Part shown: positions 1 to 64,000 of the stretch, one piece after another
How positions within the stretch are numbered: position 1 is the first letter of the stretch
Layout of the letters: every line of letters starts with the position of its first letter
NCBI GenBank assembly: GCA_027605045.1
Contig: JAQFWX010000020.1
Span: forward strand, 124,001-188,000
Direction of reading: 5' to 3'
From: Phallus indusiatus
Lineage: Eukaryota > Basidiomycota > Agaricomycetes > Phallales > Phallaceae
Length of the DNA stretch: 64,000 nucleotides
Translations under genes and position numbers: made by a program
The notes under the pieces: model-generated
The model's input: only the letters and a program-made list of their open reading frames with translations
What the model was told of the DNA's origin: nothing
Database searches by the model: none

Positions 1-849
1 ATTTGAGATGGCAACATTTGAGATGGCATTGACTAATGGCCATTGCCGCACGGCGCGAATACGTGGAGTCAATATAATGTAAATTTTGACCCAGTGCTCA
101 ACGCTTGCAAGGCTTAGCCATAGATGTAGAGTGAAGCCACGAATGATAGCTTGCAATTGTTGGACACGTCATTGAAAAAAACGAGTGGACCGGATTTTAT
201 ACAAGTGACGGGGAAGGAAAAGATAAGAAAGAACTTAAACGAATTTGTTACTGGCTGATAAGTAGTTTAGCGTGGAGGACACGTGGTGGTGAGATAGCCT
301 ATCTCGCAGAACCCGATTTTGTTTGAGAATCGCTGTGGAGTGTGCGTGGACAATAACGCCTAGGGCAGGTTTTCAACGACAAATCAACAATTTGATAATC
401 TACTTGGGCGTTATTTGTTCTTGTTCTTAGAACAAAGGTTGCTGCGAGACCAGTTTAAGAATCATCCAGGAGGTCAAGGCACAGTGACGTACCTTCCCAT
501 AATCAAATTCTGTCTCGTGCGGGCTTTTTATTTATCAATTATGGGCTTGATTCTATCCTATTGTGGCCGGAAGCACCGATAGTATGGTGGTAGATATAGT
601 AGTAGTAGGCTAGCTCCTGCCTCGTCTCGTTGGAGTGGTATCCGTGGTGGTTGGGGGCTCCAGTTGAGTTCGGAACGAGGAACAGGAGACCGCCGGGTGG
701 GCGGGCTTCTATGCTACTGCAATGCAAATGAGAATTCCAAACTGAAAGATGTGGGAACAATAAACAGAGTGTACATGTGTATGTAACTGGTGCTTCGCGC
801 GATGATGGTTGGTGGCAAGAGCAGATGAGGCTGAGCGCCCATTACCTCC
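1..849. other. No gene recognised
   Basis: I see no convincing coding region here. Short open frames on both strands show no family resemblance and no plausible splice pattern. The last part (from about 780) grows similar to the sequence upstream of 5085, which is the start of a duplicated segment described separately. Confidence 0.4.
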
Positions 850-1115
850 CGAAAGTACATAAAACTCCGCTCCTACAGTTACAATTTTTTCGGAAGACCA
901 ACACGGCTACCCGCTAACTCGTAAGTTCTGAAACGAAGTTCCCTCTTTTACTCATAAGACTAAGCTCAATTTTAACGTCTTGAACGGTCTTGTGACTCTT
1001 GTCGTTCAGAATAGCAAGCTCCATGGCACGTGCCCGACGCTTTAATCTGCGTATTGGCTTGTTTATGCAAATATAACACAACCATGGCGATCCTGACCTT
1101 TCGAAATCTTTCGTT
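850..1115. repeat. Diverged duplication, copy A of 5085-5310
   Basis: Collinear with 5085-5310: both hold the CCGAAAGTA...AAAACTCCGCTC block, the AGTTCCCTCTTTT block, an AGAATAGCAAG block, the CCCGACGCTTTRATC block and the ACCATGGCG / ATCATGGCG start region, in the same order and spacing. It appears to be the promoter and 5' leader of the kinase-like gene whose relics follow each copy. Confidence 0.7.
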
Positions 1116-1430
1116 GAATATCAGATTCTCTCTACTACGCCGATACATTTTTGTTTTGTTTTATGAAAGATTACGGCTGCAGGCCTAGGGCCATCGACAT
1201 CGTTCCTCTCGCGTTCCCTGTCAAGTATTACTGGATTGACTTTTACCGATTTCACAGCTTTGAAGAACAACATTTTTTGGTTGGAAGGCTTGGGGAACGT
1301 GCCATGGATGATGCCCTACGATCCCTTCAAGGTAGACGTATTCCAAATCGGTATGGCTATCAAACGCATTTGCAATGTGAGTTATTTTTATTTCGCGCCT
1401 TCAGTGATAATATATTAACTGACATCTAGC
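1084..1430 (+). pseudogene. Kinase-like gene relic, copy A (C-lobe fragment)
   Basis: Relic of the agaric protein-kinase-like family. After a shared leader and a short remnant from the ATG at 1084, the sequence jumps to the C-lobe. FPVKYYWIDF resembles the activation-segment region of these proteins (usually followed by a DFG-like position), and PYDPFKVDVFQIGMAIKRIC is the C-lobe block before the last helices. The two blocks lie in different frames (from about 1150 and from 1236), so there is at least one frameshift. The N-lobe present in the second copy (5.37-5.99 kb) is missing. The second C-lobe copy is at 7.08-7.78 kb. No function is expected. Confidence 0.55.
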
Positions 1431-3050
1431 AATACGAAGCGCTGTATTTAAACGTCATTTTTTGTCTACTTATTCTATGTCAACGCTTCTTGTGCAAAAA
1501 TTCTCATATATTCTGTAGAATCTGTACTGATCAGAAAGCAACGGTTCGCGGCTGTAAGTCCCATTAATTCTAACGTGCATGGCCTTAAGTTGATTGGTTT
1601 TGATCAGATTAATCCAATAGCAATGCTCCTTTAAACAACGAAGAGAATTGCCCTGTAAGTCCAGCGGGCTCTTTTTCAAATCGCATGAAGCTTTCCCACT
1701 CAGCGCCACACCAAACTGACAATCATTTCGTCCAGTTATTTTTGAAACAGGGTATCAGACCACTAGCCCGAGGCTTTTTAACTTCCTCATACTTACCGGG
1801 AAAAGTAAAGCTCCGAGCCGGCATCACATTTTTTGTTGAAGAGCGTCCATCTACATCTTGGTGCAACCCTGGCTGATATGTTTTTTCCAGAAGGTGCGAT
1901 GCAATGCTCTTTCGTCATGTGATTCGATGATGTCCCTTGGCGATTCATACTACATAACACAACTGGATCGCTATTGGGGTTGCTTTCAAGCCCCGTGGTC
2001 GGTTGATCACATTTCGTTTCACTAGGAGCGCTTGCAGTCGCAGATTCCCTTGCGTGAAACTCTTTACTCGGAACTAGAACGAGCAGGTCAACTATAATCA
2101 TCACCAGCACATACAAATACATACAAACAACATGCAGATCATAGAAGCGAATTAAACGGGACGGTGAGCCCATGCTGGATGTACACGCCCAACGGGCAGG
2201 AATGACATTTCCACGTTACACGCAATTGGCCAATCATGACATCCCGCTTAACATCGTTTAGGATTTAACGCCGATAACTGAATAGAAACTGAATGGGAGC
2301 TGAAAAACGTGAAAATGACCTTCCTGCCCGTTAGGCATGTAAGGGAAATGGAATAGCGGCCTGATACAACAAGATAAAATAATCGCTTGGGCACATAAAT
2401 ATCCGGGAAAAACATTTTTTTTCATTGGCTTAGTGATCGCGCGCAACATCAACCCAATTAAAATATGGGTGCCCATCAAATCTCAGTCACAACTTCACAA
2501 GTTAACTACAGCCTACAAGTCACTGTATTTACAGGTAAAGGTGTCTAGAGATGCCAAAGCCTTTGCATGTCTTTCCGTGTGAGTAGCTCAGTAATCCATG
2601 CATATGTGTGTATCATCTAAGTTGCCTAGTATGCTGCTATGGTTCACAATTATCAGAAAACCACATTCAAACTTCACAACAACGAGCGAACATTTCGAGC
2701 TCAACTGCGCGGACTATCCATCGCAGCGCTACTATTTTTTCAACCCGGACAACTAGCGATATCACTGATGGAACACGAATGGAAAAATGACACGGGTTTG
2801 GCTCAGTCGTAGATATTTGGGGAGTATCCTAGTGGGTTTATCGGTACGTCTTCAAATCGTTTCGAACTTTCATACGTATCCTTAATGGCTGAGCTAATCT
2901 GGTGTTTCATCATCTGTAATCACAGCTTGATGAGCCTCACCAGATTGAGCTGCGATATAAGCGGCTCAATAGTAGAAAATCATCCTCCAATTTCTCTTTC
3001 ATAGTCATACAGCTCGGCGGTGCACTGAGTCCGATACTGAGTGGTATATC
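1431..3050. other. Intergenic; downstream part of the duplicated kinase segment, then upstream region of F1
   Basis: From about 1440 to 2220 the sequence is a diverged copy of about 7965-8480 (shared ATTTAAMCGTCATTTTTTGTC, CTGATCAGAAAG, ACTTACCGGGA-type blocks and TCACATTTTTTG). No coding region is recognised. The last few hundred bases before 3051 should hold the promoter of the membrane-protein gene F1; no clear TATA box stands out. Confidence 0.45.
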
Positions 3051-4123
3051 ATGACGACTGCGCCCCCCGATAATTTCACCGCTCTTACTTCTCCCGTCAC
3101 TCGTAATGTAAGACTTATCACTTTTGAAGTGGCCTATACTCACTTAAATGATTCACTACAGTCACCTTTTACCACAACGGTATTGAGGATCACAACTCTC
3201 ACCTCGGTCATGATCCCGGAACATTCAGCGGTTGTCGTCATCACATCTGAATCAGTTATTACCACGATTACGCCTACGCCTAGTACTAACTCCCTGACTA
3301 CAGAGATACCTGTCTCTACCACTACGCCCAAACCAAACAAAAACCGACGGGATATAATAATCGGCCTTTCAGCAGAGATTGGCGTTGGTATCTTTTGCAC
3401 CATAATCGCCGTATTTATTATTCTCAAACGACGAGGTCTAAAAGGAAGAAAACAATCTGATATGGCATCACCCGACCAGATGCCAATGATGCAAGCTGCG
3501 TTAGCTAGTACTGTCACGGTCGTACTACCAAATTGCCAGCATAATGAGTGTTATGATGGTGATTCTCTAGTTAAAGATCGTGCCACAGTTTCTACGATGC
3601 CGTCTTCATCTGACTCTACGAGAGCATTACTCAGTCGCCCCACCAAACCTCCAATCCCAATCCCAAGCCTTCCTGTTGCAAGCTTTGAGCAAACAGATAT
3701 AATATCAATCCATGAAACCCCCCCACGGCTCTCTCAACCAGTTCACAACAGCTATGTACCGGAGGATACTATCAATCCAATCTCTCTCCGTCACGGTCGG
3801 CCATTACCCATTCCTTTGGCTGCTGAAACTCAACTGGGAGAAGATTCAGAATCCTTTCCCGCGGCTACTGAGGTGCCGGGAACGACATGGACAACCGAGC
3901 CACCTTCCAGTTGGAGACCAGACTCAAAAGTATATACTCTAAAAATATGTTAAGATATGCATTAACGATGTTGTTTCTATAGTTCCTCGACAAAAGATGG
4001 CACGCAGACAGTGGTGTTCGTTTAGATAGCGAAACGTTGTCCTATGATGAGACAAATTTAGTATGGTCTTCAAGTTTGCGGTCGAAAGACATGGCACCCC
4101 CTCCTTTGTATACTCGTGATTAA
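3051..4123 (+). CDS. F1: Ser/Thr-rich single-pass membrane protein
   Basis: First member of the seven-copy family in this window. Exons 3051-3107, 3162-3929 and 3983-4123; all introns are GT-AG. The N-terminal half is Ser/Thr/Pro-rich with many ITT/TTT runs, suited to O-glycosylation outside the cell. One membrane segment follows (IIIGLSAEIGVGIFCTIIAV...), then a basic stop-transfer stretch (KRRGLKGRK) and a cytoplasmic tail of about 180 residues. The last exon carries the family signature RWHADSGVRL...SLRSKD...PPLYTRD. There is no classical cleaved signal peptide, so N-out/C-in insertion by the membrane helix is inferred. The architecture recalls fungal Mid2/SKG6-like surface sensors, but no sequence homology to them is claimed. 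The first intron (54 nt) is in frame and stop-free, so it could be retained. Confidence 0.75.
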
Positions 4124-4365
4124 TCAAATAAATTCACACACCCTTTTACGAAAGTTTAAAAACATAAAATCGCATGAAGATGTTTAATGTTACATAGATA
4201 CAATTTCATTTTTGAAATTGAATCCAACCCTAGCAAGAGTACCGAAGGTATCTCAACAAGCGAATAGTAAGAATTCATTCTTCTGCATAACATAAATGAG
4301 AAATAAGAGAAAAAATATTGTACTAAACAATAAGCAATAGCTAAACAATAAATTCCGCCGCAGTC
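4124..4365. other. Short intergenic stretch, AT-rich
   Basis: Downstream region of F1. AT-rich with no coding signal seen; probably the 3' UTR and terminator area of F1, ending where the duplicated zinc-finger segment begins. Confidence 0.4.
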
Positions 4366-4775
4366 GCTGTGCCGGGAACCGGAGTCACCTTGGTGTAGTT
4401 CTAGTGCAGAAAAGCCTTATTTTCAATGGAGAGAACCGGAAATACCGGTTACCACAATGCCATAAGCAAGGAAGTGTTCGTCAGTCAAGTGGCGGATTGT
4501 AAATTTAAAAGGATAAATGGAAGGAGATTCTTTGGATATGGCGAAAAGTCGAAAAATAAACATCTCTATGACTATCATAGAGCAAAGACCGGAGACGCTA
4601 CTAGTAGGATCTGAGATTCTGTGATGGATTTTTGTATCACATTATCATTATATCACGTACTTTGATTAATAAATACTACCTAAGTGTTTTCTTTTGCATC
4701 TAAACAGAATTACAAGTATCAATGATCGTAGACACTGATATCTGAGTTGCACTTGACCGGTCTGGCCTTCCAGCC
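4366..4775. repeat. Duplicated segment, copy of 9108-9510
   Basis: About 400 bp matching 9108-9510 in order and orientation. It includes CCGGAGTCACCTTGG, the zinc-finger coding part, the ATTATCATTATRTCACGTAC block downstream and GTAGACACTGATA...CTTGACCGG. It contains the 3' part of the C2H2 gene that is intact at 8824-9363. Confidence 0.75.
4426..4614 (+). pseudogene. C2H2 zinc-finger 3' fragment (decayed copy)
   Basis: 62-codon open frame matching the last third of the zinc-finger protein at 8824-9363 (MERTGNTGYHNA...HLYDYHRAKTGDAT). Key metal ligands are lost: the first cysteine of the finger is Ser (FVSQVADC instead of FVCQLADC) and a histidine is Tyr (FFGYGEK instead of FFGHDEK). The sequence coding for the first finger is absent upstream. 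It is a broken partial duplicate. Confidence 0.7.
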
Positions 4776-5042
4776 CTCTGAGCTTCCCTCGATGAGGCGG
4801 TCGGCTGAGCATATGATTTCGTTTTCTTGTGAGGTGAAAACCGCACTCGAACCTGGTGTAAGACTGTGCGATTGTCGTGAGGAAGGAGATATCATAGAGG
4901 AAAGAGACATAGACAAAACTTCCACGGAAATACTTGGAAGCTTTTATAGAACAAATTCTCTGCCTAGTGCGGGCTATTTTATCAGTACCAGCAACTGTCT
5001 TGATTCTATCCTACTACTACTATGTGTCCCGCGATACTGACT

Positions 5043-5077
5043 GTGCTCAGCGTCAACGTGACGTTGACGCTGAGCAC
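5043..5077. repeat. Perfect 16 bp hairpin
   Basis: GTGCTCAGCGTCAACG at 5043-5058 is followed by a TGA loop and its exact reverse complement at 5062-5077. It lies just before the second copy of the kinase leader (5085). There is no following T-run, so a simple terminator is unlikely. Confidence 0.85.
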
Positions 5078-5084
5078 GCGCGCG

Positions 5085-5310
5085 TTACTTTCCGAAAGTA
5101 AAACTCCGCTCTACAGTTGCAAATTTTTCGGGAGACCGACGTACTCGTACTCGACAAAGTTCCCTCTTTTTCCCATGAAACAAGTCCGATTCTAATATCT
5201 TGTCTTCCAGAATAGCAAGTTACGGACCCGACGCTTTGATCGGCGTATTAGCTTGTTTTTACGAATATACCACAATCATGGCGCCCCTGACCTTCTAGAA
5301 TCTTTCGTGT
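5085..5310. repeat. Diverged duplication, copy B of 850-1115
   Basis: Leader and promoter region of the kinase-like gene, collinear with 850-1115. Here the ATG (5278) is followed after five codons by TAG, so this start no longer leads into the kinase frame. Confidence 0.7.
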
Positions 5311-5372
5311 CACATTCACGGTCACTTTTTTCCAAGCTGTGAACAGTAAGCTTGGTGTCGATCCAGAGCAAA

Positions 5373-5990
5373 ATGGCCTGTCCAATACCCGCATTTTATC
5401 AAAGACATTTCGAATACGATTTAAGTGGTTTAGAATTGGTCTGGAGGGATAGTGATTACTTCTTACTTCAACGTGAATATCAGCTTGAGCCTCGATACAA
5501 ACCCGGGTGGCAAGGCTCTTGGCTGACGAACGGGAAGTCCGAGATTGTGAAGATCGCCATCCCAAACTTGTACGTACTCTCTTTGAGAAATTCTCAAGGC
5601 TTCCAGGTTTGCTCATTTTCGTAGCATAAGCCCGTTCTGGATGCAACGCGAATTTCGGACGGTACTAAAGTGCCGTTTAAGCTTGTTCATATCGATGCGG
5701 AGGAAATACCCATAGGCCTCTTTTTCTCGGCAGAGTGATCTCGCATGACTTGCTTCGTCACGTCATGTTTAGCGACAACTCCCTCATGTTTCGATGAAGC
5801 ACCTTTGCAATTCGCATTTTCACGAGGTCAAGTCCTTCGTCTTGGAACGTCAATTCGGGAAACCGGCAACGCTTTGGACAACAAGCCGCGAAAGTGATTA
5901 CGATGATTGCGGAAGAATTTCGAAACGCGGTGGATCAAAAGAAATTCTCCATTGGAATCACCCCTTCAAATAACTCTTGTTTCTCTTGTG
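5373..5990 (+). pseudogene. Kinase-like gene relic, copy B (N-lobe part)
   Basis: N-terminal part of the agaric kinase-like family. LELVWRDSDYFLLQREYQLE followed by PRYKPGWQGSW is the typical opening block (W-R-D ... L-x-PRYxPGW). Around 5640-5740, DATRISDGTKVPFKL and IPIGLFFSAE match the strand that precedes and carries the ATP-lysine region. The reading then meets stops (TGA after FFSAE) and frame changes, and the catalytic-loop region is not found. Its C-lobe continues at 7081 after the interposed gene at 6347-7039. Not functional. Confidence 0.6.
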
Positions 5991-6346
5991 CGCGTGATGT
6001 CGATGAATAACGACCAACAACGAGAAATGTGTGCCCACATGTCGATTTCAAACCTTCCCCTCATACACGTCACGATGTTGTAATGTTGACGAATGCGAGG
6101 TATGTATTAGCAACCGGCGCAAGACACTGGGCGGCAGTCTATGATGGCCGGGTCCAATAGGATTGAATATGTGCCCTTCTGTTCTGCATATTTCCGTCTC
6201 CTGAACCGAAGTCTCTGGGCACAAGCTGGGCATATGAGATCACTCCAAGAGCAACAATATCTTGCGTAAACGTATAAAAACGCCGACTTGAAAGACCCCC
6301 AACCCTCATTCTTCGAACTCTTTCACACCTCAAGTAATACTTCGCA

Positions 6347-7039
6347 ATGGTGAACTCTGATATACCTGCTGGTACCTATATCATTCGTCCCAAAGACGCT
6401 CCTCAAGACAGTTATCTCACTATCGGGCCTCACATCGAACCCATTCCTCCCCCCGATGCTATCGTAGATCTAGGTGATAGGGTAAGAATTTCTTTGTCCT
6501 GAATACGTTTCACCGACATTTCTGAAACATCACAAAGTTCGCTTGGGAGCTGAAGGACACTAACACCAATACTACCACTGTGCATGCCAAATCAGACGGT
6601 TACAGGTGGATCATCAAGGACAAGGTTTGATATACAATTAGCTCCGTTGCACCATTCTTACTCTGTTATGCTATTCGAAATTTCAGGGCGCTCTCTTTGT
6701 TTCAGCTAATCCTGAAAGGGTGACGGCTGAGCTCAACTTTCGACGTGATGAAACTAACAACGAAGGCTATGTGTTGTAAGTTAGATCAGGTCAGGGTGAT
6801 GAAGAGTCTTTCTAGATGTTGACGTGCTTTCCTATAGCATTGACAACCCCGGTATTATCAGCAGCAGGCTTACTTATCACAAGCATGCCACCGGTTCTGA
6901 AGTAGGGATATTTCACTTCCCATCGGATCATTCGGATATTAACAGTCCATTTTTCAGCCTATTTTCAGTTTCCAAGAAGCGAACAACACCAGTGCGCAAC
7001 TCTTTAAGGTTGAGCGAATCTACTTCTAGTTGGATGTAA
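6347..7039 (+). CDS. Small protein of about 170 aa, possibly beta-trefoil inhibitor/lectin-like
   Basis: Four exons (6347-6481, 6538-6624, 6687-6775, 6838-7039) joined by three GT-AG introns of 50-65 nt give one clean frame starting MVNSDIPAGTYIIRPKDAP. The pattern of short strands (PAGTYIIR, YRWIIKDKGALFVSAN, NNEGYVFIDNPG) resembles small cytosolic mushroom beta-trefoil proteins such as I66-type protease inhibitors. This is a fold-level impression only. There is no signal peptide or membrane segment. The last exon is Ser/Thr-rich and lacks similarity to such inhibitors. The gene lies between the N-lobe and C-lobe halves of a kinase relic in the same orientation, so it probably entered that pseudogene by insertion or rearrangement. 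Confidence 0.55.
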
Positions 7040-7080
7040 CTTTAGTACTAGCAAATGTTTTTTTTATTGATTTATGACAA

Positions 7081-7776
7081 ATGACAAAGTTTTATTTTAC
7101 TTATTTTGGCCCGGTGTCACACAAAGTACGGCATGAATTGAATGATAAGTTATTGAAATTACAGGTGACACTCAAATCTCAGGCTTGTTTATTAAATTTC
7201 CTCATGGACCCTACAAAAGTCACACCTAAAGGATTTCATTATTGTGAACAATTCCGCCAACCTGACGGGGTAATCCGAATTGTCACCAAATCCAGGAGAG
7301 CGGTGGGACCTATTAAATATTACTAGATTGACTTTGAGCTATCCCGTCTCGATTTCGCAGTTTTGAAGAGCGATATTTGTTGGTCGGAAGACTGGGACAA
7401 GAAAAGAGCATTTCGGAGGCGTCTTTGACGATACCTTATGATCCATTCAAGGTAGACGTATTTAAAGTCGGGATGGCTATTAGACGTACTTGCAGTGTGA
7501 TTTCTCTTTCTCGTCCTCGGTGATAATATAATAAGTTAACTGGTATCTAGGATTATGACGGACTAGAGTTTATGGAGCCTTTCGTTGGTTATCTCACTCA
7601 GGACTCAGGAGGATCCGCAGCTCCGACCCTCCGCTTCGAAAGCACTAGGGGAACTCAAACGACTCAAGGAATCGCTGAGCCGCAGAAAGCTAAACGGGGT
7701 AGTGATAAGTCGTGTAATAGGAACTAAGTCACAACAAGGAAGCCGGCTAAGGAGGAAAGAAATCTCTGCCTGGTGA
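7081..7776 (+). pseudogene. Kinase-like gene relic, copy B (C-lobe part)
   Basis: Continues the relic from 5.4-6.0 kb. LMDPTKVTPKGFHYCEQ is the block after the catalytic loop, VGPIKYYWIDFELSRL is the activation-segment region, and after a frameshift PYDPFKVDVFKVGMAIRR and YDGLEFMEPFVGYLTQDSGG follow, the last resembling the end of the C-lobe. A TAG after KYY (7324) in the continuous frame and at least one frameshift show decay. Copy A of the same C-lobe is at 1.15-1.43 kb. Confidence 0.6.
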
Positions 7777-8823
7777 GTTGCCTAGGTTTATCCTCCCAAG
7801 GAAGACGTCACATAACGAAATCTTTATCAGGAAGAAGCGCAAGTTGGCAAATATGCCCAGTTGTCTGTGTAAAGAAATCAAAAAACCCCCGGTGTAATTT
7901 TAGTTTATTTTCTGCGTGCATTGAATATGCTTTCTATTTTGCTGTTTTGAAAGTGTTTTCCAGTTATGTATGTATTTAACCGTCATTTTTTGTCTATCCA
8001 TACGCTTCCTGCCGATGGAAACCCTTATATATTCTGGGCTGATCAGAAAGACACACCGAATGTCAATCACGTTCTCAAGTCATTCTTGAAATTAAGGATA
8101 ACTTGTCCACCGACCCGAAGCTTCTTCACGTTCTCATATTTACCGGGAGAAAGAATATAACTCTTTTTCTGCTAACCAAGCCATTTCACGTTTCGCATCA
8201 CATTTTTTGAAAATGGGTTCATCTGGGTGCGATTTGGTCATGCAGTTCGACGATGACTCGGATATGTAGGTGTTCTGGCCTTACAATGTGTAGAGCAAGT
8301 TCATTAACGATTCATTCTACCAAATAAATCTCAGCCACTGCGGGGGTAGCTTTCAAGTTCCGGAGTTGGTCATAAAATGAGATAGGATAGCGACTTCGGT
8401 ATGCCGTCCACAAGACGAAATGAATAATAACACCCTCATTAGCAGTTAGCCTGTTTCCGGTTTACCGTACATTTCGCATATTTTTTACCCATCCTCTACG
8501 CGTGTAGATCTTGAAATAATGATACGTCAAGCCTTTTTCTTGTAGCACAGAAATCCGAAGCGGACGCAAAGCTTTCATTGAGGAAACATTGAACATTTTC
8601 GGTCCAATGACTTGAACCCCCGGTCCTATCCTGTAATTATTGCATGTCCTTTGGACATTACAACTCGGACAATTATCCGCTAAACCTATAAAGCTATTTG
8701 GCTTGTCAATGTCTCTCAACAACAACCCACTTTCCCGACCGCCCCACTTCCAATCTTTGACTCGTCTCGCGAGGAACACAAATAACCCAATACTCTCGTT
8801 CATTATCATTTCATTTACAAAAT
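7777..8823. other. Intergenic; duplicated downstream segment
   Basis: About 7965-8480 is the counterpart of 1440-2220 (see there). No coding region recognised. The last 100 bp before 8824 are the presumed promoter of the zinc-finger gene. Confidence 0.4.
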
Positions 8824-9363
8824 ATGCCAAAAACCCCAAAAACTCCAACCCGCACTGGTTTCTCTATTAAACCCCTGCCAGCGGAAGAAACACCGTTCAT
8901 TGTTAGGGAAAGTATCTATATGTGGCGGTGCACATTTCCAGTATCCAAATCAAGCACATGCAACAAAACTTCCGCTGGAAAAGAACATCTGAAAGAACAT
9001 CAGAAAAGCGCGCATGGCGTAGAAAATGTCGCTGTGACCCCGCCCCCACTGGCAGAATACTCCTGTAGTTCTGGAATGAAAGAGCCCCGCCAGAGAAAAG
9101 TTGTTACAAAAAAGGCCGCCACGACACCGGAGTCACCTTGGAGTAGTCCTACTGCCGGGGGAAAGCCTTATTTCATGGAGAGAACCGGAAATACCGGTTA
9201 CCACAACGCAATCAATAAAGAAGTGTTCGTCTGCCAATTGGCGGATTGTAAATTTCAAAGGATAAATGGAAGGAAATTCTTTGGACATGACGAAAAGTCG
9301 AAAAATAAACATCTCTATGATTATCATAGAGCGAAAACCGGAGACGCTACTGATAGAATCTGA
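8824..9363 (+). CDS. C2H2-type zinc-finger protein, 179 aa
   Basis: Single-exon gene with two finger-like modules. The first (about residues 36-60) has WRC...STC...EHLKEHQ...H, a wide C-x9-C pair followed by H-x3-H-x4-H. The second (about 135-170) has FVCQLADCKF...GHDEKSKNKHLYDYHR, that is C-x4-C followed by spaced His. The linker is basic and Pro/Thr-rich. DNA or RNA binding is inferred from the fingers; no specific family is recognised. A decayed copy of the 3' third lies at 4426-4614. The start was chosen as the first ATG of a frame that stays open to the TGA. Confidence 0.6.
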   Translation: MPKTPKTPTRTGFSIKPLPAEETPFIVRESIYMWRCTFPVSKSSTCNKTSAGKEHLKEHQKSAHGVENVAVTPPPLAEYSCSSGMKEPRQRKVVTKKAATTPESPWSSPTAGGKPYFMERTGNTGYHNAINKEVFVCQLADCKFQRINGRKFFGHDEKSKNKHLYDYHRAKTGDATDRI

Positions 9364-9510
9364 AATTCTGTGATGGATTACTCTTGTATCGCATTATCAT
9401 TATGTCACGTACTTTAAATACTACCTAATTATTTGACATCCTTTTTTTGCATCTAAGACAAGTATTAGTGACCGTAGACACTGATACTCGAGTCGCACTT
9501 GACCGGCTCA
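9108..9510. repeat. Duplicated segment, copy of 4366-4775
   Basis: Direct repeat partner of 4366-4775, covering the second zinc finger and about 150 bp downstream. This copy keeps all metal ligands and belongs to the intact gene. Confidence 0.75.
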
Positions 9511-9788
9511 ACATATGATTTCGACTTTTCATGCGGCGGGGACTGGGCTGGAATGTAATTTAAACCTGTGTCTTAGGGGGAAGAAGATATTAAAGAGGGC
9601 AGGAAAGACATAGATAAAACTTCCACGAAGATACTTGGAAGCTTTTATAGCAGTGAGCACAAAGCGAGACAAAGGGGAATATACAAAAAAAAAGCGGAGA
9701 AAAAGAAAGTAGTAAACGAAAGGTGAATAAATGACCATGACGGAAACGGGAGAATGCGCACAAAACCTCGAGGACGACAAACGAAGAT

Positions 9789-10379
9789 TACATCGATGAC
9801 AAATTGTGGAGGGTTGAACACATTGTTGACAAGCTTTGCCAACGATTCCGACTCGCTGACGAACCTCGTCAATGGCGCGACATCGCGTTCTGTTTATCTC
9901 TTTTGCCTTACAAGTCAGAACGGTCGGTTAAGAAGCTTGTCGAGAGTCTTCCCTTTTATCAGGATAAACTGCATGAGGGAGAAGTCTTTGGGAGGTTCAA
10001 CGAAATTCTTACTAAATTAGGGTTAGAATTTTATTTCCTTTTCTCAGTGAGCTTATTTTTTTTGTTTATGCTCGCGCAAACAAATCCAGCAATAAACCTG
10101 ATTCCGAATTAAACGAATTTGAAGGAGTGAGTTGTTAAATCAACTCGTAACCTCTTTTGTTCTCCTGACCATTTCCAGATCCCGAACGAGTACAAAGAAA
10201 AGGGAGACGAAGATAAGGCATTAGAGAAACGAGTAGAGAATAAGAAGGCAGCGGCAAAGAGGCGTGCATCAAAACGAGGTATGTTGTTGGCTTTGTGGAT
10301 AGTATACTTATTATTTACGCTACTCTTAGCAGCGCCTGCCAGGCGAGGTAGACCTCGTCGAGTTGATGATGACGAGTAG
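9789..10379 (+). pseudogene. C-terminal fragment of condensin complex subunit 1 (Cnd1)
   Basis: Condensin subunit 1 is a HEAT-repeat protein of over 1,000 residues acting in chromosome condensation. Only its last about 120 residues are here: EHIVDKLCQRFRLADEPRQW, RDIAFCLSLLPYKSERSVKK, LPFYQDKLHE, then KPDSELNEFE, a basic EKRVENKKAAAKRR block and a short last exon (APARRGRPRRVDDDE). The tail exons (from 10181 and from 10330) still have good splice sites. The intron after FNEILTK has lost them: the stretch before GCTCGCGCAAAC ends in TTTAT rather than AG. No upstream HEAT region precedes it, so this is a relic of a transferred or duplicated gene end. Confidence 0.75.
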
Positions 10380-11968
10380 ATAACTGTATTTGTATTTGTA
10401 TTCTCTAACTGACTATGTACTGTAATTCTACACTAATTTATGCATGAATGACTTGATTTAATACTATCTGAATATTTGTGGATAATGAGAATGGCCTCAG
10501 GCGAACCAACAAACACAAGCATTAATGCGGTAGTGGTAACCTCGGTCGTTGCCATCGACCGGCCGCAAGTTTGATTTTCGCTTAATGCATTTTTATTTTT
10601 AAAGCCGTCTCCTTGTCGAGAGATAGAAATTTGAACTTCATCAAAGTGCCGAATGTAAAAATATATCCAGTCGTTTTCTCATACAAAAATACCTTATCAG
10701 TCGATGCTATACATAGAAGCGACGGGTGTGATCCGAACAAGGAATTCTATGTATTAAAGTATGCAGTTGCAATAATTTACTTCTCCGCTAATTTTAATTT
10801 GAAAATGGAATGTATTCAATACTGTTTCAATATCGGACTTCGTTTTTGTTTGAATCCAGGATTAGGCATAGTACGTATATTTCAAGATTCCATCTTCCGC
10901 CATTTTGACCGCGACAACGACGAATGAATGAAACCTGTCAGTGTAGGTTGGCGGTTCGGGAAGTTTGTCAAGTTAGAAAGCAACAAGCTCAACCCCTTGA
11001 CCCTTAGCATTTTTTTCACATTTTCACCAGAGTATGCCACGTATTCAGGTCCATCATCCGTACTAGCAGTAGACCTACTCGACACGAAGAGGTACAAAAC
11101 ACACCGCAGACTGTCCTGAGATCAGATCCGGACCAGGTGAAGCGGTACAATTGGCCCACTAGATATGATGATCGATGACGACGATTGGGTCGACACAACT
11201 GGCGTTCGGATTTCGAAGCTATCGCTTTGCACCATGTATCAATGTATCAATGTCCCTGCCTTTCTCTTCAACCTTCTGAGTTACGCTACGAACGGGAATT
11301 CTGAAATGCCTTCTACTAGTATATGTCGATCATCATTGTCTGCTTGAGAATGTCATATCCTGTCATAACGCACGGCGCGTCCTGTTTCAATTGGATGTTC
11401 GAGCTTCTTTTCTTTTTGATCGAAAAAATACAACTGGAAGATGAAGTAAATTTACACTGAATTTTGTGTGTCATTCGGATGTGAGAGTGAATGAGAAGTC
11501 CAAGCCTCCCATGGCTTCCCACTTGAGATCCAGGCGCATCTGCGCAGCCTCGCACGGCTTACACTTGAAAAAGACAAATGGTCCCATCGAACTGAAGCGG
11601 TGCTAGTTCGTTATTTTAGGCATAAATTCAAGGCCCAAACAGGTTCCAAGGTGTCACGGTTGCCGTCGGTCCAAACAAATTGGCGTTTGCTAATGTCCGG
11701 TGTCATCCCTAGCCAATTTACCTTATCGAAAACTCGATCTTTTTGATTTCATCGGTTAATTTCTCAATCAGAGCAGCCAATGCTATAATAGGGCCACTAT
11801 TCGTAGGCGATGATTTACATCGCTTGTTGTGTTAAGCGTGAGAACCTTTGTCGGAGTTTCAAGCCATTCAATTAAAGGGCTTTCAAAAGGCTCATTCGAG
11901 CATATATAAGTCCTTCAGCCTCGCCGTACATTCTTTCCTTCGACACTTCTTCTTCTTCTCCGCTCAAT
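10380..11968. other. Intergenic; promoter of the channel gene at its end
   Basis: No gene recognised between the condensin relic and the channel gene. A TATA-like CATATATAAG lies near 11899-11908, about 70 bp upstream of the split start codon of the next gene, and is a plausible core promoter. Confidence 0.4.
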
Positions 11969-14900
11969 ATGTATGTCGCTTTTCTCTTGCTAATTCTGCA
12001 GATAAAGCTCACTTTTCTCCAGGTCCAACAGCACGGAAGGCATACAGTCGCAAGCTCCAAACAACTCTACAGCCTCCTTTGTGACCTCTCTCGTTTTCAA
12101 TGCTGCTGTTTTTGGTGCCGAAATTTTGGCATTTACACTCCTTAGAAGACACTTTCAAACAGTCTATGAACCCCGTACTTCCCTAGTACCCCCAGAGTAA
12201 GTATAATACAACCATTGCGTCATTTCGCGACCCTGGCAGTGGAGTCTCAGAAAATCTTCACTGTCTCATCTGCTTGTTCAAGAAACAAACCTCTCTTTTC
12301 CGTCTGTTTTCTTTCTCGTACCCTTACTGATGATTGCGATTACTACAGCAAACGATCTCCGCCCTTGCCGCAGGATTGGTTCGGGTGGACAATCGCGGTG
12401 TTTAATGCAGATCCGAAACAAATAATGCACCAAAATGGTCTTGATTCGTACATGTTTGTCCGGTTTGTGCGAAGTCAGTTGTTTCAATTATTATTCTCTT
12501 CATTATCCTGATTCGTCATTTTTTCTAGTGATGGTCAAAATTCTCCTCCCGATTTGGGTAATCAGTTGGGGTGTCTTAATGCCCATCACCAGCGTACATA
12601 CCGGAGTGCCTGGTAATACCGGCTTGGTCATGTTCACTTTTGGAAATGTTGCTCCCAAAGATTCCGTTCGTTATTCAGCCCACTTGGTCCTCGCATGGGT
12701 ATTCACTTGTAAGTATTTACTATTCCCATACTTTCTTTTAAATTAGGTATCGTTTTAAAGAGTATTTTTTAGTCTACATACTATACGTGCTTTACACCGA
12801 ACTTCACCATTTCATAAGCATTCGCCAACACCACCTTGTTGATAAGGCACACTCTCCAACGGCGCAGGCTAACACACTTCTCATTACTGGCATTCCACAA
12901 AGATACCTGAGCGAGGAAGCTCTTACCAATCTCTTCAAGCATGTTCCAGGCGGTGTCAGAAAGGTCTGGCTGAACCACGAATTGAAGAACTTGCCTGGCT
13001 TTTATGATCGTCGCATGTCGGCTTGCGACAAACTTGAAACTGCCGAACACAATCTCATCAAGACCGCTATCAGACTGCACAAGAAAAACCCCACCAAGGA
13101 TAATGCTGGCTCCGCAGACATTGAACAAAGCGTCGCATTAGCGGACCGTCTTGTTCCTAGAAAGAAGCGTCCTACCCATCGTTTACCCTTAAGCTTTATG
13201 CCTTTTTCATTGCCATTGATCGGGAAAAAAGTAGACACCATTGACTGGGCACGTGGCGAAATTGTGCGAATGACCGATGTCCTCGAGGCTGAGAGAGCCA
13301 TATTGCGTTCCGAGGTCCGAGCCAGTCGCAAGAAACCTCTCCTCTCATTGAGACGCACCACCAAAGATGAACCCGAGGTTTACAACAAGTACCCACCGTT
13401 GAATTCCGCTTTCATTTTATTCTATCAACAAATTGGTGCCCATATGGCAGCACAGGCCCTTATCCATCATGAGCCTTATCGCATGGTAGGGAAATACATT
13501 GAAATTTCTCCGGATGATGTTGTCTGGGGCAACCTTGGTCTCAGCCCATACGAGATTCTTATTCGTCGCGCTATCAGTTTCGGTCTCACTGCTGCACTTA
13601 TCGTTGGCTGGGCAATTCCAGGTCCGTAGTTCTTCTTGTCTGCGTAAGCTATCATGTTTATATGAACCACGATGTAGTGTCGTTTGTTGGTTTCGTTTCA
13701 AATGTCGCCCAGCTCTGTAAAACTTACAAATGGCTCGCGTGGCTCTGCACTCTTCCAAAACCAATTGTCGGTATTATACAGGGCATTCTACCGTCTGTTC
13801 TCCTCGCTGTCCTGTTCATTTTGCTACCCATTGTATTACGATTGTTTGCGCGCTTCGAAGGAATTCCTACTCGAGCTGGCATTGAACTCAGTCTCATGAC
13901 ACGGTTGTTTATTTTCCAAGTTGTTGTAAGTCTTGAAAGGATTTTACTATCTTCAGTACCAGCTCAGCGATATTGTTTTTATAGCATGGTTTCTTGGTTG
14001 TGACAATCAGTTCGGGTATTATCGCTGCTCTTCCACAATTGGTCAAGAATCCTTCTTCTGTACCGTTATTGCTTGCCCAAAAGCTCCCCAATGCCAGTAC
14101 ATTCTTCCTCACATATATCAGTAAGCAATGAATAATGCTTGTACGTCGTACTTTACTTATCGATTTTTCCAGTCCTTCAGGGTTTGTCCGGTACTGCGGG
14201 TGGATTCCTTACGATTGTATCCCTCGTGTTGTACTATGTGAAACTCTCCATCCTCGGTTCTACACCTCGGTCCATTTACAACATTAAGTTTGCTCTTGCG
14301 GATGTTGCGTGGGGAACAACTTACCCGGCTGTCACCCTTCTTGTTGTTATCAGTAGGTTTGAAAAACTGTGGAACCTCCGATCGCTTGTACTGATTTTTA
14401 TTTACGAAAAGCCTTCGGATATATGATTATCTCGCCCATCATCAACGGTCTCGCGTGCTTCACGTTCTTCCTCTTCTACATGCTCTACAAGTACCTCTTC
14501 CTTTGGCAGTTGGATATGCCACCATCGGGAGATACGGGCGGTTTGTTCTTTGCGAAAGCCATTCAACATACCTTTGTTGGCTTGTATGTCCAACAAATAT
14601 GCTTGTGTGCCTTGTTCTTCTTGTCCCGAGACCAGAGTAAGAACGTTTCTGCCATACCAGAGGGTGCATTGATGGTCGTCCTTATCGCTTTCACCGTACG
14701 TGCCTAAGTTTAAACTTCCACCATACTTATTTGCTCAACTTGTTTTTTTTTTTGTGGGGGAACAGGCTGCCTTTAATTATCTTCTGAATTCGTCATTCCA
14801 ACATTTATTGCACTCTCTGCCTTTGACTCTGGCAGACCGTGCTTACGAGATGCCGGAGGAACTCCAGCAGCCCGTTGTAGAAGAACAGGACAAACACGAA

Positions 14901-15167
14901 GAAGACGTCAGCGAGAATAGCGAAGAAAAGGCTGCATTGACTGGCGTTAAACCGCACTCGGCTACTACCCAAACACCCACGGACTTTGAACACCCTGCTG
15001 TTCGTGCACCGTTCCGCCCCATATGGATGGCTGCGGATCCGTTAGGACTTGGGAATTCTGAAGCTAAGATTATGAACGGCAATGGCATCGAAGCTTCCAC
15101 TATTCACGCGATGATTGACGAAGATTGTCATGTGGAAGTTGATGGACCAGCTCCGGGAGATGACTGA
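11969..15167 (+). CDS. CSC1/OSCA-like hyperosmolality-gated cation channel
   Basis: Nine or more exons encode about 860 residues of the CSC1/OSCA/TMEM63 family (Pfam RSN1_TM, PHM7_cyt, RSN1_7TM). Order: N-terminal membrane helix (SLVFNAAVFGAEILAFTLLR), WTIAVFNADP with DSYMFVRFVR, helix-rich PIWVISWGV, then the cytosolic domain with the RNA-recognition-like opening LLITGIPQRYLSEEALTNLF, and PPLNSAFILFYQQIGAHMA. The multi-helix pore domain follows, with PSVLLAVLFILLPIVLRLFA and the conserved FGYMIISPIINGLACFTFF. The C-terminal tail is acidic. The family forms mechanosensitive Ca2+-permeable channels of the plasma membrane. The start codon itself is split by an intron: AT at 11969-11970, intron 11971-12022, G at 12023. 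All introns are GT-AG and no frame break was found. The nearest in-frame alternative start would lose the first helix. Confidence 0.88.
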
Positions 15168-16932
15168 ATGAAATGAAATGTTATGATTGCATTTGCATGA
15201 CATGAATGAAACCTCATTTTCCCTCTTCTGCTCCTTTTTTTTTCCTTTATTAATGATATATACCACCCCAATTCATTCTCGCTGTATCTGATCAATTGTT
15301 TTCTTACATTACATTACTGTACTTTATCTTTTTTTTGTCAAGGCATTTTTAGTGATCTTCTTTTTTTCTTGGTCTTTTTTAAGATTTTATAATTCTCATT
15401 TTTTAATGTCATTTTTCATGTATGTTAGCGGACAATTCACTGAATTGAAATATTTGGTACCAATTCCGGTGACGGTCGGTCTGGCGTACTATCAGTAGTG
15501 TTAGTTGCCTTCTTTTAATTCATCATGCGCAGGCTGATCATAGAGGGTAATTCGCGAGGCATTCCCCAATTGCCCCATGGCTGAGTTGGTCACAGCGTCC
15601 CAACCCACCTCGTTGTCAGGATCTTCGGCCACATGCGGTGCGCATTGGTACATGTATCAGGGCAAAGTTCACTTTATGAGCTGAGACAGTTGAAAGTTGA
15701 AGGCTTGGTTTACCGGTAACCTGGTTCTGTACATCTCACCCGGAACAGGAAGCATTCTCGAACAAATCCAACTGAAGAAGTGGGAAGCCGTGCCATCTGT
15801 TCGAAAAGCGGGGCATTTGGAACTGCAGCTAATTGCGTGGGTCAGTGGAACCATATGCAAAACGTAAGGTTGAAGCATTCGTCGGAGCATTGCGGACGAA
15901 CAAACCGTAAACGTTGGAGGGGACTGAGCTGACAGCCCTGGGTACCAGTGGCTCGACGTAAGCGCGTCTTTTTTGCTGTTTGCATATGATATTCACAAAT
16001 ATTGTATTCCATAGTCGCAACATAGTCGACATTGCACCGTTCGCTCGTACATATTTCCAAGAACAATCATCGCTGAATTGCACACTTAAGACTCGTCCTT
16101 CACTGTCCCAGACGCTTCGAGAAATTCAAGAGGTCCGGTGTTTCAGCAAGCAAAGTCCCGAACAAGATTTGTGCGAGTGACCAGGACAACGTACAAGCAC
16201 AGGTTTGTTGACTTATTTATTTATATTCAACGTATCTCGTGGGCGAATTTGAATTCTGCACACCAGGTTTCTTCGCTTATTCATTTGGTCACAATCAGTC
16301 AAGGTACCACATGGGACTTTTCTATAGCGATGCAGTGACTAATATATATCCATCGTCTCGGACCGTCAGGAAACCGCATTGAATAGTTCTTTAAGCTCTG
16401 TAACACCGCTCGATATTCTGCTCTTTCAGCTCAGCTGCATGCACACAATCTAAAGCTACGTCGGTGCGAGGGTATAGATGCTTATCCTCATTATTACCTA
16501 TAATTGTGAAATACGGGTCCGATTACTCATGGGATGGTAGGCCAAAATCAAGCGGAATCCGTATGGAGGGTGATACCGGCGACTTCGGCTTAGTTCATAA
16601 AGTATCTTACAATATCATTTGCCTGTGTGCATATCTACGCTTTTAACTCATTAATAAAACGATAGGCTTAAGTTGTTGGAACAATCTAGCTGAGTTTGTA
16701 TGGAACCTGTGCTCGGCTACATATATTTATTGGGACTCAGATTCCTATGCAACTTCCTATTTAAGGTACGGCTGATATTCCTCCGAACTGAGCTGAGGTC
16801 TTTCCACAGCCTTGAGGTTTTCATAAAGACACAGTGTTATAAGAACAAATAGGTAACAGAGAAGTACCCCTCAATCTCCTTCCATAGCCATACTTGAAAC
16901 CTCAGACCTCAATAGTTCGATACCTTTCTATT
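15168..16932. other. Intergenic, no gene recognised
   Basis: T-rich 3' region of the channel gene (15170-15430), then about 1.5 kb with no coding pattern I can support. Short overlapping frames at 15.67-16.34 kb show no family and no consistent splice signals. The last 150 bp precede F2 and resemble the sequence before F1. Confidence 0.4.
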
Positions 16933-17736
16933 ATGACGACTGTTGTCTCCGATACTCTCACCACTTGTAATGTGGGTGTCATTCTTTCTGAACCAAATGA
17001 CCTCTCTCATTGAATGGTCCTTTAGTCAGCTTCACCAGTTCCAGCACCGGGGCGTCCCTTGTTTTCCGTTCCTTATAAACCGATCACCCCTCTTGCGGAG
17101 AAACCATTATCTATCCCTTCTGTCGCTCCTTTGGAGTTACAACTATCCACTACGATATCTCCCAGTCCTACCAATATCATTCCAGTCACAAATGCAGCCG
17201 TTACTCCTATGGCGAGATCAATCGACTACGAGAACTTGATTAGCTTGTTGCTCGGGATGCTAACGGGTGCCCTGATATCACTTATACTTTGGATCCGTTA
17301 CAGAAATTTCTTTTATAAATGGGCACGCGATGTGGAAGAGAGGAGAAAACAAGCTGAAGCATCACTGTCGAATGATCGGGAGACCGCCGGGTTGGAGAAA
17401 GCCCTCCATGACTACCACGATGGGGACGATTTGATAGAAAAAGGCGGGATAGTTTTCGCAATGCCGTCTTCAACTGAATCTGAGGAAACGTTAATTTATT
17501 CTCCAAATGGCATATCTCCAATTCGAGTTCCAACCCTCCCTACGGTTAATTTTCAGGAAGAAGACAAAGTTGTAAATCACACCGCCGAGAATCATGGACA
17601 GAATATCTACATTCCCACTACCATTCAGCGCCCTGATCGACCTTCTGTCGTCCCAGCGACGGAACAAGACGAGTTTTTTGTTATCGATACCGATAGTTTG
17701 AAGGCTTCAATTGAGAATCAGGTAATTTACACATGA
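16933..17736 (+). CDS. F2: Ser/Thr-rich single-pass membrane protein, last exon missing
   Basis: Family member closest to F1: both begin MTT, and exon 1 (16933-16971) is followed by a 54 nt intron at the same place and of the same length as in F1. Exon 2 (17026-17721) encodes a Pro/Ser/Thr-rich outer part, a membrane helix (ISLLLGMLTGALISLILWI), a basic RYRNFFYKWARD stop-transfer region and a tail. The donor after ENQ (17722) is present, but the expected RWHADSG...YTHN exon does not follow. Either the frame stops four codons later (VIYT, TGA) or the donor joins the VHL-like exon at 17892, which is in phase. The TM region is less conserved than in the other copies. Confidence 0.6.
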
Positions 17737-17891
17737 TGTATACATGATAGATCATCGCAGATGTCACTGATATTATGTAAAATCTTGCTACTAAGGATGC
17801 GACTCGGGCAAGTCCAATTTTTTTTCTTTGCGCATCTTTATCCTAAACAAACTATTCTTTCAATAAGCTTTACCCTTTATCGGCAAATCAG

Positions 17892-18396
17892 AACATCGTT
17901 GGTCTCAAGTCCCTCCAAAGCGAGACAGTCGCATTCATTACATTCTACAATCTATCGACACAAAGCGTGGATATCACTTGGATCAATTTCGAAGGTAACC
18001 GCCAGTTATACAAAACCCTCGGATCGTATGACAACTACCGACAACAAACTTATGTTACTCATCCTTGGGAGGTTGTCGTCGGAGGCCGCTCTTCTGTATT
18101 CCTCCCGACCGCTGGGGTTGAATACTATGTGTTCATTGGTGATACCGACAAGCCCGTCAGTCATTTCACGAAACCGATCTTCTTTCGACGTTATTTTACT
18201 GATACTTTCGGTCAGGCACTTGTTCCCCTTAGTGGATGCAGGGGCCTTAGGAGAACTTAATTTCTATAGAACGGTCAAATCGGGAGAAACATATACCCAG
18301 GATACCTACGTTGGCCATCTCTGGCAAGTAGTCGCCTCGAATGGGAGTAAAACTTGTCATGGATCAATTGACTCTGATGCCAGCGTTTTCATATGA
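17892..18396 (+). pseudogene. VHL beta-domain-like segment with a second partial copy
   Basis: Resembles the beta domain of von Hippel-Lindau tumour-suppressor-like proteins, the substrate-recognition part of a cullin ubiquitin ligase. VDITWINFEGNRQLYKTL, then YRQQTYVTHPWEVV fits the known V-x-W-x-N-F-x-G ... Y-x-x-H-x-W pattern. The first frame ends at 18260. A second half-repeat, TVKSGETYTQDTYVGHLWQV, follows a possible acceptor at about 18268 and stops at TGA 18396. No independent start codon with a good context was found, and the alpha domain is absent. It may be a truncated gene or a 3' exon captured by F2. Confidence 0.5.
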
Positions 18397-20302
18397 GTGC
18401 CAGGCAAAGAGATCTAGTTTTACGTAACTTCAATAATGGATATGTTTATTTCCACGATGAAATGCTTTCTTTACGAATTTCTTGTTTAACCGCAATATGA
18501 CGGAGCGTAGGCTTTGTGTTGTTTGAATTGTTACATATTATATGACCGGGGTCATCTGTTCGTCGTGCGTTCAGTGGTCCACGTGCATGCCACATGAACG
18601 ATATGAGGCCGCTCGACCCCAACGCCACAGTTTACAGCCTATCAGCTACGTGGAGGATATTAAAATTCCCACTGAGACGTGTCTATAAGTAATGAGTGCC
18701 AAGAAACTCGTTAATGGGAAGGATAAATTCACCCGCATGCCACACAATGATCTTTTAAATATGCTGTTTGTTGCTTTCGAAGAGCAGGAACGTCGGTGTT
18801 TCCCAAATTTGCGAGAATGTATTAGGAAGAACAATTGAATGGACGGGATCTAGAAAGATAAAATGGATTCAATAATGGAGATGATGTTATAACGCAAATT
18901 GTACCTTCGTTTTGTATCAGAAATATAATCCTGTTCGGGTGAGATGTGCGTATTGGGGATGTGGTCCTACCTACTATTAATATATTGAATCTATAGCACA
19001 ATGTCGCAACGCGGCACACGCGCTCAGCTGAGCAGGAAGCGCCGTCGCGGCTGCATCATCTGTTGTCCTCTGCCCAGCGCGGCAGACATCTCGTGTCTCA
19101 TCAATTCACCATCTTCTCGCAGACTTCCTTCCCTCTGCGCATCCCAGACAGATGGATGTTTCTTAGAGCGTGCCTTTACAACTGAATCAAGCGCAGTAGG
19201 AACAACTGGGTCGAAGCAACGGCGGCTGCACTTCCTCGCCCGTCCTGTGGCATCCAGGCCCGTCCTAGCCAACTTTATTTCACTTCTTAACTTAGCTGGT
19301 AACCAAACTCACTCACAACTCAACTCAACTTTCAACTCAAACTCTCAATTTGGTTCTCTGTGAGGATCTAGGGGCGGTGGCCTATTAGCGGTGGCTTAGT
19401 AGCGGTGGCCTAGTGGCAGTAGCCTGGGAGCAACAAACCTGGCGGCGGTAGCCTGGTAGCAGGGACGGTTGTGAATTCCCGTCCACATTACCTGACCCAA
19501 CGGCCACTTTGCGTTGGTGGGGTGGTCGTCGGTGACCACGGTCGCAGTTGTGGGTGAGCGGTCACCGGTCACCGCGCACCAAGCCTGTCGGCTCCTGCCC
19601 CTTCCGCAGAGCTCCTCCTGAGCAGCGACGGAGTGTTTGACGAGGCTGGAATTGATCACAACGACAATGGCCGGGGCCGGCGAGTCCATTGGGGTTTGAG
19701 ATTAGCGCCCATACCACTTTTTCACCTTAATCACTCTATGTACGAATCACGATTACCATCCAGCCTTGCAGAATTTCATAGGAGGACCGCGTAGTTTCAA
19801 GTCGAACTTGCTTGCAAAATTAATATGTTCTTCAGTATATATACCCTTGTGTCTTGGCATTGGGGTTAAAGACGGCCGAACTACAGTGCTGTCTATCACC
19901 AATTCCGGGAGATTCAACGTACGTTGTGGTAATTGTCATGAGGACTGATGGGTTTCATTCACAGTCTTTCCTTAAATTTAATACAATTATTTGATTTTGA
20001 TCATCATTCAAGTAAACCACGCAAAATTACCAAGGGTTGACTTGTTATTCTTGCAGCTCGCATGTGCTCCTTGCCGCTTCTTGACAACTTCTTGATATCT
20101 CTCGCCCACTTGCGAGCTTCATTGAGGTATTGCCTCCTATGCAACCTCTCAAGGTAGAGCTGAGATTCCGTCGAGCTACTCTGCGTTGAAATCTTCATCA
20201 ATCATCTCTTCTTCCAGAACAAGATGACAGATACATCCCGTTAAATTGAGAAACTCTCATCTGTTCTTTCTCTCGCAGCCGTTCACAGTGGCATTCCCTA
20301 AT
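18397..20302. other. Intergenic with a GC-rich block
   Basis: No supported gene. 19.0-19.7 kb is markedly GC-richer than its surroundings and has an open frame from 19001 without recognisable domains, so I do not call it. It contains the G-rich minisatellite at 19372-19465. The part just before 20303 is the presumed F3 promoter. Confidence 0.4.
19372..19465. repeat. Degenerate GGCGGTGGCCTAG-type minisatellite
   Basis: About six imperfect units of 13-16 bp built on GCGGTGGCCTAGTA follow one another with substitutions and small length changes. It lies in a GC-rich block with no gene. Confidence 0.65.
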
Positions 20303-21713
20303 ATGTCTATTACTTCCATGGTGGGTTTTTCCATTTTATTGGTATATATCATTGAATTGACATTTCACAAGGTCACTTCTATAACGGAGCCAGTCGATCT
20401 AAAATCTTTGACTTTCAATTCCCTCCGGGCTCTCGAAGGGAGAGGTATCAAGCCTTTCTTTCAAAATGATACCAACCGGTCACCAGGTGACGTTCTCTCT
20501 TCTGGCTAACATCTTGTACTGACGTTATTGATCAATTTTCTACTTCCCCATTACTGGACCTTCCTCTCCCTTTGCCATCGACTTGTTCAGATGGCCCCGG
20601 CCCTGTCAATGGAATTATTGCAACAATGTCAGAATCTCCTATTTCAACATCACAGCTGACGAATAGCTCAAAAATACCACCACCTGTCACTACCACGCTC
20701 ACGACCACCATAACTACGCCTAAGCCTGATGATACTACGAGGATCACTGTTACAGTCCTTTCATCAGCTAACGGTACTTCCTCTTCTGGCAAAAACCCCA
20801 ATATACTGATGATGATTGGCATTGTGATTGGCATTGTCGTGTTTATCGTTCTTGGAGGTGTTCTTTTTCTTTTCAGACGACGTAACAAGCGCGGCTCGCC
20901 ACGGCAAAACAAAACCGCGTTTGATTCTGAATGCGAACAACATAATCAAACTGCAATATCGACGATGGACAGTAACAATAGGTCAAGTTCAAATTCTTTG
21001 CGCGTCCATCGCGATAACGTCAGGCAACGTGGACTTGTCTGCAATCTGTTAATGCCGCTACGAAATCGCCATGATAATACGCACATTGCGAATGCAACAA
21101 CAACTTCAGTCGTTGACTTCGAATCTACCACCGAAGCGTCATTGATTTCCCACACCATAACACCATTTCGGATTTCATCAACAAATCGACCTGCTCCAGA
21201 TTCCGATGGAAGACAAGGAAAACCACATCGGAGGATCTGACCGTTGCTATGGAGCCCAACCCTCGACTTTCTCAATCTGTCAACTACGTCGACGACGTCC
21301 ATGGTGGTCATAATAGTATTCAAAACGACGCTATCAATCCAGGTTTGCATCAATCCGAGCCCGAAAATATCATTAGGTCGCTGCCCGAACCTCCCGTCCA
21401 AGTGCCACAACCATCATTACGAACAGGAGATTCAGTTGCTGAAGCAGCACCAGTGTTGTTGACTGTGCCACCTCCGAGTTGGAGGAATAACTTGAACTCT
21501 ACAATAACCACGGCGAGTATAGTAAACCTTCAACCAAGAAAAAACGGGATTAACATTTTTATTTAATAGTTGTTTGCTGGTCACGACTCGAGATGGCATG
21601 CCGATAGTGGTATTCGTCTGGGTAGGGGAACCTTACTGTACGACGAAGGGACAAATTCAGAGTGGTCTTTACAATCTAAGGACAGATTTCCACCTGTGTA
21701 TACCCATAATTAG
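20303..21713 (+). CDS. F3: Ser/Thr-rich single-pass membrane protein, frameshifted
   Basis: Exons as inferred: 20303-20320, 20372-20486, 20591-about 21502, 21570-21713. Contains a Thr-rich outer region (TTTLTTTITTPKP), the family membrane helix (MIGIVIGIVVFIVLGGVLFL) with an RRRNKR stop-transfer, a tail and the signature last exon RWHADSGIRLGRGTLLYDEG...PPVYTHN. Two defects: around 21190-21240 the tail changes frame (it meets TGA at 21238 while the homologous SEDLTVAMEPNPRLSQS continues in the next frame), and the last intron begins GC (ACG|GCGAGT) instead of GT. It is probably a recent pseudogene unless the frameshift is a sequencing error. Confidence 0.6.
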
Positions 21714-22265
21714 ATACACAATTCCGATAATATTGCCATGCGTGCCAGAACCTTGAGTTGAATAGTACTTTATTTAAAGGAATTAATATAAGGATTGTAC
21801 ATCGACAGTTGTCATGTTCACATAATGGTCAATCCTTCTCCCATTTCGTCTACCGTCATAACGTTTTTTATAACCGATATGGATTAATCACAGGTGACTC
21901 TCAGGCATGTTTGATATATGATGATGAGTACATGAATTCATCCAAATCTGATTGGATGTTAATATACAAACCTCAACCCCGGCAAAGGCTTGTTGTGCTG
22001 TGATCTTGTTTCCATCTGCCCAACGTATCATTCAGCAACACGGAGCAAAGAGTCCCCGGAACACGTACTACCCATTCTTATACTAAAACATCACGCTTCA
22101 GTTTTCCCAATTGATACAAGTTGAGACCATATGCAAAAATGGGTCGTTACTCTTCTGTTTCCCTTTGGACTGAGGTGCTTTACCCCCCCCCCGGGCACTT
22201 TTCTAGTTTGAAGGTTACAGCAACGTGTTCTGGTAAATTGATATGCGCCGTCAGGAGGTAGGCAG
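21714..22265. other. Intergenic, no gene recognised
   Basis: Downstream of F3. A C-run (10 C) occurs at about 22184-22193. Nothing else is supportable. Confidence 0.35.
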
Positions 22266-22585
22266 AGAAATTCAGGGAATCAGTGTTGTGTGCTCAGAGG
22301 GAAATCATGATGGGGGCATAAAAGTCACTGTTTTTCGTGTGTCGAAAAGGTAGTTTTTTTATATACAGTTTGTAAAATATATGTTCCAGGAAAATGGAAC
22401 TAAAAGGTGATTGGAAAGGTAAAAAATAAGAAATGTGAATTTCAAATAAAAGTGAGACGAAGGGGGAATAAAAGGTAAAAAATAGAAAATATAGCCTATT
22501 AGTATCTCAAAGTCGCCTAGCCGTAAGGAACGGCGCATATAGCCTTCGCTTACAAATCTCTGTGTAGCCTGTTTCCGCACTCATC
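22266..22585 (+). repeat. Interspersed repeat, inverted partner at about 47525-47850
   Basis: About 310 bp that is the reverse complement of 47525-47850 with roughly 80-85 percent identity by eye. Shared blocks include CAGTGTTGTGTG, AGAGGGAAATCAT, CAGTTTGTAAA, CCGTAAGGAACGGCGCATAT and GTGTAGCCTG. No protein-coding potential and no clear tRNA boxes; identity unknown. It ends directly against the promoter of F4. Confidence 0.7.
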
Positions 22586-22716
22586 AAAATGATGACGAAA
22601 AACCATCTCATCTGTTTTGTATTTCGTATTCATATATAACATTATTACTCTTCCCAAGCTCTTTATCGAACTCGCTCACAATTACCCTCTCTAAGGTGCC
22701 TACTTTGTCTACCATC

Positions 22717-23166
22717 ATGGCACCAGCGCCGAGTAACTTTATTCTAATGGTCGCCAATAGGCGTTTTCAAAAGGATATTTCAACAACAGATTTAGACAAT
22801 CTGGGATCTTTACCTGTTCATCTACATACACCACGCTCTTTCTCAGAATTCAGCCTTCCCAATTCCCCGCCCTTTTCAACTGGCAACGACCCTACTAATG
22901 AAGGCTCTTCTATTCAAAACTCTTCCGTTCAAGGCTCGTCTATTGAAGGTACTTCTATTGAGGGAACTTCTATCTAAAGCTCTTCTGTTGGGGACTCCTC
23001 CATTCAAGATTCCTCTATTCAAAGCTCTACCGTTACAAACTCTTCTGTTCAAGGCTCTTCTGCTCACTCTCCAGCTGAAGATCTTGTTCCAGATCATCCC
23101 GTTCAAGACCCTCCCTCCGAGTCCACCACTATACCAGGTAACACTGCCTCCCTCCCACTTGCTCAA
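22717..23166 (+). pseudogene. F4, 5' part: membrane-protein gene split by a 19 kb insertion
   Basis: Encodes the N-terminal outer region of a family member: MAPAPSNFILMV..., then a repetitive stretch with 5-residue units of type GSSIQ/GTSIE. An in-frame TAA (22975-22977) interrupts the repeats; the frame then continues SSSVGDSSIQDSSIQ... to ...PVQDPPSES...GNTASLPLAQ. That ending aligns with HAQEPPSTILGNSPPLLTN in F5, and the match stops exactly at 23166 where the inserted element begins. The rest of the gene resumes at 42245. The promoter region resembles that of F5 and F6. Confidence 0.75.
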
Positions 23167-23202
23167 TGTCGCAAAATTCGCCCGCGACTGTCACAAAAAT
23201 CG

Positions 23203-24420
23203 AAATAGGTTTTTAAACCTTTATAAACCAAAAAAAGCTGCAAGCTTCGGGGCAGTTTATAAAGCTTAAAAATCTAGCTCAAAGCTTTTACAAACGTTTT
23301 TTTAATTATGAGCCGGCCTTATTTTTGAGATGAGGTCAATTTTAAAAGTTGTTTACAGGTTTGTTAACACAGGTCTAGGTTAATATCAATTGGTTTCGTT
23401 TTTTAACATATCCTTAGGTTTATTATTACAACAGCTAGATTACTTTGTTTTCTTTTGGTAATATACGACACAGTGGGTTCATAAACTCCGGTATCGTATC
23501 TGGAATGAATTGAGATAATTATCATATATTATTTAACGAAGAGTATATAATTCATTTGGGATTACATAATCATATCTAAGGTTCAAACTCTCACTAAAAG
23601 GATCAATACCAAAAATAGACGAGCAGCCGACGCAGCCTGAATGGGCGACAAAAGTTCTAAGAAGTTAAGTCAGACCAATTTGAACACTAAGTTGACGCAA
23701 CTAAGCACATACCTAGTTGAATAGTGTACTTGACGGCAAAATAAAGGTCTGTTGGTAAAGCGTTTTTCACCAATCCCACTGACACGGCAAATTACATACC
23801 TCCTATAATTGTAACAATCTTGATTCCACAAAACCTGTACTTAAACCGTGAGATGAGCTTGCGAAAAAGATATACTAAGCCTACAAGGCGCGACCTCGTC
23901 AAAAGAGCTGCTCCACTAAACAAGTCCAAGTCGAGTGTCATTGATCAACCTATCTTGCCTTCTGTGATTTCTCGTAATGCGCGAATGACAGATGACCAGT
24001 CTCTAACCTTTGTTGTTGCTGTATTGTTTCCAGTGAGCTCAACAATCGCCCGACACCTGAACAGCGCCATTCAATTAGCCATGCTTCTTTGACGAAAGAA
24101 TTAAATTGCTGGTTAACGATTTGTAGTTCTTAGCTTCCTGGCTCAGAGACGTAAGACCTGGTGAAAACAAAATCAACTAAAACGTTCGAACCTGGCAAAT
24201 AATGTATTTCTTTTTGAAATTCTTCCAGCTTGAGGCCGTCGACGACGCATAAGATTTCGCAATAGCATAATCAGGCATCGAAAATGACACAATAGTAAGA
24301 GAGAGAAAGAGAAAAGCGGAGCATGAAAAAAAAGTTCAGGCGCTTTAGCTTGCCTGTCGGGCGTTTACGCCGAACCAAGCTTGAGCCAAATAAACCAAAA
24401 TTCAACGTTCGACTTCAACC
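23203..24420. other. Subterminal region of inner element
   Basis: AT-rich with repeated AAGCTT / TTTATAAA motifs near 23215-23290. One open frame (23853-24092, MSLRKRYTKPTRRDLVKRAA...) is basic and unlike anything I recognise; it is not called as a gene. Confidence 0.35.
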
Positions 24421-25052
24421 ATGCCACATCCGACAGCTGGGAATATCATTATCCCTGAGACGGAATCTGACACGGACCTTTCAGGTTCAGGTCACGATAG
24501 TGAATATAATGGTCGTCTCCTTCACCCAACTTCCGACCCTCTCGCTCTCTGTGATGAAATTGGGGGTCCACAAAAAAGGATGACCCTATCTGATATAGAT
24601 CGTATCGGTACGTCTAACAGTCAATAAATAATTATCATACAATAACATTTGACAGGTGCTACACCGGAAAGACTTAGGAATGTCTCCAAGCGTTTGCAAC
24701 AACTTGTAAACAATGCCGGATCTCTCTGTGATTCCGGAGAGGAAAGGAATGTACACGCTATGGTATGTAAATATTGAGACTGAACAACAAATGCTTACTT
24801 TGAGTGCTATTATAGGACATCTCTCCTACAGCCGAATCAAATGTCGGACACGAAGCAGAAGAAACAAAAGACCGCGAAATGCTCCATGCGACCATCAGAG
24901 AGCTAAGACACACGGTCAAAGATCTGCGTGTGATTTTCGAAATAATACGGGATACCAATGAAGAGAGGAAAAGAGAGGAAGCGATGCGATTAACTGTATA
25001 TAATGACATTTTACGTAGCTTTACCAGTCGCAATTGCTGCGAACCCTGTTAA
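24421..25052 (+). CDS. Small coiled-coil protein A of the element module
   Basis: Three exons (24421-24607, 24656-24762, 24816-25052) give about 175 residues. The N-terminal half is acidic and polar (PETESDTDLSGSGHDSEYNG). The C-terminal half is a predicted coiled coil (EAEETKDREMLHATIRELRH, EERKREEAMRL). No known domain. It is convergent with the DUF6698-like gene A, 95 bp away. The same convergent pairing recurs at 38.6-41.3 kb with gene B. Sequence identity between A and B is very low; length, acidic start, helical end and position are what they share. A partner protein of the DUF6698-like product is a guess. Confidence 0.55.
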
Positions 25053-25147
25053 TTAGCCAAAAACGTTTATTAAGTCTTAATAGACTTTAAGAACATGTGT
25101 ACCTAAATGAGAAAGCGAGATATTAAGAAATACTAAACTAATCCGTT

Positions 25148-27864
25148 CTATTTTTTTGCTTTATTCTTCCCTTTTCTACCGCCGCCTTTCCTAGCATCCT
25201 TCGTAGTGTCTTGCTCAGTTACCGGATCTGGATTATTCCTTGACCTTAGTCTGCGTGTGGTGGGTTCAGCATCAGCTTCATCACGGCCACGTTTCTGCCC
25301 ACCGCGAGCACGTGTACTAGCTTGTGGTACGCTAGGCTCGTTTACACCATAAACGGTCATGGCCGGGGGCTCTGTGGACGGGCTAGCGTGGGACGTTATA
25401 GGAGTCTGAGATCGAGAGACGGAAATACGAGATCGAGAGACAGGAATACGAGATGGAGCAACAGGAGTGCGAGATGCAGAAACCGGAGCACGAGATGCAG
25501 CAACAGGAGCACGGGATTTAGAAGGTATGACAGGAGCTGAAGTTGTCATGGAAGCCGAGTGTTCAGGAGAGTCCGGAAGTACAGGAGATGCTGGAGGCGA
25601 AGAAACTGGAAGTTCGGGATGTTCAGAAAGTTCAGGAGAGGCGGGAGCTTCTGGTGTAGTAGATGATACGATGCGACGAGTCTGGCGCTGCAAATATCTT
25701 AGGATGATCCAACAAGTAATGATTCGTTTAGGGCTTACTTTAGTGTTCACATTCCGAGACGCCATATTAGGTACAATCTCAGCATCAATATCTGATGATG
25801 TCTGTGAATAGAAGAATCAGATCAGATTATATATGAAGTGCATAACACTTGCATTATGTTGGGGCGGATCATCCTTATTCTCACACATATCCCTCATTTC
25901 CGGGTTATTCTCATTATCTTCGTAATCCGAACTTGATGCCATAATAATCCTATCAATCTCTTCTTGGTCTAAATCCATATGGGAGTCAATGTTTTGCTTT
26001 TGAGGATATAGCAATTCATTGGCCCAATCAATTGTACTTTTCAAACGCAGACTCTTCCGGCGTTTTGCACAAAGCATCAGGTAGGTATCCAAACACTTAT
26101 GATAGTGAATGCCCGGCTGGCCCTTAGGTCTCGAGGGAGAAAGTTCATCCTTAGCAAGTGCGCATCGAAGCTAAGAGCCATAACTCAACGAGCGAACATG
26201 ACAAGTATCTAGAATGTAACTTACAATTGTTGTGACAATAGCCAACATAGACGGAGTAACTTCGTGCAGGTTCCACGAGGATCCAATAGATGGTCGCCCG
26301 CCATGTTTGCCTTTAAGCGTGCTGAAACTGTCTAAACCACCTTTGGCGTGATAAACCGATAAATATGCCTGAGAATTTTGTCAAGCAACCGTTATACTTC
26401 TTTTGATATAAACTTACGCGAAGTATGACCCCGTTATGGAATACTCTGGCGCTTTTGCCATCGCTAGTTTTCTTTTCGTAGTTTTCATAAGCAATTGGTG
26501 CATCCCAACGGAGGCCCGGAACACCGCCCTCTGTGGACCAACCATTTAGCTGAAGCCGCTCATCCTCGTCCTCAATATTAAGCCCAGAACCCTCGAATAT
26601 TGTCTTGAGCCCATGCCGTACGTGACTGATAGCAATCCCTCGTTGTTTACCCATCCCATCGATAAACTATATATTGACATTAATAATTGGGAGTCTGGAA
26701 TATTACATTAATAAATAAATAAATACCTTGCTTTGAAATGTTTGGTCGCCAAAACTACCATGTAGGTCTTTCGGGATGAATTCCTTTAGATCACGCAGCT
26801 GACCTTGCATGACTATTGGAATGTCTTTTTTATCATGGGAATACCGGTTGAGACTAAATTGGTACCCCGGGTCTTCTTCTACCGTGAAAGCGTCATCTTG
26901 GTTATGAAGCCACAATGATACGGTAAGCGCGTATTTTTTACCGAGCTTGAAGACTTCATCGTCTTTGTCTGGGATGTTTGCTAACTTTGCTTTGGGCGGG
27001 GCCTTGAGCGCCTTCCTTTTCATCTTCAGAATCTTGATTTGTGCTTCTGAATCCACTATCTTCTGCTCCAATTCGATCATCTCTTTTGATGCCATACTCG
27101 CTATGTCGGCCCTGATATTACGGCACGTCTAAAAGGGGTTAGTATGAAATGAATTCATATCTAGAATCTTACCGTGGCAACCTCTGTTATGCCTTCACTA
27201 TCATCATCATCGTTGTGGGGTTCCCACAGAGTGTAACAAGATATTTCTATTTTCTCTTCATTTTTCTATGAGTTTCTCCTAGTTAGTTTCGTTCTATAAA
27301 CTAGGTACAACATGGTCCTTTTTAGTAGTTAAAGTTCCACTTTCGTCATTTTAAGTATTAACTGCATATATGCAGCTTTCCCTTGCTCTTTTCTATTTTA
27401 TCTCTCGAGTTTCGAGTCTAACTCATGATGTAGGACAGGGAGGACGCGTTGTAGACTAGGGAAAGGTATTTTTGGACCGGAAAAACCTCTCTATGGACAG
27501 TCTAGGTTTGGGAGGGCCGGACTGAGACATTTCACCTATTGTTCCCAGAACTTGGACAACTCTGGACAGGGTGTGAGGTATTTTTGGGACAATAAACTGG
27601 ACTCTGTGTGCACCGGACTTCTGGGTCTTAGTTTTGTATTTAAACTCGCAGTTTTTCTCTTGCAATACATCTTAGTTTTTCCCCTTCTTCTCACTGCTCA
27701 CACTACACTCAGAAGCGAATTTCATTTTCTATTTCTCTTTCCTCTTTTCTATATCTATTCTAAGTTACCTACAGAGCATCTTCCCTCTTTCCTGCTAGAG
27801 TCGTGCCGGCTCCCCTCATCGTCATCACTACCCAAAAGAGCTGGCGTGGAATATGGGGCCATAG
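25148..27864 (-). pseudogene. DUF6698-like protein A, exon 1 interrupted by a solo LTR
   Basis: Starts at 27864 (MAPYSTPALLGSDDD) and runs through about seven exons to 25148. Domain order: acidic Asp/Ser start, a helix (EMIELEQKIVDSEAQIKILK), conserved core (YALTVSLWLHNQDDAFTV, FGDQTFQSK, GMGKQRGIAISHVRHGL), WNLHEVTPSMLAIVTTI, YHKCLDTYLMLCAKRR and IDWANELLYPQ. A long Ser/Pro/Arg repeat tail follows (SRTPVAPSRIPVSRSRISVS), ending in a basic Lys/Arg-rich segment suited to nuclear import. The core fits the fungal DUF6698-type family (W-x-L-x-x-VTPG-x-IA ... Y), function unknown. A 605 bp LTR sits in exon 1 between two halves of a run of Asp codons, so the gene is broken although the rest is open. 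Confidence 0.65.
27214..27818. mobile_element. Solo LTR, family B copy 1 (605 bp)
   Basis: Starts TGTGGGGTTCCCAC and ends CCGGCTCCCCTCA, the TG...CA form of LTRs. Flanked by TCGT on both sides (27210-27213, 27819-27822), which restores the host reading frame of DUF6698-like gene A when removed. The 3' end (CTTCCCTCTTTCCTGCTAGAG and following bases) matches the LTR at 34676-35053. No internal retroelement genes nearby, hence a solo LTR. Confidence 0.7.
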
Positions 27865-28315
27865 AAAACTAAAATGAAGTGGGAAGGATAAGCACAGTTT
27901 GGACGTTATGTCACGCGTCACTCTGACTGTAACTAAGTAATTGTATAAGAATACAGAGACATTTACTCCATCAATTAAAAAAGGTAAACAGTACATTGTG
28001 ACGGTCTAAAGTGCATAATTATATACTACAACCATCAACCGCTTTAAGATGAACACAGGCCCACTTGAACTTGGCTTCCATTTGCATCTCTTAAGGAGGT
28101 GAACAGTGTAAGAACTTAAAAGAACCGAGGGAAAGTTAATAAAGGTCCCAATGATCAACGCGCATGCGAGATGCTGCCAAGGGTACTGTACTTCAGGTTT
28201 CCGGCAGAACATGACACAATGTTGTGGAGGTAGACCTAAACGGTAGCTGGTTGACGTAATGGTGGGACTCTGGCATTGTTTGCAAGCTCGTCAAACTGCA
28301 GCAGACAGAGACTGC

Positions 28316-28712
28316 TGTTAGGGCTACTCAGCTCACACTAGAGGGAGGGGATCCTAAGTAATATATTGGAGGATAACTATACTACTCACCTAGAGGGAGG
28401 GGATCCTAAGAGAACAAGCTTAGGGACCCTCACTCTAGGTACAGCTACTATATACATAAAACGACGACGCGGCGTGCGGCCCTGACACAGCTAAGTGCCA
28501 GGCGCCCAAGCCGAGCCTAAGCGACGTGATGTCACGGGCATCACGCCGTGTACGAGCGCGCAACGCGCGCGAGTAGAGAAGGTGAAATATGGACGGAGAG
28601 AATAAACGGAAGGTAGAGGTAATGCACGGGAAATATAAATAAGGTAGAAATAGATATATACCGATGATAATAAATAAGGAAAAATGAGGGGACGCGGTAG
28701 CGTACCCTGACA
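28316..28712. mobile_element. Solo LTR, family A copy 1 (397 bp)
   Basis: TGTTAGGGCTACTCAGCTC ... GCGTACCCTGACA with a perfect 5 bp target duplication ACTGC (28311-28315 and 28713-28717). Near-identical to the 3' LTR of the Ty3/Gypsy element at 62734-63119 and to 34512-35289. It lies between the DUF6698-like gene A and the Plavaka transposase of the inner element. Confidence 0.88.
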
Positions 28713-29340
28713 ACTGCGGGGAGAAGGTACTGCTTCTTTCTCTGCTTGATCGTCGTCATCATTTCATCAAGCGTCGTATCGTCATATCATCACTGAGTGT
28801 CTCCACAGAATTCGCCAAGCTTCCAACAAACACCTGAACATAGCTTCGGTCTTGGTTTTTTGAATAGCTGAAATGGACTGTGAATGATCACATTATTGAG
28901 TGGATCTTGCAGCTCTACGGGTCTGAAGCGACCGGTATGTGTTCGTTCTGGACGTGAATATCGCGAATATTGCTCATCTTCCTGAGTTCACCAGAGTCTG
29001 CACAAATCACCGTAACATCAGGACGACCGCCTGAGCAGGGTAAATGTTAAAGGGCCTAAAACAGTGCTACAAAAAAATTATAGAATATCTCACCTTACTA
29101 GCTTCAACATCTCATTCAACTTCTGACCTTAATGCAGCAGATTATCGATATCAACTTGTCCTGATAGCCTCTTCACCCTGTTGGAAAGGATTCGTCAGAT
29201 TCAATTTTGCCTGAAACTTGGAGAATGTAGGGATCGAACTTGAACCATCCGCCATGAATTTGCATCCGGATTCCACTTGCATAGGCAACTGTCGTGGGAT
29301 GAGATTAAAACACCAGCGAAGCTGCAGTCCGTAACTCTCT

Positions 29341-29361
29341 GTCACATGTCACATGTCACAT
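29341..29361. repeat. (GTCACAT) heptamer array upstream of transposase 1
   Basis: Three tandem GTCACAT units 60-80 bp upstream of the Plavaka-1 start. A longer array of the same heptamer on the other strand precedes Plavaka-2 (37961-37994), and TGTCACA also opens the terminal repeats of the inner element. Possible transposase or regulator binding sites. Confidence 0.6.
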
Positions 29362-29420
29362 CTTATGTAACTGAGCTTGCTCCTCTGCTTCCGGCACAAA
29401 GACTACAGATAACATCGATC

Positions 29421-32400
29421 ATGCAAAGCGGTCATAAAATATCATCGAACCAGCGATTTTGTCGATATTGCAAAGAAGTCCGGCCGTACAATCGCTTCGA
29501 TAAACATGTCGAGTCATGCAGAATCAAATACTTGCGCGAAAACGTGCTCCACAGACCGACCCTGAGTCTGAACAGTGGTATGAGTGGATACGTCAATTCA
29601 TTCAAAATTCTCAAGCTAAATATTTCATGTAGATTATCCGACCTCACATCGACAACCATCCGAGAGAGCAACTGTCAGCCAGGACACACAGTCAGTCGAT
29701 ATGGTAGACGACATTTATATGCATGGTAAGCAACATTGTTGTTCAATCACGCCGGAATTTTTGAAACAATTTGTATCAATTTAAGATGAAGTATTAAATG
29801 AATCAGATCTTGTTCCCCCTGTAATGTCACCGAGTCCGCCGGAGGAATATATTGAAATTCAACATCATCCGCATAGTAAAATACATGAGCCTACAATCAT
29901 TCCACTAGATGAAGAACACGCCGAGCAGTCACCGAAAACCAACGACAAACCATCAGTATCTCAGTACCTTTCTGATTCTGAACGACCGTGGGCTCCTTTC
30001 CGCACTCGCGCAGACTTTGAGTTTGCGGAAATCGTAGTAACTGGCTGTCTAAAAAAAGACATAACCAACAGGATCCTCAATGGCATTCATGGAAACTGGG
30101 CAAAAAATTCCTCGTTAACATTCCGAACATATAAAGACGTTCAAAAGTCCCTTACCGCTGCACGAAAATTTATCCAGCAAGTATGAAGTGTTTTCCTTGT
30201 CTAATTATTGGTATATATCTGATATATTCAAAAGTTTACTTCGGGTGAGGTTTCGCAGACCTTCAAAGGAAAAACCCACACTTTCAAGTTCCTGTATCGA
30301 GATCCGTGGGAGTGGGTCAAGAATTTAGTACAGGATCCGACTCTTGCGGAAGACATTTCATGGTTTCCAGTGAAGAAATTCTTACATGTGGGTGAAAACG
30401 TCACGCGGATATACGACGAACTTAATTCAGGTGACGCGTGGTGGGAATATCAGGTATTGATAATTTGTTGTGATTCATCTCGTATTGCTTTAACCTCCAA
30501 CTCAGGATTCTCTCAACCCCAACCTACAGCATCCGCAGTGCTATTTTCCACTACATATATGGCTCGACAAGAGTAACGTATCCACAAATAAAAAAATGCA
30601 TCCAATTATATTACGTGCATGCGGACTTCCGAGCCAAATTCGAAATGCATCTGGAAATGGAGGCGGTGTATTAATTGGTTATATGCCCATTGTAATTTCT
30701 TTTGATTTTGATTTCTTTTTTTTTGCTAGCTAACCTGTATATCTTAGGTTGAAAGGACGGATTTTCTTGGAAATGATGACGAATTCGCACATTTCAAACG
30801 CGAAATCTATCATCAAATTCTTGGTATAATTCTCCAATCTCTCAGGAAACGATCAATTCGTGGCGAAGAAATAACGTGTGGTGACAATAAAATTCGTCTT
30901 ATTTTTCCCGGTATTCTCATTGCTTCTCTTGACATGGAAGAGGCGTATTGCTTCTGCACAACCAGAGGTAATCGTGCAAACTTTCCTTGTCCCCGTTGCC
31001 TCGTTCCGGCACAACAACTACATTCAATAATCACCGCGTATGAAGCGCGCACTGATACCAGCATGGCTGCAATCTTCACTCGAGCACAATTACTATCCCG
31101 AAGCGCCGCTGAACTTCTGTTGAAGGATAATGGGCTTCATTTAATACATGTAAGTTTGCAACCATTCTACTATTGGCGGGTATTTAATTCTCTTTAGAAT
31201 TGCTTCTGGAAAATGTGTAGATCCTGTCCTTATCGTGCATATTCGTATGATGTTTTACATTCTTTTGACTTGGGCGAGTGGGGGAAACATCAATGGCGCC
31301 TGGTTGTAAAATATTTGAGCCCCAATGACCGAATACAAGTATCCAGAAAGTGAGTATTATTACTTGTTGTACTATTACCTGACTTAATGTCGACTTGAGC
31401 GTAGCATGATGCAAGTACCACCTTGGCCCAGGCTGAGACATTTTAAGGAGGTCACCAGCTTAAATTATACTGACGGAAACTCTTATCGTGACATTTTGAA
31501 GGTATACATATTTTATTATGGTTTTGCATGATATTCACACAAATAATAGTGCATTATTCCATGTATCGCACCATTTCTTTCAGCACAATCTCCCCTTCTT
31601 CAAGCAATTCGGTGGTGTGCAATATTCCGCGCTGTTATTGGTCTCAAAGTTCTCACTGAACATCAAATTTTATATTTGGAAAAAACTGTCATACCGGAAT
31701 ATCACAAGCTTTGCATGGTGAGCCTGAATTAACACGAATTTTCCAAATTCCAAATGAATTAACAATGTAAAGGACATCAGTGAACCTTATGAAAAACCAT
31801 TTGACTACCCTAAACATCATATGATGCGTCACGCTTTAGAAGATTTGCGTCGAAAAGGGTGCATTGACGGTTACTCAACTCGTCCCGGCGAAGGTTTCCT
31901 GTAACGCTTCGTTACTTTTTATAGTGTACCGCGTACGGTACACAAGTTTTATCACGCTGTAGTCCTCACACCACTATAACAGACCAAGGGTGCTGTATTA
32001 TTATGGTGTAAAAACAAAATGCGCGTGCTGAATCAGCACGCGCGTAACTACTACTAATGTACAGTTATTACATAATGGCTCGCCGCGTCACGGCGAGCCA
32101 GAGGCGTTAAGCGCCTCTATTATTAGAAGTACTAATAGTAATTACTGCAGAGGGCGAAGCCCTCTGCATATGCCCAAGTGGCATATACTCAATCCACCGC
32201 ATACGGTGGATCCGTTACATTTCCAGCAAGAAGTACAACAGGCATACGACCAGACAAATCGTAAAATGGTTGAAGCTCAGGTAAAAAATCACATTTGTAC
32301 TATTTACAGATTAATTAATAATCATGATTAGATGGTTAAGATTGATGAAAATCAGGAGGCGGTGGCTCGAATACGAATGTTTGTGGATCAATTTGAAAAG

Positions 32401-33112
32401 GAGCGCAACTCAACGGGTGATGAAATCCCTGAAATCAATGAAGATGCAGAACGGAAGACGGATGAAATTGAGAGTCATTATAAGTTTGGCTCCCCTTCGG
32501 CCGTCATGATGTTATCCGAGGTAGAAGAAAATAATTCGGGAGATTCCGACTTTTCTCACTTTGCGTCAAACCTGCTGGAGTTTATGGATGAGATCTCGGA
32601 TGAGCAGAAGCCGTCGATAACTCGTGATACTGTTGTTAGTACAATGTATATCCATTTCTACACAAACATGACTATTCTTTTTCTAGATTCAGCCTTTCAA
32701 ATGCCTTTATATCACATTTCGGTCAATGGAAGATTGGCGATTGTCAAGAGACATCCTCCGTTGCAATACTGACTTCCATGGACGTCAACGCTTCGATTTC
32801 GTCGCAATAAACACCAACCCAATCTCATTTGCTCAACTTTTATTCATTTTTACCTGCACAGACTCAGAAGGCCGACAATGTGATCTTGCGCTGATTAAAA
32901 CACTTGCACCATCGGTATTGAAGGACATTTCGTGGGAAGGAATGCAAGCTTTCGAAGAACAAGGCATTGAATTTGTTAGTCTCCAGTACATCATTCGGGG
33001 CTGTCACTTTATTCCCATTTCTCCTTTAAACAAAAAAAAAATCTATTTTCTCAATGATCTAATTGATAGTGACGCATTTGTACGTTTTTTCTTAGATTCA
33101 CGGAAGCTATAA
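29421..33112 (+). pseudogene. Plavaka-type transposase 1, disrupted by a 320 bp insertion
   Basis: More than ten exons, about 1,000 residues. N-terminal zinc finger FCRYCKEVRPYNRFDKHVESC; then RPWAPFRTRADFEFAEIVV, the hallmark block; FLYRDPWEWVKNLVQDPTLA; then HPIILRACGLPSQIRNASGN with GGGVLIGYMPI. DMEEAYCFCTTRGNRANFPC with PRCL is a zinc-binding insertion of the RNase-H-like core, and YSYDVLHSFDLGEWGKHQW precedes the last catalytic region. The C-terminus is YIIRGCHFIPISPL...DLIDSDAFVRFFL. It would cut and paste DNA ends in the nucleus. An insertion at 31900 brings a TAA directly after GEGFL, so the product is truncated. Otherwise frames and splice sites look good. Confidence 0.8.
31900..32219. 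mobile_element. 320 bp multi-hairpin element with 5 bp target duplication
   Basis: Inserted in a Plavaka exon between GGTTTCC and TTTCCAGCAAG; TTTCC is duplicated (31895-31899, 32220-32224), and removal restores the GEGFQQEVQQ frame seen in transposase 2. Ends TGTAACG/CGTTACA. Nearly the whole length is made of short perfect hairpins: 31901-31915, 31924-31943 (8 bp stem), 32021-32043 (10-11 bp), 32076-32100 (10 bp), 32100-32118 (7 bp), 32146-32168 (10 bp), 32168-32186 (7 bp), 32192-32211 (8 bp). No coding capacity. Confidence 0.85.
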
Positions 33113-33385
33113 TATCTACATTTTGAACCGCTCGTTAAGATCCTTCTCCTCTTCCTTTCTTATTACTCTTCCCCGTGTCATATCGGTAATGATCGCAAGT
33201 CGCTGTCACGGCATCCGCCCGCATCAAGCCTCCGGCTAATGTACCAATTCAATCTCTACTCGCGTTAATTAAACTATAAAATATATGAGGGGGAAGTATT
33301 TAAATGATTTAAAACTACTAACCAGGATTCAGAATAGTTTATAAACATCACGAGGTTTATAAACCTGGCCAGGTTTTTGTGACAT

Positions 33386-33560
33386 GATCAGGATCAGGCG
33401 ATTTCTGACGGGAGCTGACGGTGATTGACGGTGACTGACAGTGACTAGTGGGAGCTCACAGTGACTGACCGTGGACTGACGGTCAGTGACGGCGAACTGA
33501 TGGGAGCCTAGGGAGCTGACGATTACTCCCCGTTGCTGAGGGTAGCCTGGGCGGTCGCCG
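33386..33560. repeat. Degenerate TGACGGTGAC repeats between the two transposases
   Basis: A run of about a dozen imperfect 9-12 bp units on the theme TGACGGTGAC, after TGATCAGGATCAGG. In the nested model this is the left subterminal region of the outer element; subterminal repeats are usual in CACTA-like elements and bind their transposition proteins. Confidence 0.55.
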
Positions 33561-34511
33561 GTAGCAGCGGATATAAGGGTCAAATTTAAACAAGTGTATT
33601 TTATTTAATTGTAGAAAAATATTATTTTAAAAAGCCTCTACTATGTTGGGGTTAGCCTCTGTTCGAGGAAAAATCGCAAAAAAGCATCGGAGTCCACCAG
33701 GTCATTCAGGTAATACTTTCCAGACTCGTCAAATGCGGGAATCATGTGACAACCACGAATAAAATATTTCACGAAAGCGAACTCGCTTTTCTTCGACTCC
33801 TTGAAAACCTGGCAGCCGTCCCATTTGGTTTTAGGTGTCCACGTTGACGGCTCTAGGTAAGTGACTAATGCAATATCATAGCGTGTTTTTTGTCGGGTTT
33901 TGAATGAAAACAAAGCACGGATTCGAGCGAATGATACCGGCTCGGTGTTTATAACGACACAGTCATAGCGGGGCTGACCAAAGAAGTTGGGATTACAGCG
34001 TAAAATGTCTTGTTCTTCACGCCAATGTTCAACGGAGCGGTAACGGAGGTAAAGACATTTATATGGAACAAGCTACAAAATTGTCAATATGCGAGACATT
34101 GTTCAAAATTTGAGACATACTAAAATCAAGTTTGAAGGCTGTTCCGTTGGAAGTAAATGATTTTCTAAAAACCGTCTGAGTCGCCTCTCAAAGTGTCGGA
34201 AAGTGTGGTCCTCAATTTCTTTGGATTCCCATTCTTCTGCTGATATTCGGGGTAGGTTGGCTCCCAATTTCCAATGAGCACCTTCAGCAACTGCGGGAGG
34301 TGCGGCATCACCATCGTTGTTAGTTTGATCTCTTTGTTCTGCAAGGTCGTGTTCCTTGACAGAGAGGGCTATTCTGGCCATCGCTTCGTGATGCTCGTCG
34401 ATGCGCGTCATCTAAAAATGTCGTTCATTTTACCAATGCTGATTGCAGAGATTCACATACCTGAGGTTCTGTGTTTCGAAAATTGGTCTGATTGTAAGTT
34501 TGTTGAACCTC

Positions 34512-35289
34512 TGTTAGGGCTACTCAGCTCGCACTAGAGGGAGGGGATCCTAAGCAATATATTGGAAGGTAACTATACTACTCACCTAGAGGGAGGGGAT
34601 CCTAAGAGAACAAGCTTAGGGACCCTCACTCTAGGTACAGCTACTATATACATAAAACGACGACGCGGCGTGCGGTGTGGGGTTCCCCAACAGGCTATGA
34701 ACATATATGCGCATTATTTAGTTATTTTCCATGTTTTATTTTATTTATTTTCGTTCTATTATTACTGTAGTACAGGTAGTTAGCTAGAACAATAGTTAGG
34801 ACAGGTTTTCCCTCTGTGGACAGCCTCAGATAGTTCTATTGTTTAAGTCCAGGACATTATTACTCAGGTCCCAGGACAAGCTCTCTTAGTATAAATACTC
34901 AGTAGTTTACTCTCACAATAACAAGTTTTATTTCCCCCTTTATTGCGCTTCAGAGCTATTTTGAGATTTGAGATTATATTTCTATCCTATTCTATTTACA
35001 GTTCCCTACATAGTGTCTTCCCTCTTCCTGCTAGAGCTGTCCGGCTCCCCTCAGCGGCCCTGACACAGCTAAGTGCCAGGCGCCCAAGCCGAGCCTAAGC
35101 GACGTGATGTCACGGGCATCACGCCGGGTACGAGCGCGCAACGCGCGCGAGTAGAGAAGGTGAAATATGGACAGAGAGAATAAACGGAAAGTAGAGGTAA
35201 TGCACGGGAAATGTAAATAAGATAGAAATAGATATATACCGATGATAATAATAAGGAAAAATGAGGGGACGCAGTAGCGTACCCTGACA
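34512..35289. mobile_element. Solo LTR, family A copy 2, itself carrying a family B LTR
   Basis: TGTTAGGG...CCCTGACA with 5 bp target duplication ACCTC (34507-34511, 35290-35294). Longer than the other copies because a second LTR (34676-35053) is inserted at GCGGCGTGCGG|CCCTGACAC. Confidence 0.85.
34676..35053. mobile_element. Solo LTR, family B copy 2 (378 bp), nested
   Basis: TGTGGGGTTCCCCAACA ... CCGGCTCCCCTCA, flanked by GCGG on each side (34672-34675, 35054-35057). Interrupts the family A LTR, so it is the younger insertion. Shares both ends with 27214-27818 but is 227 bp shorter and differs internally. Confidence 0.75.
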
Positions 35290-37960
35290 ACCTCCTGTTG
35301 AAAGCCTTCGCCTGGCCTTGTCGTGTAATTGTCTGTTGCTCCTTTCATTCTTAAATCCCAGGGAAGATGAACAAGGCCGTGATGTTTTGGATATTCGTAA
35401 ATCTTTTCATATAAGTCGGTCATTTTCTAGAGCACTAAAATTAGCACGAGAATCACAATTCACAAACAAGAGGTGACATACCGTGCAATATTTTGACAAG
35501 CACTTGTTTAGATATGATATATGTTCTTCGGAGACGGGGCGTAAAACTGCAATGCTGCGAATCACAGCCAGCGTGCGAAAACAGTGGATAACTGGTGAGT
35601 TGCGGGGTAAAATGTTCACTAAACAGAAGATGACACACTGTAAGATCATCAGTTACGGGAATGTCTGCGATAAATACATTGAGACTTACTTTTAAAATGT
35701 CACGGTAACTGTTGCCGTCGGCGAAGTCTTTCTCAGTGACGTTAATGAAATGTTTCAAAGTTGGCCATCTCGGAACCTCCCGCATACTGAGGATTTGAGA
35801 AGCAGAGAAAAAGAAAATCTGAAATAAACACTCACTTTGATGACAACTGTCTTCGTTCCTGTGCATTAAGAATAGTGTCCTTATTACTAATGAGCAAGCC
35901 CCATTGATGTTTGTCCCATTCACCAGAGTCCATTTCGTGCAGCATGTCGTACGAGTAGGCTAAATATGGATCGGAATTTGCAATCTTCCAGAATGCGATC
36001 TATGTGCATCATGAGACTTTTTTCCCTGGTATGCAAATGGCTCACCTTTATTAAATGTAGGCCCGTGTCACACAGAAGCTTCTCAGCGGCACCAGCGGAT
36101 AAAGTCAGTGCTTTTTTGTACACGGCTTTCATGGCAGATTGGGTCCAAAGTGTAACTGGTGCAGTTAGGTTTGTGAAGGAATGGCGGTGAGCCAGACAGC
36201 GTGGACAAGCGTAATTCGCCTGGGCACCTCGTGTGCCACATAAACAGTAAGCTTCTTCTTTATCAATAGCTTCTATCAAAATCCCAGGGTGAAGGATCCG
36301 GGTGTGCTCATCTCCACATGTAACGGCTTCACCATTGTGCGAGCGTTTACGAATGGGGCGCCAAATGGCATGGTGAACATCTTGGTACACTTCTCTTCTG
36401 AACTTGCCAAGCTCCACAAGTGAGACGGAATCATCTTCATCTTCCGTGGTGCGTCTATCTATTGTTACCTGAGCCAAAGCTGTGAGACCAAGTGCAAAAT
36501 CTAATAAAACTGGTGGCTTACCACGGGCATGTAGCCAATTAGAACACCTCCACCATTGCCTGACCCATTCCTGATGGCAGCTGGGAGGAAGCCGGCACGC
36601 AGGATTATAGGATGCTTGGTGACAGTTTTGGCAACGCTGCTTTTATCCAGCCATACATGTAATGGCGTGAAACAATGTGGGGTACCGTCACGCTCCGCTT
36701 GAGGCAAAGTATCCTAACCATGTCAAATATAACAGTAAGTGGATGTTAATAATCGTAGTGATACAATTAATTGCTAACCTGAATGTCCCACCATCGTTGT
36801 CCGCTGTTGAGTTCATCATAGAGTCGCGTTGATCGGTTGTGCCGGTGAAGTGTTTTTTGGACAGGATACCACATAATGGAATCAGCCAAACTTGGGTCCG
36901 TAACTATGTCTAGGATCCATTCCCATGGATCTCGGAATTGAAATGTAAATCTATATTCTTTGTTCTTGAAATAGCGCACAACCGTTCCCTCTTGAAACTG
37001 AAACTAGGTGAATACTGAACTAATGGCAAAGGATTAGTATTGACTTACCTGAACACTAAAACAGCGAGTCGCCTCCAATGACTGGTCATATTGAAAGAGC
37101 GTGCGTATTGTCATGTAACTCCCGGATGCCCAACGTCCATTAATGCCTTCTAGAATTTCTTCAATCGTTTTACGATCCATACGCTTGGTTACTGTCATCC
37201 GTGTAAACTCAAAATCCACACGTGTTCGGAATGGGGCCCATGGCTTGGGCTGGGGGTCTGGCTCATTGAGACGAGCATTTTGTGGCACGTCATCCATGGC
37301 GGGGGTCGGTTCATCCAGAGAAATGATGGTTGGTGGCTGGCCACTATGAGGGTGATAGGAAATCTTAATAAACTCTTGGATCGGAGGGTGGTCGCTAGCA
37401 TTATCCACACCGTTCATGTCGTCTTGTTCTTCAGACTCGGGTTCGTCTTGTTCTTCCGATTCGGGTTCATCTTGTTCTTCCGATTCAGGCTCATCATGCC
37501 GTTCAAACTCGACATCGTCTAGCCAATATCATGAGCTTATGATAACTGTGCCGGAACCAACTATCTTACCAGTAATCATCTGAGTACGCGCCTGCGAGGA
37601 TACTGGCTCGATTTGGAGCATTTGCGCATGCATTGCATCAGGAGCAACGGATTGATGATTTTTCAACTGTGCTCGGGCTTGCGCAGATCTGGTGACGGGT
37701 TTGTGCTGGTGAGGACGTAGTTTACATGCATCGATATGTTTGTCGGAACGTCGTTTATTGATGGGTTTGGCACAGAAACCACACCATCGCTGATTGTGGA
37801 GAACTCGGACATCAAGGGGCTGGTCAGTCCACATATGAGCATATACTAAAAACTAATTAAAACCGTTAAGTAGCAGCATACACAAGAGTGCACAAACCAT
37901 TAATTTTTGCACGATCTCATAGGTGAGCGAGTTTGAACTTGGAGTTGTGAAGTGTTGCGA

Positions 37961-37994
37961 TGTGACATGTGACATGTGACATGTGACATGTGAC
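37961..37994. repeat. (TGTGACA) heptamer array upstream of transposase 2
   Basis: Nearly five tandem units of TGTGACA about 130 bp upstream of the minus-strand transposase start; on the sense strand these read (TGTCACA). Same motif as upstream of transposase 1 and as the inner element termini. Confidence 0.6.
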
Positions 37995-38584
37995 GGTCGT
38001 CGTGTAATCCATATGCCACTCTCGAGCCATCTGCAGGATTGACACAACAACTGGAATTTGACTTAGGTAGGTTGCCTAGTTTTCATTTGTTTGTTCGACG
38101 GCTAACTCAGTTATACTATTATAGAATTAATCCCTCTCATTTTCTGTATTACCGGTGGACTTAACCTGTCTGATTTGAACTCGGACGCAACGTGGTTTAA
38201 CCAGCCTGCCCGACCATATTATTTACTTGATTTTCCGAATGGCGGGAGTTATTTCAGTCAGCTTGAGTTAGAAGATCTAGGTTTGGGTGTGACTAGGTAA
38301 GTCTAACTATGCTGATCGAACCTGATCGGGTCATCTCACCGGTCCCCAATGCTCTGATCAGTCGTCCCAGCCCCACTGCTAAATGTACCCATTACCCAAA
38401 TGTCAATGGTTACGCTGAACAAGATTTAATTCCGCTCGATGTTCGTGTTGCCATGATAACTTATGGCACATCCGAAAACCTCTTTTATATGAGAGCGTCC
38501 CTCTCATCCAGCTTCGTTCACGCCTTCACTTTTCCAACACGTGTACATCCCTTCACTTTTCGAGTGCGTGTCCAAAGGCCACCA

Positions 38585-40605
38585 ATGACTGAATCTGATG
38601 ACGAATCTGGTCGGTCATCTGATTCACATGAACAACACCGTGGAAACTCACTTTCCAAGCACCAAGAGGTATGTACAAGTGATGTTACATACCGCCTTCG
38701 GATCCAATGTAACGTTGCTTCGTTTACAGGCTCTTAGAGCGAAAGAGGCAGAAGTGAATAAGCTGAGATGCCAGCTTAGCCTTGAGCAAAGGCGCATGGC
38801 CGAAATAACCAACCGTCAACCAACTTCAGTCTCACGTGGTCGAGGAATGGCACGAGACGAAATAACTAGCCGCCAACTGACTCCAGTCTCACGTCGTCGA
38901 GAAACGGAACCAGATGTAGAGCTTGAAGAAACGGCACAAGATGCAGAGCCTCGTGCCCCCACACCCAAAAAAATCTACATTGCAGACCCAGTTGCTCTCG
39001 CCCAGATCCAGAAAAATGCTCGCGAATTCACGTACATGTATATGTTTTGGATCCCAGACAAAGCTATCGGCGTTTTCAAGATGGACTTGGACCTGCACTA
39101 CCAACCTGAAACCCGATTCCTATCTGGTCCTCACGGAGAGCAGCAAGGTTTGCTGTTTGACCTTCTCGCGCTCGTTCCTTCCGAATATCACTCCAGTCTC
39201 AAAACGAAGCCATTTATCAAACAGGTATGGTTAATATTTTTCATACCTTATTTCATATTCTAACGTTGCTTTCTAGTTTGAACAAGAGATGACCCAGCAG
39301 AGATCAAATGCCCGGACCCGTCTTGACCAAGCGGGACCGTTTATTTTCAACTGTCATCACGACACCTTTGACAAAAAAGAGCTTCGTGTGGCAACATTTA
39401 AGGAGCTTATTGGATTTACCGGGAGGGAGAAAGGCAAGGATGTATACAAACGCCTTGCCCCAATCTTATACCAAGAGAATGCGAATGCCGCAAACTCAAG
39501 ATGGACGATTTTCCGGAACCCAATCTTAATGAGGGTATGTATCACACATTTGCCAATAATTCATCAGTTAAAATAATTAACAGACGTATTCTGCATTGGT
39601 TCGGGGAGTTGCATCCATTCGTGGTCTTGCTGAAGGAGACGTGACGAAGAAGGAACCTCACAAGAACAATGAGTCCAACTGGAAACTCCAGCATGTAACG
39701 CCTGGAGCAATTGCTTTGGCTGCAACAGTGGTAAGGCAGAATCAACATGCTTTTCGAAGTGAATAACGTCCAACTAGGCTCGTTTTGCTGGATCGGCCGA
39801 CAAGTCTTTATCAGCATGTGGAGCAGAAACGCTCATTAACTACCAGCTTGATTATGAATCCTACTTCCAGTATCTTCACATGGGTCTGCATGAGAAAAAG
39901 CCCTCAGTGCTCGATATATTCCGGACATGGGACAGCATATTCTATCCGACTAACCAGACCAACCCGGATGCATCAATACCTATGGCCCCAGATACCACCA
40001 GCTCTTTGGACCTACTTGCAGAGATGAGGGCCGAGCAACCAGAAGAAGATTCCGGTCCAAATAACGGACCTATTCGGGATAGCGGGTCAACGGAAGCAGC
40101 ACACAATAGCTCTACATTCTCTCCCATGATTACATCTAGATCTCGGGCCAACGTATCAGACGATGAACCAGAGGACGAAGGATGTATACCACAACAACAA
40201 CAACAACAACCATCAAATGGTCGTTCTAACAGTCTTCCAGCTATGACAGACACAGAGGACGAAAGCGAACAGGAAGAATTGGTCTCCCGAGCACCAATCT
40301 CAAACACTTCTGCCACGACCACTCCCCGAGTTCCAACCATGTCAGTATCCGTTCTAGTTTCAGCTAAACAAGCCAAACAAACCCAGGTCACGTCTAATCA
40401 GTCTGTGGAGCGTTCTCCGTCACCGTTGACTGACATAACAGAATCAACGGGACAAATCTCTCAATCAACTCGCCAACCAAGGACCCAAAATCAATCCAAG
40501 CCAACATCTCGCAAACGCAAGGTCGTTGAAAGTGATCATGAAGATGATGAAAGTCAACCACAACGTCCCAAACGCACCCGCCGTAGCACACGTTCCAAAA
40601 AGTAG
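38585..40605 (+). CDS. DUF6698-like protein B
   Basis: Five exons (38585-38668, 38730-39224, 39277-39534, 39584-39730, 39778-40605), all GT-AG, about 600 residues. Acidic start MTESDDESGRSSDSHEQ; coiled stretch ALRAKEAEVNKLRCQLSLEQ; core FTYMYMFWIPDKAIGVFKMD, FIKQFEQEMTQQRSNARTRL, TYSALVRGVASIRGLAEGD, WKLQHVTPGAIALAATVARF and YQLDYESYFQYLHMGL. The tail is low-complexity with a polyGln run and ends in basic KRTRRSTRSKK-type nuclear-import sequence. Same layout as the broken copy A on the other side of the insertion. The family is common in agaricomycetes and its function is unknown. Its repeated pairing with a Plavaka transposase here suggests an accessory role in, or cargo status on, the element. 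Confidence 0.7.
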
Positions 40606-40668
40606 ATAGTCGTATTGTAGATTATCTGACTATGTGTTTATAAACCTTAACTATCAATAAATAAATAT

Positions 40669-41273
40669 CTAAAGTTTTTTTTCCACCTTTCCCAATCTAT
40701 TAATTGTTTTTGAAAATCCGCGAAGACAAGCAATCGAAGTACACCTTGACTCTGAAAGCAACGCTTGTGCATATAAATTTGATTCCATGCACTCCCGCTT
40801 CAACCCTCGAATCTCTTCAATCAACTCGCCAAACATATCCTCAAGTCGAGGTTTTTTCGAAGACTCAGGTGAGTCATTGTCTAAACAATCACCCTTTTGT
40901 TTTATTCCTGCATTTGAGGGGCCTGTCTGGTTGCCATAACGCTTGGCTTCCCTAAATTTAACGATTTTTTTCACCAGAGCATCGGTCGGTGGACTGTTAA
41001 GCCTCATCTATAGTAATGTATGTTCAACTGTGACAATTTATTAACAACTTGTGCAGAATAACATACATATTTGGGGAGTTGTTTAATCATTGCAATGTCA
41101 TCTTCATTGGGGGCTCTGGTGTCACCAGGCTCGACCAAGTCTGAGAAAGTATCCGGTTCGGTAGCCGAATCATCATCCACCACAGCTTTACCATCCCAAT
41201 CAATTAAATCAGAGAAAGTGTCAGGTTCAGTGGCAGAGTCATCTACCACTACGCTGTTGTCTTTGTTGGACAT
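40669..41273 (-). CDS. Small coiled-coil protein B of the element module
   Basis: Two exons (41273-41067, 41007-40669; intron 60 nt), about 180 residues. The N-terminal part is acidic with a tandem duplication of VVDDSATEPDTFSDL (present twice, about 24 residues apart). The C-terminal part is helical (EDMFGELIEEIRGLKRECM), with basic stretches KKIVKFREAKR and KKPRLED. Convergent with the DUF6698-like gene B, 63 bp apart, mirroring the 24.4-27.9 kb pair. No known domain. Confidence 0.55.
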
Positions 41274-42230
41274 CGAATGTTTAGAGCAGAAGATTTTTGT
41301 TAATATGTTGGCCACACATCCCCGGTTGTCAAACTCTTGCACGCAACTAATGCAGGGATGCTCGAACTTACATAAGATTTTAGAAATGATATATAACAAC
41401 GGTGGGACATGATTCTGTATCAACGTCTCTTTTTCAGTTCCACTACCTTCCGCGACCCACTATTACCTTCCGCAACCCACTTTCACAGCCAGCAGGAAAA
41501 AGCATTGAAACTTTCAAAGGTACTCATAATCATAGCATTGACAATAACACATAATATACTAATATCAATTTCAGTACAATTATAATGTCGAGTCGTGAGT
41601 TGCCACGGTGAGTTTAAAGGCACAATGGTCTTGAGGGCGACGTGCGATTTGGTTTAGGGTTTAGGGTTCAGAGTGAGTTTTCTCGGGTTTGATTTCTCGG
41701 CGAACCACGGTCTAACTGTTAGCTATAAGGTTACATTTTTTAGATAATTTTATTAAATAGCATAATAATTATAAATAAATGGTTTCATATTTGTAATTAA
41801 ATCAAATTTAGCTAATATACCATTTTTGGAACTACAGAAAAATCGAAATTCTGTGTACATGGATCGGTGCTGTAACTGGCTGTACAAACGTCGACGCACC
41901 ATTATCAGGGTCATACCTCAATCTTCAGTGCTGATCGACCTCTCCTTATCCGGATCAGAATTTTTTTCCCTGATTAGGCTGTAAATTCCAAACCCCGTTA
42001 TATTGGGATTTGCTTTTCTGATCCGGCGGTGTATCCCTTTTCATGGCCTAAACTTTCTTGATACATGTATATTCACATTCGGCGTTGCTGAGCATTGCCC
42101 GATCATCAATAGAGTCCCCTGTATCAGTCCATCTCATGTACTTGAAACGTATTTGAGTCCGTCAGGCTCGGTCAGGCAACCACCCATCTGACGACGCTGA
42201 TACTCCTTATCAGGCCTGATATGGTACTCC
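41274..42230. other. Right subterminal region of the outer element
   Basis: No gene. Contains a twofold CTACCTTCCGCGACCCACT repeat (about 41441-41480), two telomere-like TTTAGGG units (41653-41668) and many TCAGG/CCTGA/ATCAGG motifs between 41890 and 42230 that resemble those at 33386-33400. Confidence 0.45.
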
Positions 42231-42244
42231 CGATTTTTGCGACA

Positions 42245-43656
42245 AAGTTTTCCCGTCATCATTACAAAACCCTCTTCCCTCTTCAAAATCAATTTCTACA
42301 ACTAACACTCTCGTTCAAGGTTCCTCTTCATCGTCTCCTATTCAAGTTACTCTGCATCACCGCCTGCTGCGTCTACTAGTAATGCAAGTTCGTCGCAAGA
42401 TATTTCAGATCTGACAATACCACCTGTGGCTACCACGCCTGCCACTATTATTGCCAATTTGCACACGTCTGAAAATTCGCTCGCTAGTACGACCACTGCT
42501 GTAGATCATTCAGTCTTGTCAACTAATGGCATCTCCGAGCCAGGCTCTTCTGGCAGCGGAAACCACCATAACACAAATCTAGCTACGATAATCGGCATTA
42601 TAATCGGCATCTTGGTATTTACCATCCTCGGTGGTGTCCTTTTCGTTTTTAGACGACGATATCGTAACAAACTTATACGCCACTTGCAATGGAAAAACAA
42701 GCTTGAGTTCAATTCCGAGGTCGAGTCCGGCGAACTTCCTGCTAGTGCCGACTCGAGCACGAAGTCGTTCAAAGTCTAGGATCAACGACCGAGAATAATA
42801 TTCAAATGATACAAGAATTGAACCCACGCAACGTTAACATCAGGCAGCCCGGAGTTATACATAATCAGCTACGAATGCCCCAACAAGACCGTCACTTCCA
42901 CTCAGATGCACATGCACCAACAACACCAGCAGCTACTAGTAGTTTGGCTGACAATTCGGAGTCGACACCAACTCTGGCGTCAATGGATTCCCATGCAATA
43001 ACAGCACCATTCCAAAATTCGTCGAGAGCTCTCCTTCAGCCAGTTGCAAACCTCGAGGCAGTGGAAGAAACTCACAGAACCAGTTCCGCTCCGGCGAGCC
43101 TTCATGATGCTGTTCATGAGTTAAACGCCGAATTTCGACACCTTTCTTTGCAGCCTACCAATTATTACCATAACCATCTCGGTGGTCACGGTGTTTCATG
43201 CAATTGCAATGGTTATAGTAATACTCAAAATGTCGATATCAATTCGGGTTTACACCAGCCTGAGGAATCTAGTTATACTATTAGGCTGTTACCCGATCTT
43301 CCCCAGACTGTTCAAGTTCCACAGGTACCACTACTTACAAGAGATTCAGTTGTTGAAGCGGTATCACCAGTGCCAGCCTTGTTGTTGACGGAACCACCCG
43401 GCTTGAACTCTACTATCAATACGGTCGCAGTCAGTCAATGCCCTAAAAAAAACCAATAAATCATCCTTCTGATACTTAATTTTAACAGTTGCCTGATAAT
43501 AACGACTCGGAATCGAGCCTGAGGTGGCATGCGGCAGATAGTGGCGTTCGTCTCGGTGGGAGAACTCTACTGTTATATGATGATAAAAGTGGAGCAAACT
43601 CCGAGTCGTCTTTGCAGCCGAAAGACAGATTCCCACCTGTGTATACCCATAATTAA
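42245..43656 (+). pseudogene. F4, 3' part: membrane-protein gene split by the insertion
   Basis: Resumes the gene begun at 22717. SSLQNPLPSS...TNTLVQGSSSSS aligns with SSSSLPSPPPSSSISLTNSL in F5. After a frameshift near 42345 the frame gives TTPATIIANL..., the membrane helix IIGIIIGILVFTILGGVLF and RRRYRN. A second frameshift near 42765 leads to SLGSTTENNIQ...RNVNIRQPGV and the tail. The last exon (43489-43656) has the signature RWHAADSGVRLGGRTLLLYD...PPVYTHN. The two frameshifts and the loss of the 5' half show it is dead, yet the splice sites of the last intron remain. Confidence 0.75.
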
Positions 43657-45677
43657 TATGATATCTCTACAGTAATGAGAAATCTAATGATAGAGAATTT
43701 CAGAAAATATCTTTACTCTTCGCTGCTGCGGTATAGTATATTCTCCTTAATGTATTTATTATAACTATGATACCGTGCTTTCAATAACCATAGTCCGTCG
43801 AGAAACATAGGATTTGTCCTATCTTATTGAATATCATTGTCACGCTCCACGAGTTTCAATCCGCTGGATTCACCTTGCTATGCTGAGAGCCTGTGATGGA
43901 TCTGATTCTCGTCTGCACGTTGCGTTACACGTAGATGTCAAGTTCGAACTTGGTTGAAAGTTTGTTTTGGGGTTTTCAACGCGCTTCTACACGTGCCTAT
44001 CTTTTCCATTTCCATTTGCTCCCGGGCCATCGTTTGAGTCCAAGACACCAGCATTGTGGTTCAGAGTCGATGCATGTCTAGAAGTGCCTCCAAAGATTCA
44101 CGGCGTACGAGTGCGCAGTTACCTCCCCGTGAAAAGTTCTTCGAGGAGAGCGCGAACTTCAGCTGCGCAATACCGGTTTTCAGGAGAACATCTGATAATT
44201 TCTGATCGAGATATAAAGACTGTCGGAGGAAACGGGACCCATTCCGAACCAGGTTCTCATCTAATATGTAGGATTCCCACTTGCAGGTATCTGAAGGGAA
44301 ATGGAAGACCAGTTAGACACGTTGCTCATCGGATGGATGGATGGGATGGTGTTTAGCCATATACAAAAGCACCACTCGTACGCGTAGCCTTGAAGCGAAG
44401 AGCAATGGGAAATAATCTAGAGAAAGAGAAGTGTTTAAATGATGTTAAGCTACTTGGGTAGCCATTACTTTATAGTGGGGGTTTAATAAAATGTGTGTTC
44501 GTATAGCGATGTAGATGCGGTATGTACTATGGACCGCAACGAAAGGAGAGCACATCATGTCGGAGTTTGAAGTAAGCGCCCGTAACCACCTCTTGTTTCC
44601 CGCCAGAGCTGTCAGTCCCGTATCTATTTCGCCGTACTTGGATTTTCTGAACGTCGGTACCGCACTTACGCATTAACCTACGTATGTCGTAGTATCTGTT
44701 CATGACTGGATGCTCACGAAATCTAGACCATTTGATGTTCATGATTTTCCCCTAAATTTCGTGCGTGTCAGAAACCTCAGTTGGATGTTCTTTGTTCAAC
44801 AAGCAGAATTAATGATTCATGTTGATTGACAAGCTCAGAAAGCATCTTATCTTATATCAACACGTTCAAATATCCCGTGTCAGTAACCATCCTTCCCTCT
44901 TCTCGTTGACAAGCGCGTCATAACCTTTCATTAGCCGACATGAATTGACCACTCTCAGTCATGTCTAATAATTGTGCATGATGATCACACGGATCCATTT
45001 GAATCTTACTGCCAATTCTCCAAACTTCAACCCCGTAAAAACTCGTTGGGCTCTGATTTTGTTTTCATATGGCCGTATCGTTGAGTAAAACGAACTAAGT
45101 AGTCTACGGAAGCACACATTGAAATACATGCTACTTTTCGTTGCATATATTTCGAATTCTATAATAACTTTGGCAATGATCAATTTTGGCTTTTGGAATT
45201 TCACCGGTATGTCATGTCAGGCATATTATTCCCCACGTGCTCTTCTTTTCATACGTCCCGACCGCCATCATCGCGATGCCGGGAAGATGCGTATAAGAGG
45301 CCTGATTCAGACATGAACATACCCCCGGTTTGTGGATACTTACATTTCGTGGATATTTATACTCATTCCTCATGCCAGAACTTCGCACTGCAATGTGTTT
45401 CTGATACGAATTGAGACCGCGTGGAACTAAGGAGTTATGGCTTTGACACTGCCTCCTTTCAACCAAATTTGTCTTTCCTTTCCGCTGTTTAAGCCCGAAG
45501 ACCACAGCAACGCGGTCGGTTGCGGGTAATTGATGACGAAAAATCACCCCATTTGTTTCTCGTTTGTAGTCATAAACAAAGTTACTACTCCTCCCAAGCT
45601 CCTTGTCAGACTCGCTCACAGCTATCCTCCCTAAAATACCTGTGGCGGCGCCACGTATCTCTATTCCAGTGGTCAAT
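43657..45677. other. Intergenic between F4 and F5
   Basis: No supported gene; a 129-codon frame at 43967-44356 has no recognisable features. It contains the direct repeat 44276-44585. The last 150 bp before F5 resemble the regions before F4 (22.58-22.70 kb) and F6, which marks a shared promoter and leader (CTCCCAAGCTCCTTGTC / CTTCCCAAGCTCTTTATC). Confidence 0.4.
44276..44585 (+). repeat. Direct repeat of 60704-61018
   Basis: About 310 bp, roughly 75 percent identical by eye to 60704-61018. Shared blocks include TTCCCACTTGCAGGTATCTG, TTTAGCCATATACAAAAG, CGCAACGAAAGGA and AAGTAAGCGCCCGTA-type ends. Each copy lies about 0.6-1 kb downstream of a family gene (F4, F7), so these are probably remnants of the duplication that spread the family. 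Confidence 0.65.
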
Positions 45678-47407
45678 ATGACATATCAAAAGGACAATCT
45701 AGAATCTTTGAATTTTCATTCAGCAAGTGCTGTACTGCCAGAATTTGGCTCTCCTGATTCCCCGACCCTTTCAACCGACGACTCGGACTCTCCTAATCTA
45801 GGCTCTTCTGTTCAAGACTCCTCTGTTCGAGACGCTTTTATTTTACTCTCTCTTCCCCCTCTTGGTTCACTCCCTTCCCTTCCCCCACTACCTACCCTTT
45901 CTCTTCAACTGCCTCATGCTCAAGAACCTCCCTCCACAATACTAGGTAACTCTCCACCCCTTCTCACTAACAATTTTAAACTGACTCCTTCCTGTCAAGA
46001 TTCCTCATCATCACTACCTAGCCCCCCTCCCTCTTCGTCAATTTCTTTAACTAACTCTCTCGTTCAAGGTCCCCTCTCATCGTCTCTTGTTCACATCAAC
46101 GTCTCCACATCATCGCCCCTTGCGTCTAGTACTTCCTCACAGTCAAAGGATATTTCAAATTCAATAACATCGCTCATAGCTACCACGCTCGCGACTACTA
46201 CTGTCAATGCGCCTACTCCCGATGATTTCACCAGCCTGAGGACTGCAACTACAGATCTATCAGTTTCATCGACTAGCAGCACCTCTGAGCCAGGCTCTTC
46301 TAGTGGCAGAAATAATCATAACCTGAATCTGGTAGTAATTTTGATAATCGGCGTTGTGATCGGTGTTTTGGGGTTTATTATTCTCGGTGTATTATTTTTT
46401 CTTTTCAGAAGATGGCGACGACAACGAATTCGAAGCAATTGTGGCTTGCGACATACGAACGAGCTGAGGCTCAATCCTGAGTCTTCGGAGTCTGGCGAAC
46501 TTACTGGCTCGGAACGCCGACTCGTCCAAACTTCAGGACTAACGACGGACAATGGCACTATACCAGAATCGGAATCGAGACCATGCAACGTTGATGCCAG
46601 GGAGAGCGGATTTATACGTGATCTGCTACTAATGCCGCAGCGAAACCGTCATGCGATTCATGCCGGTCCAGTAGCGCAAGCACCGGTCTTTGGAATACCA
46701 GTAGCAGTTACTAGTAATAATAGGAGTAATTCGGTCGGTAATTCACAGTCAACTCCAACTCCAGCAATAATAACCCCGTTCCACCTACCATCGAGAAGTG
46801 TCCTTCAACCAGTTACAAACCTCAAGGTGGAAGAAGCTGACAGTTCAGCTCCGGCGAGCCTTCACGATGCTGTTCATGAGTCAAACCCCGAATCTCGACG
46901 CATTTCCCTACAATCTACCAATTGTGATCATATTCATTTCATTGGTCACGGTGTTCAAAGCGACACTCAAAGTATCATTGGCAATTCAGGTTTACACCAG
47001 CCTGATGAGCCTAGTAATCTTATTAGGCTGTTGCCCGCACCTTCCCGGGTCGTTCGAGTGCCACATCTATCAATACTTACAGATTCAGCTGCTGAGCCAG
47101 CGCCATTAGTGCCAGCCTTGTTGACCGAGACCCCCAACTTGGACTCTACCACTTCCCAGGTGATGGTGAGTGAATACCTCAAAACATACGGCTCAAACCA
47201 ATAAAATACCCGTTATAACGCTTTGAATTCTATTGATAGCTGCCTACAAATACCGACTTGGACTCGGGTCTGAGGTGGCATGCGGCAGATAGTGGTGTTC
47301 GTCTGGGCGGCGGGATTCTGCTGTTATACGACGACAACAGTGGAAAAAATTTCGAGTCGTCTTTGCAGTCAAAAGATAGATTGCCACCTGTGTATACTCG
47401 TAGTTGA
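45678..47407 (+). CDS. F5: Ser/Thr-rich single-pass membrane protein (intact, longest)
   Basis: Two exons (45678-47159, 47240-47407), about 550 residues. The first ATG in frame is at 45678 (MTYQKDNLESLNFHSAS); an upstream in-frame TTG is not used here. The outer region of about 210 residues is Ser/Thr/Pro-rich with runs such as SSSLPSPPPSSSISLTNS. The membrane helix is VVILIIGVVIGVLGFIILGV, followed by RRWRRQR. The cytoplasmic tail is about 250 residues with LLLMPQRNRH and ASLHDAVHESNPESRR blocks. The last exon is RWHAADSGVRLGGGILLLYD...LPPVYTRS. No frame defect; it is the best reference copy of the family. A surface sensor or adhesion-like role is inferred from architecture only. Confidence 0.78.
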
Positions 47408-47524
47408 AAAAATACATAATCCAATATCTCAGGCTTTGGCACAACGCGCATACATCAGTTAACCCAGTGCCAGTATTGACATGAATACTAAAATAATCAA
47501 GTGCACATTGTTTATTTTTTAACA

Positions 47525-47850
47525 AATAATAGAAAATTTGATGGTTGTGCGAACAGGCTACACGGAGATTAGTAAGCGAAGGTTATATGCGCCGTTCCTT
47601 ACGGCTAGGTGATTCTGAGATACTAAAAGGCTATACTTTCTATTTTTCACCTTTTGTCTCCCCTTCATTTCACTTTTATTTAAAATTCACAGTTCTTATA
47701 TTTTATCTTTCCAATCATCTTTAGTTCCATTTCCCTGGAACATATATTTACAAACTGTATATAAAAAACAAACCTTTTCGACTACAATAACAACAACTTT
47801 TATACCCTCATTATGATTTCCCTCTGAACACACAACACTGGTTCCCTTTC
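47525..47850 (-). repeat. Interspersed repeat, inverted partner of 22266-22585
   Basis: Reverse complement of 22266-22585. It runs from ATTTGATGGTTGTGCGAAC to about CCAGTGTTGTGTG on the other strand. No coding content. The two copies now flank F4, its 19 kb insertion and F5. Confidence 0.7.
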
Positions 47851-48260
47851 GCTCCCTGACCACTCCTGTTGCGCGACCATCAAATTAAAGATATATTTAG
47901 GCGAAAACTTGTAAGAAGAGGAACAAGAAGTGAGTTGGAGGCTAAGTTGAGAGCAGCGCTTATATGAGTAACGAGATCCACCTTTTCTTCTGCGTCTTCG
48001 TACGTCGTCATGGTTGTTCTGGCTTTTTTTTAGGCTCAGGTAGGATGAGGTCGAAGCATTTGACCGTGTCTGAGAGCAATGATGATGACGATAATTCAAC
48101 ACCACTGGCAGCAGCTGCACCAGTAGCCGGTCCATCCACTATCCACCACCCACCCGCAACGTTACTTTCGTTCAATCATACACCATTACAAACGCTTCTC
48201 CGAATGTCAGGCCATCAACGATGCATCATGCATCATCACCCGCTGTCCTCTCCGGACTTT

Positions 48261-48266
48261 AGATTG
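48261..48266. repeat. 6 bp target duplication, left (AGATTG)
   Basis: AGATTG directly before the left terminal repeat; the identical AGATTG is at 56074-56079 directly after the right one. Confidence 0.85.
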
Positions 48267-48306
48267 TATGGTGTACGGAATGGCTCAGCTGATTTCCGAT
48301 GACTCG
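48267..48306 (+). repeat. Left terminal inverted repeat, 40 bp
   Basis: Begins TATGGTGTACGGAATGGCTC. It includes TGGCTCAGCTGA, which resembles a pol III A box; a related GGCGGAATGGCCTAGTTGG occurs 170 bp further in. Confidence 0.9.
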
Positions 48307-48440
48307 CGTAGTCCGGCTATGCATACGCGAACATCGGCAGACGCGCCGTGGGGATAGTTTCGGCAGATATTTCAAGGAATATCTGAAAATGTCAAATTTT
48401 TGTCGAAACGGTCATATGGTCTGGAAGGGCAACCTTTGTG

Positions 48441-48520
48441 TAGGCGGAATGGCCTAGTTGGATGTAGCTTACATATACATACTGCTACTTGGGAAGCAGT
48501 AGTTCGAGTCCAGCTACTGA
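48441..48520 (+). ncRNA. tRNA-like / SINE-like sequence
   Basis: TGGCCTAGTTGG fits a pol III A box and AGTTCGAGTCC fits a B box about 55 nt later. CTGCT...AGCAG between them could form an anticodon-like stem with an 8 nt loop. A T-rich TTTCTTTT stretch follows. The acceptor stem and T stem do not pair properly, so this is not a functional tRNA as read; it is more likely tRNA-derived. Confidence 0.35.
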
Positions 48521-48632
48521 CTTTCTTTTAAAAAAATTCAGATATAAAATTTTTTTTATTCACACAGGGCTTAATTACATATTCATACTATACAAGTCTT
48601 ATTTGCACCAGTTTTCGCTGGGTGTCTGTCAT

Positions 48633-48669
48633 GGGGGTGGCTGGGGTGGCTGGGTGGGGGGTGTGGGGG
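48633..48669 (+). other. G-rich tract, possible G-quadruplex
   Basis: GGGGGTGGCTGGGGTGGCTG continues into GGTGGGGGGTGTGGGGG: at least five runs of three or more G within 37 nt, about 370 bp upstream of the dioxygenase start. Confidence 0.6.
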
Positions 48670-49039
48670 TGTCTGTTGGCTGCTCCTTCAGGCAGTGCCA
48701 CCCTACTGCTTCTCTATCCTAGAAGCTGTGTGTACAGCTTCCTGCCAATGTCGCTGGTCCCAGACAGACATTGGTCAGGATCAGGCTAGAGCTGCAGCTG
48801 GGGTGCATCTGCAGTGGTGGTGGTGGGGTGGAAAAAAAACTTCGCGCGAAGGTTCAAATTCAAACTCAGACGTCGCGCACATAACCTACTCCAATGCTGC
48901 CACACCACACATCAAAGAAAGCACAAATCACACAGAGACGAGTTAGACAATGTAAGTACTGATTAAATATCATGCTTATTATTTTAATTGGTGTGTAGTT
49001 TTAGAAAAAATATCCGCAGAGACTTCTCTAATCCATGAT

Positions 49040-50605
49040 ATGGAGCGAGGCCATATCTCTAGTGACACTCTCGCCACCATCGCTACTCTCGCCAGTTCTG
49101 CGCCTGCCGGTGTACCAAAAATACGAAAGGTAGGTATTAGTTTGGTTTGGTTTATATTATAGAAATTGACACGGTTGTTAGCTGCCAGACTTACTGGCTA
49201 TTCTCCCACAACTACCGAAAGGCGAGTTGTATGACATTTACGAAGCCTATAACAAGCGAAGAAAGCAGGAGAAAAAAATTTTTAATGGGGATCGTCGCGA
49301 CTTTGTATGTAATTTTAATTACTATCTATATCATTTTAAAAGCATTTTCTAGCGTAAAAATCTTGGGCTTGGGAAGCCTCCCCCTTCCATTTCCGAACTT
49401 TATACCAGTGGCATATCGCAACTGACTCGCGATCGTCTCGGTACTTCACTAGAACCAGGACATATTTATCTCCGTGAACCTGGGTCTGAGGGGCTGAAAG
49501 CAAAACCATCGTCAAAAGCAGGACCACCTCCTCAGTATCGTGTGATCGGGAAGTCTGATGAATGGCTTCGTATACCAGTAGGTAGGAGTGTTATTATTAC
49601 AAATAGTCAAGGTATGTTTAGTATTGCTCAGATTAATTAATTTCTATTCTACTAATATTATTCCAGGCGATATTGAATTAGCAGTTTTGCGAGGCCTGTC
49701 AGAGGATTGCGATGTTTTAGACAGTGTTAATTCAGTAATTTCGGAGGCTGTTGCAGATCGAAATAATGTCCGAGTAAGATTTTTATACTATTACATCATA
49801 TATTTTGCTTTTCTTATCGTTATACAGCCCACCCATGTCGGTACTATGATTCAGGCAGGGTATAATGCTGGCCCCCGTCACATACACCCTCGTGTATTTG
49901 GTCTAGTCAATAATTTCCGACAGCGAAAGACACTTACTGATAGCGATAAGCAATCTCAAGACGACCATATTATTGGTGTTTTTTCGCTCTTCTGGCATCT
50001 TATTTGTTCCCATGCCCCAGCCGAAATCATAAATCATGTGCAAGCAAAGCTAGATGATTCGGAGATGCCTGAAATGGCTGGTAAATATACTGAAGGTGTG
50101 TCATTATTATTTTTCATTGGGACTGCTAGGTAAACTTTTCCAGATGTTTTTGGCTACGAGTTTACGATGGCTGGTCAAACATTCAAATTCCCCTATGTGA
50201 GTCGTGCACCATCGGAAGGTTATTTAGCACAAGGCTATACTTCGTGAGTTAGACTCGTATTCTTTTTGAATATGTCTAACAAAATAAAGCCCAATACATG
50301 TCGATAAATGTTGGGCTGACTGGGCCTTCGCCTGGCAAACCAAACATTTATCGGCAGATATATCTGGTCCTACAGGGGGAAATTTTGTTGACGTTGGCTT
50401 AAGGGTGATAGTTGAGTCAAGTTCGGATACATTACTGATGTTTAAACCCGATTTTCCGCATGCGACTACACTTTCTCACTCGTATGTTGAGCGACTCGGA
50501 ATCGTAATATCATTTTCAGTCCATATCAAGCAAGCCTTTGATCATGCAGTATATAGGTTCGAAAATGAGCTATCACCTGTAGAATATGATGAAGAATATG
50601 AATAG
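49040..50605 (+). CDS. 2-oxoglutarate/Fe(II) dioxygenase-like protein (TET/JBP-like candidate)
   Basis: About 420 residues in seven short exons, all introns GT-AG. MERGHISSDTL is the chosen start; it stays in frame with LPDLLAILPQLPKGELYDIY after the first intron. The middle holds RPTHVGTMIQAGYNAGPRHI and WHLICSHAPAEIINHVQ. The C-terminal third carries the catalytic set: IHVDKCWADWAFAW gives HxD (about 318-320), GGNFVDVGLRV is the core strand, DTLLMFKPDFPHATT gives the distal His (about 373), and VERLGIVISFS gives the Arg for 2-oxoglutarate (about 384). This order matches double-stranded beta-helix dioxygenases and looks like the basidiomycete TET/JBP-like group, which oxidises methylated bases and is known to be expanded and transposon-associated in these fungi. 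The subgroup is uncertain. It is the first gene of the 7.8 kb element. Confidence 0.65.
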
Positions 50606-50630
50606 TTGATATATATATTTTTACTAAAAT

Positions 50631-52400
50631 TTATTCATCATCTGAGAGTTCGTAATCACCATCAACACCATCGGGAACCTCGTTATCTGTTATATCTGCG
50701 AAAATATCGATATCGTCAAGAAAATCGATATCAGTATATCCAGCCACTATCTCCTGAGGTATACCTTGAACTAAATTTGCTGGTGCTAAATCCTCAAAAA
50801 GTTGGATTTCGTCGCTCTCCCCCCCATTCCACCCTGACTCTCGAATGTTATAAGGCAATTCAAGGATAGAGGTAACATTGTTAGTGAATATTTGTTTCAT
50901 CGCTATAAAAATAGTCCAAAGTGAGAGCTGAGTGACTTCTGGAGATTCTATAGTAGCCCAGACTCGTTCAGCATCGGTATGAAATTCGGGTGGAACGAGT
51001 TGAAAAACTTCATGATCTGGAGGTGCATATCGTAATCGCATAGCCTCAATTAATTCAATAGGCACTAGTATCTATAATGAAATAGTCTGAATCGGGAGTA
51101 ATTAAAATAGCTTATATAAATTACCTTGAAGTCGGTACTGTTAAACTTCTCAGGCTCATTGAAAATCAGATCGGGAATACCATGTGGCAGAACTTTGTTC
51201 ACATCTTTACGACGAGCAACTGAATTACGACGAATACGATAGATGTCTAGTTGTTGCTGAAAATATGGGATTGCTAGCCATCGCCAAAGTAACCTATTTG
51301 GGCTTATATAGAGATCCAACTTTGATTCAATCACGACTTACTCATCTATTGGGTTTAAAGAATCATATAGGTTTTCTTCATATCCTTGTTCCATTACAGT
51401 CTCGAAACCTGCAATCCAGTATCGTCGAAATAAACTCCATTCAATCTCAGGCTTGATATTGGTATGGTTTCGTTTGAATCGGTGCTGACTAGTACCTGCG
51501 AGTAGCGAATCCAAATGGTGACGAATACTAGTCTGTGCATTCGCTATTCCATAATTTTCAGTACCACCATCGCTTTGGGTAATTAAAGGAACACCTAAAT
51601 ATTGATGTCAGAAATTGGATCGTGAATAATTTACATACATACCTCCAAACTCAGTCACAGTATCTAAAAACCATCCGCATATGAGTCGTGGATTAGAATT
51701 TGTCCACCAAATTTTCAGCCAGAGTATTTTGCCACTGAATGGTTCGACACAAACATGTAACCATAACCCAAATCGTTTCCACTTATCATGCTGATCTACA
51801 CTCCATATATGGTTTACTCCAGCAGCGATAAATTGTTTTCGTACAAACTTCTTTCTCTGTCTTCGTTGTAGATCATCTGGATGAAATTGTCTGAACCAGG
51901 TATAAATACGATCTCTATATTTATTTATGTAAGAAAATACTATGAACTATAATGAGATAAATTACCGAGGAATAGCTATATTGCGAGTAATTCGAACATG
52001 CTGTGCAATTGTTCTTGGCCCATAGTTTGGATACTCGGCTCGTACTGATTCAAGTATTTCTCCCAACTGAGTATCGTTCAAATTTTTGCTCTGTTTACGA
52101 CTGGTATGAAGTTGCCATTCCTCTCGTCGTCGCTTGATAGTTGCTAAGCTACTCACAAAGAGGTAAATTGGTTAATGAATATATAGACTAAATTTTCCGA
52201 CTCACCTCAAAGAATACCTCTGTTTGTCATATTTTCCATCCATGTAAGTCAAAATTTTAGGATTTGATAGCCCAAGAGTTTGGACAGCATATTCCAGATG
52301 AGGCCGAAGTATTTCATCAGGTACTTAACTCATAAGTTGGTTTATTGATATAGAAGTTATAAAACTTACAGGGACTATATTGATTGTTGTGACGAGACAT
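50631..52400 (-). CDS. Integrase-type DDE transposase
   Basis: About 510 residues in seven exons, starting MSRHNNQYSP at 52400. Regions: N-terminal helical part with KRRREEWQLHTSRKQSKNLN and YPNYGPRTIAQHVRITRNIA (helix-turn-helix-like). Then the retroviral-integrase fold: IWSVDQHDKWKRFGLWLHV (first Asp, about 154), GVPLITQSDGGTENYG (second Asp, about 214) and NIKPEIEWSLFRRYW (Glu, about 256, giving a DD~42E spacing). The C-terminal domain contains VRRRKD-type basic sequence and a very acidic end (DFLDDIDIFADITD). It resembles the rve-like integrase core proteins common in agaricomycetes. As the only DDE protein inside the terminal repeats, it is the likely transposase. All three catalytic residues are present, so it may be active. 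Confidence 0.78.
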
Positions 52401-52586
52401 TTAGATCACAGTCTTTCAGAATGTAAATTAGAGATAGTAAAAGTGCTGTCGTAAGTTTTTTCTCTCGGGGATCAGTCGCCGAATTTTTTCTGACTTCAGT
52501 TCTATTCACAAACTTAACTCTCATTTATTGTTTTTTACCCTAATCTCACTCTAACAAAAGTCATTCTTTTATTCAATCTTCAAAAT
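52401..52586. promoter_or_regulatory. Bidirectional promoter region of transposase and kinase genes
   Basis: 186 bp between the two divergent start codons. TATTCACAAACTTAACTC and TCATTTATTG are AT-rich core candidates; no clear TATA box. Sharing of regulation between the two genes is inferred from the spacing. Confidence 0.45.
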
Positions 52587-55364
52587 ATGGCACCACAAAT
52601 TTTTGCTCCAATTACCAAACCAGGGGTTCAGCCATGTTCTCGCTGTAAAAAGTCATGCGAAAGCACACAGCTAAAACCGATTCACGATTCCAAGGGTGGA
52701 TCCTCCCTTTATTGCTGTATGGAATGTGTCCTTTATTATCTTCAGAAGGCAGATGCATATTTGAAAAGTATAATACATACTTTTCTCACTTTTTAACCCT
52801 ATCTTGACAAATATTTTAGATGACGACACTTCGCAGGATTCAGGTTCTGCCTCACAACGAACAGCTCCTAGTGTTCCTGTAGATCAGGCTGCAATAGAAC
52901 AAAATACTGCTATATCACAAAGAACTGGTACATAGTCTTATTCAATCATAACATACTATATTGTTAACTTCTAATCATCTAGTTTCCAACCATCGCCCTA
53001 TTGCTCACCTGGGGCCCACGATGTACTCTCAAAACTTTTACCCGAATGGAACTCAGCTTCAGGGAGTTTCAGTACCTGCCTTGTCAACCCCTCAATATCC
53101 AATGAATCAACAACAACAGTCGGTCAACATCGCTTCCAATATGCCCAGTGGCTATACGAGCTCGCATCTGAGCTTTTCCAGTCGTTTTGCCAAAGCTTTA
53201 TCTCAGCCATATATTCAACAAACAGTAGCAATAAAAGCACATCTTGGTCGGTTTAGTGGAAAGAGGCTGAGTGTTATTGAGGTAAATAAATTAATCTCAA
53301 TAGACCTATGTTAATTTAATTTGTTTTCAATAAGGATATTGTCGAGACTATAACAAATGTCGATCCGCATATTGGTGTTCGTGATCTTAAGGAGAAAGTT
53401 ATTCTCGCTCTAGATCCTAAGGTCCGAAAATATCTCAAAGGCTACCATCTCGATCTTCATACACTGGAACTCAAACAAAACAATTTTGCGACACTCAGTC
53501 CCCCAGCTGATCGGTTGGATAACAATGCTATATATGAGAATTTTATGCGAGAGGGATCTCGTGGAAAACCTCCTAAATTCGTAAAGGGCACGCTTGATTT
53601 ATGGTTATATTTGGAAAAGGATCTGCATGCTGCTATTATTCGTCATCGTGAAGAAATCGAAAGCGAAGAAATTATCAGCCATTTTCATATGAATCCTATC
53701 CAATCGGAGCTGGGAATATCAAGAGAAGGTTCACATTTTTATACTGTTGTTAATAACCAACCATCAGAAGATGTTTGTTCTTTTCAATTTCGTAAATCAT
53801 TACTACAACTGATACCAATTTATACTTCTCTAGCCAGTATTACCATCTCATTCTAGGCCATCCCATTCAAATCCAGCAAATTCAGAATCGTCAGTGACAA
53901 GATCAGCCTATAATCGAGGGAAACGAGCTATCGCACACTCTCCACAGAAAGACCCCAAGGAGAAAAGAAAACGAACTCGTAAAGTAAGAGATAATACTAT
54001 AGTAATTAAATGACAGCTGCATTAACAATCGCTTTAGTCTAAACGACCTGTTGATCGCGAAGATACTTCAACTGAGTCAGAGTCAGAACCCTCAGCTCCA
54101 AGTCATCGAAGAATGAGCCCCAAAGATGATAGACCTGGATATGACGAAGAGGAAATTTCGGGAAATGATGGGCCAGAAAACGACAAGCTAGAAAAGGATG
54201 AGCTAGAAGTTGACGAGTTAGAAAACGATGAGCTATTTCCTGATGAAGATGAATCGCGAAATTCTCGTCGGGTCTCGTCTCTGACTATAAGCCTTGATCG
54301 TCTCAAGACAAGTGTTTATAAACAAGCTCAACAAGTCTCAACTAATGAGGCTCAATCCGAAAGTAAGAGACTGTTTATTTTATAAATTAGTATAGAACTT
54401 AACTTTGGCAGTTGATTCTCGTCTCATTGTTGTATCGGTTCATATCCAACAATATCTATCAATCGAGAAGCTTTTGGATTTGAAACTAGACGAACTACCT
54501 ATCAAATCCGATAACCCTTTTCTTGGAAAACTCGATGTTACCTTTTTACGACAAATTCCTGATCGTCTTGAAGGATCGTTCAAAACTGCCCACTGTGGCA
54601 AACTTATATCCCAGTCTCATTTCAATGGCGATTTGAATAACGATGAGTTTCCTTGGTCTGAGAACATTTGTATTAAAAGACCATATCGACTAAATGAAAA
54701 GACCAAAAGAAAAAAGGTTCATATACCCCATGAAGAGCATCGACTCGTGACCCAAGAGCTCAAGACGATGATATGGTCGAATGCCCTGTTAAGGCATGCC
54801 TATGCAACTATCGAAGAAAAAATCCGCGACAAAGGCGAGCCTGGCTTCGAGATCCCTCAGTTACGATTCGTAAAGAGTGCCATGTTGATGAACCAGGCAA
54901 ATGCAGGTGGTACTTTTATCGCTGAAGAATTTATTACAGGAGCTTTCTGCAAATACATTAATAATCTCTCGGCCCTCCCTGTCAAAGATCTCAACGACGA
55001 TCAGAAGTATATTGCAACTTTCTTGACATCTGTCCAACACTTGATTTGGATCATTACCAATCATGCTATGCTCGTCACTGATTTTCAAGGTATAGCCTAT
55101 TCGCTCTATTAGAATTGTTTTAATAATAAATCTTCAGGGGCTGGAACTTTGCTAACCGATCCTCAGATAATCACACCATCGTGAGACTTTATCGATTTAT
55201 TCCTTAGAGCGATATAATTATAAACTGCATACTAATTTTGTAGCGATTGGGACCAAACTCTTTTCAGTGGTGGCAATATCGGGACTTCTTTGCAGACTTT
55301 TGAGCTTGAACACGAATGTAATCAGTTCTGTAAATTCCTTGATTTGGAACCAATAGGGGAATAA
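52587..55364 (+). CDS. Cys-cluster protein with C-terminal alpha-kinase domain
   Basis: Multi-exon gene. N-terminus has PCSRCKKSCES...LYCCMECVLYY, a likely zinc-binding cluster. The centre includes AKALSQPYIQQTVAIKAHLG and a long acidic Glu/Asp-Leu stretch (GPENDKLEKDELEVDELEND). The last about 270 residues form an alpha-type (MHCK/eEF2K-like) kinase domain: RLEGSFKTAHCGKL, RFVKSAMLMNQ, FIAEEFITGAFCKYINN, LVTDFQGAGTLLTDPQIIT, the Gly-rich FSGGNIG and the zinc-binding HECNQFCKFLDL. Alpha-kinases phosphorylate Ser/Thr in helical regions, here perhaps chromatin or transposition proteins (guess). One junction near 53.80-53.87 kb does not keep frame with the obvious GT-AG pair (possible frameshift or unusual site). 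All later exons splice cleanly, and the stop is TAA at 55362. Confidence 0.72.
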
Positions 55365-56033
55365 ATACTGAAGGTAAAGTAATTTACTTGTTACATGATT
55401 TTTGAATCGTGAATATTATTTCTCCCAAAATAACAGGTTTTATTTCCATAAATTTTATTCAAAAAATTTTTTGCGAATTTCTCTTATATAAACACTCTCA
55501 TTATCCTTTTATATCTCTTTCAACCAAATCTCACTCGTTATCTATTCTTCTTCGGCTAATACTCTCACTAAACTTCACTTCGTTTTATTCTCGTTATTTT
55601 AATCTCCCAATTCCTCACTATTGTGGAATTATATCCAATTATATTCTCAGTACTTTAAATCTTCGAATTAAAACCTTGCTGTCATAATCATACACTACAA
55701 TATTCGTTCCTTTCTATTCTACCTACCCTTATGATTTTCATCTTCGTAGAATTATACCCCCTTTTAACATGGTTTATTTGATCTGTAGATATCCTCCATT
55801 TTGTTTCGATTCTCAGTTTCGTAGAATTATACCCTCTTAAAATATATTTTACTTCATGTATATTGTTCTCGTTTGATATTTTTGTCAAAAGTGTCTATCT
55901 TTATCGATCAATGTCGTGTGTGTATTATTTTTAGTACTACTGTACTACTTCCTTTGTATAATCCTAAAGATAATATCAATATCTCAATGTAATCCGACAG
56001 GGATAATATGCCGATGGCCACCCGACCCTGTGC
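55365..56033. other. Right non-coding part of the 7.8 kb element
   Basis: AT-rich, no gene. A GTAGAATTATACC-type motif recurs (about 55618, 55747, 55829), the last two within copies of about 30 bp. Presumably subterminal repeats or 3' region of the kinase gene. Confidence 0.45.
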
Positions 56034-56073
56034 CGAGTCATCGGAAATCAGCTGAGCCATTCAGTACACCATA
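56034..56073 (-). repeat. Right terminal inverted repeat, 40 bp
   Basis: Reverse complement begins TATGGTGTACTGAATGGCTC and matches the left repeat at 39 of 40 positions; followed directly by the AGATTG duplication at 56074-56079. Confidence 0.9.
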
Positions 56074-56079
56074 AGATTG

Positions 56080-56849
56080 CACCACATCACCGACGCGGCC
56101 CGTCTGACCCCCTTTCAAGCACGCCTTCAAAGGTTCACAGTCTAAAGCGCGACGAATCCATCCGAATCCGACTGTTATATCTAGAATGAATATTGTTACC
56201 AACGCCGCGTCGCCGCCTTCAACCTCGGTGGAAACTCGTTGTACTGAGTGCCCTGATCCTGTTATCTCCTTGTCAACTGTGAAATGGTAATCTTCGCACT
56301 CTTGATACCTTTTCAGGCTTCCTAGATCAATACCGCCAGCTTTGTTTTTTTTAAATTCCGCTGTGTCGTCTGGCAGTTGCTTCCCAACGCCCGCTAGTAC
56401 TGACGCCCACACGCTTTCCTTTCTCCTTTGCATTTGCACCTTCCTTTCTGAATCCTACCATCGTCGCAGTGCTCGTGAAATGCGTGTAAGATGTGGATGA
56501 TCTTGGAGTGAGCATGCTTTCCCTTTTCTTTCATCAACATTTTTTCAAATTATAATGCCCGTACTCATCGGAGACAGAACCTCATAATAAAACGCAATTC
56601 GTCTCTTGATACAAATTGAGATCGCTTTAAAATTAATGAGTTTTGATTGTTGCGTGTACTCTCACATTGACCAGCTTTTTTCTCCTATTTTCAAATTACA
56701 GCCACTGTACAGGAATCCAGGCCTTGTTGGATAAATAAATGGAAAAAAAAAAGACAAAAATCGCCTCGTCTGTTTTAACTCCTCTCGTTAGTCATAACTC
56801 AAAACTTATAATAACCCTCCCTCTTCCGAATCGTTCATCTCTAGCTTCT
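56080..56849. other. Flank of the 7.8 kb element; possible interrupted minus-strand frame
   Basis: A minus-strand frame from 56439 (MQMQRRKESVWASVLAG...) runs into the element end. If element and one AGATTG copy are removed in thought, it continues in frame into the left flank (…VVQSKVRRGQRVMMHDAS) and stops at a TGA near 48210. No family recognised. The second half is the F6 promoter region. Confidence 0.35.
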
Positions 56850-57657
56850 ATGTCATTCACAAATGTCGCTCAAAGTCGTGAGGAAGATGAACTTTCGAGA
56901 ATTTTTGCTTCTTTGGCAAACTTTACTCCAAACCCAGTTGCCACGCTCACAGCATCCAATAACAATGGTGTCTCGGCTACTTTGACAATCTTTGAGCCTT
57001 TTAGTATTCTAGCCCCTAGTGTAACTAGCTCCCCCCTGAATTTTTCAACTGCGTTTCCTGCCACAAATGTCGACGTTTCCTCAGATAGTATCCCCACGCC
57101 AAATAATTCTGAATCGATAGCGCCTTTTACCACCACAATTAGGACGACTAACACGGTGATTATTGACACTGGATCAGATTCACACAATAGTCAAAATCTC
57201 GGGATGGTGATTGGTACCGTCATTGGCACCATCGTGTTTATCCTCGTTCTTCTCGGGGGTAGTTTTTTCTTTTTCAGACGACGTAAAATGCGGCGACAAC
57301 AACGCAGCCTACCAGTGCAGTTCGATGAGTCCGCATCTTCGAAGGGGAGTCTTCATGACGGCTCAACATCCAACTGTTGCACAAGCCTCGGTACCAGTAC
57401 CGGCGTTGTTGACCGCGCTAGCCCCATAGCCAAATCAAAGGAGTCTACGTCCACATCCTCGTCCTCGTCCTTTACAACATCGGTGAGTCTTGAATAAATA
57501 ATTCAATGAAAAAAAAAGTGGCACTAACGCGCATGGGGGATTTTCCTTCTTGTAGTTGTCTAATACTGGCAGTTACCCGGAGAAATGGCATGCAGATGGC
57601 GGTATTCATTTTAGTAGGGGGGCTTTATTGTACGACGACGGGAAAAAACCAGAATAG
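56850..57657 (+). CDS. F6: Ser/Thr-rich single-pass membrane protein, last exon cut short
   Basis: Exons 56850-57482 and 57556-57657. Start MSFTNVAQSREEDELSR follows a leader like that of F4 and F5; an upstream in-frame ATG (about 56741) lies in that leader and is less likely. Thr/Ser-rich outer part, membrane helix MVIGTVIGTIVFILVLLGGS with FFFFRRRKMRRQQR, and a short tail. The last exon begins KWHADGGIHFSRGALLYDDG but meets TAG where relatives read NSEWSL, so the final about 20 residues (SKD...PPVYTHN in others) are lost. Otherwise open. Closest to F7. Confidence 0.65.
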
Positions 57658-58838
57658 TCTTTACAATCGACAGACAGGTTTCTACTCATAATTCAATACA
57701 TTATCATTGTCGCGACTGCCAGCATTCGGAAGCCTGATTTTGTATGTCCTAGTTGTTTAAACATTAGCAAGCAAAATGATAGATTAGGATCGTTCAGCTC
57801 TCAACAAACACTATATATGATTTACATCGACAGTTGTCGTGTTCTGGTCAAATTGAGCTCTTTCTCCATTTCGCTGGAAAACATCACAACAGCGTTTAAT
57901 TATAATCAACGTGAATTGACTTGCTCCACAGGCCCGAATCAGTGATCTGGGTGCTTTGGAGCGCGTCCCTCAATCTGCGTCGAGCGCTGTGGAGACGTCC
58001 AGATTGGGACGTGTCCGGTTTCATCTCATGAAACGAAGATTACTGATTGGCACATCAGGCACACGCACGGCCACGTGAGGATGCCACATGTCAATACCCA
58101 CCACGAACCTCAACGTCTCAACCCCGGTAGAACTCGTTGTTCCGAATGTGATACTGGCCGCCGTATCAATCAAATTTCAAACAAGAAAAATCTCCGAACC
58201 CGCAAATCGAAGTATGCTCTTCCCCGTAAATCATATGAGCGTACAATAATACGTACATTGTAATATTGCGTAGATTTGAAATTCAAGCTTTGTCACCGGA
58301 GGTCAGTTGTGGTTTTAGCATTCTCAGCTTCCGATGTGTCGAGTGCTTCTGGCAGTCGCCCCACACACGCTACTGCCCAGTGCGGCACGCCAATTATAAC
58401 ACGCCCACGTGCAAACACTAATTTCTGAGCATACCTTTTCTATGTACAATTGGCTGTTCCATCATCATAAAAATTTACCATCATCTAACCCAACATCTAA
58501 CCCAATGACTGGAATAGAAGAACAGAATCATCTCTGCCCTTATTTTTGAGTTGAGACTTCAAAATGCAATTTAACCTTGAAGTTGATGCGAATTGAGATC
58601 GTGTCAAACTCAAGTTACATACTAACGTTTAAATCTAGCGTCAGCCAACATTTACCTGGGCTGGGATTTTTTCTTTTTCTTTCTCCCCTTTCAGTGTTTT
58701 TCCATACCCTGAAAAGATTACATTCAGGTAAGAGTATGAAGGAATAATTCGCTTCATCTGTTATCTCTCTCTCTGGAATAGTCATTTTCAGATTTATACG
58801 TTTTCCGTCTGTCTATCCCTCATTCTTTCGCTTTTGAA
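57658..58838. other. Intergenic between F6 and F7
   Basis: No supported gene. A 62-codon basic frame at 58075-58263 is not convincing. The end of the region is the F7 promoter. Confidence 0.4.
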
Positions 58839-59695
58839 ATGTCTTCCACCTCTATAACCCCCACAACCACTATCTATCAACTTGGCCCCACCTTTCCGGC
58901 CAGCCTCTTCAATCTCAGTTTCTTCACCATCACGCTTACCACAACAGCGTCGCATACCATCACGATTAGGACGACCAGTACGGTAACTGTTGACTCGCAC
59001 AACGATGATCGTCAAAATCTCGGGATGATAATCGGCATTGTTATCGGTATCGTTGTTTCTATTCACATTCTTCTTGGGGGTGCCTTTGTCTTTTTCAAAC
59101 GACGGCAGAGACGACGGGGTGCTGGATTATTAAGGGCACCACTTGAATCAGTAATATCATTCGACCGCAGCGATGAGTCCTCGGAGGGAATTATCCAGAC
59201 TACTGTATTATCCACTGCGGAAACCACCGAAATCACCAATATTATCACTGGAACGACGCCAAATTCTGATTACCCAAGCTCAAATCCGAATCCGTTGTTG
59301 GATCATACTGTGACTCCAGTCCGGGTGCCACAGCTATTAACAATAGGAGATTCGGAAACTGCTATGACGAGCGTTCAACACACAGTTGCTTTAAGCCAAT
59401 CGCAAGTGCAAGTGCCGTCCCGGGTGGTGTCGTTGTTGTCAATGGCTGTGACGGTACCATCCCCAAATCCGAGTCCGAACATCAATGCAGAGGTGGGTCC
59501 CAAAACCAATTCGGATAAAAAAACCATTGAGACTTTGAATTATTATCATTATAGCTGCCTCCCGAAATGTGGCATACGGATAGTGGCGTTCGTCTGAGGG
59601 AAACTCTACTGTTATACGACAATAACAGCGGAACAAATTCAGAGTTGTCTTTGCGATCGAAAGATAGACTTCCACCTGTATATACCCATCATTAG
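58839..59695 (+). CDS. F7: Ser/Thr-rich single-pass membrane protein (intact)
   Basis: Exons 58839-59492 and 59555-59695. MSSTSITPTTTIYQLG starts a short Thr-rich outer region (about 65 residues). The membrane helix is MIIGIVIGIVVSIHILLGGA, then FVFFKRRQRRRGAG, a tail and the complete signature exon MWHTDSGVRLRETLLLYDNN...LPPVYTHH. The shortest intact member. The shared last exon across the family implies a conserved cytoplasmic C-terminus, perhaps a binding motif. Confidence 0.75.
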
Positions 59696-61214
59696 GAAAT
59701 ACACAATCCGATATCTCCAGTGCACATTGTGTAGGAACCTATTAATTGAAATGAAAAAAAAAAAAATTAAGGCATTTACTAATACTGCCGATTGTTCTGA
59801 TTTTGTTCAAAAAGATCGTTTGCTCTTCGCGGCTCAATGCACACACAGGTATTTTTTTCATCATCTTTCGTGAAATCCGCCCCATCGAGTGGACATACCT
59901 GGGGTCAATCAATATAATAGTCAGCAATGCGTCACAGCCAGGACATTGATAACATACGATAACGGCTGCAGCAGCAATTCCCGCAGCGAGGCCAACCATG
60001 GCGCCGGGATGCTCGATGAAGATTATTTCTTCCTTGTGTCTAAGAAAACGGCTAACTCTCATTCCAACGGTACGAGCTGATCCAAGTATATTGACACGTA
60101 CCATAGCATGCTATGCCTTCACCGATCTTGAACCCTGCGGCGAGACTTTTTTGGGTACTATTTGAGATGAAAGAATAGAGCCAGCTGTAATGGAAATTCC
60201 GGTTGATTCAAATATAAGGATCAGTGTTCCGTAAGACAGAACTCAGCGTTACTCTCGTGCAAGTTGCTAATGTCATTTTATTGCTCATTTTGATCAATGA
60301 TCGGGACATGGGTCTGCTGAGGGGGCTGCAGAAAACAAAGGTGTTAACATTGGCTCCATTTTGCCGTCACAGCAAAGCTGAGACCACCGTCGCTTGAGAT
60401 GACGCCATCCTCTTCCCAAGTTAGATCAAACCTGAGCCCATCAATCAAACGAACGCTCATCGACGAAGACTACGAACACATGAGCATTTGTACGGCGCGG
60501 GTCCTTCAAGAGGCATTTCTAACTTTTTATGATGTCTGTTTGGTCAGAATGACTACGGCTTCCTCAGCCAGGAACTTTCCCATCTCAATCAACCGTTCCT
60601 CCATCTCAGCGCGGACGCCAATGTGACGCTTGAGGCCTTGAGGTCGCGCTCTCCTCAAAGAACCTGTTTTACATGGATACGACTGAGTATGCGTGTGAAG
60701 TTCCCACTTGCAGGTATCTGAAGGAAACTAACAGATCGTTGCCTATCGGATAGATGAGAAAAAATGTTTAGCCATATACAAAAGTACCACTCGCAGCTTT
60801 GAGGCGATGAATAGTAATGGGAATTGGGTAAGAATCTAAAAGAAAGAAGGATTTGAAGAATGTTAAGTTATCGGCACAGCTATTACCTTATACTTGTATG
60901 AAAGATGTTATTTCATGGAAGTGAATGTGTGCCCGTATAACGATATTGTGGATGTTCACTGTTGTCGCAACGAAAGGAAAGCTTTGCGTCGGAGTTTCAA
61001 GTGAGCGCCCGTATTTTTGCTCAAGTTGTTTTCTTTTTTTTTTTTTTTGTGGAGCTATTGTTTTGAAGTATTTTGAACCTAGTTCATCATTCATAAACAG
61101 CTTATGTCTCACGTAGTAGTGAATTTGAATAAATAACCCGATTTCGAAATTCTAATCCAGACCGATGTTCCACAGGGAGAAAATGCTTTTTACGCACCCA
61201 TCGTATGAGGGAGT
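59696..61214. other. Intergenic, includes a repeat copy
   Basis: A minus-strand frame at 59742-60104 (MVRVNILGSARTVGMRV..., with CYQCPGCDA and a possible CAG|GTATGT donor near 59910) is a weak candidate I do not call. 60704-61018 is the repeat partner of 44276-44585. Otherwise nothing supportable. Confidence 0.35.
60704..61018 (+). repeat. Direct repeat of 44276-44585
   Basis: See 44276-44585. The block just upstream (GTCGCGCTCTCCTC, about 60646) matches the reverse complement of 44149-44164, so the duplicated material has been rearranged. Confidence 0.65.
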
Positions 61215-61960
61215 GTGGGGCTCCTCAGGGTGGATGTGTTTCTGAGATACCCACTAAAAACTCCCGTATGTATTCTATTGTTGTTTCGGTTATTTGGTCT
61301 TGGTTTATTATTGGGCCCATATCTTTTGGATCTTTTTTATGTTTCTCGCTCGTTTTCCGAATTTTTGGTGGCAGGCGTTTATGTCGAAGTATATGCGTTC
61401 GGAGAATGTTTTGATCCATAGGTTGGTCATTTCCTTCTCTGTAGGTTTGTTTTCCGGGTTGGATTCATGTTCTATTCTCCATTTACATCTGCATTTCCAG
61501 TGTAGGTAGGTTGTTTCTGCCATTATGATTGTGTATAGGTTCGTCCCAAATAAAGAGCGCTCTTGCGAGGCTCACCAAAAAGTCCTGGGGAAACAACATG
61601 AGCCGACAGCTCATTTCAGAACTGACGACCGGCAGGGGATTTTGTCCTCTCAGACCGTGCAAGGGAACTACCCTTACACGCCACGGCCCACTCTGCAAAA
61701 CAGAGCTTCCCATTCCCCTACTGGTGCTTCGTTTGACAACCGGAGTTGCCGTACGGATCTGCTACCAATAAGAGTCCACTGCCTTGCCACACCCACTAAT
61801 CTTAGTGGTAAATATTGAGCATATCCGGGGCAGTATTGTAATTTAATGTATACGGCTCTCTGGCCTTTAATATATGGAGACTTACCACCGGACAGCTTTT
61901 CGAGACTTTTCTCTGATGTGACTAACCACCGTCCTGTGCCAGATGACCTGACGGTCAAAC
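61215..61960 (-). pseudogene. LINE-like reverse transcriptase/RNase H 3' relic
   Basis: On the minus strand, THLHW-type text LHWKCRCKWRIEHESNPENK followed by PTEKEMTNLWIKTFSERIYF and INACHQKFGKRA resembles the C-terminal region after RNase H in fungal non-LTR polyproteins (HLIWKLRN...N...W...IN.RL..D....KFGKKA pattern). Upstream pieces lie in several frames. Decayed; no ends identified. Confidence 0.4.
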
Positions 61961-62733
61961 TAGAGGAGGCTGAGGGTGTCCTGCGATCATGTTGACCTCG
62001 TGTTACGCGCCGGGGTCGGGATGACTAAGCGGGGCTCGGGACAGGATCGGACGTGGGTCGGATGTTGGTCGGCTTCAACTTACTCTTGAGTTGTGCCCTC
62101 ACAGTGCATCACCAACAATTTCAGGTCGGGCTGGGTCTCCGATGTACAAGTGATGTCGGAGTTGCTAGGATTGAGACTGAGCTGCAAAGCTGCGATGTCT
62201 CGAGGCTGGGTCTAGGGTCGGAGAGATGGGGATGAGGTCTGGGAGTGCACAGCGTGGCTGCGACGTAGGATTGAGGGTCGGAGAGGTTGGTCAGAGGTGG
62301 TTGTTGAAGAAGATAGACAGAGCGTCGCTGACGACGCTCAAAGACGTCGTCAACGACGACAGGGGATCTTAGATGAGATTGGATCGAGATATGAAACGTG
62401 TGAGAGAATGGGCGGAATAAGATCTATATCAGAACTGGAGAAGTAGTTACAGGAAGCTCGATCTTTAAATAGCTATGAAACTAAATAGAGACCTGAAACA
62501 GGTTACAACAAGATAACAAGGATGGAAAAGGAAATGGATCGGAACAGGGAAACAAAAGAATATAAGCGAGGTATGGAAAAGGAATGAGCGGAGCTCCGCT
62601 TAAGCGAGGTGTTATGCGGGCGTGACACCTCGGATGGTTTTTAAAAACGATTTCCCTCTATTATTTTCGCCTATGCTGCCTGTTATTAGGAGCGTGTCAA
62701 GTGCCGTGTTCCGAGCCTATCCCGGATAAGTCC
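61961..62733. other. Intergenic, partly GC-rich, no gene recognised
   Basis: 61.98-62.36 kb has GTCGG/GGTCGG-rich sequence without coding signal. A short palindrome GCGGAGCTCCGC lies near 62589. Flanks the 3' LTR. Confidence 0.35.
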
Positions 62734-63119
62734 TGTTAGGGCTACTCAGCTCACACTAGAGGGAGGGGATCCTAAGTACTATATTGGACGATAACTATAC
62801 TACTCACCTAGAGGGAGGGGATCCTAAGAGAACAAGCTTAGGGACCCTCACTCTAGGTACAGCTACTATATACATAAAACGACGACGCGGCGTGCGGCCC
62901 TGACACAGCTAAGTGCCAGGCGCCAAAGCCGAACCTAAGCGACGTGATGTCACGGGCATCACGCCGGGTACGAGCGCACGAGTAGAGAATGTGAAATAGA
63001 GACAGAACAAGGAAACGGAAGATGAAGGTAAAATACGGAAATGATAAATAGAATAGAAATAGAGCGATGCCGATGATAATAAATAGGAAAATGAGAGACG
63101 GCGGTAGCATACCCTGACA
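62734..63119 (-). mobile_element. 3' LTR of a Ty3/Gypsy element (family A, 386 bp)
   Basis: TGTTAGGGCTACTCAGCTC ... GCATACCCTGACA. Lies directly after the polypurine tract of the minus-strand pol frame, so it is the element's 3' LTR. Same family as the solo LTRs at 28316 and 34512. The other LTR is outside the window, so a target duplication cannot be checked. Confidence 0.85.
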
Positions 63120-63120
63120 C

Positions 63121-63133
63121 CATCCCCCCTTCA
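63121..63133 (-). other. Polypurine tract
   Basis: On the minus strand GAAGGGGGGATGG abuts the LTR, the usual primer site for plus-strand DNA synthesis. Confidence 0.75.
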
Positions 63134-64000
63134 ACGAGGCGGCGTCCCGACGCCTGTAGCTTCGACTAATGACGCTTGTAACTTAGAAAAATCGAACCGA
63201 GGGCGACGATGGAAAAGAAGGCCATTTATCGAGCATGGCGCACTCGGATGTTCGCGGTGGAACTCCTTAATGAGATCCGGGGCTGCAATATTCGACTCGG
63301 GTTCCCACTGATCGTGCTCGGGACCATAGCCTTCCCAACGCACCTTATACTCGAGTCGTCTCCGGAAGACACGACTGTCCAAAATCCGTTCCATGACATA
63401 GTGTTCACCGTCGTCTCTGACCTCAGGAGGTGGTGGAGCCTTAACGCGACGGCCCGGGATCGTATCTTCAACCTTTGGACGTAGCTTCCCGACATGGAAG
63501 ACAGGATGGAGTCTTGACATCGACAGTGGTAGATGTAGCCTATATGCATGGGATCCGACCTTACTGATTATCGGAAATGGGCCTAGGTACTGATGCGACA
63601 ATTTGGCGGAAGGTCTGGTAGTGCGGATGTCGCTCGAATCGAGGTATACCTTGTCGCCAACCTTGTATTCAGGTGCTGGGATGTGTTTCCGATCGTAATA
63701 CTTGGCCATCTCGTCCTTCGACCTGGCTATAGCGGCCTTGGCTTCCTCTATCGTCGACTCCATACGCGTCTTGAACTCGTTGACAGATTCGATCTTCGAG
63801 TCGGCAACCAGCGGTTCGAATCCCATACGAGGATGTCGTCCAGTGTCGAGTTCAAACGGTGTCGCGCGTGTAGCTGAGTGTACGTGGTTGTTATATGCGA
63901 ACTCAGCCAAGGGCAGTATCTGGTCCCAGTCATCCTGTTGCTCAGAGGTGAAGAGTCGTAGGTACTGTTCGACTTCTGCGTTGACGCGCTCTGTCTGACC
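63131..64000 (-). CDS. Ty3/Gypsy chromovirus pol, integrase end and chromodomain (partial)
   Basis: Open to the window edge (enters as GQTERVNAEVEQYLR) and stops at 63131. Integrase C-terminal part: WDQILPLAEFAYNNHVHSAT, PFELDTGRHPRMG, then YKVGDKVYLDSSDIRTTRPS, KLSHQYLGPFPIISKVG and YRLHLPLSMSRLHPVFHV. A chromodomain follows (ERILDSRVFRRRLEYKVRWE with HDQWEPESNI), which in chromoviruses directs integration to marked chromatin. No frame defect in the visible part, so the element may be complete beyond the window. Confidence 0.92.
   Translation of the reverse strand, partial: GQTERVNAEVEQYLRLFTSEQQDDWDQILPLAEFAYNNHVHSATRATPFELDTGRHPRMGFEPLVADSKIESVNEFKTRMESTIEEAKAAIARSKDEMAKYYDRKHIPAPEYKVGDKVYLDSSDIRTTRPSAKLSHQYLGPFPIISKVGSHAYRLHLPLSMSRLHPVFHVGKLRPKVEDTIPGRRVKAPPPPEVRDDGEHYVMERILDSRVFRRRLEYKVRWEGYGPEHDQWEPESNIAAPDLIKEFHREHPSAPCSINGLLFHRRPRFDFSKLQASLVEATGVGTPPR

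What the first reader, a model, noticed from the sequence alone, without database searches (positions are those of the whole stretch)
48267..56073. Complete 7.8 kb DNA transposon carrying a dioxygenase, an integrase-type transposase and an alpha-kinase
Seen: 40 bp terminal inverted repeats with one mismatch, a perfect 6 bp target duplication (AGATTG), and exactly three genes between them, all essentially open. Known: DDE integrase cores move DNA; TET/JBP dioxygenases accompany other (KDZ) transposons in basidiomycetes; alpha-kinases are expanded in mushrooms. Inference: these three functions form one mobile unit not matching any element class I know, with base modification and phosphorylation perhaps controlling transposition or host silencing.
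Basis: partly seen in the sequence, partly recalled or inferred. Interest (0 to 1): 0.93.

Follow-up and report, generated by a model that had tools for sequence, protein, structure and literature searches.

The report
IS3EU transposon with dioxygenase and kinase

Summary
In detail: a 7,807-bp element (48267-56073) with 40-nt inverted repeats (one mismatch), a 6-bp duplication (AGATTG) and three intact spliced genes: a TET-like dioxygenase (+), a DDE transposase (-) and an alpha-kinase (+). The other haplotype (C128) has the empty site with one target copy, so the insertion is real and polymorphic. The claim of an unknown class does not hold: ends TATGG..CCATA, 6-bp duplications, PF24764 core and a divergent alpha-kinase fit the IS3EU superfamily, and Kojima 2025 (PMC12730594) already describes TET-positive IS3EU elements with an alpha-kinase. 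What differs: there TET lies between transposase and kinase, in rusts and one truffle; here TET lies outside that pair, in a fungus that looks agaricomycete. The same order occurs at a second complete element (C42, 7,423 bp, duplication CAAGTG) and at C184 (ends not found). The dioxygenase lacks the published hallmarks of the AG and PE types; its TET membership rests on motif and on sub-threshold Pfam matches of relatives. Most likely this is a cut-and-paste transposon whose dioxygenase counters methylation silencing; the kinase's role is inferred only.

The parts
48261..48266 (.). target-site duplication, left copy (AGATTG)
   Evidence: single copy (AGATTA) in the empty allele on C128
56074..56079 (.). 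target-site duplication, right copy (AGATTG)
48267..48306 (+). left terminal inverted repeat, begins TATGGTGTAC
   Evidence: the left 134 bases match in full at 7 further places
56034..56073 (-). right terminal inverted repeat, ends GTACACCATA
48267..48823 (+). left non-coding region shared in part (338-557 bases, 84-90% identity) with the 7 other copies
49040..50605 (+). TET-like 2OG-Fe(II) dioxygenase gene, 7 exons, 420 aa; HxD at residues 319-321, distal His 373, Arg 384
   Evidence: exons 49040-49129, 49182-49304, 49353-49611, 49667-49773, 49828-50095, 50144-50243, 50290-50605; conserved residues
50631..52400 (-). DDE transposase gene, 7 exons, 488 aa, PF24764 core; candidate catalytic D151, D210, E251
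52401..52586 (.). 186-bp divergent intergenic region between transposase and kinase; inferred shared promoter
   Evidence: coordinates; promoter function is inference
52587..55364 (+). alpha-kinase gene, 9 exons, 780 aa; N-terminal Cys motif, acidic low-complexity middle, PF02816 at 638-770
55365..56033 (.). right non-coding region up to the right inverted repeat; its last part (from about 55972) is shared with other copies at 81-83% identity

Best explanation
This is a complete, probably autonomous cut-and-paste DNA transposon of the IS3EU superfamily in a mushroom-type basidiomycete. Shown by sequence: matching ends, a 6-bp target duplication, an empty allele, three intact genes with conserved motifs, and related copies with the same ends. 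Inferred mechanism: the DD40E transposase binds the 40-nt repeats, cuts the element out and joins it to staggered cuts 6 bp apart. The short copies (about 2-2.7 kb) were moved in trans by this or a related transposase. The dioxygenase oxidises 5-methylcytosine laid on the element by the host and so keeps its promoters active. The alpha-kinase, transcribed divergently from the transposase, phosphorylates the transposase or a host chromatin factor to permit or time transposition; this last step is the weakest. Judged probabilities: IS3EU transposon 0.95; dioxygenase acts on DNA bases 0.65; kinase regulates transposition 0.4.
For: Ends TATGG..CCATA and 40-nt repeats. Six-bp duplications at 7 of the 8 copies examined and at the second family (C42). 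Empty site with one target copy, collinear on both sides. Transposase matches PF24764 over cut-off; both D are kept at C42, C144 and C184, and E251 in all 6 other loci aligned over that exon. Alpha-kinase over cut-off with TDFQG..LTDPQI and HxCNxxC motifs (their catalytic meaning is recalled). Dioxygenase HxD, distal His and Arg invariant in the 7 rows of A1. Relatives match PF12851 Tet_JBP (E 0.0021, 0.0035) and PF20515 Tet-like (E 0.0032, 0.029), all under cut-off. The three genes recur in the same order at C42/C122 and C184. Published class and silencing proposal: PMC12730594.
Against: The window dioxygenase has no Pfam match of its own to an oxygenase (its only listed match is an unrelated family at E 0.072). 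One of the relatives matches an unrelated nuclease family (PF15637, E 0.0046) about as well as the Tet-like ones, so those matches are weak evidence. No PDB match alone or as a profile. No hhalign link to the genome's own Tet_JBP-like locus. No Repbase IS3EU transposase was at hand for a tree. No expression, methylation or activity data. No second copy close to this one was found by the transposase search (next best match 60%, apart from a 50-residue decayed piece at C173), so current mobility is inferred from the polymorphic insertion. Alpha-kinase matches also occur at 8 places without a detected transposase of this family.
Confidence: 0.85

Rival explanations
1. A new superfamily of DNA transposon, not IS3EU.
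For: The dioxygenase lies outside the transposase-kinase pair, unlike all TET-positive IS3EU families in PMC12730594; no tree with known IS3EU transposases could be made.
Against: Ends, 6-bp duplication, integrase-core transposase and opposite-strand alpha-kinase all match the published IS3EU descriptions.
Confidence: 0.04
2. The dioxygenase and kinase are passenger genes of host benefit or chance capture, with no role in transposition.
For: No activity data; TET genes are described as passively transferred between transposons (PMC12730594); the short copies lack all three genes.
Against: Both genes are intact here, and the trio recurs in the same order in families whose transposases are only 52-60% identical.
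Confidence: 0.2
3. The oxygenase is not a 5mC oxidase but makes another base modification or acts on RNA or protein.
For: No cut-off match to Tet_JBP; lacks the Asp of AG-type and the HxE of PE-type; CMD1, listed among TET relatives, makes another product (PMC12730594).
Against: The sub-threshold matches of 4 relatives include Tet_JBP or Tet-like families; the transposon-borne dioxygenases described in PMC12730594 are TET/JBP proteins.
Confidence: 0.25
4. Chance inverted repeat or assembly artefact around three unrelated host genes.
For: None found.
Against: Empty allele, 6-bp duplication, same ends at other places, second complete element.
Confidence: 0.01

Closest known systems
TET-positive IS3EU transposons of Pucciniales and Tuber indicum (Kojima 2025, PMC12730594)
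   Same: 6-bp duplications, repeats over 30 bp and TAYGG..CCRTA ends (as given for the Pucciniales families), transposase and alpha-kinase on opposite strands, TET/JBP gene aboard
   Different: There the TET gene lies between transposase and kinase; here it lies beyond the 3' end of the transposase, tail to tail with it. Host looks agaricomycete; the paper's Agaricomycotina results name five other lineages and no IS3EU (its Table S1 not read). HxD with no Asp at H+11, so neither PE nor AG hallmark.
IS3EU/GingerRoot superfamily (PMC10045372, passages)
   Same: TA..TA termini, usually 6-bp duplications, integrase-like DDE transposase
   Different: No kinase is mentioned in that paper (the word occurs 0 times); a dioxygenase was not looked for in it
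Kyakuja/Zisupton/Dileera (KDZ) transposons with TET/JBP
   Same: Transposon-borne TET/JBP dioxygenase in basidiomycetes
   Different: Other transposases (from the paper); 7- or 8-bp duplications
CcTET of Coprinopsis cinerea (AG type)
   Same: 2OG-Fe(II) HxD..H core; mushroom host; transposon link
   Different: The G and D residues given for CcTET (H+5, H+11) are W and A here by plain counting, without a structural alignment

Membership tests
IS3EU | TA..TA termini, here TAYGG..CCRTA | tested here: met
   TATGG..CCATA in the window element and C42
IS3EU | 6-bp target-site duplication | tested here: met
   7 of 8 copies of this family (L035 lacks it), plus C42
IS3EU | terminal inverted repeats over 30 bp | tested here: met
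   40 nt, one mismatch
IS3EU | integrase-like DDE transposase | tested here: met
   PF24764 37.3 bits against cut-off 26; D151, D210, E251
IS3EU | phylogenetic place among Repbase IS3EU transposases | not testable with these tools
   No Repbase sequences held; the protein database was switched off when tried with the dioxygenase
TET-positive IS3EU as described in PMC12730594 | alpha-kinase in opposite orientation to the transposase | tested here: met
TET-positive IS3EU as described in PMC12730594 | TET gene between transposase and kinase (reported for all families there; a regularity, not the superfamily's definition) | tested here: not met
   Order TET, transposase, kinase at the window, C42/C122 and C184
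TET/JBP dioxygenase | HxD/E..H iron-binding residues in a 2OG-oxygenase core | tested here: met
   H319, D321, H373, R384 invariant in the 7 rows of A1; also at C184 by reading. The core fold itself is not shown
TET/JBP dioxygenase | match to PF12851 or PF20515 over cut-off | tested here: not met
   Window protein no match; 4 of 7 rows sub-threshold
TET/JBP dioxygenase | fold related to CMD1/CcTET/NgTET | tested here: inconclusive
   Only the last exon was folded; mean pLDDT 44.5; no fold search made
PE-type TET | HxE motif | tested here: not met
   HxD (hallmark)
AG-type TET | Asp at H+11 | tested here: not met
   A330 by counting without a structural alignment (hallmark)
PU-type TET | conserved residues of the paper's figure 7 | not testable with these tools
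   Figure not held
Alpha-kinase | PF02816 over cut-off | tested here: met
   76.4 bits against 21.3
KDZ transposons | 7- or 8-bp duplications | tested here: not met
   6 bp (KDZ lengths)

The most novel reading that the evidence does not exclude
Mushroom IS3EU elements assembled the transposase, TET-like and alpha-kinase trio independently of the rust elements: they hold a fourth TET-like type (neither AG nor PE, perhaps not PU) at a different position and have kept the trio together across several diverged families, which implies that oxidation of DNA bases and phosphorylation are standing parts of this transposon's life cycle.
Probability: 0.4. Interest if true: 0.5.

Novelty: new variant of a known kind. 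Interest (0 to 1): 0.38.

Why it matters
It gives an intact, polymorphic TET-like/alpha-kinase transposon with an empty allele in the same assembly, a useful natural system to ask whether transposon-borne demethylation counters silencing. It also suggests that the same three functions came together in IS3EU in more than one gene order, which would point to a functional need rather than chance capture.

Tried and rejected
One search was a badly built pattern search; it only hinted, by paired places, that the assembly holds two haplotypes. The left-flank search was swamped by a high-copy repeat of about 344 bp; the joined-flank search solved it. PF24764 over the whole genome found nothing, not even the window's own gene, because exons are too short one by one; no absence is concluded. 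PF02816 did not list the C42 kinase that one search found, so its list is incomplete. Folding the last dioxygenase exon alone gave mean pLDDT 44.5 and was dropped. PDB searches with the dioxygenase, single and profile, found nothing. The genome's own Tet_JBP-like locus at C113/C162 could not be linked to this dioxygenase by hhalign (score 14.3, while 30 shuffles reached 19.9). A tRNA-like stretch in the left end was looked for with ARAGORN and Rfam: no tRNA match. C184 ends were not found in the pieces held. Trees of 8 dioxygenase and 5 transposase rows: few rows, a long C184 branch and a C144 transposase row composed of two places; no claim of gene exchange or of co-inheritance is rested on them.
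Full report
Observation. The window holds a 7,807-bp element at 48267-56073. Its 40-nt ends are inverted repeats with one mismatch, and AGATTG flanks it on both sides. Three genes fill it. Using GT..AG introns I could splice all three into open frames without a stop: a 420-aa dioxygenase-like protein on the + strand (49040-50605), a 488-aa transposase on the - strand (50631-52400) and a 780-aa alpha-kinase on the + strand (52587-55364). The splice sites are my own reading; no transcript was available.

Insertion shown. The two host flanks joined (347 nt) were searched in the window's own assembly. There were three matches: two are the flanks themselves, and the third, C128:365279-365602, runs across the junction (query 10-347, 75%). 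Aligned, it reads ..CTTAGATTACACCACATC.. with one copy of the target and no element. The locus matches the window in order on both sides (pieces within 46422-47540 and 56074-57570), so I take it as the other haplotype and the insertion as polymorphic. That the 67.2-Mb assembly holds two haplotypes is my inference from paired places.

Relatives with the same ends. A search with the left 134 bases gave 14 matches: 8 full-length left ends (the window's and 7 others) and 6 repeat-only ends. Six of the 7 others are short copies of 1,983-2,745 bp and one is 8,947 bp; the last aligns with the short copy L039 plus inserted DNA. Of the 8 copies including the window's, 7 have a perfect 6-bp duplication; L035 has none. 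At E up to 0.01, none of the 7 others carries a piece of the three genes inside the element (one weak 27-residue match in L036 lies outside its element). L040, L041 and L042 showed one end only in the stretches fetched.

Second family. The transposase search gave 15 exon matches, the dioxygenase search 34, the kinase search 6. At C42 all three genes lie in the same order and strands, in a 7,423-bp element with ends TATGGTGTAC and duplication CAAGTG. C122 carries a very similar copy in mirror orientation; the C42 dioxygenase and the C122 kinase each look frame-broken. C184 has dioxygenase, transposase and kinase matches in the same order, but I did not find its ends. At C1/C177 a decayed dioxygenase and transposase lie tail to tail, with no kinase match. 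At C144 transposase and kinase are adjacent while the dioxygenase match lies about 37 kb away and further transposase pieces lie 7 kb off; I do not count it. Further dioxygenase relatives (C121/C162, C195/C133, C1/C162) have no detected transposase of this family nearby.

What the proteins are. Transposase: PF24764 (integrase core) 37.3 bits against 26. D151 and D210 are kept at C42, C144 and C184 but are N in the decayed C1/C177 copies; E251 (not E253) is kept in all 6 other loci aligned over that exon, giving DD40E. Kinase: PF02816 76.4 bits against 21.3, with the LTDPQI and HxCNxxC motifs (their meaning is recalled) and a Cys-rich N-terminus, of which a similar pattern can be read in C42. 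Dioxygenase: no Pfam match of its own to an oxygenase. In the 7 aligned rows HxD, distal His and Arg are invariant, and 4 of the 7 rows give sub-threshold matches, two to Tet_JBP and two to the Tet-like family PF20515. Against this, one row also matches an unrelated nuclease family at similar strength (E 0.0046), and PDB searches found nothing. I call it TET-like, not TET.

Host. DUF6533 (PF20151) has 150 scored matches, all over cut-off, out of 973 candidates; from recall this family is expanded in Agaricomycetes. A Plavaka transposase piece is also in the window. I read the host as an agaricomycete; this is inference.

Comparison with print. Kojima 2025 (PMC12730594; abstract, results, part 1 of the discussion and term passages read) reports TET-positive IS3EU from seven Pucciniales species, with 6-bp duplications and TAYGG..CCRTA ends, and from Tuber indicum. 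It states that all TET-positive IS3EU families have the TET gene between transposase and alpha-kinase, which are in opposite orientations. So the class is known. The gene order here is different, and the paper's Agaricomycotina results name no IS3EU. Its figures and Table S1 were not read. A full-text search for alpha-kinase, transposon, TIR, transposase and fungi together returned that paper alone. Searches with IS3EU showed 20 of 35, 20 of 58 and 10 of 90 papers; by title and start of abstract no other row describes such elements. IS3EU itself is listed in mushrooms (PMC12411881, PMC8955403; one passage each), and PF02816 appears in a domain table of a wheat-rust comparison (PMC5295586; one passage). 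PMC10045372 (passages) gives the superfamily's TA..TA ends and 6-bp duplications. Of PMC8889193 only the outline and the listed start of its abstract were seen.

Mechanism. Cut-and-paste movement is supported by ends, duplications and the empty allele. Anti-silencing by the dioxygenase is the published proposal for such genes and is inferred here. A role of the kinase in licensing the transposase or host chromatin is my inference. Transposase and kinase start 186 bp apart, head to head, which would allow a shared promoter. Trees of the two proteins have too few rows to add to this.

Verdict. A real, polymorphic insertion; an IS3EU transposon; a variant in gene order, probable host class and dioxygenase type. 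Interest is moderate because the class was described in 2025.

Noticed in passing
window 47539-47882: A 344-bp repeat with TGATGG..CCATCA ends lies left of the element. Of the 40 scored matches (59 candidates), one is the window itself, 22 are 95-97% and 17 are 82-87% identical. By eye all 7 places printed (window, L024, L025, L027-L030) have 4-bp duplications (AATT here), and the repeat is absent from the empty C128 allele: a second polymorphic small transposon.
   Followed up: partly
window 48440-48525: A stretch in the left end looks tRNA-like by eye (A- and B-box-like words, then a T-rich run) and is partly kept in the short copies; ARAGORN and Rfam find no tRNA.
   Followed up: partly
window 35923-36642 (-): Open frame matching Plavaka transposase PF18759 (39.1 bits, cut-off 26.3).
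   Followed up: no
window 63134-64000 (-): Open frame with PF24626 Tf2-1-like SH3 and a chromodomain; probably the end of an LTR-retrotransposon integrase.
   Followed up: no
L038 430-9376: 8,947-bp copy with the same ends and a 6-bp duplication but none of the three genes: a short copy enlarged by inserted DNA.
   Followed up: partly
C137:116169, C129:2462263, C63:55308, C120:28323, C120:657169, C130:66514, C111:1107190, C128:419511: Eight further alpha-kinase matches without a transposase match of this family nearby; host genes, relics or other IS3EU families.
   Followed up: no
C113:3973-4332 and C162:1992421-1992780: A different Tet_JBP-like locus (28.6 bits, under cut-off) not linked to the transposon's dioxygenase.
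   Followed up: partly
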